Origin: Sulfurovum sp.
Lineage (GTDB): Bacteria > Campylobacterota > Campylobacteria > Campylobacterales > Sulfurovaceae
Assembly (NCBI GenBank): GCA_024763175.1
Contig: JANTGA010000002.1
Span: 1 to 53,282, forward strand
Direction: 5' to 3'
DNA: 53,282 bases
The position numbers and the translations under genes were made by a program. Below the pieces are notes generated by a model. The model did no database searches. It was given only the letters and a program-made list of their open reading frames with translations, and was not told the DNA's origin. Below, in pieces: positions 1-53,282 of this stretch (within the stretch, counting starts at the first letter, position 1; each line of letters starts with the position of its first letter).

Positions 1-148
1 GGAAGTCATACTCTTCGATAACCTCCATAGTCTCCGCAACAGCCTTTTGTGTCCCGCAAAATTCACATTTGAGTTTTCCTGATGCGGGAGAAAATTTCAT
101 CGGTGCCCCGCAATTGGGGCAGGTGAAGTTGATCGCGCTGAATTTCAC
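1..148 (-). CDS. Zinc-ribbon protein, N-terminal part (cut by window edge)
   Basis: Only the first 49 or so codons are inside the window; the rest lies beyond base 1. The product opens VKFSAINFTCPNCGAPMKF and carries two CxxC knuckles (CPNC near residue 10, CEFC near residue 33), which is a TFIIB-like zinc ribbon. The GTG start at 148 is chosen because a TGA lies in frame a few codons upstream and there is no ATG. The gene follows the SPFH gene by 24 bases on the same strand, so it is probably its operon partner. In Bacillus the SPFH protein YdjI is encoded next to the zinc-ribbon membrane protein YdjG; a similar role here is inference, because the membrane part cannot be seen. Confidence 0.7.
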   Translation of the reverse strand, partial: MKFSAINFTCPNCGAPMKFSPASGKLKCEFCGTQKAVAETMEVIEEYDF

Positions 149-172
149 TGTGACAAGCCGTTGAACGATTGA

Positions 173-1261
173 TCAGGAGAGTGGCGGTGGTGTGCTGCGA
201 AACAAAGTGCTCAAAACAGTGGAGGCTTTTTGCCACGCTTCCATCCCCTCTGTCCAGACAAGCGTATCGTGCCGGATCGATCCGGCCTGAACCATTGTTT
301 TGATCTTGTCTATGCCAAAGGGCCCCTGTGACTCTTTGTCGATCGCGACAAAATAGCGCTCCTCTGATCCCGGTATCGGGGGCGGTGTAGCTGCCTGAGC
401 CTTGCTGTTTGTATGATTCATTTGATTCATCATCTGGTTGCCCATCGCGAGACCGGCACCCATACCTACCATATCCGAGATCGCTCCGCTGCCATTGTCA
501 TTTCCGAGTGCTTCGCCGGTCTGGTACTTGAGATTGGCATCGAGGTCACCGGTGATCTCTCTGCTGCTGCGTCTATCGAGTGCCTTTTCGACCTCTGCGG
601 GCAGCGAAATGTTTTCGATCAGTATCTTCGTCAACTCCAAGCCATACTCTTTGAAGTAGGGTGAGATCCGCTTTGTGATATATTCGCCGAATTTTTCATA
701 GTTGGCAGCAAGATCAAGGGCGGGCACATCATTTTCGCCCAGAACAGCAGCGAATTTGGAGACGATAAGGTTGGTCAGCTGTGCATCGATCTCATCGGTG
801 GTGAAGTGGCCATCAGTCCCGACGATCTCCTGAAGGAAGACTCTGGGGTCTTCTACCCGTATCTCGTAGGTGCCAAAGGCACGCAGGCGCACCATACTGA
901 ACTCCGGGTCTCTGACCATAATGGGATTTTTGGTTCCCCATTTGAGATCGGTGAATCGTTTGGTGTTGACGAAATAAACCTCTGCTTTGAAAGGGGAATT
1001 GAAACCATGATCCCAGTGCTGTAGAGATGTGAGGATAGGGATGTTTTTGGTCTCGAGCTCATAGGTGCCCGGGCCAAGGATATCGGCGATCTCTCCTTCG
1101 TTGACAAAGACAGCGACCTGAGACTCTCTGACGATGAGTTTGGCACCGTACTTGATCTCGTTGTCATGGCGGTCAAAACGGTAAACCATCGTGTCATGCG
1201 AACTGTCTGTCCACTCTATGACGTCAATAAACTGATCATTCAGCCAATCAAAAAGTCCCAT
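173..1261 (-). CDS. SPFH/Band-7 domain protein with C-terminal GYF_2 domain (YdjI-like)
   Basis: The 362-residue protein has an SPFH (stomatin/flotillin-like) core over about residues 30-235, recognisable from SQVAVFVNEGEIADILGPG and the later LTKILIENISLP. A glycine/methionine-rich linker follows (about 250-285), then a GYF_2-type domain near the C-terminus (RYFVAIDKESQGPFG through LVWTEGMEAWQKAS). This is the 'virion core protein/YdjI' class of bacterial SPFH proteins, which form membrane-associated scaffolds. The start has an AAGGAG site lying just upstream in the end of the telA-like gene, two bases away. Position after XpaC and TelA genes and before a zinc-ribbon gene suggests a membrane-stress complex; the precise role is not known. 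Confidence 0.85.
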   Translation of the reverse strand: MGLFDWLNDQFIDVIEWTDSSHDTMVYRFDRHDNEIKYGAKLIVRESQVAVFVNEGEIADILGPGTYELETKNIPILTSLQHWDHGFNSPFKAEVYFVNTKRFTDLKWGTKNPIMVRDPEFSMVRLRAFGTYEIRVEDPRVFLQEIVGTDGHFTTDEIDAQLTNLIVSKFAAVLGENDVPALDLAANYEKFGEYITKRISPYFKEYGLELTKILIENISLPAEVEKALDRRSSREITGDLDANLKYQTGEALGNDNGSGAISDMVGMGAGLAMGNQMMNQMNHTNSKAQAATPPPIPGSEERYFVAIDKESQGPFGIDKIKTMVQAGSIRHDTLVWTEGMEAWQKASTVLSTLFRSTPPPLS

Positions 1262-1262
1262 A

Positions 1263-2408
1263 CTATTTCTCCTTATTGTCTATTTGTGCCCGGTCTGACT
1301 CCGGTACAGCTTCTGCTTTGGCTTTGACTGAGAGCAGTGCATCTTTGAGCTCCTGCTCTGTTTTCTGAAGTTCGATCAGAGCTGCACTTCTGGCCTTTTT
1401 CCCTTCATCAGCGATCTTCAGTGAATCGTTGAGTGTTTCGATCAGTGTTGTATTGGCCTTTTTGATACTCTCTATGTCAAAGATACCCCGTTCCATCTGT
1501 TGTCGTACCTCCCGGTTGGCTTCTCTGAGCCCTTCTGCATTTTTCTCCAGCAGTTCATTGCTGAGGTCTGTAGCACCCTTGATCGCTTTGGCAGCATCGT
1601 GACTCCTGAAGATCGTGACCGTCTGTGCCAGCTGATTTCTCCAGAGAGGAACGGTGTTGACCAGTGTGGAGGTGATCTTGTTGATCAGGGATTTGTCATT
1701 TTCCTGTACCAGTCGGATACTTGGCAGTGACTGCATCGCGACTTGTCGGGAGAGTCTCAGGTCCTGGACCCGTCGCTCCAGATCATCCCTGAAGCCTCTG
1801 ATCTCCTTGAGATTCTGGATCGTGATCATTTCACCATCTTTGGTCTTTGCTTCATATTCGGGGATCTCTTTCTCTTCGAGCTCTTTGAGTTTCTGCTCAC
1901 CTGCCTTGATGTAGAGCTCCAGACTTCTGAAGTAGTCGAGATTGGCTTCATACAGCTTATCCAGAGAGACGACATCGGTCATCAGCTGGCTCTTGTGGCG
2001 CTCCAGCTCGTTGGTGGTCATGTCGATCTGGTCCCGGACCTCTTCATATCCCTGGATGAACTTCACCATCGGTTCAGTACCGCCGAAGATTTTTTTCCAC
2101 CAGGAGAGTTTTTGGTTCGGATTGAGCTCATCGAGGTCAAACCCTCGGATCGCTGCGACGATTTTATTGAGTGACTCACCTGCCTTTCCGAGGTCTTTGT
2201 TCTGGACACCTTCGATCATTCTATTGGAGATCTCATCGAGTTTCTCCTGTGCGCCCGATCCGAAATAGATCACGGAAGTACGATCCTTGACATTGAGTTC
2301 ATTGGCAGCTTTTTCTACCTTCGATTTTTCTTCCGGCATCACTTCGACAGGATTCTCTTTGTGGTTGACGATAGCCGTCTCGATTGCTTCTTTGGTTTGG
2401 GTCTCCAT
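1263..2408 (-). CDS. TelA/KlaA-family toxic anion resistance protein
   Basis: The 381-residue protein is soluble, highly charged and predicted coiled-coil through most of its length. The conserved TelA core is visible: LSWWKKIFGG near residue 105, LERHKSQLMTDVVSLDKLYE near 140-160, VAMQSLPSIRLVQENDKSL around 225-245, then VPLWRNQLAQTV. The family was named from tellurite resistance plasmids, but its biochemical activity is unsettled and many members sit beside XpaC. Here it lies between xpaC-like and SPFH genes with 27-base and 1-base gaps, so one operon is likely. An AAAGGAG site precedes the ATG. Resistance to tellurite itself is not implied. Confidence 0.88.
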   Translation of the reverse strand: METQTKEAIETAIVNHKENPVEVMPEEKSKVEKAANELNVKDRTSVIYFGSGAQEKLDEISNRMIEGVQNKDLGKAGESLNKIVAAIRGFDLDELNPNQKLSWWKKIFGGTEPMVKFIQGYEEVRDQIDMTTNELERHKSQLMTDVVSLDKLYEANLDYFRSLELYIKAGEQKLKELEEKEIPEYEAKTKDGEMITIQNLKEIRGFRDDLERRVQDLRLSRQVAMQSLPSIRLVQENDKSLINKITSTLVNTVPLWRNQLAQTVTIFRSHDAAKAIKGATDLSNELLEKNAEGLREANREVRQQMERGIFDIESIKKANTTLIETLNDSLKIADEGKKARSAALIELQKTEQELKDALLSVKAKAEAVPESDRAQIDNKEK

Positions 2409-2435
2409 CTCTTCTCCTTTGGTATAGTGTGTGTT

Positions 2436-3263
2436 TTAGTGTTTGATCTGCGCTTTGAGGACATCGATATGGACATCGAGGTCGAATTGGTTGTTGGCTT
2501 TGAGGCGCTTGAGCTCTTTTTCGAAACGGGTATCGACATCATCCATCAATCCCAGGATCCGTTCCCTCGTTTCTGTATCGATCTCCTCCTCTTCCATCGC
2601 TGTATAGGAGCCTGTGACTTTGGCGACACCATCGAGATAGACCACGAGGAATTTCCTCGCAGCTCTGATATCTTTGGGGTCTTCGGCGATCGCATCGAGG
2701 ATCGTCCCTGCCCGCTCCATCGCACGATCGATCTTTATCTTGAGTTCTCTATCCTCTATCTTGTCGGCATCCTTCTCTATCTTTTCCATTTTGTCGCGTG
2801 CTTCATGAAATGTTTTGAGGACGACATCCGCAGAGATATCTCCAAAATCCTCCAGCTTGTCTTTGCGCGGATCAAAACCGTAGTAGAGCCAGTATCCCAC
2901 GATCGAGAGAGCGGCCAGAAAGAGTGACTGGATCAGCGGCTCTGCACCGGCAATAAAGGCCGTATAGAATGTCGCAAGCCCAAGCAGATAGGCGGAAAAC
3001 TCTTTATAATGAATTTTTGGAGCTTTGGCAATCCGTGATTTTTGGTAATTGATCTCCTGCGCGAAGCCTTTTTTGGAGAGGTAAATCACGGCAAAAAAGA
3101 GTAGAAATGCGATCGTATCGATAAGAAAAGCACCATAGTTCATCTTGAAAAGTGCCATCACAATACTCAAAAAGAGGGGCACCAAAAAGAGGTAGAGTAA
3201 AAAACCTTTTTTGATCATATCTGATTGTATTTCGGGAGGATTGTAGCGTTTGACTTTGCTCAT
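2436..3263 (-). CDS. XpaC-family membrane protein (5-bromo-4-chloroindolyl phosphate hydrolysis family)
   Basis: The 275-residue protein has four predicted membrane segments in its first half (about 20-40, 44-62, 92-108 and 111-128). A charged helical cytoplasmic half follows, with the XpaC pattern FHEARDKMEKIEKDADKIED and DPKDIRAARKFLVVYLDG. XpaC was named in Bacillus for hydrolysis of a chromogenic phosphate, but the true activity is unclear. The gene pair XpaC-TelA recurs in many bacteria, which supports the call. An AAGGAGC site at 3268-3274 overlaps the stop of the tiny upstream gene, so the two are probably translationally coupled. Confidence 0.82.
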   Translation of the reverse strand: MSKVKRYNPPEIQSDMIKKGFLLYLFLVPLFLSIVMALFKMNYGAFLIDTIAFLLFFAVIYLSKKGFAQEINYQKSRIAKAPKIHYKEFSAYLLGLATFYTAFIAGAEPLIQSLFLAALSIVGYWLYYGFDPRKDKLEDFGDISADVVLKTFHEARDKMEKIEKDADKIEDRELKIKIDRAMERAGTILDAIAEDPKDIRAARKFLVVYLDGVAKVTGSYTAMEEEEIDTETRERILGLMDDVDTRFEKELKRLKANNQFDLDVHIDVLKAQIKH

Positions 3264-3272
3264 GTATGCTCC

Positions 3273-3365
3273 TTAAAACAGTCTGCTCAAAGGAGCGAGC
3301 ACAGCCGTCCCGACACTAAAGAGAAGAAAGACAAAACCAAATATCTTTTTGTACGCAGTAGACAT
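3273..3365 (-). CDS. Tiny membrane peptide at head of the XpaC-TelA-SPFH operon
   Basis: A 30-codon reading frame (MSTAYKKIFGFVFLLFSVGT then AVLAPLSRLF) begins at ATG 3365 after an A-rich AAAAAGGAAAA leader that can serve as ribosome site. It ends ten bases before the XpaC start, and its stop overlaps the XpaC ribosome site. Residues 8-25 form one hydrophobic segment flanked by KK and R, so a single-span membrane peptide is likely. It matches no family I know. The operon position, ribosome site and composition argue that it is translated; its function is unknown and its length means chance cannot be excluded. Confidence 0.5.
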   Translation of the reverse strand: MSTAYKKIFGFVFLLFSVGTAVLAPLSRLF

Positions 3366-3436
3366 TTTTTTCCTTTTTTGTTGGCTTTCGATTTATGACA
3401 CTAAATTATAGCATAAGAATTGTGGATTCATTGCAA

Positions 3437-4159
3437 TCAATAGAGAATACGTGCCAGATAGAGGCCGGATGGGGGCGCGAGGGAGGTAGAGTGTCGTTGT
3501 CTGCCATCGATCTGCTCCTGGAGTTGGTCGGGGGTGAGTTCTCTTGAAGCACACTGCATTGCAGCTTCGATCATCATCCTGACTTGTGCCCGCAAAAAGC
3601 CGTTGGCTTCGAAATAGATCAGAGAGTAATCTCCAAATTTCCTGTATCGTGCCTGGTAAATCTCTCTGACGGTGGTATGAATATCGGAGCCTCTCTTGTG
3701 AAAATGACAAAAGTCGTGTTTACCCTCAAAAGCCGATAGGGCTTGAGACAAAAGCAGCGGATCAAAAGCAGTGTAATGTGCAATATAATTCTCTTCAAAG
3801 AGAGAGGGTCTCTTCTGCTTGAAGAGATAGCGATAGAGCCGTCTTTTGGCAGAAAAGCGTGCGTGAAATTTTTCATCGACTGGGGTAATATGTTTGATGC
3901 GGATATGCTGTAGTTTTCGGTTGAGTTCATATCGAAGTTTATGCAGGTCCACCCAAAAATCCGGAAGATCGAAGTGGATCACCTGTCCGGTGGCGTGTAC
4001 GCCTGCGTCGGTACGTCCGCTGCCGACGATATCGCTTCTGATATTCAAGGCGTGCAGTGCTGACTCCAGGGCTGTAGTGATGGTTTTATTGGTTTGTTTT
4101 TGTTTTTGGAAGCCCTGAAAAAAACTCCCATCATAGGAGAGGATGGCTTTGGCACGCAT
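3437..4159 (-). CDS. truA: tRNA pseudouridine synthase A
   Basis: TruA isomerises uridines 38-40 in the tRNA anticodon stem-loop. The protein (240 residues from ATG 4159) has the catalytic-loop motif GSGRTDAGVHATGQV with the nucleophilic Asp at about residue 51. It also has the family features LSYDGSFFQGFQ at the N-terminus, KRRLYRYLF in the middle and GFLRAQVRMMIEAAMQCA near the end. The ATG shares its A with the TGA stop of the upstream permease gene, so translation is coupled. A TTG one codon upstream is a less likely start. The length is normal for the family. Confidence 0.95.
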   Translation of the reverse strand: MRAKAILSYDGSFFQGFQKQKQTNKTITTALESALHALNIRSDIVGSGRTDAGVHATGQVIHFDLPDFWVDLHKLRYELNRKLQHIRIKHITPVDEKFHARFSAKRRLYRYLFKQKRPSLFEENYIAHYTAFDPLLLSQALSAFEGKHDFCHFHKRGSDIHTTVREIYQARYRKFGDYSLIYFEANGFLRAQVRMMIEAAMQCASRELTPDQLQEQIDGRQRHSTSLAPPSGLYLARILY

Positions 4160-5178
4160 CAAAAGTATCGATTGACATTGCGATAAAAGAGCCAGACACC
4201 AAGCAGGAAAGAGGAGATAGCGAGACCGGCAAGCATCCAGATCGTTCCAAATTTATCCAGCAGCGAGGCAAAAAAGTAGAAGAGTGCCGCAATCGACCCA
4301 ATCACGACAAAGGAGTGACTCTTCTGATAGCGCGGATTGATGATAGAGAAGGCGATAATCATATAGAGAGAGAGGATCGGTATGACGCTGATGAAAAAAT
4401 AGAAGAACATTTTCTGTTTGCGCTGCTTATCTGTCATGGACTGCTTCCAGTAGTCACTTACACCATAGAGCTGCATATTGCGTTTGCCCAGGGTGTCAAA
4501 AGTTTGCAGTTTTTTGTACGTGATCTGCCGTACGGTATCGGGCTCAAAGGTATACCCTTTGCCGTCGTACAGGATAAGCGAAAAGGTGCCGTCTTTGTTG
4601 AGCATCTCTCCCCTGTCGGCTGAAACTATCTGATCTGTGTGATTGTCTTCCTGGTAGTAGATCACAGTGTCCTTGAATTTTCCGCCTTTCTCGTCAGAAA
4701 TAAAGATATAGTAGTGACCAAACTTCTGGCCAAACTCTTCGGGCACGATATTGAAAGTCATCTCCGCTTTTTTGCTGTCCCTGAAGGCATTGAAGAGTTG
4801 ATTGGTCTGAGGCATCGTGATAAATGAGACGACCAAAAGCAGAGAAGCAAAAAGCAGCGCAATGAATATCAGAGGGTAGATCAGCTTTCGTGCAGGCAAG
4901 CCCAGAGAAAAAAGTGCAACAAGTTCATTGTCTACTGAGAGTCTCTGCAGTGTCGTCGCAACACTGGCGATAAATGAGATGGGCAGTGTATGAAAAATGA
5001 TCGTCGGTATCGAGTAGGCAAAAAGCTGCAACAACTCAGGAAATGTCATCTGTATTTTGGCAGTGAGGATCGAGATTTTGACCAGGTAGACGAGGGAAAT
5101 GATAAAAAAGAAGGGGATAAAGATCGTCAAAAAAGTTTTGGTAAAATTGCTGGAGAGATAGCTTCTGACATTAACCAT
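4159..5178 (-). CDS. LptF/LptG family permease (YjgP/YjgQ)
   Basis: This inner-membrane protein of 339 residues belongs to the permease family that, with LptB and LptC, moves lipopolysaccharide out of the inner membrane. N-terminal membrane segments (about 12-33, 50-75 and 95-120) are followed by a periplasmic beta-rich region (FGHYYIFISDEKGGKF, IVSADRGEML). Three more membrane segments close the protein (about 265-335). Whether it is LptF or LptG cannot be settled from one copy. It overlaps the 3' end of the prepilin-peptidase gene by 8 bases and truA by one base. Confidence 0.88.
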   Translation of the reverse strand: MVNVRSYLSSNFTKTFLTIFIPFFFIISLVYLVKISILTAKIQMTFPELLQLFAYSIPTIIFHTLPISFIASVATTLQRLSVDNELVALFSLGLPARKLIYPLIFIALLFASLLLVVSFITMPQTNQLFNAFRDSKKAEMTFNIVPEEFGQKFGHYYIFISDEKGGKFKDTVIYYQEDNHTDQIVSADRGEMLNKDGTFSLILYDGKGYTFEPDTVRQITYKKLQTFDTLGKRNMQLYGVSDYWKQSMTDKQRKQKMFFYFFISVIPILSLYMIIAFSIINPRYQKSHSFVVIGSIAALFYFFASLLDKFGTIWMLAGLAISSFLLGVWLFYRNVNRYF

Positions 5179-5905
5179 AGAGGATCCAATTCAAGAGTAG
5201 TGTCGTCTGATCGTCAAAAAGATAGATGATGAGCGTTGCCAACGCCAAAAAGGGCACGAAAGGTACCATCGTCTCTTTTGCGAAGAGGGAAGGGATGATC
5301 GCCAAAATAGCAGAGAGGAAAAGTGCCACAAAAAAATGGGGAAATCCCAGTAGCGCAGCCATCGTCCCCGCCACGATCACATCAGCACTTCCCATCGCCT
5401 CTTTTTTGAAGAGGTAGCTGACACCCCTTCCCAGGAGATAGAGTGCCAGTGCTGCAATAGCCGCATCGGTGGCTGCCGTGATAAAATCAGGCTGAACCAG
5501 TGCCGCTGCCAGTGCGAAAAAGTTGACCGAATCGGGTACGGCATAATATTTGAAATCGATCACGGTCAGGGCAAAGAGTGCCGAAAAAGAGGCGAAGACA
5601 AAAGGGAGATACCACGTGAGTCCCACCTTCCAGAAAAGCAGCACAAAGAGCAGGGCAGTGATCGCTTCGACCAAAGGATACTGCTTCGAGATCGGTGCTT
5701 TGCAGTAGGCACACTTGCCGGTCAGAAAGAGCCAGGAGAGGATCGGTATATTGTGGTACCACTTGAGCGGTGTATGGCAACTTTGACAATGCGACCCGGG
5801 AAAGGCGATGCTTTCACCTTCGGGTATGCGGTAGATGACGACATTGAGAAAGGAGCCGATAGCTGCCCCCAGGACCAATGCTGCCAGAGTCAAAATCAAC
5901 GCCAT
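5171..5905 (-). CDS. Prepilin peptidase (A24 family leader peptidase/N-methyltransferase)
   Basis: The 244-residue polytopic membrane protein has the N-terminal SFLNVVIYRIPEGESIAFPG block typical of PilD. Two zinc-type cysteine pairs follow (CQSC and CAYC, about residues 40-70), which mark the methyltransferase domain. The peptidase aspartates are in VIDFKYYAVPD and GSADV; the second motif is GSAD rather than the common GxGD. It should cleave and N-methylate type IV pilin or pseudopilin precursors at the inner membrane. No pilin or secretion gene is present in the window, so its substrates are encoded elsewhere. It lies two bases from uppS and overlaps the LptF/G permease. Confidence 0.9.
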   Translation of the reverse strand: MALILTLAALVLGAAIGSFLNVVIYRIPEGESIAFPGSHCQSCHTPLKWYHNIPILSWLFLTGKCAYCKAPISKQYPLVEAITALLFVLLFWKVGLTWYLPFVFASFSALFALTVIDFKYYAVPDSVNFFALAAALVQPDFITAATDAAIAALALYLLGRGVSYLFKKEAMGSADVIVAGTMAALLGFPHFFVALFLSAILAIIPSLFAKETMVPFVPFLALATLIIYLFDDQTTLLLNWILYG

Positions 5906-5906
5906 A

Positions 5907-6590
5907 TTATATGCCTCCGAAGCGTCTGTTTCTCTGTTCGAAATCCCCGATCAAACCCTCGAGTTCTTCCGGGGTGAAGTCGGGCCAGAGCGTCGGCGTA
6001 AATGCCAACTCACTGTAGCTGAGCTGCCAGAGAAGATAGTTGGAGAGTCGCTGCTCGCCACTGGTGCGTATCAGCAGGTCGATATCCCGATAGGGCGTAT
6101 CGAGCGCGGCACCGAGACTCTCCTCGGTGATCTTCCCCCCTCTCTCGAGGACGCGATTGGCGGCCCTGACGATCTCGTCTCGTCCGCCATAATTGAGTGC
6201 GAGCACCTGATCGAGTCTGGTGTTGTCTCGGGTCTCTCTCATCGTCACAGCGATCGTCTTCTGGAGTTTTGGGGAAAACTGTGACAGATCCCCGATGGCA
6301 ACAAAACGGATATTCTCTTCCTGATAGGTGGCTAACTCTTTCTTGAGATAGCGATCGAGCAGTTTCATCAAAAACTCGACTTCGAGCTTGGGCCGTTTCC
6401 AATTTTCGGTACTGAAGGCATAATGGGTGACCGATTCGATCGTTGGATGGTTGGCACAATAGGTTGTGATTTCGCGAACAACCTCGGCACCTGCTTCATG
6501 GCCTTTGGTGCGCTTGAGGCCCTGCTGCTCAGCCCAGCGCCCGTTTCCGTCCATGATGATCGCCAAGTGCTTGAGGATATTTTGTTTCAC
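5907..6590 (-). CDS. uppS: Undecaprenyl diphosphate synthase
   Basis: This cis-prenyltransferase makes the C55 lipid carrier for peptidoglycan and LPS. The 227-residue sequence begins with the catalytic signature LAIIMDGNGRWAEQQGL and has the conserved THYAFSTENWKRP and DLLIRTSGEQRLSNYLLWQ motifs that bind isopentenyl diphosphate. The start is GTG at 6590, overlapping the TGA of coaBC in a GTGA junction. This and the close spacing indicate one transcript with coaBC and glmU. Confidence 0.95.
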   Translation of the reverse strand: MKQNILKHLAIIMDGNGRWAEQQGLKRTKGHEAGAEVVREITTYCANHPTIESVTHYAFSTENWKRPKLEVEFLMKLLDRYLKKELATYQEENIRFVAIGDLSQFSPKLQKTIAVTMRETRDNTRLDQVLALNYGGRDEIVRAANRVLERGGKITEESLGAALDTPYRDIDLLIRTSGEQRLSNYLLWQLSYSELAFTPTLWPDFTPEELEGLIGDFEQRNRRFGGI

Positions 6591-7852
6591 GCAGAGAGCT
6601 CCTTCGCAGCAGCCAGGATCTTAAGCGCAAGTGTCAATTTGTCTGATCTTTCCAGTGACTGCTCTTTGGTTTCGGTGATGAACGTGATCTCATTGTCATC
6701 AGTACCGAAGCTTTTGCTGTCTTTGAGGTGGTTGTAGCAGACGGCGTCGACCCCTTTGGTCTCCAGAAGGTTTCTGGCGTGTTCTGCTCCTGCTTCACTA
6801 TCCATTTCGGCCTTGAAAGCGACGGTTTTAATCCCCTCTTTGTTCAGGGAGCTGAGGATATCTTTTGTCTCTTCGAGTTCCAGTCTCCACTCCTCGCCCA
6901 GCATCGCTTTTTTCAGTTTTCCGTTTTGCGGAAAGCGCGGGGTGTAGTCGGAGACAGCCGCCGCCATGAAGAGATAGGGCTCTTTCTGGATGAGATGGAC
7001 CGGGTCGCTGCTGTTCATCGTGGCTTTACTCATCTTTCCTTTTTTGGCGACACGGACAGCATCGACTGTATAATTAAGCATCTCTTCGCTGTTTTCAACA
7101 TCGATGATATAAACATCATCAGGCAAACCCTCTGAACCCGCTGTCGTGATATAGCAGACATCAGCACCCTTGCTGTAGAGTGCAAGGACGAGAGCTTTTG
7201 CCATTTTGCCGCTGGAGAAGTTGGAGAGGTAGCGGACTTCATCGATCTTTTCACGGGTGCCGCCTCCTGTGACAACGACGCGGCGGTCTTTCCAGAATGT
7301 TTCCTCAAAAAGCATCGAAATACTCTGCAAAAAGATCTCTTCAGGATCAGCCAATGCTCCGGCACCGGTATCGCCGCAAGCCAGTTTCTTCTCCTGCGGC
7401 TGGACGATACGGTAGTCATTGACGGCAAGCATCTTGAGGCTTCCGGCAGTGTAGTGGTTTTGGAGCATTTGGGTATTGGCAGCCGGTGCGATCAGGATAT
7501 CCCCTGAAAATGCCAAGGCTGTTTCGAGCAGGATATTGTCCGCGATCCCTTTGCTCAATTTGTTGAGGGAGTTGGCTGTAGTGGGAGCGATGATGAAGAG
7601 ATCACACATTTTGCCGATCTCAATATGGTTGAGCTCGGAGCTCCAGCTTTCGCTCTCTTCGGTCAGGACAGGATTGCGTGTCAATGCCTCCATCGTCAGT
7701 GCCGAGATGAAGCGGGTTGCTGCCGGACTCATCACGACATGCACCTGGGCGCCAGCCTTGACAAAAAGCCGGGCCAATTCACAGGCTTTGTAGGCAGAGA
7801 TGCTGCCGGTGATGCCTAATAGGATGGATTTTCCTGTTAAATCAAACTGCAT
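6587..7852 (-). CDS. coaBC: Bifunctional phosphopantothenoylcysteine decarboxylase / phosphopantothenate-cysteine ligase
   Basis: The 421-residue protein joins the two CoA-synthesis steps from 4'-phosphopantothenate to 4'-phosphopantetheine. The N-terminal FMN-dependent CoaC half (about 1-185) shows LLGITGSISAYKACELARL, the LNHIEIGK stretch and the substrate-clamp region PAANTQML. The C-terminal CoaB half starts near RRVVVTGGGTREKIDEVRYL and contains the NFSSGKMAKAL nucleotide-binding motif and FMAAAVSDYTP. It is slightly longer than usual within CoaB (an extra charged stretch at about 265-290). It ends four bases into uppS and lies two bases from glmU. Confidence 0.94.
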   Translation of the reverse strand: MQFDLTGKSILLGITGSISAYKACELARLFVKAGAQVHVVMSPAATRFISALTMEALTRNPVLTEESESWSSELNHIEIGKMCDLFIIAPTTANSLNKLSKGIADNILLETALAFSGDILIAPAANTQMLQNHYTAGSLKMLAVNDYRIVQPQEKKLACGDTGAGALADPEEIFLQSISMLFEETFWKDRRVVVTGGGTREKIDEVRYLSNFSSGKMAKALVLALYSKGADVCYITTAGSEGLPDDVYIIDVENSEEMLNYTVDAVRVAKKGKMSKATMNSSDPVHLIQKEPYLFMAAAVSDYTPRFPQNGKLKKAMLGEEWRLELEETKDILSSLNKEGIKTVAFKAEMDSEAGAEHARNLLETKGVDAVCYNHLKDSKSFGTDDNEITFITETKEQSLERSDKLTLALKILAAAKELSA

Positions 7853-7854
7853 AG

Positions 7855-9150
7855 TTACCCCTTGATACCAAAAAATTTATCAAAGAAGCCAGAAACGATC
7901 TTGAGTGATGTACGAGAAATGGCCAGCTCACCTTTGGCAATATTTTTCGTGACGGTCGTTCCGGCTGCGATCAGTACATTGTCTTCGAGAGTCACGGGTG
8001 CGACCAGCTGCGCATCACTTCCGACAAAAACATTTTTACCGATGACGGTACGATGTTTGGCTTTGCCGTCATAGTTGCAGGTGATGACACCTGCGCCGAT
8101 GTTGCTCCCCTCTTCGATCGTAGCGTCTCCCAGATAGGCGAGATGCCCTGCTTTGACACCGGTGAGTGTTGATTTTTTGACTTCGACGAAATTGCCGATA
8201 TGGGTATCGGTGAGACTGCTCTGGGGACGGATGCGCGCCATAGGGCCCACACTGCTTTGTTTGATGATGGCCTCTTCGATGACGGAGTGCGACTTGATGT
8301 GCGACTCGATGATCTTCGAAGCACCGTGGATCGTGACGCCGTTTTCCAGGATGGATTCACCCTCGAAGCTGGCCCGGCAGTCGATGTAGATCGTCTCGGG
8401 CAGGTGCATCACGACACCTGCCATCATCAGTTTCTCTTTGATGCGCTGCTGCATGATGACTTCAGCCTGCGCCAGATCGAGTTTGGAGTTGACACCTTTG
8501 AACTCCTCCTCCTTGACATAGACAGGATGGACGCTTTTCTCCTCTTCGACAGCCATTTTGATGATATCTGTGAGATAATATTCCGCCTGAGCATTATCGT
8601 TGCTCAGGGCGGGGATATAGCGGTCGAGCAGTTCTCTTTTGACGGCATAGATGCCGGCATTGACCGTCTGGACGGTTTTTTGCTCCGGGGTACAATCCTT
8701 CTCTTCTACGATCTCTTTGACATTCTCTTCATCGATGATGACGCGGCCATAGCCGCTGGGATCTTCCATCTTGATGACACTCATATTGATATCGGCATCG
8801 CCGGCGACAAGTGCATGGAGTGAGTCGGTTGTGATGAGGGGCATATCACCATTGAGGATGAGCACGCGCTCGTGTTTGAAGCCGATCCCTTTCATCGCAC
8901 CGCCGGTGCCGGGGTACTGCTCGGCATCCTGCAAGTGGAATCGGATGCCACTATAGTGATCCGTGATCTTCTTTTCGATCCGTTCTGCCTGATGATGAAG
9001 TACGACGACGACATCATCAGAGAGTGACTGCGCCGCATCGATCGCATGAAAAAGCATCGCTTTGCCTGAGACTTCATGCAGAACTTTGGGCTTGGAGGAT
9101 TTCATACGCGTACCTTGACCGGCAGCGAGGATGACAACAGAGAGAGACAT
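7855..9150 (-). CDS. glmU: Bifunctional GlmU: GlcN-1-P acetyltransferase / GlcNAc-1-P uridyltransferase
   Basis: GlmU makes UDP-GlcNAc for peptidoglycan and lipid A. The 431-residue protein starts with the nucleotidyltransferase signature LAAGQGTRMKSSKPKVLHE. It has ILNGDMPLI for metal and nucleotide binding and a left-handed parallel beta-helix C-terminal half (ANGVTIHGAS-like hexapeptides, GNFVEVKKS, LGDATIEEGSNIGAGVITCN). The length is normal. It is the promoter-proximal gene of the six-gene run ending with truA. The region upstream contains the repeat block described separately. Confidence 0.96.
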   Translation of the reverse strand: MSLSVVILAAGQGTRMKSSKPKVLHEVSGKAMLFHAIDAAQSLSDDVVVVLHHQAERIEKKITDHYSGIRFHLQDAEQYPGTGGAMKGIGFKHERVLILNGDMPLITTDSLHALVAGDADINMSVIKMEDPSGYGRVIIDEENVKEIVEEKDCTPEQKTVQTVNAGIYAVKRELLDRYIPALSNDNAQAEYYLTDIIKMAVEEEKSVHPVYVKEEEFKGVNSKLDLAQAEVIMQQRIKEKLMMAGVVMHLPETIYIDCRASFEGESILENGVTIHGASKIIESHIKSHSVIEEAIIKQSSVGPMARIRPQSSLTDTHIGNFVEVKKSTLTGVKAGHLAYLGDATIEEGSNIGAGVITCNYDGKAKHRTVIGKNVFVGSDAQLVAPVTLEDNVLIAAGTTVTKNIAKGELAISRTSLKIVSGFFDKFFGIKG

Positions 9151-9228
9151 ATATGTGTACCTTTTGATAAAATTATTGTATTATATCCAATTGAATTTAA
9201 ACCCCCACAAAAGCCCGACAACAAGAAA

Positions 9229-9393
9229 GGCAACCACAAGGGATTGCCTCTACAGTCATCACATTTCGTAGGGGGTACCTCTTGTGGGTACCCTTTTTTG
9301 ACTCGAACAAGTTCGAGTGTCCCGAAGCTTGAGACCCTCAGACTTGTCTGAGGCAACTTTTCTCATTCGTTATGGACTCGAACAAGTTCGAGT
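9229..9393 (+). repeat. Composite palindromic repeat block, copy 1
   Basis: The 352-base gap between divergent glmU and trmA is filled by several short imperfect palindromes. Unit A (9229-9253) pairs GGCAA with TTGCC. Unit B (9268-9293) is a diverged inverted version of A, with GGGTACC pairing with GGTACCC, and is followed by six Ts. Unit C (9301-9318) is the perfect palindrome ACTCGAAC-AA-GTTCGAGT, and C appears again at 9376-9393. Unit D (9337-9352) is CTCAGAC-TT-GTCTGAG. The same A, B, C and D units recur at 50885-51063. No protein-coding potential was seen here. The block resembles REP/BIME-type or small non-autonomous elements; its origin is not established. Confidence 0.8.
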
Positions 9394-9502
9394 GTCTTGA
9401 GCTTCGGAGCACTCATTCACAAGGGTGCGTATATCTAAAGCCGCGAAGGAAAATAACGGTATACTTATTTTTTAGAGATTGTATGAAGAACAAGGATAAA
9501 GA

Positions 9503-10615
9503 GTGGAATGTAAACATTTTGGAAGCTGCGGATCATGCACGCTCTACCGGACAGACTATGCGACACAGCTCAAAGACAAAGAAGAACGTGTTTCGGCACT
9601 GCTGGCACCCTTTTACCGGGGGGCAATGGGTGTTTTTGGCTCTCCTGATCATCACTATCGGGCACGGGCGGAGTTTCGTATCTGGCATGAGGGGGATCAC
9701 TGCGACTATGCGATGGGAAATCTGGAGAAAAACGGTGCCGTCACGATCGAAATGTGCCCCAAAGTATCCTTGGCCATCGAGAAGAGAATGTGGCCGCTGT
9801 TGGAGAAGATCAATGACGTACCCATCCTGAAAACGAAATTGTTTGCGGTAGAGTTTTTGGCGACGACTACGGATGCGTGCCTGATCACGCTGCTCTATCA
9901 TCGCAGGCTTGAGAGTGATTGGGAAGAAGAAGCAAAAAAGTTAGAATCTGTACTTCAGTGTAAGATATTGGGGCGAAGCCGAAAACAAAAAGTGATACTC
10001 TCTGATGAATTTGTGACGGAAAAACTTCGGATAGATGGTAGAGAAGTGACATATCGGCACTATGAGAGTGGCTTTACCCAGCCCAATCCCGCGGTCAATG
10101 TCAAGATGATCGAGTGGGCGATCACACAGGCACAAAAAACAGGCGGCGGGGATTTCCTGGAAAGCTATTGCGGATTGGGGAACTTCACGATACCGCTCTC
10201 GCGCTACTATGACAAAGTATTGGCGACTGAAGTAAGCAAGCGGTCGATTTATGCTGCGCAGGAGAATTGTGTCGAAAATGATGTGGATCATATTGCGTTT
10301 GTCCGTCTCTCTTCGGAAGAGATGACGGAGGCGCTGACAAAAGTCCGGGATTTTACACGGCTCAGGGGTATCGATCTGGATGCCTATAACTTCTCTACGG
10401 TCTTGGTCGATCCGCCCAGGGCAGGCTTGGATGAGGCGACCACGGGGCTGATCAGCGGGATAGAGTCCATCATCTATATCTCGTGCAATCCCGAAACACT
10501 GGCAAGAGATTTGAAGCAGCTGACAACAACGCATCAGGTAGAAGATGCTGCAATTTTTGATCAATTTCCGCATACTGGCCATATCGAAAGCGGTGTTTTA
10601 TTGAGGAAACGATAG
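9503..10615 (+). CDS. trmA: tRNA (uracil-5-)-methyltransferase
   Basis: TrmA makes 5-methyluridine at position 54 of tRNA. The 370-residue protein has the N-terminal CKHFGSCGSCTLY segment, the SAM site FLESYCGLGNFTIPLSR, VLVDPPRAGLD, and the catalytic-cysteine motif IIYISCNPETLARDL near residue 330. The carboxy end HTGHIESGVLL is also typical. The start is a GTG at 9503 with AAGGA six bases upstream; no ATG fits the N-terminal motif. It is the first gene right of the repeat block and is transcribed away from glmU. Confidence 0.94.
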   Translation: MECKHFGSCGSCTLYRTDYATQLKDKEERVSALLAPFYRGAMGVFGSPDHHYRARAEFRIWHEGDHCDYAMGNLEKNGAVTIEMCPKVSLAIEKRMWPLLEKINDVPILKTKLFAVEFLATTTDACLITLLYHRRLESDWEEEAKKLESVLQCKILGRSRKQKVILSDEFVTEKLRIDGREVTYRHYESGFTQPNPAVNVKMIEWAITQAQKTGGGDFLESYCGLGNFTIPLSRYYDKVLATEVSKRSIYAAQENCVENDVDHIAFVRLSSEEMTEALTKVRDFTRLRGIDLDAYNFSTVLVDPPRAGLDEATTGLISGIESIIYISCNPETLARDLKQLTTTHQVEDAAIFDQFPHTGHIESGVLLRKR

Positions 10616-10732
10616 CGCTATTTATAATTGGTTATTATTCTCTCGCTACAATGCGGAAAAAATTCAGGGTTACTTCGCTCATTTGTATTGATGACGGGTG
10701 TCTCCCTTTGAAGAAAGCGCATATACTTTAAA

Positions 10733-11761
10733 ATGAAAAACATTACTCTTTTGCTCCTCTGCCTCCTCTTTTTTATGCATTCGGCGCTCTTTGCCAAAGA
10801 CTACACGCAGAAACACGAAGTACGCCTCTTTGTTGACCAAATGGTGAAACGCCATAAATTCAGCAGAAGCTATCTCAACGATCTTTTTCGCAGTGTCAAA
10901 TTTCAAAAAAAAGCCCTGGCGGTTTATGTACCGTCATTGAGGCCGAGAGTGCCGAGGCGTCCATCGCATTCAGCCAGAAAAATAGGCCCCTGGGATTATT
11001 ACGAGAAGGTGATGCTCAAAGAGTCGAAAGTGACCAAAGGGATCGCTTATATGCATCAGCACCGTGAGACGCTCTCCCGTATGTACAGCAAATATGGTGT
11101 ACAACCCGAGTATGTGACGGCGATTATCGGAATCGAGAGCCATTATGGGGTCAATACCGGAAAATTTCCTGTTTTCGATACGTTGACAACGTTGGCATTT
11201 GAGTCACACCGACGCAAACGATATTTCAAATCTGAACTCAAAGAGTTTCTGCTGATGACCAGAAGAGAGAAGGTCAACCCGACACGCATCATGGGTTCTT
11301 ATGCAGGCGCGATCGGACTGGGGCAGTTTATGCCGAGTAACTACAAGAGCTATGTGGTTGATTTCAACGGTGACGGCAAGAAGAGGATGAATGATTCTCA
11401 GGATGCGATAGGAAGTGTGGCATATTATCTCAAGCGCCATGGGTGGCACAGAGGAGAGCCTGTTGCCGTGAGGGTTTCGTATCCCGGCAAACGGTTCAAC
11501 AGTCGAAAAACCGGATACAGACACAGCTATAGCAGGGCATCCCTGAAGGATATTGCGCCCAAGTGGCAGTTTGACTACCACGGGAGAGTCTATTTGATCA
11601 AACTAAAGCGATATCACTTTGATGAACTCTGGTATGGAACCAAAAACTTCTATGTGATCACCCGTTACAACCACAGCAGTTACTATGCGATGGCAGTCTA
11701 TCAGCTGGCAGAACGAATCAAAAAGGGATATAAAGAGAAGTATGGGAGTTATTTGAGATAA
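10733..11761 (+). CDS. Secreted lytic murein transglycosylase, MltB-like (SLT_2 family)
   Basis: The 342-residue protein begins with a signal peptide (MKNITLLLLCLLFFMHSALFA) cleaved near residue 21. The MltB fold is marked by YVTAIIGIESHYGVNTG with the catalytic Glu at residue 135, by LLMTRREKVNP, and by GSYAGAIGLGQFMPSNY. A calcium-loop-like DFNGDGKKRMND follows, as in soluble MltB. No lipobox cysteine is seen, so it is likely periplasmic rather than lipid-anchored. It should cleave peptidoglycan to 1,6-anhydromuropeptides. The ribosome site is weak. Confidence 0.92.
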   Translation: MKNITLLLLCLLFFMHSALFAKDYTQKHEVRLFVDQMVKRHKFSRSYLNDLFRSVKFQKKALAVYVPSLRPRVPRRPSHSARKIGPWDYYEKVMLKESKVTKGIAYMHQHRETLSRMYSKYGVQPEYVTAIIGIESHYGVNTGKFPVFDTLTTLAFESHRRKRYFKSELKEFLLMTRREKVNPTRIMGSYAGAIGLGQFMPSNYKSYVVDFNGDGKKRMNDSQDAIGSVAYYLKRHGWHRGEPVAVRVSYPGKRFNSRKTGYRHSYSRASLKDIAPKWQFDYHGRVYLIKLKRYHFDELWYGTKNFYVITRYNHSSYYAMAVYQLAERIKKGYKEKYGSYLR

Positions 11762-11868
11762 TCTGCACGACAATTGAGAAAATTCAAATGAGGAGCTAAA
11801 GGCAAGTCAAAGGGATAGTTTTGCTTTTAGGGGATTCCTGATACGATCCAATAAGATAGCCACATGAA

Positions 11869-11894
11869 GGGCAACCACAAGGGATTGCCCCTAC
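11869..11894 (+). repeat. Single palindromic repeat unit A
   Basis: A lone copy of unit A lies here: GGGCAA at the left pairs with TTGCCC, followed by CTAC. It sits in the 176-base gap between the convergent transglycosylase and CoA-binding protein genes. It differs from the 9229 copy only at the edges (GGGCAA and GCCCCTAC rather than AGGCAA and GCCTCTAC). Nothing else is recognised in the gap. Confidence 0.8.
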
Positions 11895-11937
11895 GGCCAA
11901 GTGCTTCTATGGCAGGAGCGGAGCGGAGCCCCACGCT

Positions 11938-12366
11938 CTAAAAGAGGGCTCTGTGTTCCACCATCGTGCAGTGATTCTGTACGACTTTCATCCCTGCTTT
12001 TTCTGCTTTTTCTGCCGCTTCGTTATTGACAAGACCCTGCTGTCCCCAGAAGACTTTGACATCTCCCCGTTCGATACAGGCGTCTGCTATAGGCCCAAAG
12101 GCAGCAGGCTTTCTGAAAATATCAACCATATCTACTGCAAAAGGGATCTCAGCCAGAGAGCGGTAAACCTTTTCGCCCAGGATCGTCTCTTCTTTGGGGT
12201 AGACAGGGATGATCTTGTAGCCAGCTTCCTGAAGGTACTTTGCGACTTGGTGGCTCGCTTTGGATTCATCCGGGGATAGCCCCATGACGGCAATCGTCTT
12301 CACCGTTTCAAATATCTCTTTGATCTCTTCCTTGTTGCTGTTCACTGTGGGAAATTCACACTCCAT
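11938..12366 (-). CDS. CoA-binding domain protein (YccU-like)
   Basis: The 142-residue protein is a stand-alone Rossmann-type CoA-binding domain. Motifs are KTIAVMGLSPDESKASHQVA at residues 20-42, GYKIIPVYP, and VDMVDIFRKPAAFGPIADACI. The carboxy end is QNHCTMVEHRALF, a conserved Cys/His-containing tail of this family. Its function is unproven; relatives bind CoA and are often annotated simply as CoA-binding. It is read opposite to ilvA, which starts 87 bases away, so the two probably have divergent promoters in between. Confidence 0.88.
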   Translation of the reverse strand: MECEFPTVNSNKEEIKEIFETVKTIAVMGLSPDESKASHQVAKYLQEAGYKIIPVYPKEETILGEKVYRSLAEIPFAVDMVDIFRKPAAFGPIADACIERGDVKVFWGQQGLVNNEAAEKAEKAGMKVVQNHCTMVEHRALF

Positions 12367-12453
12367 ACTTAATCCTTTGCTGATATAATTCGCTTCGTAT
12401 CCCCGATCTTTGAAAGATCAGGACAGAAACCTTATTATTACTCAGGAAAGATA

Positions 12454-13665
12454 ATGTTAGACTTAAAGCAGATCGAAAATGCCTATAGGAGAGTTTCGAG
12501 TGTGGTATCCCGAACGCCTTTCAGCCATGCACCGATCCTCAGTGCACTGACGGGATATGAGATCTATCTCAAAAAGGAAAACCTCCAGCAGACCGGTGCA
12601 TTCAAACTTAGAGGGGCTTTCAACAAGATCGCAACACTGATAGAAGAGGGCATGCATGGCGGTGTCGTCGCAGCCAGTGCGGGCAACCATGCCCAGGGGG
12701 TGGCGTTTGCTGCCAAATATTTCGGGATAGAGGCGACGATCGTTATGCCCGAGTCGACCCCTCTGACCAAAGTGCAGGGCGTCAGGGAGCTGGGTGCAGC
12801 CGTGATTCTCTATGGAAGCAATTATGACGAAGCCTACGGCTATGCGACAGGCTATGCTGCTGAGAAGAAGCAGGTGTTTGTGCACCCCTTCACTGATGAA
12901 GCAGTGATGGCGGGACAAGGGACAGTGGCGATCGAGATGCTTGAAGAGCAGCCTGATCTCAACCTCCTGCTCATACCCGTTGGCGGTGGCGGGCTGATCT
13001 CGGGTATCGCTACCGCAGTCAAAGAGATGAAGCCTGACTGCCAAGTCATCGGTGTCGCTGCAGAAGGTGCTCCGGCGATGGCGACCTCTTATCGAAAGGG
13101 ATATGCGGTCGATTCGACAGCTGTGCGGACGATTGCTGACGGTATCGCTGTGAGGGATACCTCGCCGATCACACTCGACTATCTGCTCAAGTATGTCGAT
13201 GGGATGGAACTGGTCTGCGAAGATGAGATCGCCAATGCCATTCTCTTTTTGCTCGAGAAGCAAAAGGTACTTGTCGAGGGGGCCGGCGCAGTCGGTGTTG
13301 CGGCACTGCTGCATCACAAGATCACGATGCCCAGGGGAAGCAAGATCGGCATCGTCCTCAGTGGTGGCAATATTGATGTCACGATGCTCTCCCTGATCAT
13401 CGAAAAAGGTTTGATCAAATCTTCCCGAAAAATGAAGCTCATCGTGACCCTCGTCGACAAACCCGGCTCGCTGATGCACTTCACTGAACTGCTGAGCAAA
13501 GTCGCTGCCAATATCGTGCAGATAGGCTATGACCGTGTATCGACTGATCTGGAGTTTGGAGATGCCAATGTTTCTGTCGATTTGGAGACCAAAGGTATCG
13601 CACACCAGGAGGAGATCCGGGAGATACTCAAAACCCACGGATTTGCTTTTGTGGAAGAGCATTGA
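12454..13665 (+). CDS. ilvA: Threonine ammonia-lyase (threonine dehydratase) with ACT-like C-terminus
   Basis: This PLP enzyme converts threonine to 2-oxobutanoate for isoleucine synthesis. In the 403-residue protein the PLP lysine lies in LQQTGAFKLRGAFNK near residue 49, AASAGNHAQGVA follows, and the phosphate-binding loop is LIPVGGGGLISG. The last 80 residues (KMKLIVTLVDKPGSLMHFTE...) form an ACT-type domain, as in short biosynthetic or TdcB-like enzymes. AGGAAAG lies just before the ATG. Together with ilvB and ilvN downstream in the window it supports a full isoleucine branch. Confidence 0.93.
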   Translation: MLDLKQIENAYRRVSSVVSRTPFSHAPILSALTGYEIYLKKENLQQTGAFKLRGAFNKIATLIEEGMHGGVVAASAGNHAQGVAFAAKYFGIEATIVMPESTPLTKVQGVRELGAAVILYGSNYDEAYGYATGYAAEKKQVFVHPFTDEAVMAGQGTVAIEMLEEQPDLNLLLIPVGGGGLISGIATAVKEMKPDCQVIGVAAEGAPAMATSYRKGYAVDSTAVRTIADGIAVRDTSPITLDYLLKYVDGMELVCEDEIANAILFLLEKQKVLVEGAGAVGVAALLHHKITMPRGSKIGIVLSGGNIDVTMLSLIIEKGLIKSSRKMKLIVTLVDKPGSLMHFTELLSKVAANIVQIGYDRVSTDLEFGDANVSVDLETKGIAHQEEIREILKTHGFAFVEEH

Positions 13666-13680
13666 TATGGAGGCTATCCA

Positions 13681-14610
13681 GTGATTGCTATCGACCTGGG
13701 TTCCAATACCCTGCGCGTCATCCAAGTTGACTGTGACAGCGGCAGAGTGATGGCTGCCTTCGAGAAGATGGTCAAAACTGCAGATGGTTTGGCTCATACA
13801 GGCAGAGTGGGCGAGCAGGCGGTAGAGAGGGTGGCTCAAGCCATCCGGGAAGCCAAAGAGCAGATCGACTTCTCTGCAGATGAAATGCGTGCCGTGACGA
13901 CCGAGGCATTGCGCAGAGCAGACAATACAGAAGAGGTGCTTGCTGCGATCGAAGAAGAGACAGGGGTGCAGTTCGAAGTGATCTCCGGCGAGGAGGAGGC
14001 GAGACTGACACTGCTTGCGACAGAGTACCGCCTGAGGCATCTTGACTGTGATGCAGAGGCTTTTTTGCTTGTCGATATCGGAGGGGGCTCGACGGAGTTG
14101 ATCTTTCGCTATCCGGACAAAGTCCTGACACGAAGTTTCCCCATAGGGATCGTAACGATCGCGCAGCACTATGCATCGATCGAAGCGATCGAAGCAGCAC
14201 TTCCTGATGAGATGGCAGCGATGCAGAGATATACTCGGGAGCGATATCGCCGGGAGGGACCTATCGAAACATTCGTGGCAACAGCCGGTACGCCGACGAC
14301 AGTAGCAGCACTGAAGCTCGGACAGAATTATGCGACGTACGATCCTGAAGAGATCAATGGCACGTCACTGAGTGTTTCTGATCTGAACGATGCACTGCGG
14401 CTTTTGCTCTCGACTTCTGAGCAGGAGCGGGAGAGACTGGTGGGTGTCGGCCGGAGTGATTTGATCGCGGCGGGGATCTTGATCTTTAAAAGACTTTTTG
14501 CGATTGCCGACATGCAAGCGTGCATCGTGATCGATGATGGTTTGCGCGAGGGTGTTGCCCTGCAAGGATGTCGGGATGCGATGACTGAGACAAAGCGTGC
14601 GAGGTTTTAA
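13681..14610 (+). CDS. Ppx/GppA phosphatase family protein (short form)
   Basis: The 309-residue protein belongs to the ASKHA-fold exopolyphosphatase/pppGpp phosphohydrolase family. IAIDLGSNTLRVIQVD opens the protein, ISGEEEARLTLLAT and LLVDIGGGSTELIF are the central motifs, and FVATAGTPTTVAALKL follows. It has only the phosphatase core and lacks the HD-type C-terminal domain of E. coli Ppx. The start is GTG at 13681 with a GGAGG about eight bases upstream; the nearby ATG is out of frame. Whether it acts on polyphosphate or pppGpp cannot be read from sequence. A PPK2 gene occurs in the window at 31064. Confidence 0.9.
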   Translation: MIAIDLGSNTLRVIQVDCDSGRVMAAFEKMVKTADGLAHTGRVGEQAVERVAQAIREAKEQIDFSADEMRAVTTEALRRADNTEEVLAAIEEETGVQFEVISGEEEARLTLLATEYRLRHLDCDAEAFLLVDIGGGSTELIFRYPDKVLTRSFPIGIVTIAQHYASIEAIEAALPDEMAAMQRYTRERYRREGPIETFVATAGTPTTVAALKLGQNYATYDPEEINGTSLSVSDLNDALRLLLSTSEQERERLVGVGRSDLIAAGILIFKRLFAIADMQACIVIDDGLREGVALQGCRDAMTETKRARF

Positions 14611-14668
14611 TACATATTGGATATGATTATATAGTAAATTTGTCTGAGAGTCGTGGGGAGTGCTTCCG

Positions 14669-15091
14669 TTGGAGAAAAGAGTAGAGCAGAAAATCACATA
14701 TAGAATCTTGAAATTTGGATCGGTAGGCGCGCTTGGAGCCGTCACCAATCTCATCATCTACAGTTCTCTCGTTTTTCTTGATATCAACTATAACCTGGCA
14801 TCTGCATGTGCCTTTGTCGTAGCTGTCACGCAGAATTTTCTGCTCAACAAACGTTGGACCTTCAAAGACCATGATGCGCGTGTCAGGCATCGTTTTGTCA
14901 AATACTTTATGTTGAATTTTTTGAGTTTTCTGCTGAACCTGGCAATTTTGAATTTGGTGATTCATTTTTTCGGAACCGAAAAGTTGGTGCAGATCGCAGC
15001 ACAGATTTTAGGTATCGCAGGGGCAATGATGACCAATTTTGCAGGAAGCCATCTGTTGATTTTCAAGACAGGAAAAGAGAGAGCATCGTGA
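14669..15091 (+). CDS. GtrA-like membrane protein (lipid-linked sugar flippase family)
   Basis: The 140-residue protein has four predicted membrane segments and the GtrA signature LKFGSVGALGAVTNLIIYSS, then VAVTQNFLLNKRWTFKD. GtrA proteins are thought to flip undecaprenyl-phosphate-linked sugars across the inner membrane. I prefer the TTG at 14669 because GGGGAG at 14655-14660 then lies eight bases upstream; a GTG at 14660 would overlap that site. It overlaps the following glycosyltransferase by four bases (GTGA), which fits the paired flippase/synthase arrangement of GtrA-GtrB systems. Confidence 0.88.
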   Translation: MEKRVEQKITYRILKFGSVGALGAVTNLIIYSSLVFLDINYNLASACAFVVAVTQNFLLNKRWTFKDHDARVRHRFVKYFMLNFLSFLLNLAILNLVIHFFGTEKLVQIAAQILGIAGAMMTNFAGSHLLIFKTGKERAS

Positions 15092-15822
15092 AAAAAGGTA
15101 TCGTGATCATCCCTACATATAACGAGATCGACAATATCGAAGTCGTGGCTCAGGCTGTTTTTTCTCTGGATCTCAATCTCGATATTCTGATCGTCGATGA
15201 CAATTCTCCCGACAAGACGTATGAAAAAGTTCGGGAATTGATCAAAGAGAGCTATGGAGATCGCCTGCATCTTATCGTCAGGGAAAAAAAAGAGGGATTG
15301 GGCAAAGCCTATATTGCCGGATTCAAGTGGGTATTGGCACAGCCTGAAGGGTATGATTTTGTGATCGAAATGGATGCCGATCTTTCACATAACCCCAAAT
15401 ATCTCCCCCGTTTTGTCGAAGCAATCGAGCACTACGATCTGGTGATAGGGAGCCGCTATGTCCCTGGGGGCGGAGCGACAGACTGGCCTCTCTTTCGCAA
15501 GGCGATCAGCTATGGCGGCAGCCTCTACTCGCGTCTGCTGCTGGGCGTCACGATCAAGGATATCACAGGCGGTTTCAAGTGCTTCAGGCGTGAAGTGCTT
15601 GAAACGATCAACCTTGATACTATTATCACCTCGGGCTACGCCTTTCAAATCGAGATGAATTACAAAGTAGCGCTGAAAAATTTCCGGATCATAGAGGTGC
15701 CGATCATCTTTGAGGAGCGGATTCGGGGAGCTTCCAAGATGACTAAAAAGGTTTTTATCGAAGCGCTGGGAAAGGTCATCACCCTGCGACTGAACAAGCG
15801 CAAAATCATGGAGGAGGGCTGA
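15088..15822 (+). CDS. Polyprenyl-phosphate glycosyltransferase, GT2 family (DPM1/GtrB-like)
   Basis: The 244-residue GT-A enzyme transfers a sugar to a polyprenyl phosphate on the cytoplasmic side. Motifs include IIPTYNEIDNIEVV, ILIVDDNSPDKTYE, the metal-binding FVIEMDADLSHNPKYLP (DxD), LVIGSRYVPGGG and DITGGFKCFRREVLE. These match dolichol-phosphate-mannose synthase-like bacterial proteins; the donor sugar cannot be told. It lacks C-terminal membrane segments, as in DPM1. Start GTG at 15088 overlaps the gtrA-like stop, and its TGA overlaps the ATG of the GT39 gene. Confidence 0.92.
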   Translation: MKKGIVIIPTYNEIDNIEVVAQAVFSLDLNLDILIVDDNSPDKTYEKVRELIKESYGDRLHLIVREKKEGLGKAYIAGFKWVLAQPEGYDFVIEMDADLSHNPKYLPRFVEAIEHYDLVIGSRYVPGGGATDWPLFRKAISYGGSLYSRLLLGVTIKDITGGFKCFRREVLETINLDTIITSGYAFQIEMNYKVALKNFRIIEVPIIFEERIRGASKMTKKVFIEALGKVITLRLNKRKIMEEG

Positions 15823-17237
15823 TGCAGCCACGGGAACGTTTTCTCCTTATAGTTTTTACGCTTTTCAACATCATAGCCAATCGTTTTATTCCACTCTATT
15901 CGGATGAAACGTACTACTGGATCTGGTCGAAAAAGCTGGGACTCTCCTACTTCGATCATCCGCCGATGGTGGCGTATCTCATCAAGGCAACGACGCTTTT
16001 TGGTGATTCGGTGATGGAGGTCAAGCTGGGGGCACCCCTGCTGATGGCGGGAACGGCCTATTTTCTCTACAAGCTGGCCCTGATGATCTTTGATGAGAAG
16101 ATAGCCCGGTATACCTTTTATATCTTTTTGACATCGATGCTCATTCAGGGGGGGTCTACGATTATTACCCCGGATATCCCTCTGATCTTTTTCTGGTCAC
16201 TGACACTCTATACCGCCTATCGCTATATCGAAAGAGGCGAGCAGGAGTATGCTCTCTGGACCGGTCTTTTTGCCGGCGCACTGCTGCTGTCAAAATATAC
16301 CGGTATACTGCTGCCTGTTTCGCTAGGGCTCTATATCATTCTCTATCGACGTTCTCTCTTTGCGAACCGATATCTCTATCTTGCTGTCATTCTCTGTATC
16401 GCCGTTTTTTCACCGGTAATCTACTGGAACTATCTGCATGATTTTATCTCTTTTAAGTTCCAGATTGGGCACGGCGTTGCCCAGGAGAAAGTTTTTCATC
16501 CGAATGAATTCTTCAAGTTTTCCGGGGCGCAATTGCTGCTTTTTCACCCGTTGTATCTTCTGCCGCTTTTCTATTTTATCGTGAGGGATAGAGAGATCTT
16601 TTCGCGAAAAAAGATGTTTTTGCTGATTCCTTTTCTTTTCACATTGGGATTTTTCATCTACTTTGCTGCCTTTAAGAAGGCCAATGCGCAGTGGGCCCTG
16701 CCTGCCTATCTGAGTGCCACGATACTCCTGGCTTACTATCTCGCACAGAGAAACGCAGCAAAGCTGATCGTCGCTGCCGGTATCATGACGGCACTGGCAC
16801 TGCTGCTCATCAAGACACCTGCGGGCGATGTGATTCCTGCTGTGAAAAATTTCAAATCCAGAGCTGTCAAGATCGACCATTTTGACAAGGAGATCAAGTC
16901 ACTCCACATCGATATCGACAGTTATGACTATATCCTGATCGATGATTATCATGGCACCGATGTGGCGTACTACTTCAAGAAATATGACAATGTGCTGGTC
17001 GTCACTCCGGAGCGCTTCTCCAACTTCAATATCTGGCGCTATGAGGACTTGAATATCAGTATGGCGTCGCCGCTTGTTTCGCTGCCAAAGCTTGGAAAGT
17101 GCCTCTATGCCGGGATCAGTGATTTGCATCTCTACGAACTCAATCAGCTTTTTGGCAAGGGAAAAGTACTGCTCTTTGAGAAGAAAATGATCGGCAGCAG
17201 GGAGATCTCTTTCTATTTGGTCGAGTATCATAATTGA
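15822..17237 (+). CDS. GT39/ArnT-type membrane glycosyltransferase
   Basis: The 471-residue polytopic protein has many hydrophobic segments in its first 350 residues and the GT-C signature near the start: FIPLYSDETYYWIWSKKL, then SYFDHPPMVAYLIK. Acidic residues in the first periplasmic loop (DE of SDETYYW) are those used by PMT/ArnT enzymes. It would transfer a sugar from a polyprenyl-phosphate donor to an envelope acceptor on the periplasmic side. It is the third gene of an overlapping cassette with a flippase and a donor synthase; the acceptor (LPS, protein or other) is unknown. Confidence 0.9.
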   Translation: MQPRERFLLIVFTLFNIIANRFIPLYSDETYYWIWSKKLGLSYFDHPPMVAYLIKATTLFGDSVMEVKLGAPLLMAGTAYFLYKLALMIFDEKIARYTFYIFLTSMLIQGGSTIITPDIPLIFFWSLTLYTAYRYIERGEQEYALWTGLFAGALLLSKYTGILLPVSLGLYIILYRRSLFANRYLYLAVILCIAVFSPVIYWNYLHDFISFKFQIGHGVAQEKVFHPNEFFKFSGAQLLLFHPLYLLPLFYFIVRDREIFSRKKMFLLIPFLFTLGFFIYFAAFKKANAQWALPAYLSATILLAYYLAQRNAAKLIVAAGIMTALALLLIKTPAGDVIPAVKNFKSRAVKIDHFDKEIKSLHIDIDSYDYILIDDYHGTDVAYYFKKYDNVLVVTPERFSNFNIWRYEDLNISMASPLVSLPKLGKCLYAGISDLHLYELNQLFGKGKVLLFEKKMIGSREISFYLVEYHN

Positions 17238-17302
17238 GAGCATAAAATCTTATCTATTTTCGCTATAATCAAAGGAAATTTTTGAAGAGTGGGGTGTAAA
17301 CC

Positions 17303-18994
17303 ATGCAGATGAGTGGTGCACAAATGGTTTGTGAAGCGTTGATTGCCGAGGGTGTCAAGACAGTTTTTGGCTATCCCGGCGGTGCGATCATGAACGTTTA
17401 TGATGAGATATACAAGCAGGATGGTTTCGAGCATATCCTCAATCGGCATGAGCAGGCTTCTGTTCATGCGGCTGATGGTTATGCCAGGTCGACAGGTGAG
17501 GTAGGTGTTGCGATGGTGACCAGCGGACCAGGGTTCACCAATGCGGTGACAGGGCTGGCGACAGCTTATATGGATTCGATCCCGATGGTGGTGATCTCGG
17601 GGCAGGTGCCCCTTTCGCTGATTGGGACAGATGGTTTTCAGGAGATCGATGCTGTCGGCATCTCGCGCCCCTGTACCAAGCACAACTATCTTGTGAAGTC
17701 GGTCAAAGAGCTTCCCGGGATCTTGAAAGAGGCATTTTATATTGCCAGGAGCGGGAGACCCGGACCTGTACTGGTCGATATCCCCAAGGATATCACAGCA
17801 GAGATGGGAGAGTTCGAGTATCCCAAAGAGATCAGTATCCCTACTTACAAGCCCAACTATAAGGGCAATGAACGTCAGATCAAAAAAGCAGCCGATGCGA
17901 TCAAAAAAGCTAAAAAACCGCTTCTCTATATCGGTGGCGGTGCCGTCTTGAGTGATGCATCTGAGCTGATACGCGAGTTGGCAAAAAAAACAGAGATACC
18001 GGCTGTCGAAACCTTGATGGCGCGCGGTGTCATGGGTGCAAAAAATCCGCTCCTGCTCGGCATGCTCGGCATGCATGGCAATTACGCTTCCAATATGGCG
18101 ATGTCTGAGACAGATCTGGTCATCTCTCTGGGTGCACGTTTTGATGACCGTGTGACAGGGAAGCTGAGCGAGTTTGCCAAGTATGCCGATGTCATTCACG
18201 TCGATATCGATCCGGCCAATATCGGCAAACTGGTCGATGTGGATTATCCTATCGTTGGTGATATCAGCACAGTCGTCCAAAAGTTACTCCTTGCACTGGA
18301 GGATGTCAACACGGACAACTATCGTGCCTGGCGGGAGATCCTCAATCGCTATGATGAGCTGCATCCTCAAAGTTATCAGGACAGTGATGAGGTGCTGAAG
18401 CCGCAATGGGTGATCGAGCGTATCGGCGAATTGTTGGGTGAAGAGGCGATCATCACGTCGGATGTGGGGCAGCACCAGATGTGGGCGGCTCAGCACTACC
18501 CCTTCGACCGGCCGCGCCAATGGATCAACTCCGGGGGATTGGGGACGATGGGCTTTGGACTGCCTGCGGCACTGGGTGCCAAGCGGGGAAATCCCGACAA
18601 AACTGTCATCAATATCACCGGTGACGGCTCCATCCTGATGAATGTCCAAGAGCTGGTCACTGCCTCTGAGTACAGGATCCCCGTGATCAATGTCATTCTC
18701 AACAATCACTTTCTGGGTATGGTACGACAGTGGCAAACCTTTTTCTATGACAAGCGCTACTCCGAGACAGATCTGAGTTATCAGCCCAACTTTAAAGCGT
18801 TGGCGGAAGCGTGTGGCGGTATCGGCTTTGACGTGACGACCAAGGCGGAGTTTGACGCAGCGCTCAAAGAGGCGATCGAGCAGGAAAAAGTCTGCTTTAT
18901 GAATGTCGCGATCAATCGACTGGAAAATGTCTTGCCAATGGTTCCATCCGGCGGCGCACTCTATAATATGCTATTAGAACACAAGGATCAATAA
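17303..18994 (+). CDS. ilvB: Acetolactate synthase large (catalytic) subunit
   Basis: This thiamine-diphosphate enzyme makes 2-acetolactate and 2-aceto-2-hydroxybutyrate for valine, leucine and isoleucine. In the 563-residue protein the catalytic glutamate lies in NRHEQASVHAADGYAR, followed by TSGPGFTNAVTGLATAY. The TPP/Mg motif is GDGSILMNVQELVTAS through ILNN near residues 435-470. The ATG at 17303 has a weak G-rich site upstream; an ATG two codons later is also possible. It overlaps the ilvN start by one base. Confidence 0.96.
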   Translation: MQMSGAQMVCEALIAEGVKTVFGYPGGAIMNVYDEIYKQDGFEHILNRHEQASVHAADGYARSTGEVGVAMVTSGPGFTNAVTGLATAYMDSIPMVVISGQVPLSLIGTDGFQEIDAVGISRPCTKHNYLVKSVKELPGILKEAFYIARSGRPGPVLVDIPKDITAEMGEFEYPKEISIPTYKPNYKGNERQIKKAADAIKKAKKPLLYIGGGAVLSDASELIRELAKKTEIPAVETLMARGVMGAKNPLLLGMLGMHGNYASNMAMSETDLVISLGARFDDRVTGKLSEFAKYADVIHVDIDPANIGKLVDVDYPIVGDISTVVQKLLLALEDVNTDNYRAWREILNRYDELHPQSYQDSDEVLKPQWVIERIGELLGEEAIITSDVGQHQMWAAQHYPFDRPRQWINSGGLGTMGFGLPAALGAKRGNPDKTVINITGDGSILMNVQELVTASEYRIPVINVILNNHFLGMVRQWQTFFYDKRYSETDLSYQPNFKALAEACGGIGFDVTTKAEFDAALKEAIEQEKVCFMNVAINRLENVLPMVPSGGALYNMLLEHKDQ

Positions 18995-19464
18995 TGCAAA
19001 AAGTAAGAAGAGTCATCTCTGTCATTGTGATGAACGAAAGCTCTGTTCTTGCGCGCGTGACATCGCTTTTTGCCGGACGGGGATACAATATCGATTCGCT
19101 CACTGTGGCACCGATCCCTGGCAGCGAACTCTCTCATATCACGATCGTAACCAAGGGAAGTAACAAAGTGATCGAGCAGATCATCAAGCAGTTGCATAAG
19201 CTGATCCCGACCCTCAAGGTCATTGAACACGAAGAGATGGTCGAAAAAGAGATGGTACTCATCAAGTTTCCCATCGATGAAAATCTAAGTGATATCGCAG
19301 CACTCTGCAGTGCCTACAATGGCGGGATCGTCAATGTCGGTGTCGATATGGTGATCGCGATGGCTTCAGATGAGCCGGTACGCATTCGTCACTTCATCGA
19401 AGCAGCACAACGCTACAGCCCCTGCGAAGTCGTACGCGGCGGTGTCGTCGCGATCGAGCGATAA
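18994..19464 (+). CDS. ilvN: Acetolactate synthase small (regulatory) subunit
   Basis: The 156-residue protein has the N-terminal ACT domain (VISVIVMNESSVLARVTSLF, then RGYNIDSLTVAPI) that binds valine for feedback inhibition. A C-terminal domain follows (IEHEEMVEKEMVLIKFP). The length is typical of bacterial small subunits (also called ilvH). The ATG shares an A with the ilvB stop, giving coupled translation and equal subunit supply. A palindromic repeat begins right after its stop codon. Confidence 0.95.
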   Translation: MQKVRRVISVIVMNESSVLARVTSLFAGRGYNIDSLTVAPIPGSELSHITIVTKGSNKVIEQIIKQLHKLIPTLKVIEHEEMVEKEMVLIKFPIDENLSDIAALCSAYNGGIVNVGVDMVIAMASDEPVRIRHFIEAAQRYSPCEVVRGGVVAIER

Positions 19465-19466
19465 GC

Positions 19467-19560
19467 AAACCCGCAGGGGTACCCAAACACCCCGCACAGA
19501 CATTGTTTCAAATCAGAAACTCAGTATCAATCGTGGGCAACCACAAGGGATTGCCCCTAC
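19467..19560 (+). repeat. Dispersed repeat, long form, ending in unit A
   Basis: After the ilvN stop there is an AAACCCGCAGGGGTACCC segment, an ACCCAAACACCCCGCACAG stretch, TGTTTCAAATCAGAAAC, and then a full unit A at 19535-19560. The same order with a few differences is found at 31989-32135. These two sites therefore share a longer repeat of roughly 90 bases, which includes but exceeds unit A. The remaining bases to 19676 show no gene. Confidence 0.75.
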
Positions 19561-19675
19561 GGAGAATAGGATCATAGTGTCTTATCCACAGGGGGTCTTC
19601 TTGCCCCGACAAATATTTGCCAAACAATGCAAAAATCTGCTATCATGATCCTATTCTAAATGTAGGGAGAAAATT

Positions 19676-20785
19676 ATGCAAACAGATACTTTGGTCAATC
19701 AATTCAAACAAGCAATACTCAAGCCTGAGCCTCTCTGGGAAGAGGAGATCAGCAAGGGGAGATCCTGGCAGGAGCTGCTCAAATCTCCTGCACTCCCTCT
19801 GATCGGCGTCGTAGCGGTGCTCTCGGCATTGCTGACGATGCTTTTTGGTTACCATATCCCACTGATCGGCGTGGTGCGGCCTACGATCGGGGATATGCTG
19901 ATGCAGATGATCGGAACAGTCATTATGTTCATGATTTCACTACTGCTCTTTGGCTGGTTGGCTGCCTGGCTGGCAGATCTGCTGGGCGGTAAAAATGATT
20001 TGGATCGCAGTGTTGCGATGTTTTTCTGGATATCGATCCCCTCACTGTTTGGGCAGGTGCTGAGTACGATACCGATGGTAGGTTGGGTGATCGGTATCGG
20101 ACTGGGTATCTATTCATTGATCTTGCTTTACAGGGCGATCCCCATATTTCTGGAAGTACCGATAGAAAACCATGTCAAGCACTTCATCTTTTTTATCATC
20201 GCTTCGATACTCCTCTCGATGCTTTTGGGCAGTACGATAGGCAAGCTTTTTTCACCCACAGGGATACAGGAGAAGATATCGGAAAAGATTCCGATGGCGA
20301 AACAGATCAGCGAAGAGGCCAAAAAACAGAACAAATCTCCCGATGCATATCTCGAGTCCTATATCGGATCGATGATGAAGGGAGATTATGGACAAGAGGT
20401 GATCGAGGAGAGTGCCAAAGATACTTTCACCCCGCCCAAAGACAATCGGCTCACTGCAGAACAGGTGGATGCGTTTATCGTTTTGGCAAAAAAAGCCAAA
20501 ATCGTTCAGAAAGAGCAAGCAGCAGCTCTCAAACAAAAGTATGACAAAAGGGAGAAAGAGGAGGAGCCTTCGATCACGGATATTTTTGGTACAGTCAAGG
20601 ATTTTTCAGGCATTGCAACATTGGAGATGAAAGTTGTCAAAAGCAATGGCGGCAACTGGGCAGAGTATCAGTGGGTCAAAGACAGGATTCGCGAAGCTTA
20701 CTTCACTCCTTCCTTGAGTGATGTCACACAATACAATGCCAAACTGATCAAGGAAGATAGAGATTTGATAGCCGAGATTTTGTAG
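19676..20785 (+). CDS. Yip1-family membrane protein with cytoplasmic C-terminal extension
   Basis: The 369-residue protein starts with the FKQAILKPEPLWEEEISKG pattern common in bacterial Yip1-domain proteins. About five membrane segments follow between residues 38 and 195, with the LLGGKNDLDRSVAMFFWIS loop between them. The last 165 residues are soluble, lysine- and glutamate-rich and probably helical. I do not recognise a second domain there. Function is unknown; Yip1 proteins in bacteria are poorly studied. AGGGAG precedes the ATG by about eight bases. Confidence 0.7.
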   Translation: MQTDTLVNQFKQAILKPEPLWEEEISKGRSWQELLKSPALPLIGVVAVLSALLTMLFGYHIPLIGVVRPTIGDMLMQMIGTVIMFMISLLLFGWLAAWLADLLGGKNDLDRSVAMFFWISIPSLFGQVLSTIPMVGWVIGIGLGIYSLILLYRAIPIFLEVPIENHVKHFIFFIIASILLSMLLGSTIGKLFSPTGIQEKISEKIPMAKQISEEAKKQNKSPDAYLESYIGSMMKGDYGQEVIEESAKDTFTPPKDNRLTAEQVDAFIVLAKKAKIVQKEQAAALKQKYDKREKEEEPSITDIFGTVKDFSGIATLEMKVVKSNGGNWAEYQWVKDRIREAYFTPSLSDVTQYNAKLIKEDRDLIAEIL

Positions 20786-20866
20786 GAACCCTGAAAACTG
20801 CTATTGCATAATCCGGGATTAAGTGTGTATAATACAGCGATATTATCCGAAAAGGAGATCCAGACC

Positions 20867-21823
20867 ATGCCCTATACCCTCCAGCAGCTATGCAGCGAGA
20901 TCGGTCTCGTGTACGATGGCGAAGAGAGAGAGATCACCGGTATTCATACGCTTTCTGAGGCGAACGAAACCCAACTCAGCTTTTTTAACGCTGCCAAATA
21001 CGCCAATCAGCTGCCGCATACCAGAGCAGCAGCCGTTTTGATCGAAGCGAAGTATGCCGATCAGCTTCCGGCATCGACGATCGCTTTGATCACGGATGAG
21101 CCCTATCTTAAGCTTGCCCTTGCTTCCAAACTTTTTGCGCACAAGATCGAAACCAAAGGCGGCCATCCTGCTATGGGAGAGGGTTGTGATATCGACAAGC
21201 GTGTACGTTTTGGCAAGAATGTCACGCTGGGTGACAATGTGACGCTATTGGCGGGATGTTATCTTGGGGATAATGTGACGATAGGGTCCGGTACACTCCT
21301 GCATCCTAATGTGACGATCTATCATAGTTGTCAATTGGGTGAAGATTGTATTATTCACAGCGGTACAGTGATCGGCAGTGACGGCTACGGCTTCGCGCAT
21401 ACGCGAACAGGTGAGCATGTCAAAATCTACCAAAACGGCAATGTCATCATAGAGGATGATGTGGAGATCGGTGCCAACTGCACTGTGGATCGTGCGGCAT
21501 TTGGTTCGACAACTATTCGCAGGGGCACCAAGCTGGACAATCTCATACAGATCGCGCACAACTGCGATGTGGGTGCCCATACGCTTTGCGCTGCACAGTC
21601 TGGCTTGGCAGGTTCTGCTACACTGGGGAGAAATGTCGTTATCGGGGGGCAAACGGCGATATCGGGCCATCTTCATGTGGGCGACTTTGCCACGATCGGC
21701 GGCAAATCAGGTGTCACCAAATCACTCGAAGGACATAAAACCTATGTGGGTGTTCCTGCGATCGATCGCAGATTGTGGTTGCGTATCCAGGCGAAGATCG
21801 CTGCACTGGGCAAGAAGAAGTAG
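20867..21823 (+). CDS. lpxD: UDP-3-O-(3-hydroxyacyl)glucosamine N-acyltransferase
   Basis: LpxD adds the second acyl chain in lipid A synthesis. The 318-residue protein has an N-terminal uridine-binding domain ([18 protein letters not shown]) and a left-handed beta-helix of hexapeptide repeats. The catalytic histidine motif is [17 protein letters not shown], and [10 protein letters not shown] is also conserved. The ATG at 20867 is chosen over an upstream in-frame ATG at 20804 because AAAGGAG sits just before it and family members start with this SSxxI/TLQQL-like segment. It appears outside the usual lpx gene cluster. Confidence 0.95.
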
Positions 21824-21878
21824 TCGCAAAGATTTAATAACTATGCTATAATGCAGACAAAAATAAAGGAGCTACTCT

Positions 21879-22109
21879 ATGAGTGAGAAAACAACAGCAA
21901 TCGATCAACTAAATCTAAGCGGAACCAATGATGGTAAAATTACGATCGCCGTGATCGAAGAGCCTTATGGGCCCAAAAGCGAAAGTGTCGTCAGTATCGG
22001 CATCTCTTTGCAGGCTGATGCAGCAGAGCCTGATTGGAAAGTCCACCTTCCCAAGTCGAATATTGACGATGTGATCGCAGCACTGCAAAAAGCAAAAGAG
22101 ACCCTCTAG
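21879..22109 (+). CDS. Small conserved-looking protein, function unknown
   Basis: The 76-residue acidic protein (MSEKTTAIDQLNLSGTNDGK...) has no signal peptide or membrane segment. Its middle, VVSIGISLQADAAEPDWKVH, looks beta-stranded, and the tail NIDDVIAALQKAKETL is helical. A good ribosome site (AAAGGAG) lies eight or so bases before the ATG, and a TATAAT at 21847-21852 could be its -10 box. A hairpin covers its stop codon. I do not recognise the family. Confidence 0.65.
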   Translation: MSEKTTAIDQLNLSGTNDGKITIAVIEEPYGPKSESVVSIGISLQADAAEPDWKVHLPKSNIDDVIAALQKAKETL

Positions 22110-22115
22110 TCTCTT
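22096..22115 (+). terminator. Possible terminator hairpin over the end of the 76-residue gene
   Basis: AAGAGAC at 22096-22102 pairs with GTCTCTT at 22109-22115 around a six-base loop that contains the stop codon. Only a short T/C-rich tail follows, so it is a weak candidate for an intrinsic terminator. A second palindrome, TTCCGG pairing with CCGGAA, lies at 22121-22139. Confidence 0.35.
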
Positions 22116-22234
22116 CTTCATTCCGGGCTCGATCCGGAAGCCATTTCCCCTACTGCCACTACTACTTCAGAGACTCTTAGCAGAGTTGGATACAATACGA
22201 ATCATACTATATTCCGGGATAAGGACAAGTCGCT

Positions 22235-25200
22235 TTGACAATGAAAAAAAAGATAGAACAACTGCTGGAAAAACACATTCTTGTGATCGATGGCGCGATG
22301 GGAACGCAGATACAGGATCTTGATGTTCCTGCTGAGGCTTGGGTCGACGCGAAGGGTAATGATCAGGAGGGATGCAACGAGCTTCTCAATGATACGGCAC
22401 CTGAACTGATCGGTCGCATTCACAAGCGGTATGCGATGGCCGGTGCCGATCTTCTCAAGACCAACACCTTCGGGACGATGCCCTGGGTACTCGATGAGTA
22501 TCAGATGGGTGAGCGGGCATATGAACTCTCCAAAAAGGGAGCAGAACTGGTCAAAACGGTTTGTGAAGCGTATGCAGCAGAGGGTGTGTCAAAGTTTGTA
22601 TTGGGCTCGATAGGCCCGGGGACCAAGCTGCCTTCTCTGGGACATATCCATTATGACGAGATGTTTGAGGGGTATAAGCTTTGTGCATTGGGCTTGATCG
22701 ATGGAGGCTGTGATATTTTTCTTCTGGAAACGTGCCAGGACCCGCTGCAGATCAAAGCGGCACTTCATGCCTGTGAATCGGCCAATCAAGAACGGGGTGT
22801 TGATCTTCCGATTATGGTCTCTGTGACGATTGAACTGAGCGGATCGATGCTGATCGGCACAGATGCTGCGACGATCGTCACGATTTTGGAGCCCTTCGAC
22901 CTTCTCTCTCTGGGCTTCAACTGCGGCACTGGACCCGATCAGGTCAAGAAACATCTCAAAACACTCAGTGAACTCTGTGATATACCTATTTCGGTTCATG
23001 CCAATGCAGGTTTGCCGCAAAACCGTGGCGGCTATACTTATTATCCGATGGGACCCGATGAGTTTACTGCCAAGCAGCTGGAGTTTACTGATTTTGACGG
23101 TGTGAGCTTTTTGGGCGGATGCTGCGGGACAACGCCTCAGCATATCCAGGCACTCAAAAGAGCAGTTTCTGCGATCGTCCCCAAAAAACCGACAGGATCG
23201 ATCGAGCCATCCATTGCCTCTCTTTTCAACTCGACAGCGCTGTTTCAGGAGCCTGCTCCTCTGCTGATCGGCGAACGAAGCAATGCTACGGGCTCTAAAG
23301 CTTTTCGTGAATTGATCATCGCAGGAGACTATGAGGGGACACTGACGGTGGGACAGGCACAAGTAAGAGATGGTGCTCACTGTCTCGATGTCAATGTAGA
23401 GTTCGCGGGCCGTGACGGAGCGACAGATATGGCAGCCGTGATGGAGCTTTATAACCAAAAGATTCCTCTGCCGCTGATGCCTGATGCCACCAGAGTCAAC
23501 ACGATGGAGGCCGCGCTCAAGTGTATCGGCGGCAAACCCATCATCAATTCGGTCAACTTGGAAGATGGGGAAGAGAAGCTTGATGCTATCTGCCGACTGG
23601 CAAAAAAATACGGCACAGCTCTGGTCTGCTTAACGATTGATGAAAAAGGGATGGCGAAAACAACAGAAGAGAAACTCAATGTTGCTGAGCGTATCTATGA
23701 TCTCTGTGTCAACCGACATGGTATCGATCCGCGCAATCTGATCTTTGATACCTTGACGTTTACAGTAGGCTCCGGAGATCTCGAATACCGTGACGCTGCG
23801 ATCCAAACCCTGGAAGCGATACGAGAACTCCATAAACGTCATCCCGAAGTGGGTTCGACACTTGGACTCTCCAATATCTCTTTTGGCCTGGACAAAAATG
23901 CCCGGATCTATCTCAACTCTGTCTTTTTGCATCACTGCCTGGAAGCCGGACTGACCTCTGTCATCATCAATGTCAAACATATCGTACCGCTTGCCAGGAT
24001 GAGTGAAGAGGATAGGGCTGTTTGCGAAGAGCTTCTCTTTGCACCTGATGACAATTCGCTCTTCAAATTTATCGAACACTTCTCTGACAAAACAGTCGAA
24101 GATGACGGAGCTGATGAAGCTTATGAGGCAATGACGACAGAAGAGAAGATCGCCAAACTTCTGCTTGACGGAGACAAAGAGCGGATGATCCCGATGGTCG
24201 AAGAGGCACGCAAAGAGATCGATCCTGACAAAATCGTCAATGAGATCCTGATCGATGCGATGAAGGTGGTCGGAGAACTTTTCGGTTCGGGTCAGATGCA
24301 GCTGCCTTTTGTATTGCAGTCAGCAGAGACGATGAAAGCGACAGTCGATTATCTAAACCCCTACCTCACAAAACAGGAAAAGGAGAGCGACACGACATTG
24401 GTGATCGGTACTGTCAAAGGGGATGTGCACGATGTGGGCAAAAACCTCGTGGATATCATCCTCTCCAATAATGGCTTCAAAGTGATCAATGTCGGGATCA
24501 AGACAGACTTGGAGACTTATCTGGAGGCAGAGAGGGAACATAAAGTCCAAGCCATAGGCATGAGCGGACTTTTGGTGAAATCAACTGCTGTGATGAAAGA
24601 TAACCTCGAGGTGATGGCAGAGATGGGGATGGAGATTCCTGTGCTGCTGGGCGGTGCTGCTTTGACACGAAGTTTTGTCGATGACTTCTGCCGTCCTATC
24701 TACAAAGGGCCGATCTTCTACTGCCGGGATGCCTTCGATGGGGTGATCGCGATGGGTCGTATCGAGAAGTATAATGATGATCCAGGTGCAGGGCTGGATA
24801 CACGACTGGCCGGCGATATGAAGGAGCGTGTCGAAAAGGTCAAAAAAGAGGTGGTGATCCCGCCTTTTGCCGAGATCAAGATGCCCGACCGCTCTGTACC
24901 TATCCCGACGCCGCCCTTTTGGGGTCGCAGGGTATTGCAAAAAGAGGATCTTGATCTTGATATGGTCTTCAGCTGGGTCAATCAGCGCAGCGTCATCAAG
25001 ATGCACTGGGGCTACAGGAGCAAAGGAATGACCAGGGAGGCATACCAAAAACTCCTGAGTGAAACGGTCTATCCAGCCTTTGAGAGGCTCAAGAGAGAGT
25101 TTGTCGAAAAGGATCTCTTTGACCCTGCGATCCTCTATGGCTACTACCCTTGCAGGAGCAATGATCAGGAGCTGCTGCTTTTTGATGAGGAGGAGGGATG

Positions 25201-25744
25201 GAATGTCGATGCCAATGCCGATAGAGAGCCATTGGCTGATGTGATTGGCAGGGCGACCAATATATTCTCTTTTCCTAGGCAAAACAGAAAACCCTATCGA
25301 GCTTTGAGTGACTTCTTTCGGCATGACAGACATGACGTGATCGCCTTGACCTGTGTGAGCGCAGGACCGAAGTTTTCTCTCTACGAAAAAGAGCTCTACG
25401 ATGCGGGGAAGTATCTCGAATACAATATGGTGCATGGTTTCTCTGTGGAGTTGGCAGAAGCTTTGGCAGAAGTGGCTCACAAGCAAATTCGCTTGGACCT
25501 GGGTATCGCCAGTGAAGACGAAGGGCATACATTGCGTGATGTCAGAATGAACCGTTATCAGGGGTCCAGATACTCATTTGGTTACCCAGCCTGTCCAGAT
25601 CTGGAGCAGAGCAAAATTATCTTTGATCTGCTCAAGCCTGAAGAGTTCGGGATAGAGCTGAGCGAAACTTTCCAGATACACCCAGAGCAGAGCACAACAG
25701 CACTGGTGGTGCATCATCGGGAAGCGACTTATTATTCGGTGTAG
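22235..25744 (+). CDS. metH: Cobalamin-dependent methionine synthase
   Basis: The 1169-residue protein holds all four MetH modules. The homocysteine domain opens with LVIDGAMGTQIQDL and has zinc cysteines in GFNCGTGP and GGCCGTTP, near residues 230-300. The folate domain includes ERSNATGSKAFREL and DVNVEFAGRDG. The B12 domain has GDVHDVGKN, axial His about residue 732. The activation domain ends with RYSFGYPACPDLEQ. It methylates homocysteine with methyl-tetrahydrofolate. The TTG at 22235 has AAGGA nine bases upstream; the ATG at 22241 would be 15 bases away, so TTG may be the true start. No cobalamin or SAM riboswitch is evident upstream. Confidence 0.97.
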   Translation: MTMKKKIEQLLEKHILVIDGAMGTQIQDLDVPAEAWVDAKGNDQEGCNELLNDTAPELIGRIHKRYAMAGADLLKTNTFGTMPWVLDEYQMGERAYELSKKGAELVKTVCEAYAAEGVSKFVLGSIGPGTKLPSLGHIHYDEMFEGYKLCALGLIDGGCDIFLLETCQDPLQIKAALHACESANQERGVDLPIMVSVTIELSGSMLIGTDAATIVTILEPFDLLSLGFNCGTGPDQVKKHLKTLSELCDIPISVHANAGLPQNRGGYTYYPMGPDEFTAKQLEFTDFDGVSFLGGCCGTTPQHIQALKRAVSAIVPKKPTGSIEPSIASLFNSTALFQEPAPLLIGERSNATGSKAFRELIIAGDYEGTLTVGQAQVRDGAHCLDVNVEFAGRDGATDMAAVMELYNQKIPLPLMPDATRVNTMEAALKCIGGKPIINSVNLEDGEEKLDAICRLAKKYGTALVCLTIDEKGMAKTTEEKLNVAERIYDLCVNRHGIDPRNLIFDTLTFTVGSGDLEYRDAAIQTLEAIRELHKRHPEVGSTLGLSNISFGLDKNARIYLNSVFLHHCLEAGLTSVIINVKHIVPLARMSEEDRAVCEELLFAPDDNSLFKFIEHFSDKTVEDDGADEAYEAMTTEEKIAKLLLDGDKERMIPMVEEARKEIDPDKIVNEILIDAMKVVGELFGSGQMQLPFVLQSAETMKATVDYLNPYLTKQEKESDTTLVIGTVKGDVHDVGKNLVDIILSNNGFKVINVGIKTDLETYLEAEREHKVQAIGMSGLLVKSTAVMKDNLEVMAEMGMEIPVLLGGAALTRSFVDDFCRPIYKGPIFYCRDAFDGVIAMGRIEKYNDDPGAGLDTRLAGDMKERVEKVKKEVVIPPFAEIKMPDRSVPIPTPPFWGRRVLQKEDLDLDMVFSWVNQRSVIKMHWGYRSKGMTREAYQKLLSETVYPAFERLKREFVEKDLFDPAILYGYYPCRSNDQELLLFDEEEGWNVDANADREPLADVIGRATNIFSFPRQNRKPYRALSDFFRHDRHDVIALTCVSAGPKFSLYEKELYDAGKYLEYNMVHGFSVELAEALAEVAHKQIRLDLGIASEDEGHTLRDVRMNRYQGSRYSFGYPACPDLEQSKIIFDLLKPEEFGIELSETFQIHPEQSTTALVVHHREATYYSV

Positions 25745-25787
25745 ATTTGGCTGCATATTGTAGGAGCCATGATTATCTATAAAAAAC

Positions 25788-25833
25788 TTGACCAACCAGA
25801 TCAGATAAGGTATAATAGACCAACTATTCGAAT
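25788..25833 (+). promoter_or_regulatory. Sigma-70 promoter with overlapping inverted repeat (first toxin-antitoxin operon)
   Basis: TTGACC (25788-25793) and TATAAT (25811-25816) are separated by 17 bases, close to the consensus. AATAG (25814-25818) and CTATT (25824-25828) form an inverted repeat with a five-base spacer that overlaps the -10 box. ATTCGAAT at 25826-25833 is itself palindromic. This is where an antitoxin repressor would be expected to bind; that binding is inference. Confidence 0.7.
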
Positions 25834-25845
25834 AAAGGATCGGTG

Positions 25846-26079
25846 ATGATAGTGAATATCTCTGATGCAAAAACAAACCTCTCGAAATTGATAGATATGG
25901 TCTATCATGGAGAAAAGGTAGTCATTGCTAAAAATAATCTTCCTATAGCAGATCTTGTTATTCATAAGCCTGCAGGAAAAAGAAAACTGGGTTTGCTCAA
26001 GGGGAAACTGCATATTCCGGATGATATCATGCAAGAAGACGAAGTCATCAATGAGATGTTTTATGGTGAAAGTCTATGA
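25846..26079 (+). CDS. Type II antitoxin, Phd/YefM-like
   Basis: The 77-residue protein (MIVNISDAKTNLSKLIDMVY...) has the Phd/YefM N-terminal pattern, in which a short DNA-binding fold starts with V-x-I-x-x-A-K-x-x-L-S-x-L-I. It then has a KVVIAKNNLPIADLV strand-turn-strand. The C-terminal 30 residues (KLGLLKGKLHIPDDIMQ...) would wrap the toxin. The ATG at 25846 is preferred because AAAGGA lies six bases upstream; a GTG one codon earlier is too close. It overlaps the PIN toxin gene by four bases. Confidence 0.85.
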   Translation: MIVNISDAKTNLSKLIDMVYHGEKVVIAKNNLPIADLVIHKPAGKRKLGLLKGKLHIPDDIMQEDEVINEMFYGESL

Positions 26080-26447
26080 AAGTCATCATAGATACACATA
26101 TCTTTTTATGGGCGATTTCTGAGCCTGACAAGCTTACCACACAAAAGAGGGAAGAGATTGAGAGGCTTTCAAATATTATCTATGTTAGTTCTGTCAGCAT
26201 TGCAGAACTTATGATAAAATCCTCCATTGGAAAACTGCAAATAGACTTTGATCCCTTGGTTGTAGCCAAAGAGAGTGGATTTGAGCTACTTGAATTTTCG
26301 GCAGAAGATGCATTGGCTCTCAAAGAGATGCCTTTCCATCACAGAGACCCTTTTGACAGAATGCTTATCTCGCAAGCCATCAATCGAAAATTTTCTCTTA
26401 TGAGTGATGATGGAAAGTTTAAGAAGTATGGATGTCAGTTGCTTTGA
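26076..26447 (+). CDS. PIN-domain toxin, VapC-like
   Basis: The 123-residue protein is a PIN-domain ribonuclease. The acidic metal site is visible: Asp6 in VIIDTHIFLWAI, a glutamate in VSIAELMIKSS, and aspartates in HHRDPFDRMLISQA and SLMSDDGKF. Such toxins cut specific RNAs unless bound by the antitoxin encoded just upstream. The overlapping ATGA start couples it to the antitoxin. It is similar in pattern to the toxin at 28780-29181 but clearly a different protein. Confidence 0.88.
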   Translation: MKVIIDTHIFLWAISEPDKLTTQKREEIERLSNIIYVSSVSIAELMIKSSIGKLQIDFDPLVVAKESGFELLEFSAEDALALKEMPFHHRDPFDRMLISQAINRKFSLMSDDGKFKKYGCQLL

Positions 26448-26524
26448 TTTTTGACCACCCCTCTTCAATTTAGGCCTTATTGAAAACAAGGACAGTTCAA
26501 TAAGACCAATCATAAGATATCAAC

Positions 26525-27748
26525 TTAAACCTGAGGGATACCGTAGTCCTTTCCGTAGTTTTCCACAACAAAGTCGATATCTTTGTCTCCTCGACCCGAT
26601 AGGTTGATCAGGATCGTGCCGACATCCGGCTCTTGCGCCAGCTTGATCGCATAGGCGACAGCGTGAGATGACTCGATCGCGGGGATGATCCCCTCTTCTC
26701 TGGAGAGTTCGAAGAAGGCATCAATCGCCTCTTTGTCATTGATCGTGGCATAGTTGACACGTCCGAGATCCTTGAGATAGCTGTGCTGCGGTCCGACGGA
26801 GGGGTAGTCCAAGCCGCTGGCGACAGAGTAAACCTCCTGGGGTTCACCCTTTTCATCCTGAAGCATGTAGGATTTGAAGCCATGCATCACGCCCGGTTTG
26901 CCCAGGGTGATCGTGGCGGCATTTTCTCCCGGGATGTCGAGGCTTCTGCCTGCCGGTTCGACACCATGCATCGCAACCTCTTCGTCATTGATAAAGGCAG
27001 TGAAGAGCCCCATGGCATTGGAGCCGCCGCCGACACAGGCGACGAGATTGTCAGGCAGTTTGCCTGTCATTTGCCGGAACTGCTCTCTCGCTTCGACACC
27101 GACGATCGACTGGAAGTCTCTGACCATTCTCGGGAAGGGGTGTGGCCCGACGACAGAACCGATCGCATAGAACTGTGTCACTGGATCACCCAAATACGCT
27201 TCAAAGGCAGCATCGACCGCCTCTTTGAGTGTCTTTCTTCCGTGGGTTGCCGGTATGACATTCGCACCGAGGATATACATCCGTACGACATTGGGGTGCT
27301 CTTTGACCATATCGACTTCACCCATATAGATATCGCACTCCAGTCCGACCAGTGCAGCTGCAGTAGCCAATGCGACACCATGCTGACCGGCTCCTGTTTC
27401 AGCAATCAGTTTTTTCTTTCCCATTCTTTTGGCGAGGAGTGCTTCCCCCAGGCAGTGGTTGATCTTGTGCGCGCCGGTATGGTTGAGGTCTTCGCGTTTC
27501 ATATAGATTTCGGCACCATATTTCTCGGAGAGGTGTTTGGCATAGAAGATCGGGCTGGGACGTCCGACATAGTGCTGATAGAGATCGGTCAACTCTTCAA
27601 GAAATGAGGGGTCTTTGCATATGATTTCATAGGAAGCAGTGATCTCATCCACAATCGCTTGCAGGTCAGGCGGAATGAAGCTCCCCCCATATTCGCCAAA
27701 GTAACCCTTTTCATCCGGGAGGGGACAGTTAAAAATATTTTGCGCCAT
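26525..27748 (-). CDS. trpB: Tryptophan synthase beta chain
   Basis: This PLP enzyme condenses indole and serine to tryptophan. The 407-residue protein has the lysine motif [37 protein letters not shown], the substrate loop [17 protein letters not shown] and the tail [15 protein letters not shown]. The length fits TrpB1, the form that works with TrpA. No trpA lies beside it; the gene is on its own between a toxin-antitoxin locus and two small genes. An AAGGAG precedes the ATG. Confidence 0.96.
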
Positions 27749-27802
27749 ACAAACTCCTTTTTGATTATACGTAATTGTTGATTATTGTACTCCAAAAAGC
27801 TT

Positions 27803-27985
27803 TTAAATCCCCTCTATTCGGATCGCATCAAAAGCAATAAGCCGTTCACCGGCAAATCGGAAACTGATTTCAATGGGCCGGCAGCAAACTTCGCAATCTT
27901 CGATATAGCTGCTCTCTTCTTCGGAGGGGTCGAGAACCATCGAGATGCGTTGCCAGCAGTAGGGGCAGGTAAAGAAGTGTTCCAT
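27803..27985 (-). CDS. CPXCG-motif cysteine-rich small protein
   Basis: The 60-residue protein starts MEHFFTCPYCWQRISMVLDP and has a second pair at EDCEVCCRPI. This gives two CxxC pairs as in the small zinc-ribbon family named for its CPxCG-like motif. It ends with FRFAGERLIAFDAIRIE. Zinc binding is likely; the role is unknown. Its ATG shares an A with the stop of the upstream small membrane protein (TAATG), so the two genes are coupled. Confidence 0.82.
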   Translation of the reverse strand: MEHFFTCPYCWQRISMVLDPSEEESSYIEDCEVCCRPIEISFRFAGERLIAFDAIRIEGI

Positions 27986-28215
27986 TAGTTATCCTTGTGG
28001 GTTTTTTTGCGAAAAAGGTTGGCAATACTTTCGGTGATCTTGCATCCGCCGACACTGCATCCTTTGCGTTCCTGAATGGTGACATAGATAGTACGAATGA
28101 GCAAGAGCAAAAAGAGCAGGGCGATGACCCCCTGCAGGAGTCCGGCCGTGGTATTGCCTGCAATGAAATTGGCGATAGAGAAATAGGCCATCACCAAGGT
28201 AACGATAAGACACAT
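27985..28215 (-). CDS. Small membrane protein with two helices
   Basis: The 76-residue protein from ATG 28215 (MCLIVTLVMAYFSIANFIAG...) has two predicted membrane segments (about 1-20 and 25-47). A basic, cysteine-containing tail follows (ERKGCSVGGCKITESI). AGGAAA lies a few bases before this ATG; an in-frame ATG 33 bases upstream lacks a ribosome site. I do not recognise the family. It is co-transcribed with the CPXCG protein. Confidence 0.6.
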   Translation of the reverse strand: MCLIVTLVMAYFSIANFIAGNTTAGLLQGVIALLFLLLLIRTIYVTIQERKGCSVGGCKITESIANLFRKKTHKDN

Positions 28216-28275
28216 GATAGTTTCCTGATAGTTTTGTGATACAATCATAGCTATTATTGCTTAAGGAGTAGACGA

Positions 28276-28371
28276 ATGAAACGAATGATAGCAGGCTTGA
28301 TCACAGGTGCTGTTTCGCTGATGGCAGCAGAGAGAGAGTTCGTTAGCGCAAAGGCTTTTGCTTTTGCGTGA
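28276..28371 (+). pseudogene. Truncated signal-peptide stub
   Basis: A strong AAGGAG at 28263-28268 is followed by ATG and 31 codons (MKRMIAGLITGAVSLMAAER and a short tail). This looks like the start of an exported protein: two basic residues, a hydrophobic core and an AxA-like end. The frame stops at 28371, and no continuation is recognised downstream in any frame. The sequence after it belongs to, or is mixed with, a reverse-transcriptase relic. I read it as the 5' remnant of a gene interrupted by that element. It could instead be a genuine tiny peptide. Confidence 0.4.
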
Positions 28372-28596
28372 ATTAGCAACCAGCTACATATAACTTCCCC
28401 TCGTGAAATACGATCTGACATACTGCCGAACCTGTCGCCACTCAAGTTTAGAATGCAGCTATCTTACTGACCCTCAGACTGATCAATTGTTCGCTTAAGA
28501 AAACTGACCGTCTTGGTAACTAAACCGATCTGCTGACACATCAAAAACTCTCTTTGAAATGATAGCTGATTGCTGTTGAGTATTTGACAATGGTAA

Positions 28597-28707
28597 CCAC
28601 AAAGAGATGCACACCAAGCTATAAGCACTATAGAGAAAAATTTAGCGCATGGATATACAACTGTGATCGACGCGGACTTATCAAAATACTTTGATACCAA
28701 ATCCTAG
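28597..28707 (+). pseudogene. Relic of a group II intron-type reverse transcriptase
   Basis: One open stretch of 36 codons reads PQRDAHQAISTIEKNLAHGY then TTVIDADLSKYFDT before a stop. This matches the conserved RT domain block of group II intron-encoded proteins: (RP)xRxAHxAI, then G-x-x-x-VIDADLSKYFD with the metal-binding aspartates. A TAA directly upstream and a TAG directly after show that it is not a working gene. The rest of the maturase is missing. The surrounding 28372-28779 (over 400 bases) contains no gene; intron RNA domains were not recognised with confidence. A minus-strand frame over 28464-28700 is only its antisense. Confidence 0.75.
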
Positions 28708-28779
28708 TGATAAAAACATACTTTTCTAGTTCCCCCTTGCTGAGATTGCATAGGAGTTCCTATTCGTGTATCATCCATA

Positions 28780-29181
28780 TCACCTCAAAACCTTCAACCC
28801 ATTTGATTCATAATCTTCAAATTTCCCATCATAACTCACCAAAATGGCATCTATAGTGATGCAGTGCCAGATGACGATACGGTCAAAGGGATCTTTATGT
28901 TTGTCATGTTTGGGAAGCTTATAGAAGCTGGCCATTTCGTCTGCTCCTATCTCCTCGATATCCAAACCCATCTTTTGTGCCAACAGCGGAAGCTCATCGG
29001 GCAAAACACCATGAAGTTCCAATTTTCCCAGATGGTATTTGAGCGATATCTCCCAGAAACTGATAGATGTAATCGCTATATGATTTGCCGCATCGCTCAA
29101 AAGCTCAATAATATGATCCGGTATCTTTTTCGGTTCAAAAAGAAGCCATAAAAATACGTGCGTATCAATGACATATTTCAT
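28780..29181 (-). CDS. PIN-domain toxin, VapC-like (second system)
   Basis: The 133-residue PIN-domain protein has Asp6 in VIDTHVFLWLLF, a glutamate in SISFWEISLKYHLGKLEL, and the second acidic cluster in HKDPFDRIVIWH followed by LVSYDGKFEDY. It should be a metal-dependent RNase toxin. Its ATG overlaps the stop of the antitoxin gene by four bases. The PIN motif spacing resembles the 26076 toxin, but the sequences differ through most of their length. Confidence 0.88.
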   Translation of the reverse strand: MKYVIDTHVFLWLLFEPKKIPDHIIELLSDAANHIAITSISFWEISLKYHLGKLELHGVLPDELPLLAQKMGLDIEEIGADEMASFYKLPKHDKHKDPFDRIVIWHCITIDAILVSYDGKFEDYESNGLKVLR

Positions 29182-29423
29182 AGGCCCAAAAGCTCCTCAT
29201 CACTCATCACAAAGTCATCATGCAGTTTGAAGCTTCCTATGCCCTGCAACAGCCCAAAGGTTCTATTTTCCTGCTCTTCAAGTTTTTTATCGTAAGGTAT
29301 GATCATGGCTACTTTTTTGTGTCTTTTGCCATACTCAATAATATATTTTTTACCACTTTCCTGTATTTCGCGCAAAATATTTGAAAAGTCTGATTTCAGT
29401 TCACCCACGCCAATAGAATCCAT
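29178..29423 (-). CDS. Type II antitoxin, Phd/YefM-like (second system)
   Basis: The 81-residue protein (MDSIGVGELKSDFSNILREI...) shows the Phd-type start, with the V-x-E-L-K-x-x-F-S-x-I-L helix, then KKYIIEYGKRHKKVAMIIPYD. The C-terminal FGLLQGIGSFKLHDDFVMSD is a likely toxin-binding tail. AAAGGA precedes the ATG. The operon has a consensus promoter with a perfect palindrome at its -35 box. The stretch from 29473 to 29719 has no supported gene. Confidence 0.82.
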   Translation of the reverse strand: MDSIGVGELKSDFSNILREIQESGKKYIIEYGKRHKKVAMIIPYDKKLEEQENRTFGLLQGIGSFKLHDDFVMSDEELLGL

Positions 29424-29442
29424 TGTCCATCCTTTCTATTCT

Positions 29443-29472
29443 ATTATAGAGCAAACTTGACAAGTTGTCAAG
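29443..29472 (-). promoter_or_regulatory. Consensus promoter with palindromic operator (second toxin-antitoxin operon)
   Basis: Reading on the minus strand, TTGACA (29471-29466) and TATAAT (29448-29443) are exactly consensus and 17 bases apart. The segment 29456-29472 is a perfect inverted repeat, CTTGACAA-C-TTGTCAAG, covering the -35 box. Autorepression by the antitoxin at this site is expected from related systems but not shown here. Confidence 0.8.
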
Positions 29473-29719
29473 TCGTAGATTTTCTCTAGCATTGCTCTCA
29501 AATATGGTTCCTGGAACCAATATTCAACCTAATCTGCTCTTTCTCGCCGTAGCATTGATCATTTTGCGTGCCGATTTTGCCGAGCTGATCCAGTGTCGCT
29601 CTGTATTCTCACCGTTTTGTGAGCATCCTGAAGCTGATAAAAGATAAAATAATCGATAAAAATAGAGCAGTTATGATGATACAGATTTGTGACCGCAAGA
29701 GAGAAGAAGGATAAAAAAG

Positions 29720-30988
29720 ATGACAACGATTATAGAGTATTTCAAAATATTGACGACGATCCCCCATTGCAGCAAAGAAGCAGATAGGCTGATGGAGTAT
29801 CTCGCACACTTCGGCAAGGAGCGAGGCTACGAGGTCGAGATCGACAGTGCGAAAAATATCCTGATCTCCAAAGGGAGACCGGAGCTCTGCCTCCAGGCAC
29901 ACTACGATATGGTTTGTATGGGTAAAGCGCCGCAGATCGAAACATACGAAGAGGAGGGCTGGCTCAAGGCGAAGGACTCCTCTCTGGGTGCGGATAATGG
30001 GATGGCGATCGCGATGATGATGGTGCTGATGGAGGAGGGGAGGGAGCTGGAGTTTCTGCTGACATCGGATGAAGAGATCGGGCTGATCGGGGCCAATGCC
30101 CTTTCGTTTGCGCTACAGTCAAAGTATATGCTCAATCTCGACAGCGAAGAGGAGGCGGAAGTCTATATCGGCTGTGCCGGGGGTGCAGATATCGTCGCGA
30201 CCAAACCCTACGCTGCGTTCAGGGATGCGCGGCCTGCTTATCGTGTCAGTGTGAGCGGACTCCCTGGAGGGCACTCCGGGGTAGATATCGACAAAGGCAT
30301 CCCCAATGCCCTCAAGATACTGGCCGGTTATCTCGATGACAAAAAGATCGGTCTGGTCTCTCTGGAAGGGGGTGAACGACGCAACTCAATCCCTGCCAAA
30401 GCTACCGCTGTCGTCAAGAGTGATACGGTTTTGCAGGGCAATGAAATCGTGCAGGTCGAAGCCATAGAGAGCAGCGAAGCTATCCTCTACGGCGGCGATG
30501 AGATCATTGCATTGATGAAGGGGTTTCGTCATGGGGTGCAGGCGATGAATGAAGCCTTCAAAATACCCGAGCGGAGCATCAACCTCGCGATCGTCTCTAC
30601 GACTGGAGGGATCTGTCGCATCGAAACCAGTGCACGTGCGATGAGTGCCGGGGGCTTGGCACATATCAGTGATGAAACTGTGCAGTTTTTTGAGTCATAC
30701 GGCTATACAGTCAAGATAGAGGATAAATACCCCTCCTGGAAGCCGGAAGTCAACCGCTTCACGGAGATCGTATATGAGAGTGTCAAGGCAGTATTTGGGG
30801 AGAGCAGGATGATGGCGATCCATGCAGGTTTGGAATGCGGCGTGATCAGCCAGAAGTATCCCGCGATGCAGCTGGCATCGATCGGGCCGACGATCCGCTA
30901 TCCGCACTCTACCAGGGAGAAAGTCGGGATCGATTCAGTAGAGAAGAGTTTTTCTGCGTTGAAACGCGTCATAGAAGCCGTTTCTTGA
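29720..30988 (+). CDS. Aminoacyl-histidine dipeptidase, PepD-like (M20 family)
   Basis: The 422-residue zinc peptidase has the M20 metal motifs in order: LCLQAHYDMVCM (His and Asp), DSSLGADNGMAIAM (bridging Asp), and TSDEEIGLIGA (catalytic Glu pair). LNLDSEEEAEVYIGCAGG and the insert-domain motif GLPGGHSGVDIDKG are PepD-specific. IHAGLECGVIS and YPHSTREKVGI follow near the end. It would cut dipeptides such as Xaa-His in the cytoplasm. The length is somewhat below E. coli PepD (485). Confidence 0.9.
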   Translation: MTTIIEYFKILTTIPHCSKEADRLMEYLAHFGKERGYEVEIDSAKNILISKGRPELCLQAHYDMVCMGKAPQIETYEEEGWLKAKDSSLGADNGMAIAMMMVLMEEGRELEFLLTSDEEIGLIGANALSFALQSKYMLNLDSEEEAEVYIGCAGGADIVATKPYAAFRDARPAYRVSVSGLPGGHSGVDIDKGIPNALKILAGYLDDKKIGLVSLEGGERRNSIPAKATAVVKSDTVLQGNEIVQVEAIESSEAILYGGDEIIALMKGFRHGVQAMNEAFKIPERSINLAIVSTTGGICRIETSARAMSAGGLAHISDETVQFFESYGYTVKIEDKYPSWKPEVNRFTEIVYESVKAVFGESRMMAIHAGLECGVISQKYPAMQLASIGPTIRYPHSTREKVGIDSVEKSFSALKRVIEAVS

Positions 30989-31063
30989 AGTTGTTTACCT
31001 GGTTTTTATACACCTCAAAGTCGTAAAGGAATAAAATAACTTTTAAAATTTTTGGAGGTAGTA

Positions 31064-31975
31064 ATGAAAACAGTTTTTAAAGAGTTGAAGTATTTAGAAA
31101 AGCAGGTAAAAGAAGATGAAAAAGCTAAAGAGATCGTTGAAAAGCTGGAGGAGACCTTTGAGTTGCTGCGAAATAAAAGTGCTATTTCTCAGATCGTAGA
31201 GGGCAAACGACTCTCCAAGGTGATTCGTAATATCCAATATGAAAATGATCTGGCTGCACTCCAGGTGGAGTTGATCAAGCTCCAAAACTGGGTTCATGAA
31301 AACAACAAGCGTGTGATGATTATCTTTGAAGGGCGGGATGCGGCAGGAAAGGGCGGTGCGATCAAGCGCTTCACGCAGTATCTCAATCCCAGAAAATTCA
31401 GAGTCGTTGCATTGCCGAAGCCGACAGATGTCGAGACAGGACAGTTCTACTTCCAGCGCTACTTCCAGCATCTTCCCAATGAAGGAGAGATTGTCTTTTT
31501 TGACAGAAGCTGGTATAACCGCGCGATTGTTGAGCCTGTCTTTAAATTTTGTACCGAAGATCAGTATCATCGCTTTATGAAGCAAGTGCCTGAAATCGAA
31601 CATGCTTTGATCGATGACGGGATCATTATGATCAAGTTCTGGTTCTCTATCACCAAAGAAAATCAGGAAAAACGCTTCAAAGAGCGTATGACCAATCCAC
31701 TGAAGCATTGGAAGCTGAGCCCTGTCGATCAGGAAGCACAAAAGATGTGGGACGAAGTAACCTTCTATAAAGAGGAGATGTTCAGTCGAACTCATACCGG
31801 TTTTGCCCCTTGGATCATCGTCGACAGCAATGACAAGAAAAGTGCCAGACTCGAATCAATACGCTATGTCCTCTCACAGCTCCCTTATGAAGGAAGAGAA
31901 AATGCAGAGACCAACCTCCACCACGATCCAGACATCGTCGAGCGCTATCACAGAAATACGCATTCAGAGAGATAG
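31064..31975 (+). CDS. ppk2: Polyphosphate kinase 2
   Basis: PPK2 enzymes move phosphate between polyphosphate and nucleotides. The 303-residue protein has the Walker A-like IFEGRDAAGKGGAIKRF, FYFQRYFQHLP, and the Walker B-like VFFDRSWYNRA. A lid segment, FWFSITKENQEKRFKER, and SPVDQEAQKMWDE follow. A long N-terminal helical region precedes the domain. The ATG at 31064 has GGAGG upstream; a TTG four codons earlier lies inside that site and is rejected. Confidence 0.93.
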   Translation: MKTVFKELKYLEKQVKEDEKAKEIVEKLEETFELLRNKSAISQIVEGKRLSKVIRNIQYENDLAALQVELIKLQNWVHENNKRVMIIFEGRDAAGKGGAIKRFTQYLNPRKFRVVALPKPTDVETGQFYFQRYFQHLPNEGEIVFFDRSWYNRAIVEPVFKFCTEDQYHRFMKQVPEIEHALIDDGIIMIKFWFSITKENQEKRFKERMTNPLKHWKLSPVDQEAQKMWDEVTFYKEEMFSRTHTGFAPWIIVDSNDKKSARLESIRYVLSQLPYEGRENAETNLHHDPDIVERYHRNTHSER

Positions 31976-31988
31976 GCCAGATAAACAA

Positions 31989-32135
31989 AACCCGCAGGGG
32001 CCTCTACGCAGAACCGGACTATTGTACGCTATCCGTAGGGATGCCTCTTGTGGGCACCCAAACACTCCGCACAAATAGTGTTTCAAATCAGAAACCCAGT
32101 ACCATTCGAGGGCAAGCACAAGGGATTGCCCCTAC
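31989..32135 (+). repeat. Dispersed repeat, long form, overlapping the end of nth
   Basis: This block between the convergent ppk2 and nth genes has AAACCCGCAGGGG at its left, unit B at 32035-32059, the ACCCAAACACTCCGCACA and TGTTTCAAATCAGAAAC stretches, and a full unit A at 32110-32135. It is the longer relative of the 19467-19560 copy. B and A face in opposite directions. The CTAC end of unit A contains the complement of the nth TAG stop codon. Confidence 0.78.
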
Positions 32136-32818
32136 ACTTTGAAGCCCTCTTTGCTCTTGCAATAGTCTGTCAAAAAACATTTTTCACAGTCAGGCTTGAC
32201 CGCCTTGCAGGTGTAGCGTCCGAAGAGTACCATTGCTTGATGCAGCAGATGCAAGTCGGTTTTGAATTTACGGCTGAGCTCCTCTTCTGTTTTGACGGCC
32301 GTGGCGGCATTGCTGAGTCCGAGTCGGTGTGCGACACGGAAAACGTGGGTATCGACTGCCATCAGGTTGGCGCCGGCGTATTCGATCATCACGACATTGG
32401 CTGTCTTTTGCCCTACGCCGGCGAGTGTGACGAGTTCTTCCTGTGAGAGAGGGATCTCGCCCTGATAATTTTGGATGACTGACTGTGCCATTTTGATCAG
32501 ATTTTTGGCTTTATTGTTAAAAAAAGAGCAGCTTTTGATATAGCCCTTGACTTCGTCCAGGTCAGCACTGGCCAGTTCGGCCGGCGAAGGATAGGCTTCG
32601 AAAAGTGCTGGAGTGATAAGATTGACGCGCTTGTCAGTGCATTGTGCCGAGAGCATCACAGAGATGAGCAATTCATAGAGATTGCGGTATTGGAGTTCTG
32701 TTACGGAGTCCGGATAGTGTTCAAGAAAGCGCGTTTTGATCTCTTCGATCTCACGTTTTGTTGCCTGTTTGACTCTTTTTGGTTTTTTGGCGGATCGCTT
32801 CTTCTCTTTCGTATTCAT
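32132..32818 (-). CDS. nth: Endonuclease III
   Basis: This DNA glycosylase/AP lyase removes oxidised pyrimidines. The 228-residue protein has the helix-hairpin-helix LVTLAGVGQKTANVV with the catalytic lysine, MAVDTHVFRVAHRLG with the catalytic aspartate, and a C-terminal 4Fe-4S loop, CKAVKPDCEKCFLTDYC (C-x6-C-x2-C-x5-C). A lysine-rich N-terminal tail (TKEKKRSAKKPKRVKQ) precedes the fold. The ATG at 32818 has GAGGTG upstream and is preferred over one 15 codons earlier. Its stop codon lies inside a dispersed repeat. Confidence 0.95.
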   Translation of the reverse strand: MNTKEKKRSAKKPKRVKQATKREIEEIKTRFLEHYPDSVTELQYRNLYELLISVMLSAQCTDKRVNLITPALFEAYPSPAELASADLDEVKGYIKSCSFFNNKAKNLIKMAQSVIQNYQGEIPLSQEELVTLAGVGQKTANVVMIEYAGANLMAVDTHVFRVAHRLGLSNAATAVKTEEELSRKFKTDLHLLHQAMVLFGRYTCKAVKPDCEKCFLTDYCKSKEGFKV

Positions 32819-32941
32819 TCTGTCAGGCACCTCATTTTTGATATCATAGCATGTTTTGATCAAGTTTAGTCAATATCTGTTAACATTGTATTAACCGAAG
32901 CAAGATATACTTACGCCAATCTTAAATTAAGGAATATAATA

Positions 32942-33802
32942 ATGAAAAAAGTGATAAAGGTTTCTATTGTAGCAGCATCGATGATGCTGACGGGACTGAT
33001 AGCTTCTGATGTATTGGCAACAGTTGATGGCAAAAATGTAACCAAGCAGGATGCACAATTGTTCGTGCGCGCTACGGCTCAGGGGATCAACTATGAGCAG
33101 CTGACACCTGAACAGAAGAAGATGATCACTGATCGTCTTGTTGAGCGTGTACTTTTTATAGAGGCAGCCAAAAAAGAGGGCATAGAGAAGACAGCAGGCT
33201 ACAAAGAGAATCTTGAAAAACTCAAGGATGAGCTTTTGGTCAGTCTCTGGATGAAGGCGCAAATGGATAATGCGCTGGTGAGTGACAGTGAAGCAAAAGA
33301 GTTTTATGAAAGCAACAAAGACAAATTTAAAAAGCCTGCCACTGTGCATGCGAGACATATTCTAGTAGCGGATGAAGAGAGCGCCAAGGAGCTGATCAAA
33401 CAGATGAAGACACTGAAAGGTGAAGCTCTCAAGACAAAATTTATCGAATTGGCAAAAAGCAAGTCAACAGGTCCTACCGGCTCAAAAGGCGGAGATCTTG
33501 GGGAATTTGCCAAAGGACAGATGGTTCCGGAGTTTGATGAAGCGGTCTTTAAACTGAAAGAGGGTGAAATCACAGTCGTTCCTGTCAAGACACAGTTTGG
33601 CTACCATGTGATCTTTCTTGAAAAGAAAAATCCAGAGTCACTCGTCCCTTATGCTGATGTCAAAAACAAAATTATCCAGACACTCAAGCAGAAGCAGTTT
33701 CAGACCAAACTCGCAGAAGTTGTCAAAGAGTTGAGATCCAAAGCGAAGATCGACTATACCGACGCGCCCGTAGCCCCGGAAAACAATGGGACAAAAAAAT
33801 AA
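32942..33802 (+). CDS. Secreted parvulin-type peptidyl-prolyl isomerase (PEB4/SurA-like)
   Basis: The 286-residue exported protein has a signal peptide (about 1-22). The SurA-type chaperone segment begins LATVDGKNVTKQDAQLF, and a parvulin domain lies at about 135-235 (VHARHILVADEESAKEL, GSKGGDLGEFAKGQMVP, TQFGYHVIFLEKK). A C-terminal helix returns to the chaperone domain. Campylobacter PEB4 has this plan, helps outer-membrane protein folding, and its gene also lies near fba. AAGGAAT precedes the ATG. Confidence 0.92.
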   Translation: MKKVIKVSIVAASMMLTGLIASDVLATVDGKNVTKQDAQLFVRATAQGINYEQLTPEQKKMITDRLVERVLFIEAAKKEGIEKTAGYKENLEKLKDELLVSLWMKAQMDNALVSDSEAKEFYESNKDKFKKPATVHARHILVADEESAKELIKQMKTLKGEALKTKFIELAKSKSTGPTGSKGGDLGEFAKGQMVPEFDEAVFKLKEGEITVVPVKTQFGYHVIFLEKKNPESLVPYADVKNKIIQTLKQKQFQTKLAEVVKELRSKAKIDYTDAPVAPENNGTKK

Positions 33803-33807
33803 TTTTT

Positions 33808-33824
33808 CCCGAATTCTCTTCGGG
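33808..33824 (+). terminator. Weak hairpin after the PEB4-like gene
   Basis: CCCGAA and TTCGGG form a six-base-pair stem with a five-base loop, starting six bases after the stop codon. No T tract follows, so it may attenuate or stabilise the mRNA rather than terminate transcription. The evidence is the inverted repeat alone. Confidence 0.35.
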
Positions 33825-33889
33825 TGCACTTAACCAAGCTCTATAGGAATCTTTGATACTATTAACGAAACACACAATAAAGGAATTGA

Positions 33890-34483
33890 ATGAAGAAAAT
33901 ACTCTTAAGCGCAAGTTTGGCAGTAGCTATGGCTTTTGTTTCTGCTTCTGCGGATGACTTGAAAAACTCTTTGATGCCAACTGCAGCAAAGGAAAAGCCT
34001 GCTGTCAATCTGGATGGTCTAAACGTTGCCGCAAAGCCAATGAAGCCTGTAAGCCGACCTGCCACTGCTACAGTTGCGACAGTAGACGGCATCCCTATCA
34101 AAAAGAAGGATGCAGATAAGTTCCTTGCGCTTGCCAGTAAAGGACAGGTGACGGACATCGATCTCCTTCCCAAGAAACAAAAAGCAGCACTCCTCAACGG
34201 CATGGCTGCTTCTGTCCTGATCGAAGCAAAAGGAAAAAAAGAGGTTTCTCAGGATACGAAAAACAAACTGGCAGCGCGCTATTGGGCTGAACAAAAGATG
34301 ATGAAAATCAAAGTCAGCGATAAAGAAGCAAAAGCCTTCTATGAGAAGAACAAGAAAGTCTTCAAAGGGAAAGATGGCAAGCAGTTGTCATTTGACAAAG
34401 TTGAAAGATATGTTCAGATGCAAGTCAAACAGCAAAAATTCAACAAACAGTTGATGAAAAATGCTAAAGTTGTCATTAAATAA
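33890..34483 (+). CDS. Secreted SurA/PEB4-like chaperone domain without parvulin domain
   Basis: The 197-residue exported protein has a signal peptide (MKKILLSASLAVAMAFVSASA), a proline/alanine linker, and VATVDGIPIKKKDADKFLAL. That last motif aligns with the upstream PEB4-like protein (LATVDGKNVTKQDAQLFVRA). Later VSDKEAKAFYEKNKKVFKGK matches VSDSEAKEFYESNKDKFKKP. The next part matches the C-terminal helix of PEB4 (KQQKFNKQLMKNAKVV against KQKQFQTKLAEVVKEL), with the whole isomerase domain absent. It is thus a paralogue with the parvulin module cleanly missing. It probably acts as a periplasmic chaperone; this is inference. Confidence 0.8.
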   Translation: MKKILLSASLAVAMAFVSASADDLKNSLMPTAAKEKPAVNLDGLNVAAKPMKPVSRPATATVATVDGIPIKKKDADKFLALASKGQVTDIDLLPKKQKAALLNGMAASVLIEAKGKKEVSQDTKNKLAARYWAEQKMMKIKVSDKEAKAFYEKNKKVFKGKDGKQLSFDKVERYVQMQVKQQKFNKQLMKNAKVVIK

Positions 34484-34505
34484 TTTATTCCAAAGGAGTT
34501 CGTCC

Positions 34506-35579
34506 ATGTCTACCAAAGTTCTCGATGCAGTCAATGCCGGTGTAGTGACCGGAGATGATGTCCAAAAAATCTTTGCCATTGCCAAAGAGGAGGGGTTTGC
34601 GATCCCTGCCGTCAATGTGATCGGTACCGATTCGATCAATGCCGTGCTTGAAGCCGCAGCAAAAGTCAATTCACCTGTCATTATTCAATTCAGTAATGGC
34701 GGTGCTTCTTTTTATGGCGGCAAGGGGCTCCCGTCTGACAAGGCTGCCATACTGGGTGCGATATCCGGTGCAAAACATGTGCATACTGTGGCGGAATCCT
34801 ATGGTATTCCGGTAATTTTGCATACAGACCACGCGGCTCGCAAACTACTCCCATGGATCGACGGATTGCTCGATGCCAGTGAAGCACATTTTGAAAAGTA
34901 TGGCGCACCGCTCTTCTCTTCTCATATGATCGATCTCTCTGAAGAGCCGATCGAAGAAAATATCGGAACATGCAAAGCCTATCTTGAGCGTATGAGCAAG
35001 ATGGGGATGACACTGGAGATCGAATTGGGTGTTACCGGCGGTGAAGAGGATGGCGTAGACAACAGCGATATAGACAATGCACTGCTCTACACGCAGCCTG
35101 AAGAGGTGAACTATGCCTATGAAGAGTTGAGCCAGGCCAGTGATCGTTTTACGATTGCAGCCTCTTTCGGAAATGTCCACGGCGTTTATAAGCCGGGGAA
35201 TGTCGTCCTGACACCCAAGATCCTTGATAACTCACAAAAGTTTATCCAGGAAAAGCATGGCACAGCAGAAAAGCCTGTCAATTTTGTCTTTCATGGCGGT
35301 TCCGGATCAGCACCTGAAGAGATCAGCGAAGCGATCAGCTATGGTGCGATCAAGATGAATATCGATACGGACACACAGTGGGCATTTTGGGATGGTGTAC
35401 GACAGTATGAACAAAAAAATCACGACTATCTCCAAGGCCAGATCGGTAATCCGGATGGCGAAGACAAGCCAAACAAAAGCTATTATGATCCTCGAAAATG
35501 GCTCAGAGCTGCTGAAGCGTCTATGATCACCCGACTTGAAACAGCCTTTGCTGATCTTAACTGTATCGATAGAAACTGA
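34506..35579 (+). CDS. fba: Class II fructose-bisphosphate aldolase
   Basis: The 357-residue protein is a zinc-dependent class IIA aldolase of glycolysis and gluconeogenesis. Metal-binding motifs include VILHTDHAARKLLPW and SFGNVHGVYKPGN, and the glycine loop VFHGGSGSAPEEI is present with NIDTDTQWAFWDG after it. The ATG at 34506 has AAAGGAG eight bases upstream; an earlier in-frame start would overlap the preceding gene. It follows the PEB4-type genes, an order I associate with Campylobacterota. Confidence 0.96.
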   Translation: MSTKVLDAVNAGVVTGDDVQKIFAIAKEEGFAIPAVNVIGTDSINAVLEAAAKVNSPVIIQFSNGGASFYGGKGLPSDKAAILGAISGAKHVHTVAESYGIPVILHTDHAARKLLPWIDGLLDASEAHFEKYGAPLFSSHMIDLSEEPIEENIGTCKAYLERMSKMGMTLEIELGVTGGEEDGVDNSDIDNALLYTQPEEVNYAYEELSQASDRFTIAASFGNVHGVYKPGNVVLTPKILDNSQKFIQEKHGTAEKPVNFVFHGGSGSAPEEISEAISYGAIKMNIDTDTQWAFWDGVRQYEQKNHDYLQGQIGNPDGEDKPNKSYYDPRKWLRAAEASMITRLETAFADLNCIDRN

Positions 35580-35590
35580 TACCTCTTTCT

Positions 35591-35617
35591 CCTTCTCTCT
35601 CTATTTTAGAGAGAAGG
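35591..35617. terminator. Strong hairpin between convergent fba and nrdB
   Basis: CCTTCTCTCT and AGAGAGAAGG pair perfectly over ten bases with a seven-base loop, 11 bases after the fba stop and 33 bases before the nrdB stop. There is no T tract directly next to the stem; a run of Ts comes about 20 bases later at 35637-35642. Its place between convergent genes suits a two-way terminator. Confidence 0.5.
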
Positions 35618-35649
35618 GCCCGATCTGCAAAAACCCTTTTTAAAACCTC

Positions 35650-36663
35650 TTAAAAATCATTCAAATCGATACTTGATTTGGCATAATTGGATACATTGCT
35701 TTCAAAGAAATTGCTTCTGACATCATTCATCTGCAAGTGTTTGGTGACAAGCTGCTGGAGATAAGTGGTTGGACTTTCGGGGAAGATAGGGTCCAAGCTA
35801 ATTTTCTTGAGGCGATCGTTGGCATAGTTGTAGACTGTCTGTTCCATCAGTGCCTCAGTGATCCCCATGACGGGAAACTGCCCTAGTAGATATTTGCCGT
35901 ACTCCAACTCGATCGCGACGGCATCCTCGATCATCTGCTGTGCGCTGTCGATGGTGCTGGTTTGGATCTTGTTCTCTTTCTGGATCGTTTTGAAGATATT
36001 GGCAAAGAGCGGCAGATGTGTGTTGAGCTCATCTCTGGCGATGAACTTGATCATATCTCTGGCTCCGGGCACTTTGTCTCCCAGGACGTAAATATAGGCA
36101 AAGCCCAGGAGAAAATAGATCCCCTCGAGATTGACGCTGGCCATCGCACTCAAGAGCATCTTGTCTGCTGATCCGCCCTCGATATAGCTGGCAAACTGAT
36201 CAGCAATTTTTTGGTTTTTTCGGTTGAGTGCAGCATCATACTTGTAGAGGTTGAAAACTTCATCAGAGTTGCCGCATGCATCGAGCAGCACCGCGTAACT
36301 CTTGGAGTGGTTGACCTCCTGCATGATCTGCAGACTGAGGACCGATTTGACCAGTCGGTTGTTTGTCAAGCGCCTGAAGTCGCTGAGATACTCCTCCTGG
36401 GCACTGTCGTTGAAACTCAACTGGGCGAATGTCATCTTGTAGATGCTCTGTTCATTGTCGGTCAACTGATCAAAATTCTTTTTTTCTGTAGAGGTATTGA
36501 CTTCGGATGGGAACCAGGTATTGGCATTCATGAGGTCGTAGATATTGCTGTCCCACTGGTACTTTGATCGGTTGAAGTCCACAAAGCCTGTCGGTGAGCC
36601 GCCATAGATTTTTTCATTGAGGATATCTTCTCCGTGCGGGTTGTAGTATTTTTTTGCATCCAT
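35650..36663 (-). CDS. nrdB: Ribonucleoside-diphosphate reductase beta subunit (class I)
   Basis: This subunit holds the di-iron centre and tyrosyl radical that drive deoxyribonucleotide synthesis. In the 337-residue protein, LQIMQEVNHSKSYAVLLD supplies the Glu, His and radical Tyr. MASVNLEGIYFLLGF and IKFIARDELNTHLPLF supply further iron ligands. The ATG at 36663 is preferred since AGGAAA lies about seven bases upstream; an in-frame ATG 13 codons earlier has no such site. The alpha subunit gene is not in the window. Confidence 0.94.
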   Translation of the reverse strand: MDAKKYYNPHGEDILNEKIYGGSPTGFVDFNRSKYQWDSNIYDLMNANTWFPSEVNTSTEKKNFDQLTDNEQSIYKMTFAQLSFNDSAQEEYLSDFRRLTNNRLVKSVLSLQIMQEVNHSKSYAVLLDACGNSDEVFNLYKYDAALNRKNQKIADQFASYIEGGSADKMLLSAMASVNLEGIYFLLGFAYIYVLGDKVPGARDMIKFIARDELNTHLPLFANIFKTIQKENKIQTSTIDSAQQMIEDAVAIELEYGKYLLGQFPVMGITEALMEQTVYNYANDRLKKISLDPIFPESPTTYLQQLVTKHLQMNDVRSNFFESNVSNYAKSSIDLNDF

Positions 36664-36755
36664 TGCTTGTTTCCTGTTTTTCATTATATTGGATGCCATC
36701 ATACTCTATACTCTCTAAAAAACTGCATTGATATACTTTGTGCTAAGATGTCAAG

Positions 36756-37694
36756 ATGCAATTATCATTCAATTTTCCCAGTCCGATCGAAACGATTTTA
36801 TTTGAAGGAGAGAGGTTTTTTCTCAAGCGAGATGATCTGATCCATTCGGATTTTTCAGGAAATAAAGCACGGAAATTTTACTATTATGTGATGCATGATT
36901 TTCCAGAGATTCAAAAGATCGTTTCATCTGGTTCCAACCAATCCAACGCCATGTATTCTCTCTCGGTATTGGCAAAAGTAAAAGGATGGGATTTTGAGTA
37001 TTTTGTTGACCATATTCCAGACTATCTGAGGGAGTATCCTCAGGGCAATTACAAGGCAGCACTGAAGCATGGGATGAAGATAAGGGTTCAGAATCCTGGG
37101 CTCAGGGCTCAAGGAGAAGGGGAGTTGTGGATTGAAGAGGGTGGGAGGCAGAGAGAGGCGGAGGTTGGTGTTGGATTGCTAGCCGAAGAGATCGTCGCAT
37201 GGCAGCAAGAGCAGGGGATCAATTCATTGAAGGTTTTTCTCCCCTCCGGTACAGGCACAACCGCGCTGTTCCTGCAGAAAAACTGCTTACTGCTCACTGC
37301 TGGCCGCTCACTCAAAACAGCGATTTTTACAACACCCTGTGTCGGAGATGCAGCCTATCTGAAAAAGCAGTTTTTAGAGCTGGAAGTTGACGAAGCATGG
37401 CATCCGATGATCCTGGATCTGGAGAAAAAATATCATTTTGGAAAGCTTTATAGAGAATCTTACAAAATTTGGCTAAAATTACGACACCAAACAGGAGTGG
37501 AATTTGATCTGCTGTATGATCCAAAAGGGTGGATGACACTCTTGGCACACTTGGAGCTCCTGGAGGGGCCGTGGCTCTATGTCCATCAGGGTGGCGTGTT
37601 GGGAAACGAGAGTATGCTGCCCCGATATGAACGAAAATATAAGGATTTGACAAGTGAAAATAATAGAGAGCAGTACAACAAGCTTTGCGAGTGA
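36756..37694 (+). CDS. PLP-dependent ACC deaminase/D-cysteine desulfhydrase-like protein
   Basis: The 312-residue protein has the fold-type II PLP pattern FFLKRDDLIHSDFSGNKARK with the lysine in GNKARK, then SSGSNQSNAMYSLSVLAK and FLPSGTGTTALFLQ. These place it near 1-aminocyclopropane-1-carboxylate deaminase and D-cysteine desulfhydrase, but the substrate is unknown. Two stretches look unusual: GLRAQGEGE near residue 113, and NCLLLTAGRSLKTA near 181, encoded by low-complexity CTGCTTACTGCTCACTGCT. Its last 41 bases overlap the start of hisD. Confidence 0.8.
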   Translation: MQLSFNFPSPIETILFEGERFFLKRDDLIHSDFSGNKARKFYYYVMHDFPEIQKIVSSGSNQSNAMYSLSVLAKVKGWDFEYFVDHIPDYLREYPQGNYKAALKHGMKIRVQNPGLRAQGEGELWIEEGGRQREAEVGVGLLAEEIVAWQQEQGINSLKVFLPSGTGTTALFLQKNCLLLTAGRSLKTAIFTTPCVGDAAYLKKQFLELEVDEAWHPMILDLEKKYHFGKLYRESYKIWLKLRHQTGVEFDLLYDPKGWMTLLAHLELLEGPWLYVHQGGVLGNESMLPRYERKYKDLTSENNREQYNKLCE

Positions 37695-38949
37695 CTTTTC
37701 GGAGCTTCTGGAGCGCGGCAAGATGGATATCGAAGGCGTGACAGGTATTGTCACGGGGCTTCTGGCTGAGATTCGCACCGGGGGAGATCGGGCGCTCAGG
37801 CAGCATATTGCCAAATTTGACCGATGGGAGCCCGAGAGCGATGCGGCACTTGCCGTTTCGACTGATGCGATGCAGGCGGCCTATGAAGCGATCGACGGGG
37901 AGCTTCGCGAGGCCCTTCATCTGGCGTATGATCGGATCGAAGCCTATCACCAGAAGCTGATGCCGAAATCCTGGTTTGATTTTGAAAAAAACGGATCGAT
38001 GCTGGGGCAGAAGGTCACGCCGGTCGATCGTGCAGGCCTCTACATCCCCGGAGGAAAGGCAGCTTATCCCAGCTCACTCCTGATGAATGTGATCCCGGCG
38101 ATCGTCGCAGGCGTAGAAGAGATCATCGTCTGTACGCCGACACCTGATGATGAGATCAATGAGCTGCTGCTCGCTGCCTGCCACCTTTGCAAAGTCACGA
38201 AGGTCTTCAAGGTCGGCGGTGCTTCGGCGATCGGCGCGATGGCATATGGGACGGAGACGATCCCCAAAGTCGATGTGATCACAGGACCGGGCAACATCTT
38301 CGTGGCGACAGCCAAAAAGCTGGTATACGGAGAAGTCAATATCGACATGATCGCCGGACCGAGTGAGATTGGTATCCTGGCGGATGAGACAGCGCGTGCG
38401 GATTTTCTCGCGATCGACCTGCTCTCTCAGGCAGAGCATGATGAGATGGCAAGTTCTATACTGATTACGACAGACAAAGAGCTTGCCGGGAGGGTGAGTG
38501 ATGAAGTCGAAGCGTATCTAGGCAAACTCTCCAGAGAGGAGATCGCACGAAAGTCGATCGAAGAGCGCGGGGCGATTATCGTCACAAGCAGTATGGATGA
38601 GGCGATTGACCTGATGAACGAGATCGCGCCGGAGCACCTCGAAGTGGTGACGGCCAGCCCGATGGAGCTGTTGCCTCGGATCAGGCATGCCGGAGCGATC
38701 TTCCTGGGCGCTTATACGCCTGAACCGATCGGCGACTATATCGCAGGTCCCAACCATACGCTGCCCACAGGCGGAACGTCGAAGTTCTATTCGCCACTGA
38801 GTGTGGAGCACTTCCTGAAAAAGTCTTCGATCATTTCGATGAGTCGGGAGGGGATCTGCGAAGTCGGTGAAGCCTGCGCGATGATCGCCAATACCGAGGG
38901 GTTGACGGCGCACGAAGAGTCAGTAAGAATACGCTTGCGCAGCGAATAA
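37654..38949 (+). CDS. hisD: Histidinol dehydrogenase
   Basis: HisD performs the last two oxidations of histidine synthesis. The 431-residue protein has [49 protein letters not shown], the zinc-site segment [23 protein letters not shown] and the C-terminal [19 protein letters not shown]. The GTG start at 37654 has AAGGA eight bases upstream and gives the normal N-terminus. It therefore overlaps the preceding gene by 41 bases, longer than most overlaps here. hisG is at 49528, so the his genes are scattered. Confidence 0.95.
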
Positions 38950-38978
38950 TAGATAAATTAATGGTATAAAGGTGAAAT

Positions 38979-40511
38979 ATGAGAGCATTATTAAGTGTAA
39001 GTGACAAGAGCGGTATCGTGGCATTTGCCAAGGGATTGGAGTCTCTGGGCTGGGAGATCATCTCGACAGGCGGAACCTACAAAAAGCTCAGCGAAAACGG
39101 TATCAAGGTGATCGAGATCGATGAAGTGACGAAGTTTCCGGAGTGCTTTGAGGGAAGAGTCAAGACCCTCAATCCCTACGTCCACGGCGGCATTCTGCAC
39201 AAGCGTGGCGATGCAGGTCATGTCGCTCAGGCCAAGGAGCTGGGAGTGGAGGGGATCGACCTGGTGTGTGTCAATCTCTACCCTTTCAAGGAGACGATCG
39301 GCAGAACGGATGATTTTGATGAGATCATCGAAAATATTGATATCGGCGGACCCACGATGGTCCGTTCGGCGGCGAAGAATTTTCAGGATGTACTGATCGT
39401 CACGGATACTGGTGATTATGACATGGTTTTGGAAGCATTGGAAAGCAAAGCTGACTCAGTGGCATTCAGAAGAGATTTGATGATCAAGGCATTCGAGCAT
39501 ACGGCAGACTATGACAGCATGATCGCCAACTACATGAATGGTCGATTCAATGATGGCTTTGGAGCGTATCAGTTCATCGTCGGCAAAAAAGTCTTTGACA
39601 CACGTTATGGTGAAAATCCGCACCAGAAGGGCGCCCTCTATGAGTTCAACGGTTTCTTCACCGAAAACTTCAAGCAGCTCAAAGGAGAAGCAAGTTTCAA
39701 CAACCTGACCGATGTCAACGGGGCACTGAAGATTGCAGCAAGTTTTGGAGATGAGCCGGCAGTCTGCATCGTCAAGCACGGCAACCCCTGTGGATTTGCG
39801 ATCAAAGAGACACTGCTGGAGTCTTACACGGAAGCACTCAAATGTGACCCTGTGTCTGCTTTTGGCGGCGTAGTAGCAGTCAATGGCGTCGTGACCAGAG
39901 CATTGGCAGAGAAGATGAATGAGATCTTTCTCGAAGTGATCATCGCGGCAGATTTTGAAGAGGATGCGATCGCTGTTTTCGAAAAGAAAAAAAGAATCAA
40001 ACTTTTTGCCCAGGGCAATGCAAAACTGCTACTCGCCAAAGACCCTATTGATTTCAAGCATATCGACGGTGGCTTTGTCTTCCAGGATAGTGACTGCATC
40101 TGTGACAACGAAGTTCACAAGGCTCAACAGAAGAGCAGTCTTGCAGCAAGCGAACAGGAGATGAAGGATTTGGAGATCGCTTGGAAAGTTGCAGGCTTGA
40201 CTAAGTCCAATTGTGTTGTCTATGTCAGAGATTCAGCGATGGTGGCTGTGGGTATGGGGATGACCAGTCGGGTCGATGCGGCACAGTGCGCGTTGAAGAA
40301 GGCCAGAGAGATGAATCTGGATGTTTCGGGAGCAGCGATGGCTTCGGAAGCCTTCTTCCCCTTCCGTGACTCTATCGATGCTGCTGCCGAGGCTGGTGTC
40401 AAGGCGATCATTGAACCGGGTGGTTCTATCCGTGATGATGAGGTGATCGAAGCGGCCAATGAACATGCCATCTCACTCTATTTTACAACCGTGAGGCACT
40501 TCCTGCACTAG
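38979..40511 (+). CDS. purH: Bifunctional AICAR formyltransferase / IMP cyclohydrolase
   Basis: PurH carries out the last two steps to IMP. The 510-residue protein has the N-terminal cyclohydrolase (MGS-like) domain, [20 protein letters not shown] and [14 protein letters not shown]. The AICAR transformylase follows, with [27 protein letters not shown] with the catalytic Lys-His, and [13 protein letters not shown] near the end. The length is normal. It follows hisD by 29 bases; both pathways share AICAR, so co-location is sensible. Confidence 0.97.
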
Positions 40512-40535
40512 CAGCAGGAGCGCAAGGATGGCCTG

Positions 40536-40892
40536 ATGGTACGTTATGATGCGGAACCCCAAAGTGAGGATTTGTCAGGTTTTGTCTGGGCAGTCTACGT
40601 TTTGCAGCTCTTGACGCCCTTTACCGGTGGACTCTCTTTCCTGGCTGGAGGCGTGATCGCCTATCTCAAGCATGATGAGAGTATCGGCTTGATGGAGCAG
40701 TCACACTTTAGATGGCAGATCAAGACATTTTGGATCGGCCTGGGTGCCGGTATTGTCGGAGTCTTTCTGCTCTTAGTCTGGATCGGGGTGATCGTACTTA
40801 CCCTGACAGAGATTTGGATCATTTATCGGGTGATCAAGGGTGGTTACTCTTTCTCTCAAAGAGAAGAGATTGAAAATAATGGAATTTTTTAG
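40536..40892 (+). CDS. Small membrane protein, DUF4870-like
   Basis: The 118-residue protein has three predicted membrane segments (about 15-45 and a long pair across 65-100). Its pattern (VWAVYVLQLLTPFTGGLSFL..., HFRWQIKTFWIGL, WIIYRVIKGGYSF) resembles the DUF4870/Tic20-like group. AAGGA lies seven bases upstream of the ATG. It ends close to the rhodanese gene and probably shares its transcript. Function is unknown. Confidence 0.7.
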   Translation: MVRYDAEPQSEDLSGFVWAVYVLQLLTPFTGGLSFLAGGVIAYLKHDESIGLMEQSHFRWQIKTFWIGLGAGIVGVFLLLVWIGVIVLTLTEIWIIYRVIKGGYSFSQREEIENNGIF

Positions 40893-40901
40893 GAGAAAAT
40901 G

Positions 40902-41291
40902 ATGAAAAAACTACTATGGGGGCTCTTGTTTGTATCTGTCAGTCTCTTTGCAGAGGTGCAAAATGTGACTGTCACGCAGGATTTTTTGAAAAAGAATATC
41001 CCGATCATTGATGTTCGTACGCCAGGAGAGTGGAAAGAGACCGGTATCGTCAAGGGTGCCCACACGATTATGTTTTTCGATGATCGCGGTGCCTACAATG
41101 TCAATGCCTTTCTGAAGCAGCTTAACAAAGAAGTTGACACTGACAAGCCTTTTGCGCTGATCTGCCGTACGGGCAGTCGCACGACTATGATCTCAGACTT
41201 CCTCGATAAGGAGCTGGGCTATAAGGTGATCAATCTCAAGGGCGGCATGATGGAGCTGATGCGACAGGGTTATCAACCGGTATCCTACTGA
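40902..41291 (+). CDS. Secreted rhodanese-domain protein
   Basis: The 129-residue protein starts with a signal peptide (MKKLLWGLLFVSVSLFA), so it is likely periplasmic. The rhodanese fold is shown by IPIIDVRTPGEWKETGIVKG, the catalytic loop ICRTGSRTTM with the cysteine, and GYKVINLKGGMMELMRQGY. It may move sulfane sulfur, which would suit a sulfur-metabolising host; that is inference. The second of two adjacent ATGs is chosen because AGGAG then lies six bases upstream. Confidence 0.88.
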   Translation: MKKLLWGLLFVSVSLFAEVQNVTVTQDFLKKNIPIIDVRTPGEWKETGIVKGAHTIMFFDDRGAYNVNAFLKQLNKEVDTDKPFALICRTGSRTTMISDFLDKELGYKVINLKGGMMELMRQGYQPVSY

Positions 41292-41309
41292 TTTGGGTAT
41301 CATTCGATC

Positions 41310-41636
41310 ATGAAGGAAATAGTAGACTATCTCAATGATCAACATATCATCTGCAAAAGTCTCAAAGAGGTGATGCCCAAAACGCTGGGGAGTCGCAAAA
41401 GGGTTGCACTCTATGTGGGGATCAATCTTAAAGGGTATTACTGCTCTGTCCTGTACATCGAAAAGAAGAGTCGTCTCCTTCGGAAGGAAGCAGGCGAACT
41501 CATAGCGCTCCATGAAAAGCTCGAAGCTTATCAGGATACAAAAATCCTGACACGCTATATCCGTATCAGGGCACCGCTCTGTTCTCGCGCCAAAGCGATG
41601 CTGGAAGAAAACGGCTGGAAGGTCTGGAACGAATAG
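41310..41636 (+). CDS. Hypothetical protein, 108 residues
   Basis: The protein (MKEIVDYLNDQHIICKSLKE...) is soluble, basic and has no signal peptide. The middle GSRKRVALYVGINLKGYYCS and the end LCSRAKAMLEENGWKVW look like alternating strands and helices. I do not recognise the family. It lies 18 bases after the rhodanese gene with a GAAGGAA just before the ATG. Codon use looks like that of its neighbours. Confidence 0.65.
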   Translation: MKEIVDYLNDQHIICKSLKEVMPKTLGSRKRVALYVGINLKGYYCSVLYIEKKSRLLRKEAGELIALHEKLEAYQDTKILTRYIRIRAPLCSRAKAMLEENGWKVWNE

Positions 41637-41671
41637 CCAAAAGAAAAGATGGTTTTTAAGTAGGAGATGTT

Positions 41672-41704
41672 ATGATTCAGGTCGAATATCAAATGATACA
41701 TTAA
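41672..41704 (+). other. Possible ten-residue leader peptide before the response regulator
   Basis: AGGAG at 41662-41666 and ATG at 41672 open a ten-codon frame (MIQVEYQMIH) that ends TAA at 41702-41704. The stop overlaps the AAAGGA that serves the response regulator. The regulator frame is +1 relative to this frame. The setup looks like translational coupling, or the remains of an earlier start; it may also be chance. Confidence 0.35.
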
Positions 41705-41714
41705 AGGATATATT

Positions 41715-42395
41715 ATTATAAAAGTACTCATTATTGAGGATGATCCGGAGCTTTCACTTATTCTCACCAACTATTTGACAAAATATGATATGGAAGTGGT
41801 CGGGGCAGAGGATCCCTATATCGGCTTGTCACTTTTGACACAACATGAGTTCGATCTAGTCATCCTGGATCTGACCCTTCCCGGGATGGATGGACTGGAG
41901 ATGATACCCAAGATCAGAGAGCACTCCAGCATACCGATCATCATCTCATCCGCACGCGATGATATCACTGACAAAGTCATCGGTTTAGAGCGTGGTGCAG
42001 ATGACTATATGCCAAAACCCTACGATCCCAGAGAGCTGGTGACACGCATCAAGACGATACTGCGCCGGACAAATACCGGTGGCAATGGAAAAGATAATAA
42101 CGAAGATATATTCAAAGTGGACACTGCATCGAGAACCATTATTTTCAAGGGGAAGATGCTGGATCTCACGGCTGCAGAATATGATGTGCTTTCGATGCTG
42201 GTCTCTCATAAAAATGGCTCCGTTTCCAGGGAACAGCTTCTCTATGAGAGCGAACATATCGATGATGGAAGTTCTGTCAAAAATATCGATGTGATCATTT
42301 CAAGAATTCGACATAAAATCGCCAAAATTGACAAGGATAATATCTATATCAAGCCAATTAGAGGAGTAGGGTACCTGCTGTCTACCAACCTATGA
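41715..42395 (+). CDS. OmpR-family response regulator, ArsR(HP)-like, apparent ATT start
   Basis: The receiver domain is complete only if translation begins near 41715: ATT ATA AAA GTA CTC gives (M)IKVLIIEDDPEL with the acidic pocket, phospho-acceptor Asp52 in VILDLTLPGMDGLEM, and a lysine in DYMPKPYDPRE. A winged-helix DNA-binding domain follows (LTAAEYDVLSMLVSHKNGSV, KNIDVIISRIRHKI, IRGVGYLL). There is no ATG, GTG or TTG between the in-frame TGA at 41694 and a TTG at 41775, which would cut off the acidic pocket. AAAGGA lies six bases before the ATT. The gene overlaps the kinase gene by four bases. The kinase resembles ArsS of Helicobacter. Confidence 0.85.
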   Translation: MIKVLIIEDDPELSLILTNYLTKYDMEVVGAEDPYIGLSLLTQHEFDLVILDLTLPGMDGLEMIPKIREHSSIPIIISSARDDITDKVIGLERGADDYMPKPYDPRELVTRIKTILRRTNTGGNGKDNNEDIFKVDTASRTIIFKGKMLDLTAAEYDVLSMLVSHKNGSVSREQLLYESEHIDDGSSVKNIDVIISRIRHKIAKIDKDNIYIKPIRGVGYLLSTNL

Positions 42396-43639
42396 AAAAC
42401 CTTTCTGTTACAACTTTTATTCACCTGCTTTTTACACTGGCAATAGGGATACTGATAGTGACTTTCCTCTTCTTTGTCTCTTGGGATAAAGATAGAAGAA
42501 AGATCGAGGAGATCAATCACTATAAGTTGATAGCCGATGCCTTTCTCTCCAATGTGCAGCTCAATCCAACAGAAGAAAAACTAAAAAAATTCTACAAAGA
42601 TTTTTCGGTCAAGCCCATATCTATGGAGATCGCAAAAGAGAAGATAACCAAACATGGCAAGACTGTCTTCGGGGGAAAATCGATCTATGGGCAAGTAAGA
42701 GTCTTTGAGATAGAGGGAAAACACTACATCTATGTGCAGCGACTCGGATACAATCTGATGCTCAAAGATGCCCGACCCAAAAATTATAATTTCGGAATCG
42801 CATCGGTAGTCGGTATCTCCCTGATCATATTGCTGCTGCTGCTCTATCTGGCTATTTTGAAAAAGCTCTATCCGCTCAAGCGTCTTCATCGAGAGATCGA
42901 ACAATTTGCACAGGGAGATCTGGATGTCAAAATCTCCTATAAATATAATGATGAGATTGGAAGAATCGCCAAAAGTTTTGATGAGGCGATCAAGCACATC
43001 AAGGAGTTGATCACTTCAAAAAACCTCTTCATGCGCAATATAATGCATGAACTCAAAACCCCGATCACCAAAGGGCGTATCGTGGTTGAGTCGATCGAGG
43101 ACGAGACCATCAAGGGGATACTGGTCCGTGCTTTTGAGAGGATGAATGAGCTCATCACAGAGCTGGCGCAGGTGGAGCGTGTCACAACCCGTAATTTCGA
43201 ACCTGTTATCGTCTCAACAACACTGAGGCATATTATTGACAAAAGCCAACATCTTCTGATGGCTGACAAAGGGAGGGTATTGGTAGAGATCGATAATTTT
43301 GTCATTCAAACCGATGAAATGCTCCTTGCACTTGCCATTAAAAATCTTCTTGACAATGGGATAAAGTACAGTAAAGAGCGCCAGGTCACAGTGCAAACGG
43401 CTGAGCGAAAAAGAATAGAAATCATTTCAAACGGTGAAGTGCTCAAGCATCCGCTTTCCTACTACACAGAACCCTTCTCACAAGAAGAGAAGCGCAGCAG
43501 CGGTTTTGGGCTGGGGCTCTATATCGTTCATAGTATTCTCGAAAAACTCGGATTTACTCTGGGATATTACCATAAGAATGGAAAGAATGTCTTTGAGATC
43601 GTGATGGAAGAAGAGAAGAGAGATTTCCAAAAAAGGTAG
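42392..43639 (+). CDS. ArsS-like sensor histidine kinase
   Basis: The 415-residue kinase has two membrane segments (about 8-30 and 135-157), a periplasmic sensor of some 100 residues between them, and a HAMP-like linker. The phospho-accepting His219 is in IMHELKTPITKGRIV. The ATPase motifs are ALAIKNLLDNGIKYS (N box) and SGFGLGLYIVHSILEK (G box). The HELKTPITKGR motif is typical of the ArsS family of Campylobacterota, which senses acid in Helicobacter. What is sensed here is unknown. It overlaps the regulator by ATGA. Confidence 0.93.
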   Translation: MKNLSVTTFIHLLFTLAIGILIVTFLFFVSWDKDRRKIEEINHYKLIADAFLSNVQLNPTEEKLKKFYKDFSVKPISMEIAKEKITKHGKTVFGGKSIYGQVRVFEIEGKHYIYVQRLGYNLMLKDARPKNYNFGIASVVGISLIILLLLLYLAILKKLYPLKRLHREIEQFAQGDLDVKISYKYNDEIGRIAKSFDEAIKHIKELITSKNLFMRNIMHELKTPITKGRIVVESIEDETIKGILVRAFERMNELITELAQVERVTTRNFEPVIVSTTLRHIIDKSQHLLMADKGRVLVEIDNFVIQTDEMLLALAIKNLLDNGIKYSKERQVTVQTAERKRIEIISNGEVLKHPLSYYTEPFSQEEKRSSGFGLGLYIVHSILEKLGFTLGYYHKNGKNVFEIVMEEEKRDFQKR

Positions 43640-43658
43640 TACGGATAGTATATCCAAA

Positions 43659-44948
43659 CTACTTCCTCAATGCTTCTGCGATCAATTCAACAGGGTTTTT
43701 GAAGACGACATCAACCTCTTCTTGATGCAATGAATTGCTGATCTGCATACGGCAGGCGCTGCACTCTGCACTGACGATCTTTGCCCCGGTCTCTTTGATC
43801 ATCGCCGCCTTTGGTTTGCCCGCTGCCTCGGCGAAGTGATACTTCTCCGTCTGCATCGTGACCCCGCCAAAACCGCAGCAGCGATCAGGGTCACTCATCT
43901 CAGTGATTGCGTAGTTTTGTCTCAGCAGATTGCGCGGTTCCTGATGGACTCCTTGTACTTTTTTGGCGTGGCAGGCATCGTGATACGTGATCGTCTCTTC
44001 GATCGTTTTGCCTTTTTGGGCGAGCCGCTCTTTGAGGTCGGTCTTTTTTTCCAGCCACTCCGTCGCCATAAAGATTTTCTTATTGAGCTTATGGGCCCGC
44101 TCTGCCCAGTCGTGCATCCCGCGATTGGTCAAAAAAACTTCCCAGTCGTGCTTGATCATCGCCGAGCAGGTCGCTTCTGGGATGATGATCGCTTCGACCT
44201 CATCGATAAACGTTTCAAAGTAAGCGATGTTCTTTTTGGTCAGGGTTTCGACAGTATAGAAATCACCCGTGAAATAGGCAGGTGCAGAGCAGCAGAGCTG
44301 ATCTTTGGGGATGAACGCATCGATACCCAACTGGGAGAGTATCTCGATCAGGCTCTCCCCGATGCCGGTATAGTTGTAGTTGGCCAGACAGCCGATGAAG
44401 ATCGCGACACGTCGCTTGCCGCCGTGTGCTACTTCTTCAGGATAGCTGTTGAGAAAGCTTGTTTTTCCCAGCGAGGGGAGAAGCCTGCCGCTCTTGATGA
44501 TGGGCATCCTGAATCTGGGGATGATACCGCCACGTTTTGTATCGTCACTGAAACCACAGGTCCGGAAGGTGTAGCCCAGCTTCATCATGATATCCATCAT
44601 CTTTCGATGGCGCAGCAGGAAGAAAAAGCCCCGCTTGAACCAGGCGATCCCGAATTTGTCAGCGATATCTGCCCGTACCTCTTCGATGACCATATCGGTC
44701 GGCAGGTCATTGGGGCAGACATCGGTACAATTGGTGCAGAGGAAGCAGCTCTCAAAGATATCTTTGGCTGTTTTGTCCAGCTCGAGATGCCCCTGCTGAT
44801 AAGCACCCAGCAAGTCGATGAAGCCACGCGGTGAAGTGACTTCATCAGGGTTGACCTGGTGGATGGTGCAGACGGGGATGCATTTACCGCATTTGATACA
44901 GTTGTCACTCGTTTCGGAAAAGTTGAAAATATCTTCGGCTTTTTTCAT
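43659..44948 (-). CDS. (Fe-S)-binding oxidoreductase subunit with two CCG domains (GlcF/HdrB-like)
   Basis: The 429-residue protein starts with two 4Fe-4S motifs, CIKCGKCIPVCTIHQVNP and CFLCTNCTDVCPND. A pair of cysteine-rich CCG domains follows (FIGCLANYNYTGIG, LCCSAPAYFTGD, then HDACHAKKVQGVHQEPRN and RCCGFGGVTM). This plan occurs in glycolate oxidase GlcF, lactate oxidase LldE and heterodisulfide reductase. No FAD partner is adjacent, so the substrate is open. The ATG at 44948 begins the conserved MKKAEDIFNF; earlier starts run into hemN. It is 16 bases from hemN. Confidence 0.88.
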   Translation of the reverse strand: MKKAEDIFNFSETSDNCIKCGKCIPVCTIHQVNPDEVTSPRGFIDLLGAYQQGHLELDKTAKDIFESCFLCTNCTDVCPNDLPTDMVIEEVRADIADKFGIAWFKRGFFFLLRHRKMMDIMMKLGYTFRTCGFSDDTKRGGIIPRFRMPIIKSGRLLPSLGKTSFLNSYPEEVAHGGKRRVAIFIGCLANYNYTGIGESLIEILSQLGIDAFIPKDQLCCSAPAYFTGDFYTVETLTKKNIAYFETFIDEVEAIIIPEATCSAMIKHDWEVFLTNRGMHDWAERAHKLNKKIFMATEWLEKKTDLKERLAQKGKTIEETITYHDACHAKKVQGVHQEPRNLLRQNYAITEMSDPDRCCGFGGVTMQTEKYHFAEAAGKPKAAMIKETGAKIVSAECSACRMQISNSLHQEEVDVVFKNPVELIAEALRK

Positions 44949-44964
44949 CAATGATTCTCTTTTG

Positions 44965-46332
44965 CTAAACTGTTTTGGAGAAGCTCTTCTTGTTGCCGCC
45001 ATATTTTGCCATATAGGCATCAAAAGGCATCGCAATATTTCTGATCAGCAGGGTTCCGGTAGGGCTGACGCTGATCTTTTCGTCGGTGATGGTCACAAGG
45101 TCGCCTTCGACAAACTCCTGCAGGGATTGGAGGGCATCGGAAAAATAGACTTTGAAATCGATACCAAACTCCTCTTCGACGCGTGGAATATCGACAGCAA
45201 AGTTTGCCATCAGCTCCATGATGACTGCCTTTCGGATCTTGTCGTCATCGTGGAGCTCCACCCCTTTCTCAAAAGGGAGTCGGCCTGCATCGATCGCCTC
45301 TTCATAACGTATCATATCTTTGGTGTTTTGGGCATAGTATCTCGCTCCCTCACCGATACTGGTCAGCCCGATACCGATGAGATTGGCGCCTCCCTTGGTA
45401 GTGTAGCCCTGGAAGTTCCGGTGCAGTTCACCCTTTTCAATAGCAGTGAAGAGTTCATCTTCGGGTTTGGCGAAGTGATCCATACCGACCATCCTGTAGC
45501 CATGCCCCTCGAAGAAATCGATCGTATACTGCAAAATCTGAAGCTTGACATCGGGTGCGGGCAGGGTAGTTTCATCAAACTTCCGCATCGTCTTTTTGAG
45601 CCAGGGGACATGGGCATAGTTGAAGATTGCCAAGCGGTCGGGATTGAGGGAAAAAGCCAACTCCAGCGTCTTCTGGAAGCTTTCGAAGCTTTGATAGGGG
45701 AGGCCGTAGATGAGGTCGGTGTTGATGCTTTTGATCCCATAGCGACGTGCCAGATCGACGGCAGCTTTGGTCAGCTCATAGGGCTGGATACGGTGGATCT
45801 CCTGCTGTACTTTGGGGTCAAAATCCTGTACACCGAAACTGATACGGTTGAAGCCGTGTTTTTGAAAGACCTGCATCTGTTCTTCATTGAAAAACCTCGG
45901 GTCAATTTCGCAGCTGATCTCCGCATCGCTGCTCCAGTTGGGGAACTTGGACTTGATATAGTTGATGATTTCGTCGAGTTCGAAAGCTTTGTAAAAAGTC
46001 GGTGTCCCGCCGCCGAAGTGGAACTGTATTACTTCTCGTGACGTGTCAAGATGTCCGGCAAGGATATCGATCTCTCTCTTGAGATACTCGACATAGCGGC
46101 TCAGCTTCTCTTCTTTGGATGTGAAGACAACATTGCAGCCGCAGAAGTAGCAGGCAGAGCGGCAGAAGGGAAGATGCACATAGAGAGAGAGCTTCTCTTT
46201 CCCCTCATCGAGGTATTTCAGGTAGTTTTCATAAGGGAAATCCTCACTGAATTCCAGTGCGGTAGGGTAGCTGGTATAGCGAGGCCCCGGCTTGGAATAT
46301 TTACTGTATTTTTCGAGATCGATATGACTCAC
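44965..46332 (-). CDS. hemN: Oxygen-independent coproporphyrinogen III oxidase
   Basis: This radical-SAM enzyme converts coproporphyrinogen III to protoporphyrinogen IX in heme synthesis. The 455-residue protein shows GPRYTSYPTALEF, the cluster motif VHLPFCRSACYFCGCNVV (C-x3-C-x2-C-x-C), HFGGGTPTFY and GVQDFDPKVQQEIHRIQP. The length and the extra C of CGC are those of true HemN rather than HemW. GGAAGGAAA precedes the ATG. Confidence 0.96.
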   Translation of the reverse strand: MSHIDLEKYSKYSKPGPRYTSYPTALEFSEDFPYENYLKYLDEGKEKLSLYVHLPFCRSACYFCGCNVVFTSKEEKLSRYVEYLKREIDILAGHLDTSREVIQFHFGGGTPTFYKAFELDEIINYIKSKFPNWSSDAEISCEIDPRFFNEEQMQVFQKHGFNRISFGVQDFDPKVQQEIHRIQPYELTKAAVDLARRYGIKSINTDLIYGLPYQSFESFQKTLELAFSLNPDRLAIFNYAHVPWLKKTMRKFDETTLPAPDVKLQILQYTIDFFEGHGYRMVGMDHFAKPEDELFTAIEKGELHRNFQGYTTKGGANLIGIGLTSIGEGARYYAQNTKDMIRYEEAIDAGRLPFEKGVELHDDDKIRKAVIMELMANFAVDIPRVEEEFGIDFKVYFSDALQSLQEFVEGDLVTITDEKISVSPTGTLLIRNIAMPFDAYMAKYGGNKKSFSKTV

Positions 46333-46495
46333 TGTTTTTCCTTCCTATGCTTATATAGTCTTACTTATTCTTGTCCCAGATGATGCAGCAGGCTTCACCT
46401 CTCTGCCCGGATTTGGATCTGTAGGTTCCGCTCCACTGGAAGTTTTCAGGGTCTACACATCCTCAAATCAACAGGAGTTGTTCTATCTTCGCTAC

Positions 46496-47422
46496 TCAAC
46501 TGTCACGGTGTGCATCCAGCCAGACCATCACACCCTTTTGGGCATGGAGACGGTTTTCTGCTTCGCTGAAGATCACTTCAGCATGCGCTTCAAAGACGGC
46601 ATCGCTCACTTCATAGCCGCGATAGGCGGGTAAGCAGTGGAGAAAAATAGCATCATCCCTGGCGTGAGACATCATAGTATCATCCACGATATAGCCTGTG
46701 AAATCAGCAACACGTCTCTCTTTTTCGTCTTCCTGTCCCATCGAAACCCACGTATCGGTCGTGACGACATCTGCACCGGTGACGGCAGCCCCGGGATCGT
46801 TGCCGATGATGAGTTTCGCGCCGCTCTCCTCGGCAAAACGCATCGCATCCACGACGACAGCAGCATCACACTCATAGCCTTCCGGCGTCGAAACACGCAG
46901 TTCAAAGCCCAGCTTGGCAGCCAGCATCAGCCATGAATGTGCCATATTGTTACCATCTCCGACATAGGCACAGACAGGATTGTCCGCTTTGCCAAACTCG
47001 ATCATCGTGAGATAATCCGCCATCAATTGCACCGGATGGTATTCGTCAGTCAAGCCATTGATGACAGGGACATTGGAGTAGGCAGCGAACTCATCGAGTT
47101 TTTTTTGGGAGAAGGTGCGGATCATGACCATATCGACCATACGCGAAATGACACGCGCTGTATCTCTCATCGGCTCTCCGCGCCCCAGCTGTATGTCATT
47201 GGATGAGAGAAAGAGGCCGATGCCACCCAGCTGATAGATGCCTGTTTCGAAGCTGACACGTGTTCGTGTTGAACTCTTCTCGAAGATCATTCCTAAAGCC
47301 TGACGCTCCATATAGGGTACGTAATGTTTCTGTTTGGTCTGGGCTTTGATCTTTTGCGCCAGTGTGATCATCTCCAGGATCTCCTCTTTATTGAAGTCCC
47401 TGAGTGTCAAAAAGTGTCTCAT
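46496..47422 (-). CDS. argF: Ornithine carbamoyltransferase
   Basis: ArgF makes citrulline in arginine synthesis. The 308-residue protein has the carbamoyl-phosphate loop [25 protein letters not shown], and the ornithine-side motif [13 protein letters not shown]. The ATG at 47422 ([10 protein letters not shown]) is preferred because GAGGA lies about eight bases upstream; another ATG five codons earlier is possible. The 160 bases between argF and hemN hold no supported gene. Confidence 0.96.
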
Positions 47423-47552
47423 GCGAGCCGTCCTCATACGGTTTAGATTGTGAAAGAGATTATTTTAGCATAAATAAGGTTATGCCTTGCTCTATGCCGA
47501 AGGTTCGGCCCAAAGCAAGGTGCAGATAGCTTGCAGAATGGAAGCGGGTTTT

Positions 47553-48713
47553 CTACAGCTTTCCTTTGAGATCAAGCTTGAGTATCCAGACATTACTGTC
47601 TCTGCTGATCTGTGATTTTTTGTCACCGACGACCAGGTAGCCGTCTTTTGTCGTGACGATATCATATCCGGCATCATCGCTTTCTCCTCCGTAAGTGCGC
47701 TCCCACTTGAGCTTGCCTTTGGCGTCGATCTTCAAAAGGTAGAGCTCGAAGCCTTTGCGTCGGCTGAAGCTCTCTGATCGTCCCGCTATCACGAAGCCGC
47801 CATCGGGGCTTTGGGTGATGGCATACCCTTCATCATCGCGACTGCCACCATAGCTGCGTTGCCAGAGTCTCTTGCCTGTCTTGTCGGTCTTGACGACGAA
47901 GACATCGCTGCGATTCAGGCCAAAGCTGTCCGTCGTTCCGACGAGCAGGTAGCCATCTTCGACTGCGATGACATCGTGTACTACATCATCATCCTTCCCT
48001 CCATAGGCATTGTACCACTGCCACTTTCCGTTTTTGTTAAGTTTGACACTATACATATCGAAGTCGCCGTGTCCGTAACTCTCTGTTTTGCCTACCACCA
48101 GGTAGCCGTCTCCGGTATCGATAATCTTGTTGGCATAGTCATCATCTTTGCCGCCCAGATAGTGTTCCCATCCCCTTTCGCCTTCGTTGTCGAGTTTAAA
48201 AATAAATGGGCTGATATCAGATGACATGAAGTTCAAGTGCCGCTCAGTACCGGCGATCACCAGATCCTTGCCGTCTGTGGCGATAGAGCTGCCGATATAC
48301 TCATCATCTTCATCTTTGAAATAGACTTTTTGCCACACTATCTCTCCTGTGGGATTGATCTGTGTGATATAGAAGCTGAGCCGTTCATTGCCGAAGGTTT
48401 CGGTGGAGCCGACGAAAGCATACCCACCTCCAAATTTGACAATATCATTGATATACTCATCATCCTCACCGCCATAGCTTTTGGACCAGATCTTTTTGCC
48501 GTTTTTGTCTATTTTGATGAGATAGCCGTCGAAGTCTCGGTTGTCAGTAAAACTCTTGGTTTTGCCTCCGATCAGATAGCCGTCATCTGTTTGGATAACC
48601 GTTTTTGCCAGATCATCCTCTTTGCCCCCGAAAGCTTTGTCGAAAGTGACGGATCCGCCCGCCGAAAAAAGTGTCGATACCAAAAAAAGTGTCCCCAACA
48701 TTATTTTACGCAT
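47553..48713 (-). CDS. Secreted seven-repeat beta-propeller protein
   Basis: The 386-residue protein has a signal peptide (about 1-18) and then seven repeats of roughly 50 residues. Each repeat runs W-x3-(Y/F)GG-x2-DD, a GGYLVVG-type strand, a (S/T)F or SYG turn, D-x-YLxKID and a K-x-G-K turn. Acidic loops at the same place in each repeat (GGKEDD, GGEDDE, KDEDDE, GGKDDD twice, GGSRDD, GGESDD) could bind calcium. Seven such repeats would close a propeller. It lies at the periplasm or cell surface. The function is unknown, and no anchoring motif is seen. Confidence 0.82.
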   Translation of the reverse strand: MRKIMLGTLFLVSTLFSAGGSVTFDKAFGGKEDDLAKTVIQTDDGYLIGGKTKSFTDNRDFDGYLIKIDKNGKKIWSKSYGGEDDEYINDIVKFGGGYAFVGSTETFGNERLSFYITQINPTGEIVWQKVYFKDEDDEYIGSSIATDGKDLVIAGTERHLNFMSSDISPFIFKLDNEGERGWEHYLGGKDDDYANKIIDTGDGYLVVGKTESYGHGDFDMYSVKLNKNGKWQWYNAYGGKDDDVVHDVIAVEDGYLLVGTTDSFGLNRSDVFVVKTDKTGKRLWQRSYGGSRDDEGYAITQSPDGGFVIAGRSESFSRRKGFELYLLKIDAKGKLKWERTYGGESDDAGYDIVTTKDGYLVVGDKKSQISRDSNVWILKLDLKGKL

Positions 48714-48789
48714 TTCTGCCTCCCTAATTAATCTATATAATTTATGCTAATATAATCATGCTTAAATCAATGCATTATCCAATTTATTG

Positions 48790-48810
48790 GTCGCCTATCT
48801 CACCGGCGAC
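48790..48810. terminator. Possible hairpin in the gap before coaX
   Basis: GTCGCC and GGCGAC pair over six bases around a nine-base loop in the 176-base gap between the divergent propeller and coaX genes. No T tract follows. A TATAAT at 48858-48863 further right may be the coaX -10 box, but no convincing -35 box is present. Confidence 0.3.
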
Positions 48811-48889
48811 TGCACAAAATGTTACGTGATGCATATGATTATTAAGTTGTTCTGCACTATAATGAAAGCAAAGAAGAGGGGAGTGGAGT

Positions 48890-49516
48890 TTGCTGGCAGA
48901 TATCGGAAATACTCACATCCATCTCTATGACGGAGACAGTGTGGAGCATTTGTCATACGATAAGGCTATCGCAAAATATGGAGACTCTCCAGTCTCTTAT
49001 ATCACGGTCAGGCAGAGTCTGGAAAAGCGTATTTCATCGTTGTCAAATTGGCAGAATATCTCTGAAAGGATAGTGCTGGAAGGAGCCTACGATACGATGG
49101 GGGTTGATCGCAAGGCCCTCTGCCTGAGTCATGATAATGGCCTTTTTGTGGATGCAGGTTCGGCGATCACGGTCGATGTGATGAAAAGGGGAGTGTATCG
49201 GGGTGGTTTTATCCTGCCGGGGATTCGTGCAGTGCTCAGCTCGTATGCCACCATCTCCCCTGTTTTGGAGACTACCCTCAACAGAGAAGTTTCTCTCGAC
49301 ACGCTCCCCCTTGCAACCAAAGATGGGATAAGCTATGGTATAATCGCGCCCATCAAAGCAGTGCTAGAGAAGCATCAGGGCGGTCAACCGCTCTACTTCA
49401 GCGGAGGCGATGGTGCATTCCTCTCCTCTCTTTTTGAAGATTCCCTGTTCGACGAAACACTGGTTTTTCGGGGAATGCTGCAAGCACTCAAGAACTATGA
49501 AATGAATCACACATAA
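48890..49516 (+). CDS. coaX: Type III pantothenate kinase
   Basis: CoaX phosphorylates pantothenate, the first step of CoA synthesis. The 208-residue ASKHA-fold protein starts LADIGNTHIHLYDG (the phosphate-binding DxGNT motif). It has GVDRKALCL, then FVDAGSAITVDVM and GGFILPGIRAVL. It is shorter than Bacillus CoaX (about 258), as in other Campylobacterota. The start is TTG at 48890 with GAGGGGAG six bases upstream. The CoA pathway also includes coaBC in this window. Confidence 0.92.
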   Translation: MLADIGNTHIHLYDGDSVEHLSYDKAIAKYGDSPVSYITVRQSLEKRISSLSNWQNISERIVLEGAYDTMGVDRKALCLSHDNGLFVDAGSAITVDVMKRGVYRGGFILPGIRAVLSSYATISPVLETTLNREVSLDTLPLATKDGISYGIIAPIKAVLEKHQGGQPLYFSGGDGAFLSSLFEDSLFDETLVFRGMLQALKNYEMNHT

Positions 49517-49527
49517 GGATAGTATAG

Positions 49528-50148
49528 ATGTTGACGATTGCCCTGCCAAAAGGCAGAATAGCCGAGGAGACACTGGAGATATTTGCCGAGATTTTTGGGG
49601 GCGAATTCAAGTTTGAGAGCCGAAAACTGATCCTTGATATCGGGGAGTTTCGCTTTCTGAATGTACGCAACCAGGATGTGCCGACCTATGTAGAGCATGG
49701 TGCGGCTGATATCGGTGTGGTTGGGCTGGATGTGATCACTGAAAAAGAGCTCGATATTATCAATCTCCTCGATATGAATCTGGGCAGATGCAAAGTGGCG
49801 ATCGGGATCAGAAACGAAGATGAGCTCGACTGGAACAAGCCCGATATCAAAGTAGCAACCAAGATGGTGAATATCGCCAAAAACTACTTCGCCCAAAAAG
49901 CGGTCGGCGTACAGGTGATCAAACTCTACGGTTCGATCGAACTCGCACCGCTCGTCGGTTTGGCCGATGCGATCGTCGATATCGTGGAGACGGGCAACAC
50001 CATGCGTGAAAATGGCCTCAAAGTCGCTGAAGATATCATGGACTCTTCTGCACATCTGATCGCCAACAAAAACAGCTACTATGCCAAAAAAGAGGAGATC
50101 CTCTCCCTCTACGAAAAGATCAACACCGTCGTGCAGAGCCGTGTCTAA
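49528..50148 (+). CDS. hisG: ATP phosphoribosyltransferase, short form
   Basis: HisG starts histidine synthesis by joining ATP and PRPP. The 206-residue protein begins LTIALPKGRIAEETLEIF and has VPTYVEHGAADIGVVGLDVI and the PRPP loop DAIVDIVETGNTMREN. It ends soon after the catalytic core, so it lacks the regulatory C-terminal domain. Short HisG needs the HisZ subunit, which is not in the window. AAGGATAG lies before the ATG, 11 bases after the coaX stop. Confidence 0.95.
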   Translation: MLTIALPKGRIAEETLEIFAEIFGGEFKFESRKLILDIGEFRFLNVRNQDVPTYVEHGAADIGVVGLDVITEKELDIINLLDMNLGRCKVAIGIRNEDELDWNKPDIKVATKMVNIAKNYFAQKAVGVQVIKLYGSIELAPLVGLADAIVDIVETGNTMRENGLKVAEDIMDSSAHLIANKNSYYAKKEEILSLYEKINTVVQSRV

Positions 50149-50851
50149 AAGCGATGCGCTCGACCTCTATGCCAAAGTAGAGGATCTGCTCGGTGTCAAA
50201 GAGGCGACACCCGATCTCTATACGTACTATTTTCGCTTTTTGCAAACGATCGATTTTGATTCGTTACTCGACGTGGGCTGCGGCAGCGGGGATTTTTTGC
50301 TCCAGGCTAAAAGTGCCTTCGCTCCCTCAAAGCTGCTGGGTATCGACCTGAGCCCATCGATGGTAGAGCAGACAAGAGGGAGAGGGCTTGATGCCCTCTG
50401 CATCGATCTTTGCGAACTCGAAGACTCTTTTGATGTCGTTACGGCGGTCTTTGATATGCTCAACTACCTGGACAAACACGCTATCAAGCACTTCCTGGCC
50501 TGTCTGCAGGAGCGGGTGAAGCCCGGGGGCTATTTCCTCTGCGATATCAACACACGCTACGGTTTCGAAGAGGTCGCAGTCGGTTCCTTCATCGTCGATG
50601 ATGATGACCGTTTTTTGACGATCGACAGCGAATTTGACGAGGGCGTATATCATTCAGCCTTCACGCTCTTTGAAAAGAACGCCGATGCCTGTTTCGACAA
50701 GTCGACTGGAGTGATTATGCAGTTTTATCATACGATCGAGGAGCTTGCCGCATCACTGGACCAGATGGATCTGACCGAACAGAGCAATGTCACACTCTAC
50801 GCAGAGGAAGCAGACAAACAGTTCTTGGTTTTTCGCAAGCACGCAGGCTGA
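50141..50851 (+). CDS. SAM-dependent methyltransferase
   Basis: The 236-residue class I methyltransferase has the SAM-binding motif SLLDVGCGSGDFLLQA, then GIDLSPSMVEQTRGRG, and FDVVTAVFDMLNYLD as motif for the acidic residue and substrate side. KPGGYFLCDINT follows. The substrate is unknown. The GTG at 50141 overlaps the hisG stop by eight bases; an earlier ATG at 50081 would encode hisG-frame-shifted, basic sequence and is rejected. Translational coupling to hisG is likely. Confidence 0.87.
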   Translation: MSKSDALDLYAKVEDLLGVKEATPDLYTYYFRFLQTIDFDSLLDVGCGSGDFLLQAKSAFAPSKLLGIDLSPSMVEQTRGRGLDALCIDLCELEDSFDVVTAVFDMLNYLDKHAIKHFLACLQERVKPGGYFLCDINTRYGFEEVAVGSFIVDDDDRFLTIDSEFDEGVYHSAFTLFEKNADACFDKSTGVIMQFYHTIEELAASLDQMDLTEQSNVTLYAEEADKQFLVFRKHAG

Positions 50852-50884
50852 TCGCAGAGTCACTGCGATATTTTTGAACCCTTA

Positions 50885-51063
50885 GACTCGAACAAGTTCA
50901 AGTCTCCCAACCTCAGGACCCTCAGACTTGTCTGAGGCATAATCTTGCAAACATTTACGACCTGACAACAAGAAAGGCAACCACAAGGGATTGCCTCTAC
51001 GGTCATCATATTTCGTAGGGGTGCTTCTTGTGGGTACCCTTTTTGACTCGAACAAGTTCGAGT
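50885..51063 (+). repeat. Composite palindromic repeat block, copy 2
   Basis: This block in the 305-base gap between convergent methyltransferase and helicase genes holds unit C with one mismatch (50885-50904), D (50921-50936), A (50976-51000), B (51015-51039) and a perfect C (51046-51063). From A through the second C it is nearly identical to 9229-9318, including the 14-base A-B spacer. The order is C-D-A-B-C, against A-B-C-D-C at copy 1. No gene was found in the gap. Confidence 0.8.
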
Positions 51064-51156
51064 GTCCCGAAGCTCGGTTCAAAAAAGTCAACTTCATCGA
51101 TGTAGAAGATATCGGCGGGTTCATAAGAAAGATTGTGCAGTGGTCACTATCGCAGT

Positions 51157-52875
51157 CTACAAAAACAATAGCGCGACTTTGATCTCATCATAGGGTATTT
51201 CGCCATTCAAGGCGTTGAAGATAGGACTCAATTTCATGTCGCCGCTTTCGGTAAAATCTTCCTTGTCACTCCTCGACTTGACTAGCTCCACGGCATTTCT
51301 GATCTTTTCGAGCTGCTCGGCATCGGGTTTGAATTTGTCGATATCCAGATCGGGGTTTTCCTTTTTGAGTCGAAGCAGATGGGTAGCTATCGTTCCGATG
51401 GTCAATTCTCTCTTTTTTGCCAGTGCTTCGATCGTCTCTGAGCTCTCGATGAGATTTTTGGTCCTGATGTAGGTGGGCGTTGCATCTTTGATCTTGTACT
51501 TTTTTTCGGATTTCAACTTCGTTTTTTCTTCTTCGATGAGTTTCTCGTCTGTGATGCCGCCAAGTGTTTCGATATAGGATACGAAGGTACTTTCGAGTGT
51601 TTCTCTCGGGATGTTTTCTATCTCATCTACCGCTCTTTGGGATGCTCCTTTGATGCGATCGTCGACATGCAGTATCAGCGGATCGACTTCAAAAGAAGTT
51701 TCATTCAAGCCCATCAGTCTGAGCCCTTCTATGGTACGAATACGGGAAAGTGCCACGTAGCCCTGTCCGGTTTCAAATGTCTTGGAGAGATCGATCTCGG
51801 CGGCATCGAGTGTCATACCCTGCGATTTGTGGATCGTGATCGCCCAGGCGAGTTTGAGGGGGAGCTGTGAGACAGTAGCGACAATATCACCGTTTTCATT
51901 TTCCCGCTGCCACTCTTCGGGAGACAGGCGGATCGTTTCGCCTGTTGAGAGCTGCACGGCAGGCATCGCATCACTTTGGGAAAACCCTGTGACTCTACCC
52001 GTAGAGCCGTTGAGATAGCCTTTTTCGGGATTGTTCCTGATGAACATCACCACGGCGTCTTTTTTCAGTGTCAGTTCTTCCGCTACCAGAGAGGATTTGA
52101 ATATCCTCTCGATATTTTTTTTGCTTCCTTTTGTCTGGGCTGTGAAGTGCACCGGGGGCCCTGGCAGTCTCATCAGCTCCTGCCGGTTGATCCTATCGAC
52201 ATCGATGTTGTGTGTATAGAGTTTGGTAGGCGCATAATCGAGCCTCAGCTCTTTGTGGTATCTTGCATTCAGTATTTCACGGGATACATCAGAGATATCT
52301 CCTTCTCTGATCTCGCCCAATACACGGATAAGCTTGTCGTCATCGTGCCGGAAGGCTTTTTGCAGGTAGCAGGTCTTGAGTGTCAAGTCTCTCCATGAAG
52401 GCGACTGCCAGGCGAAGCGTTTGCCGTTTTGGATCTTGGAGATCGGCGGCAACTGGAAAAAATCACCGGACAAAACAACCTGCACACCTCCGAATACTTT
52501 GCCGGAGTCTTTGAATGCCCTGAGGATTCTATCCATCGAAGAAAAGATTTCGGGGGAGACCATGGAGACTTCATCGATGATGAGAATTTTCAGCTTTTCA
52601 AATTGTGCGATCAGGTATTGTTTTTCCAGGAGTGACGCCATATAGTGATCGCTGATGGATTCCTGTATGCCCAGAGAGAAATAGGAGTGAATGGTTTGCC
52701 CTCTCAGATGCGAAGCCGCTATGCCTGTCGGTGCGACAACGGTAGGGAGGACCCTTCTCTCCTTGAGGTAGCGGATAAACTGATTTAGCACGTGTGTTTT
52801 GCCTGTTCCGGCTGAGCCTGTGATAAAAACGTTTTGCCCTGACTTCAGGATGTCCAATGCCGTAGATTGTGTCAT
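51157..52875 (-). CDS. Pif1-like SF1 DNA helicase with C-terminal helix-turn-helix extension
   Basis: The 572-residue protein is an SF1B helicase of the Pif1/RecD2 group. Motif I is ITGSAGTGKTHVLN, Ia is VVAPTGIAASHLRG, II is LKILIIDEVSMVS and III is VLSGDFFQLPPI. The C-terminal motifs are LAWAITIHKSQGMTLDAAEI and GQGYVALSRI. After the core, residues 450-572 contain a helical stretch with SSETIEALAKKRELTIGTIA, which looks like the RQC-linked HTH_40 domain. It likely unwinds 5'-3' at difficult DNA structures. The gene lies alone after the repeat block. Confidence 0.9.
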   Translation of the reverse strand: MTQSTALDILKSGQNVFITGSAGTGKTHVLNQFIRYLKERRVLPTVVAPTGIAASHLRGQTIHSYFSLGIQESISDHYMASLLEKQYLIAQFEKLKILIIDEVSMVSPEIFSSMDRILRAFKDSGKVFGGVQVVLSGDFFQLPPISKIQNGKRFAWQSPSWRDLTLKTCYLQKAFRHDDDKLIRVLGEIREGDISDVSREILNARYHKELRLDYAPTKLYTHNIDVDRINRQELMRLPGPPVHFTAQTKGSKKNIERIFKSSLVAEELTLKKDAVVMFIRNNPEKGYLNGSTGRVTGFSQSDAMPAVQLSTGETIRLSPEEWQRENENGDIVATVSQLPLKLAWAITIHKSQGMTLDAAEIDLSKTFETGQGYVALSRIRTIEGLRLMGLNETSFEVDPLILHVDDRIKGASQRAVDEIENIPRETLESTFVSYIETLGGITDEKLIEEEKTKLKSEKKYKIKDATPTYIRTKNLIESSETIEALAKKRELTIGTIATHLLRLKKENPDLDIDKFKPDAEQLEKIRNAVELVKSRSDKEDFTESGDMKLSPIFNALNGEIPYDEIKVALLFL

Positions 52876-52978
52876 GGCTTATTGTATCATTTTTTGAATT
52901 TGGATAAAGAAAAATGACCTTTATAAAAAGCTGGATGAGGAGCTGAAGCGTTTACTTGCGAGGTGATAGGGCAAACAG

Positions 52979-53282
52979 TCATTTCCTGAATTTGCCAAAT
53001 ATTTCGGAAAAATCAAATCTGATCTCACACTCCAGATCATCCAAAGTCAAAAGTTCGTGCGTAAAATCACCAAGTTTGATATACTTCCCTTCTTTCAGCA
53101 CATAAACCTTCGCTTTGAGATCATCGGGGTAGACCAGTATGTAGTACTTGACACCCTCGGATTCGTAAATGTCGAATTTGACTGTTTCATCCTTTTTGGC
53201 TGTAGAGGGGCTGAGGATCTCTACCACGAGCCTGGGAGCTTTGGCCAGGTAGCTTTCGTGTTCATCATCACAGGACAAAACC
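52979..53282 (-). CDS. Uma2-family (DUF820) protein, C-terminal part (cut by window edge)
   Basis: About 100 residues are inside the window; the start lies beyond 53282. The conserved Uma2 core is present: KAPRLVVEILSPSTAKKDET and KFDIYESEGVKYYILVYPDD, with the restriction-like (PD-(D/E)xK-type) E and K positions. The tail, ECEIRFDFSEIFGKFRK, is typical. These are putative endonuclease-fold proteins common in multiple copies, with unknown function. The 100 bases between it and the helicase have no gene. Confidence 0.85.
   Translation of the reverse strand, partial: VLSCDDEHESYLAKAPRLVVEILSPSTAKKDETVKFDIYESEGVKYYILVYPDDLKAKVYVLKEGKYIKLGDFTHELLTLDDLECEIRFDFSEIFGKFRK

Follow-up and report, generated by a model that had tools for sequence, protein, structure and literature searches.

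The gene for an OmpR/PhoB-type response regulator in the window, by which we mean the whole 53,282-nucleotide stretch of Sulfurovum sp. DNA analyzed here, very probably starts with an AUU codon at 41715, and the pattern seen across its relatives argues that this start has been kept by selection. On comparison with homologues, the position of the start, the conservation of its codon class (AUH, where H is A, C or U) and the coupling of that class to a strong Shine-Dalgarno (SD) sequence all emerge from the DNA.

The regulator gene and its reading frame

The features of the locus are as follows.

41694..41696, + strand: TGA, in frame upstream of the regulator gene (read from the sequence)
41703..41708, + strand: Shine-Dalgarno sequence AAAGGA, 6 nt before the start; aligned spacing 4
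41715..41717, + strand: ATT start codon (codon 1); AUH here in 75/148 homologues, with codon 2 non-AUH in L054, L123 and L170
41715..42395, + strand: OmpR/PhoB-type response regulator, 226 aa; Pfam Response_reg and Trans_reg_C; its partner is an ArsS-family kinase
41775..41777, + strand: TTG, the first canonical in-frame start, within the receiver domain; the gene caller's wrong choice
42392..42395, + strand: ATGA overlap of regulator stop and kinase start; same overlap in 45/75 AUH homologues; likely translational coupling
42392..43639, + strand: sensor histidine kinase, ArsS family, ATG start; NF038389; HATPase_c, HAMP, HisKA

Read in triplets from 41694, the frame runs TGA TAC ATT AAA GGA TAT ATT ATT ATA AAA GTA CTC ATT ATT GAG GAT GAT. 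A first-pass annotation of this DNA had remarked that no ATG, GTG or TTG lies in frame between the TGA at 41694 and the TTG at 41775, that this TTG falls inside the receiver domain, and that AAAGGA stands six bases ahead of ATT 41715; all three hold in the sequence, and the TTG lies past the acidic pocket. It had also foreseen truncation by normal gene callers, and the program-made list indeed starts the regulator open reading frame (ORF) at TTG 41775, giving 206 aa from which strand beta-1 and the acidic residues are lost. Translated from 41715, by contrast, the protein has a full receiver domain (residues 4-113, matching profile positions 1-111 of 111 in Pfam), followed by an OmpR-type DNA-binding domain at residues 146-222 (Pfam).

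The description of the regulator as ArsR-type in the same annotation gains indirect backing from the downstream kinase, which scores 410 bits against NF038389, the NCBIfam model of the ArsS family, for which the cutoff is 250. The gene order, an OmpR-type regulator and then an ArsS-family kinase, is that of ArsRS (HP0166/HP0165). Among the matches to the DNA-binding domain of the regulator is structure 2k4j, which we take to be Helicobacter pylori ArsR.

The start codon among homologues

Homologues were collected from 60 related genomes, 80 named genome contigs (Sulfurovum sp. AR and, for the most part, metagenome assemblies of Sulfurovum and other Sulfurovaceae) and 150 genomes of the same order. 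Starts were read from the DNA, and removal of identical genes left 148 distinct homologues, all of the same order. The codon homologous to 41715 is AUH in 75 of these 148 (ATT in 48, ATC in 15, ATA in 12); among the remaining homologues, codon 1 is ATG in 46, GTG in 3 and TTG in 3, while ATG lies one codon on in 7, and 14 have a short N-terminal extension. AUH genes occupy most of the window's own family, Sulfurovaceae. In a second family (f8), all eight loci sampled have AUH, and three more families contribute one AUH locus each (L117, L123, L168). At 70 of the 75 AUH loci, no canonical codon is found in frame upstream before a stop is reached. Within one subclade (L032-L035, L094, L102, L112 and others, some titled Nitratifractor), a short N-terminal extension replaces the AUH start, with its ATG or GTG sitting 3-5 codons upstream.

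The assembly that contains the window is a draft (154 contigs, 82% complete), and a single base change at 41717 or 41720 would create an ATG. One might therefore imagine a sequencing or assembly error, such that the codon is truly ATG or that an indel joins the gene to an upstream ATG. The conservation of AUH and SD across independently assembled genomes refutes this reading, to which we give almost no weight: 74 other distinct homologues share the AUH codon and the place of the SD, and their assemblies include single-contig genomes (L014, L118, L169, L171, L173, L176, L179). The AUU start proposed in the first-pass annotation thus stands up to comparison of the codon in relatives, and the sequencing error that it had named as a possible refutation falls.

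Alternative starts

Codons 2-20 evolve as coding sequence, and the sequence upstream of codon 1 does not. Over all pairs of homologues, codons 2-10 show 9031 synonymous versus 2931 nonsynonymous differences; when the upstream sequence is read as codons, the corresponding numbers are 1089 and 25733. In-frame stops lie as near as two codons before codon 1 in AUH homologues. In three AUH homologues of different lineages, codon 2 is itself not AUH (ACA in L054, ACT in L170, AAT in L123), which fixes the start at codon 1.

These three genes bear directly on the closest competitor, a start one codon later at ATA 41718 (MKVLIIEDD). Such a start is not without attraction, as M-K-[IV]-L opens many response regulators, codon 2 is AUH in 72 of the 75 genes, and some homologues have ATG there. 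However, ACA, ACT and AAT stand at that codon in L054, L170 and L123, and the homologues whose codon 1 is ATG begin with MIK. In addition, initiation at codon 2 would put the SD at an aligned spacing of 7-8 in all rows, compared with 4-5 from codon 1, whereas rows that do have ATG at codon 2 place their SD at an aligned 3-6 from it. The preceding ATT at 41712 could be considered in the same way, but it too is disfavored by the SD spacing, and there is no conservation at that codon. We regard a start at either neighboring codon as improbable.

It is very improbable that the functional protein begins at a canonical codon farther downstream, with the earlier codons serving as a leader. Every gene does have such a codon (TTG 41775 in the window, codon 5 or 6 in many homologues), and it is the one that gene callers pick. 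Nevertheless, the first canonical codon is at position 13 or later in 39 of the 75 genes, and the conserved SD would lie at least 18 nt away. Codons 2-10 are under strong amino acid constraint, and in the window the resulting protein would be without strand beta-1 and the acidic pocket. We note that callers restricted to ATG, GTG and TTG would remove 4-25 residues of the regulator throughout the clade, in many cases including the acidic pocket.

Programmed frameshifting or readthrough might instead bring ribosomes in from a reading frame farther upstream, given that 40 of the 75 AUH loci have an upstream canonical codon in another frame with no stop before codon 1. No candidate exists at the other 35, and where one does, its frame, distance and sequence vary between species. 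Nor is the upstream region conserved as coding sequence, and in the window the sole ORF close by on that side (41672-41704) terminates ahead of the ATT. We consider entry of this kind very unlikely, and AUU 41715 remains the start that we adopt below.

The Shine-Dalgarno sequence

An SD of at least 5 bases at an aligned spacing of 4-5 precedes codon 1 in 75/75 AUH genes, compared with 10/73 canonical-start homologues. It reads AAGGA in 63 of the AUH genes, AAGGAG in 7, AGGAG in 4 and AAGGAGG in 1, with an aligned spacing from codon 1 of 4 in 60 and 5 in 15; in ATG homologues the spacing likewise peaks at 4. All 75 AUH genes agree without exception at SD bases -11 and -9 and at the first two positions of codon 1, and most positions from -20 to -13 carry less than 0.6 bit. 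Even inside the AUH clade, an SD within the same limits of length and spacing is found in only 1 of 10 AUG rows, although the Fisher values for this contrast ignore relatedness. The association between SD and AUH rests on about 6 independent contrasts, with 5-6 of 6 agreeing in direction (median p 0.06).

For the leader, folding of 41637-41755 was no more stable than that of shuffled sequences (z 0.2 to 0.6), and the predicted accessibility of the SD and start did not differ between AUH and ATG rows. Rfam gave no match within 41300-42000, and a promoter scan of the + strand just upstream of the regulator gave nothing convincing.

Start codons of other genes

Where the start of the kinase gene can be read at AUH loci, it is ATG in all but two (one GTG, one TTG). 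ATG is likewise the start of the other response regulators sampled from the genome of the window (L002-L006). For window genes that match an NCBIfam model strongly, a canonical start is present no later than where the model begins, the regulator being the exception. These controls are a small sample of genes rather than a genome-wide census. The infC genes of the order have a TTG start at 39 of 39 readable loci, as inferred from the first canonical codon.

The infC start region (loci L136-L165 and L206-L215) reads TTG AGY/AAY..., so that IF3 of this order appears to begin with a conserved UUG, unlike the AUU, AUC or AUA of other bacteria. The infC gene of the window's own genome lies at about 3952-4500 of contig G000:C62, on the minus strand.

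Evolution of the start codon

On a tree built without codons 1 and 2, the AUH start is clustered (8 changes, compared with a mean of 49.6 for shuffled labels). The clade containing both families probably had it from an early stage, with later switches to AUG or gains of an N-terminal extension on several occasions; the direction of change is only inferred, because the tree is unrooted and parts of it have weak support. Inside the AUH clade, codon 1 shows 18 third-base changes among U, C and A and 5 to or from G. Changes involving G thus account for 22% there versus 33% at fourfold sites of the same genes, a depletion that is not significant (p 0.18), and therefore selection against AUG as such is not supported by these data. 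Some lineages can do without AUH, since AUG is the start in 10 of the clade's 85 rows.

Most lineages that went over to AUG no longer have the strong SD at its tight spacing, which is what one would expect if the conserved property is weak initiation. From this pattern, selection appears to keep a weak total initiation rate and not AUU itself; AUH with a strong SD and AUG with a relaxed SD look like alternative routes to the same modest rate.

A simpler reading would have the AUH start be real but merely tolerated, with SD strength setting expression and the third base drifting, and with neither regulation nor a selected low dosage. In keeping with this, the third base of codon 1 does change nearly as frequently as a fourfold site, and the lack of a significant G depletion points the same way. 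However, no AUH starts were seen among the control genes, and in tested cases an AUH start costs about 3-10 fold (PMC13009471). The SD is also invariant in AUH rows and relaxed in AUG rows, and such invariance implies that initiation here is under tight selection. On balance, we find mere tolerance unlikely, and continue with a selected weak start.

A possible role in setting regulator dosage

We infer a mechanism in which the ordinary initiator tRNA (fMet-tRNA) would decode AUU 41715, pairing with the A and U while the mismatch at the third base is tolerated, and in which the strong, exactly placed AAAGGA would make up for the weak codon-anticodon pairing. IF3 discriminates against such starts, and so would hold the regulator at a low level. 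The kinase ATG overlaps the stop of the regulator, so the kinase would probably be held back by the weak start too. Low regulator dosage seems to us a rather likely purpose of the AUU start; that IF3 is part of the explanation has, in our judgment, about an even chance.

One can envision, tentatively, that the clade as a whole uses the start codon to set how much of a two-component system is made. AUU, AUC or AUA with an invariant SD and AUG with a relaxed SD would then be interchangeable ways of achieving one selected low rate, and the level of the regulator would track IF3 as well as the state of the translation machinery. We hold this fuller picture to be possible, though somewhat short of an even chance.

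The first-pass annotation had drawn on infC and pcnB, where AUU starts limit or autoregulate synthesis. Limited synthesis is plausible here by analogy. Nothing points to autoregulation as in infC, since the product is a response regulator and no translation factor, and since infC in this order starts with UUG.

Relation to known non-AUG starts

Starts of this kind are already known from infC, pcnB, sigR and ccpN, and the pairing of a non-AUG start with a strong SD is not new in itself. The infC gene, encoding IF3, starts with AUU, AUC or AUA in Escherichia coli, Streptomyces and Staphylococcus aureus; these starts have long been kept, IF3 discriminates against them, and the gene is autoregulated through its own product. 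The regulator shares with infC a long-conserved AUH start. The two differ in that the infC product reads its own start, whereas the regulator acts on transcription.

A close parallel is sigR of Streptomyces, which has a GTC start and an SD of AGGAGGTG and is repressed by IF3 (PMC5472188). Its start is conserved (32 of 34 GTC, 2 GTT), its partner is translationally coupled, and the start sets regulator dosage; when it was changed to a canonical one, SigR was overproduced relative to its partner (PMC5472188). As in our case, a conserved noncanonical start with a strong SD opens the first gene of a signaling pair, and by analogy the response regulator and its kinase may likewise be a pair whose ratio matters. 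However, the codon family and the class of regulator differ, and IF3 repression is demonstrated for sigR and proposed for the regulator described here.

In Staphylococcus, ccpN (AUA) and cvfC1 (AUU) have an extended SD and give about 10-30% of the expression seen with AUG (PMC13009471). These too are regulator genes with a conserved AUH start. Their starts were mapped and measured, whereas the one at 41715 is computed only, but comes with drift among AUU, AUC and AUA and changes to AUG on the tree. A phosphorelay protein of Yersinia pestis, RcsD-Hpt, also uses AUU (PMC10191623), although at a start internal to a frameshifted gene, in contrast to the clade-wide primary start of the regulator. 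In E. coli pcnB, AUU limits synthesis (Binns and Masters 2002, as cited in PMC13009471); the start is alike, but the PcnB protein is unrelated to the regulator.

No earlier report of such a start in Sulfurovum, Sulfurimonas, RacR or ArsR was found in the open-access papers searched, which are not the full literature. Within that scope, a clade-wide AUH start in a two-component regulator appears to be unreported. This case stands out for how deeply the start is conserved, for its drift among AUU, AUC and AUA, for natural switches to AUG, and for a host gene that encodes a two-component response regulator. Few AUH starts have been verified in bacteria, and this one is kept in dozens of species of two families. 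It provides a ready evolutionary series for studying how codon strength and SD strength are balanced against each other by selection and, further, whether IF3 levels feed into two-component signaling.

Upstream gene context

Upstream of the AUH rows there is an htrA-like gene that directly abuts the regulator, a permease-like gene at a distance of 50-100 nt, or no long ORF on the same strand. Obligate coupling to an upstream gene was considered and rejected because this context varies so widely, and the start is thus independent of any one neighbor.

In the window, a mini-ORF (MIQVEYQMIH, 41672-41704, + strand) with its own AGGAG ends inside the SD region of the regulator; a scan of the upstream ORFs of homologues revealed no conserved counterpart. 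In several families (L007, L118, L166, L178), an HtrA/Do-type protease-like gene, so named from its sequence, abuts the regulator, and the two probably form an ancestral operon. Within Sulfurovaceae the gene upstream of the regulator varies, and the window has a different ORF in place of the protease-like gene.
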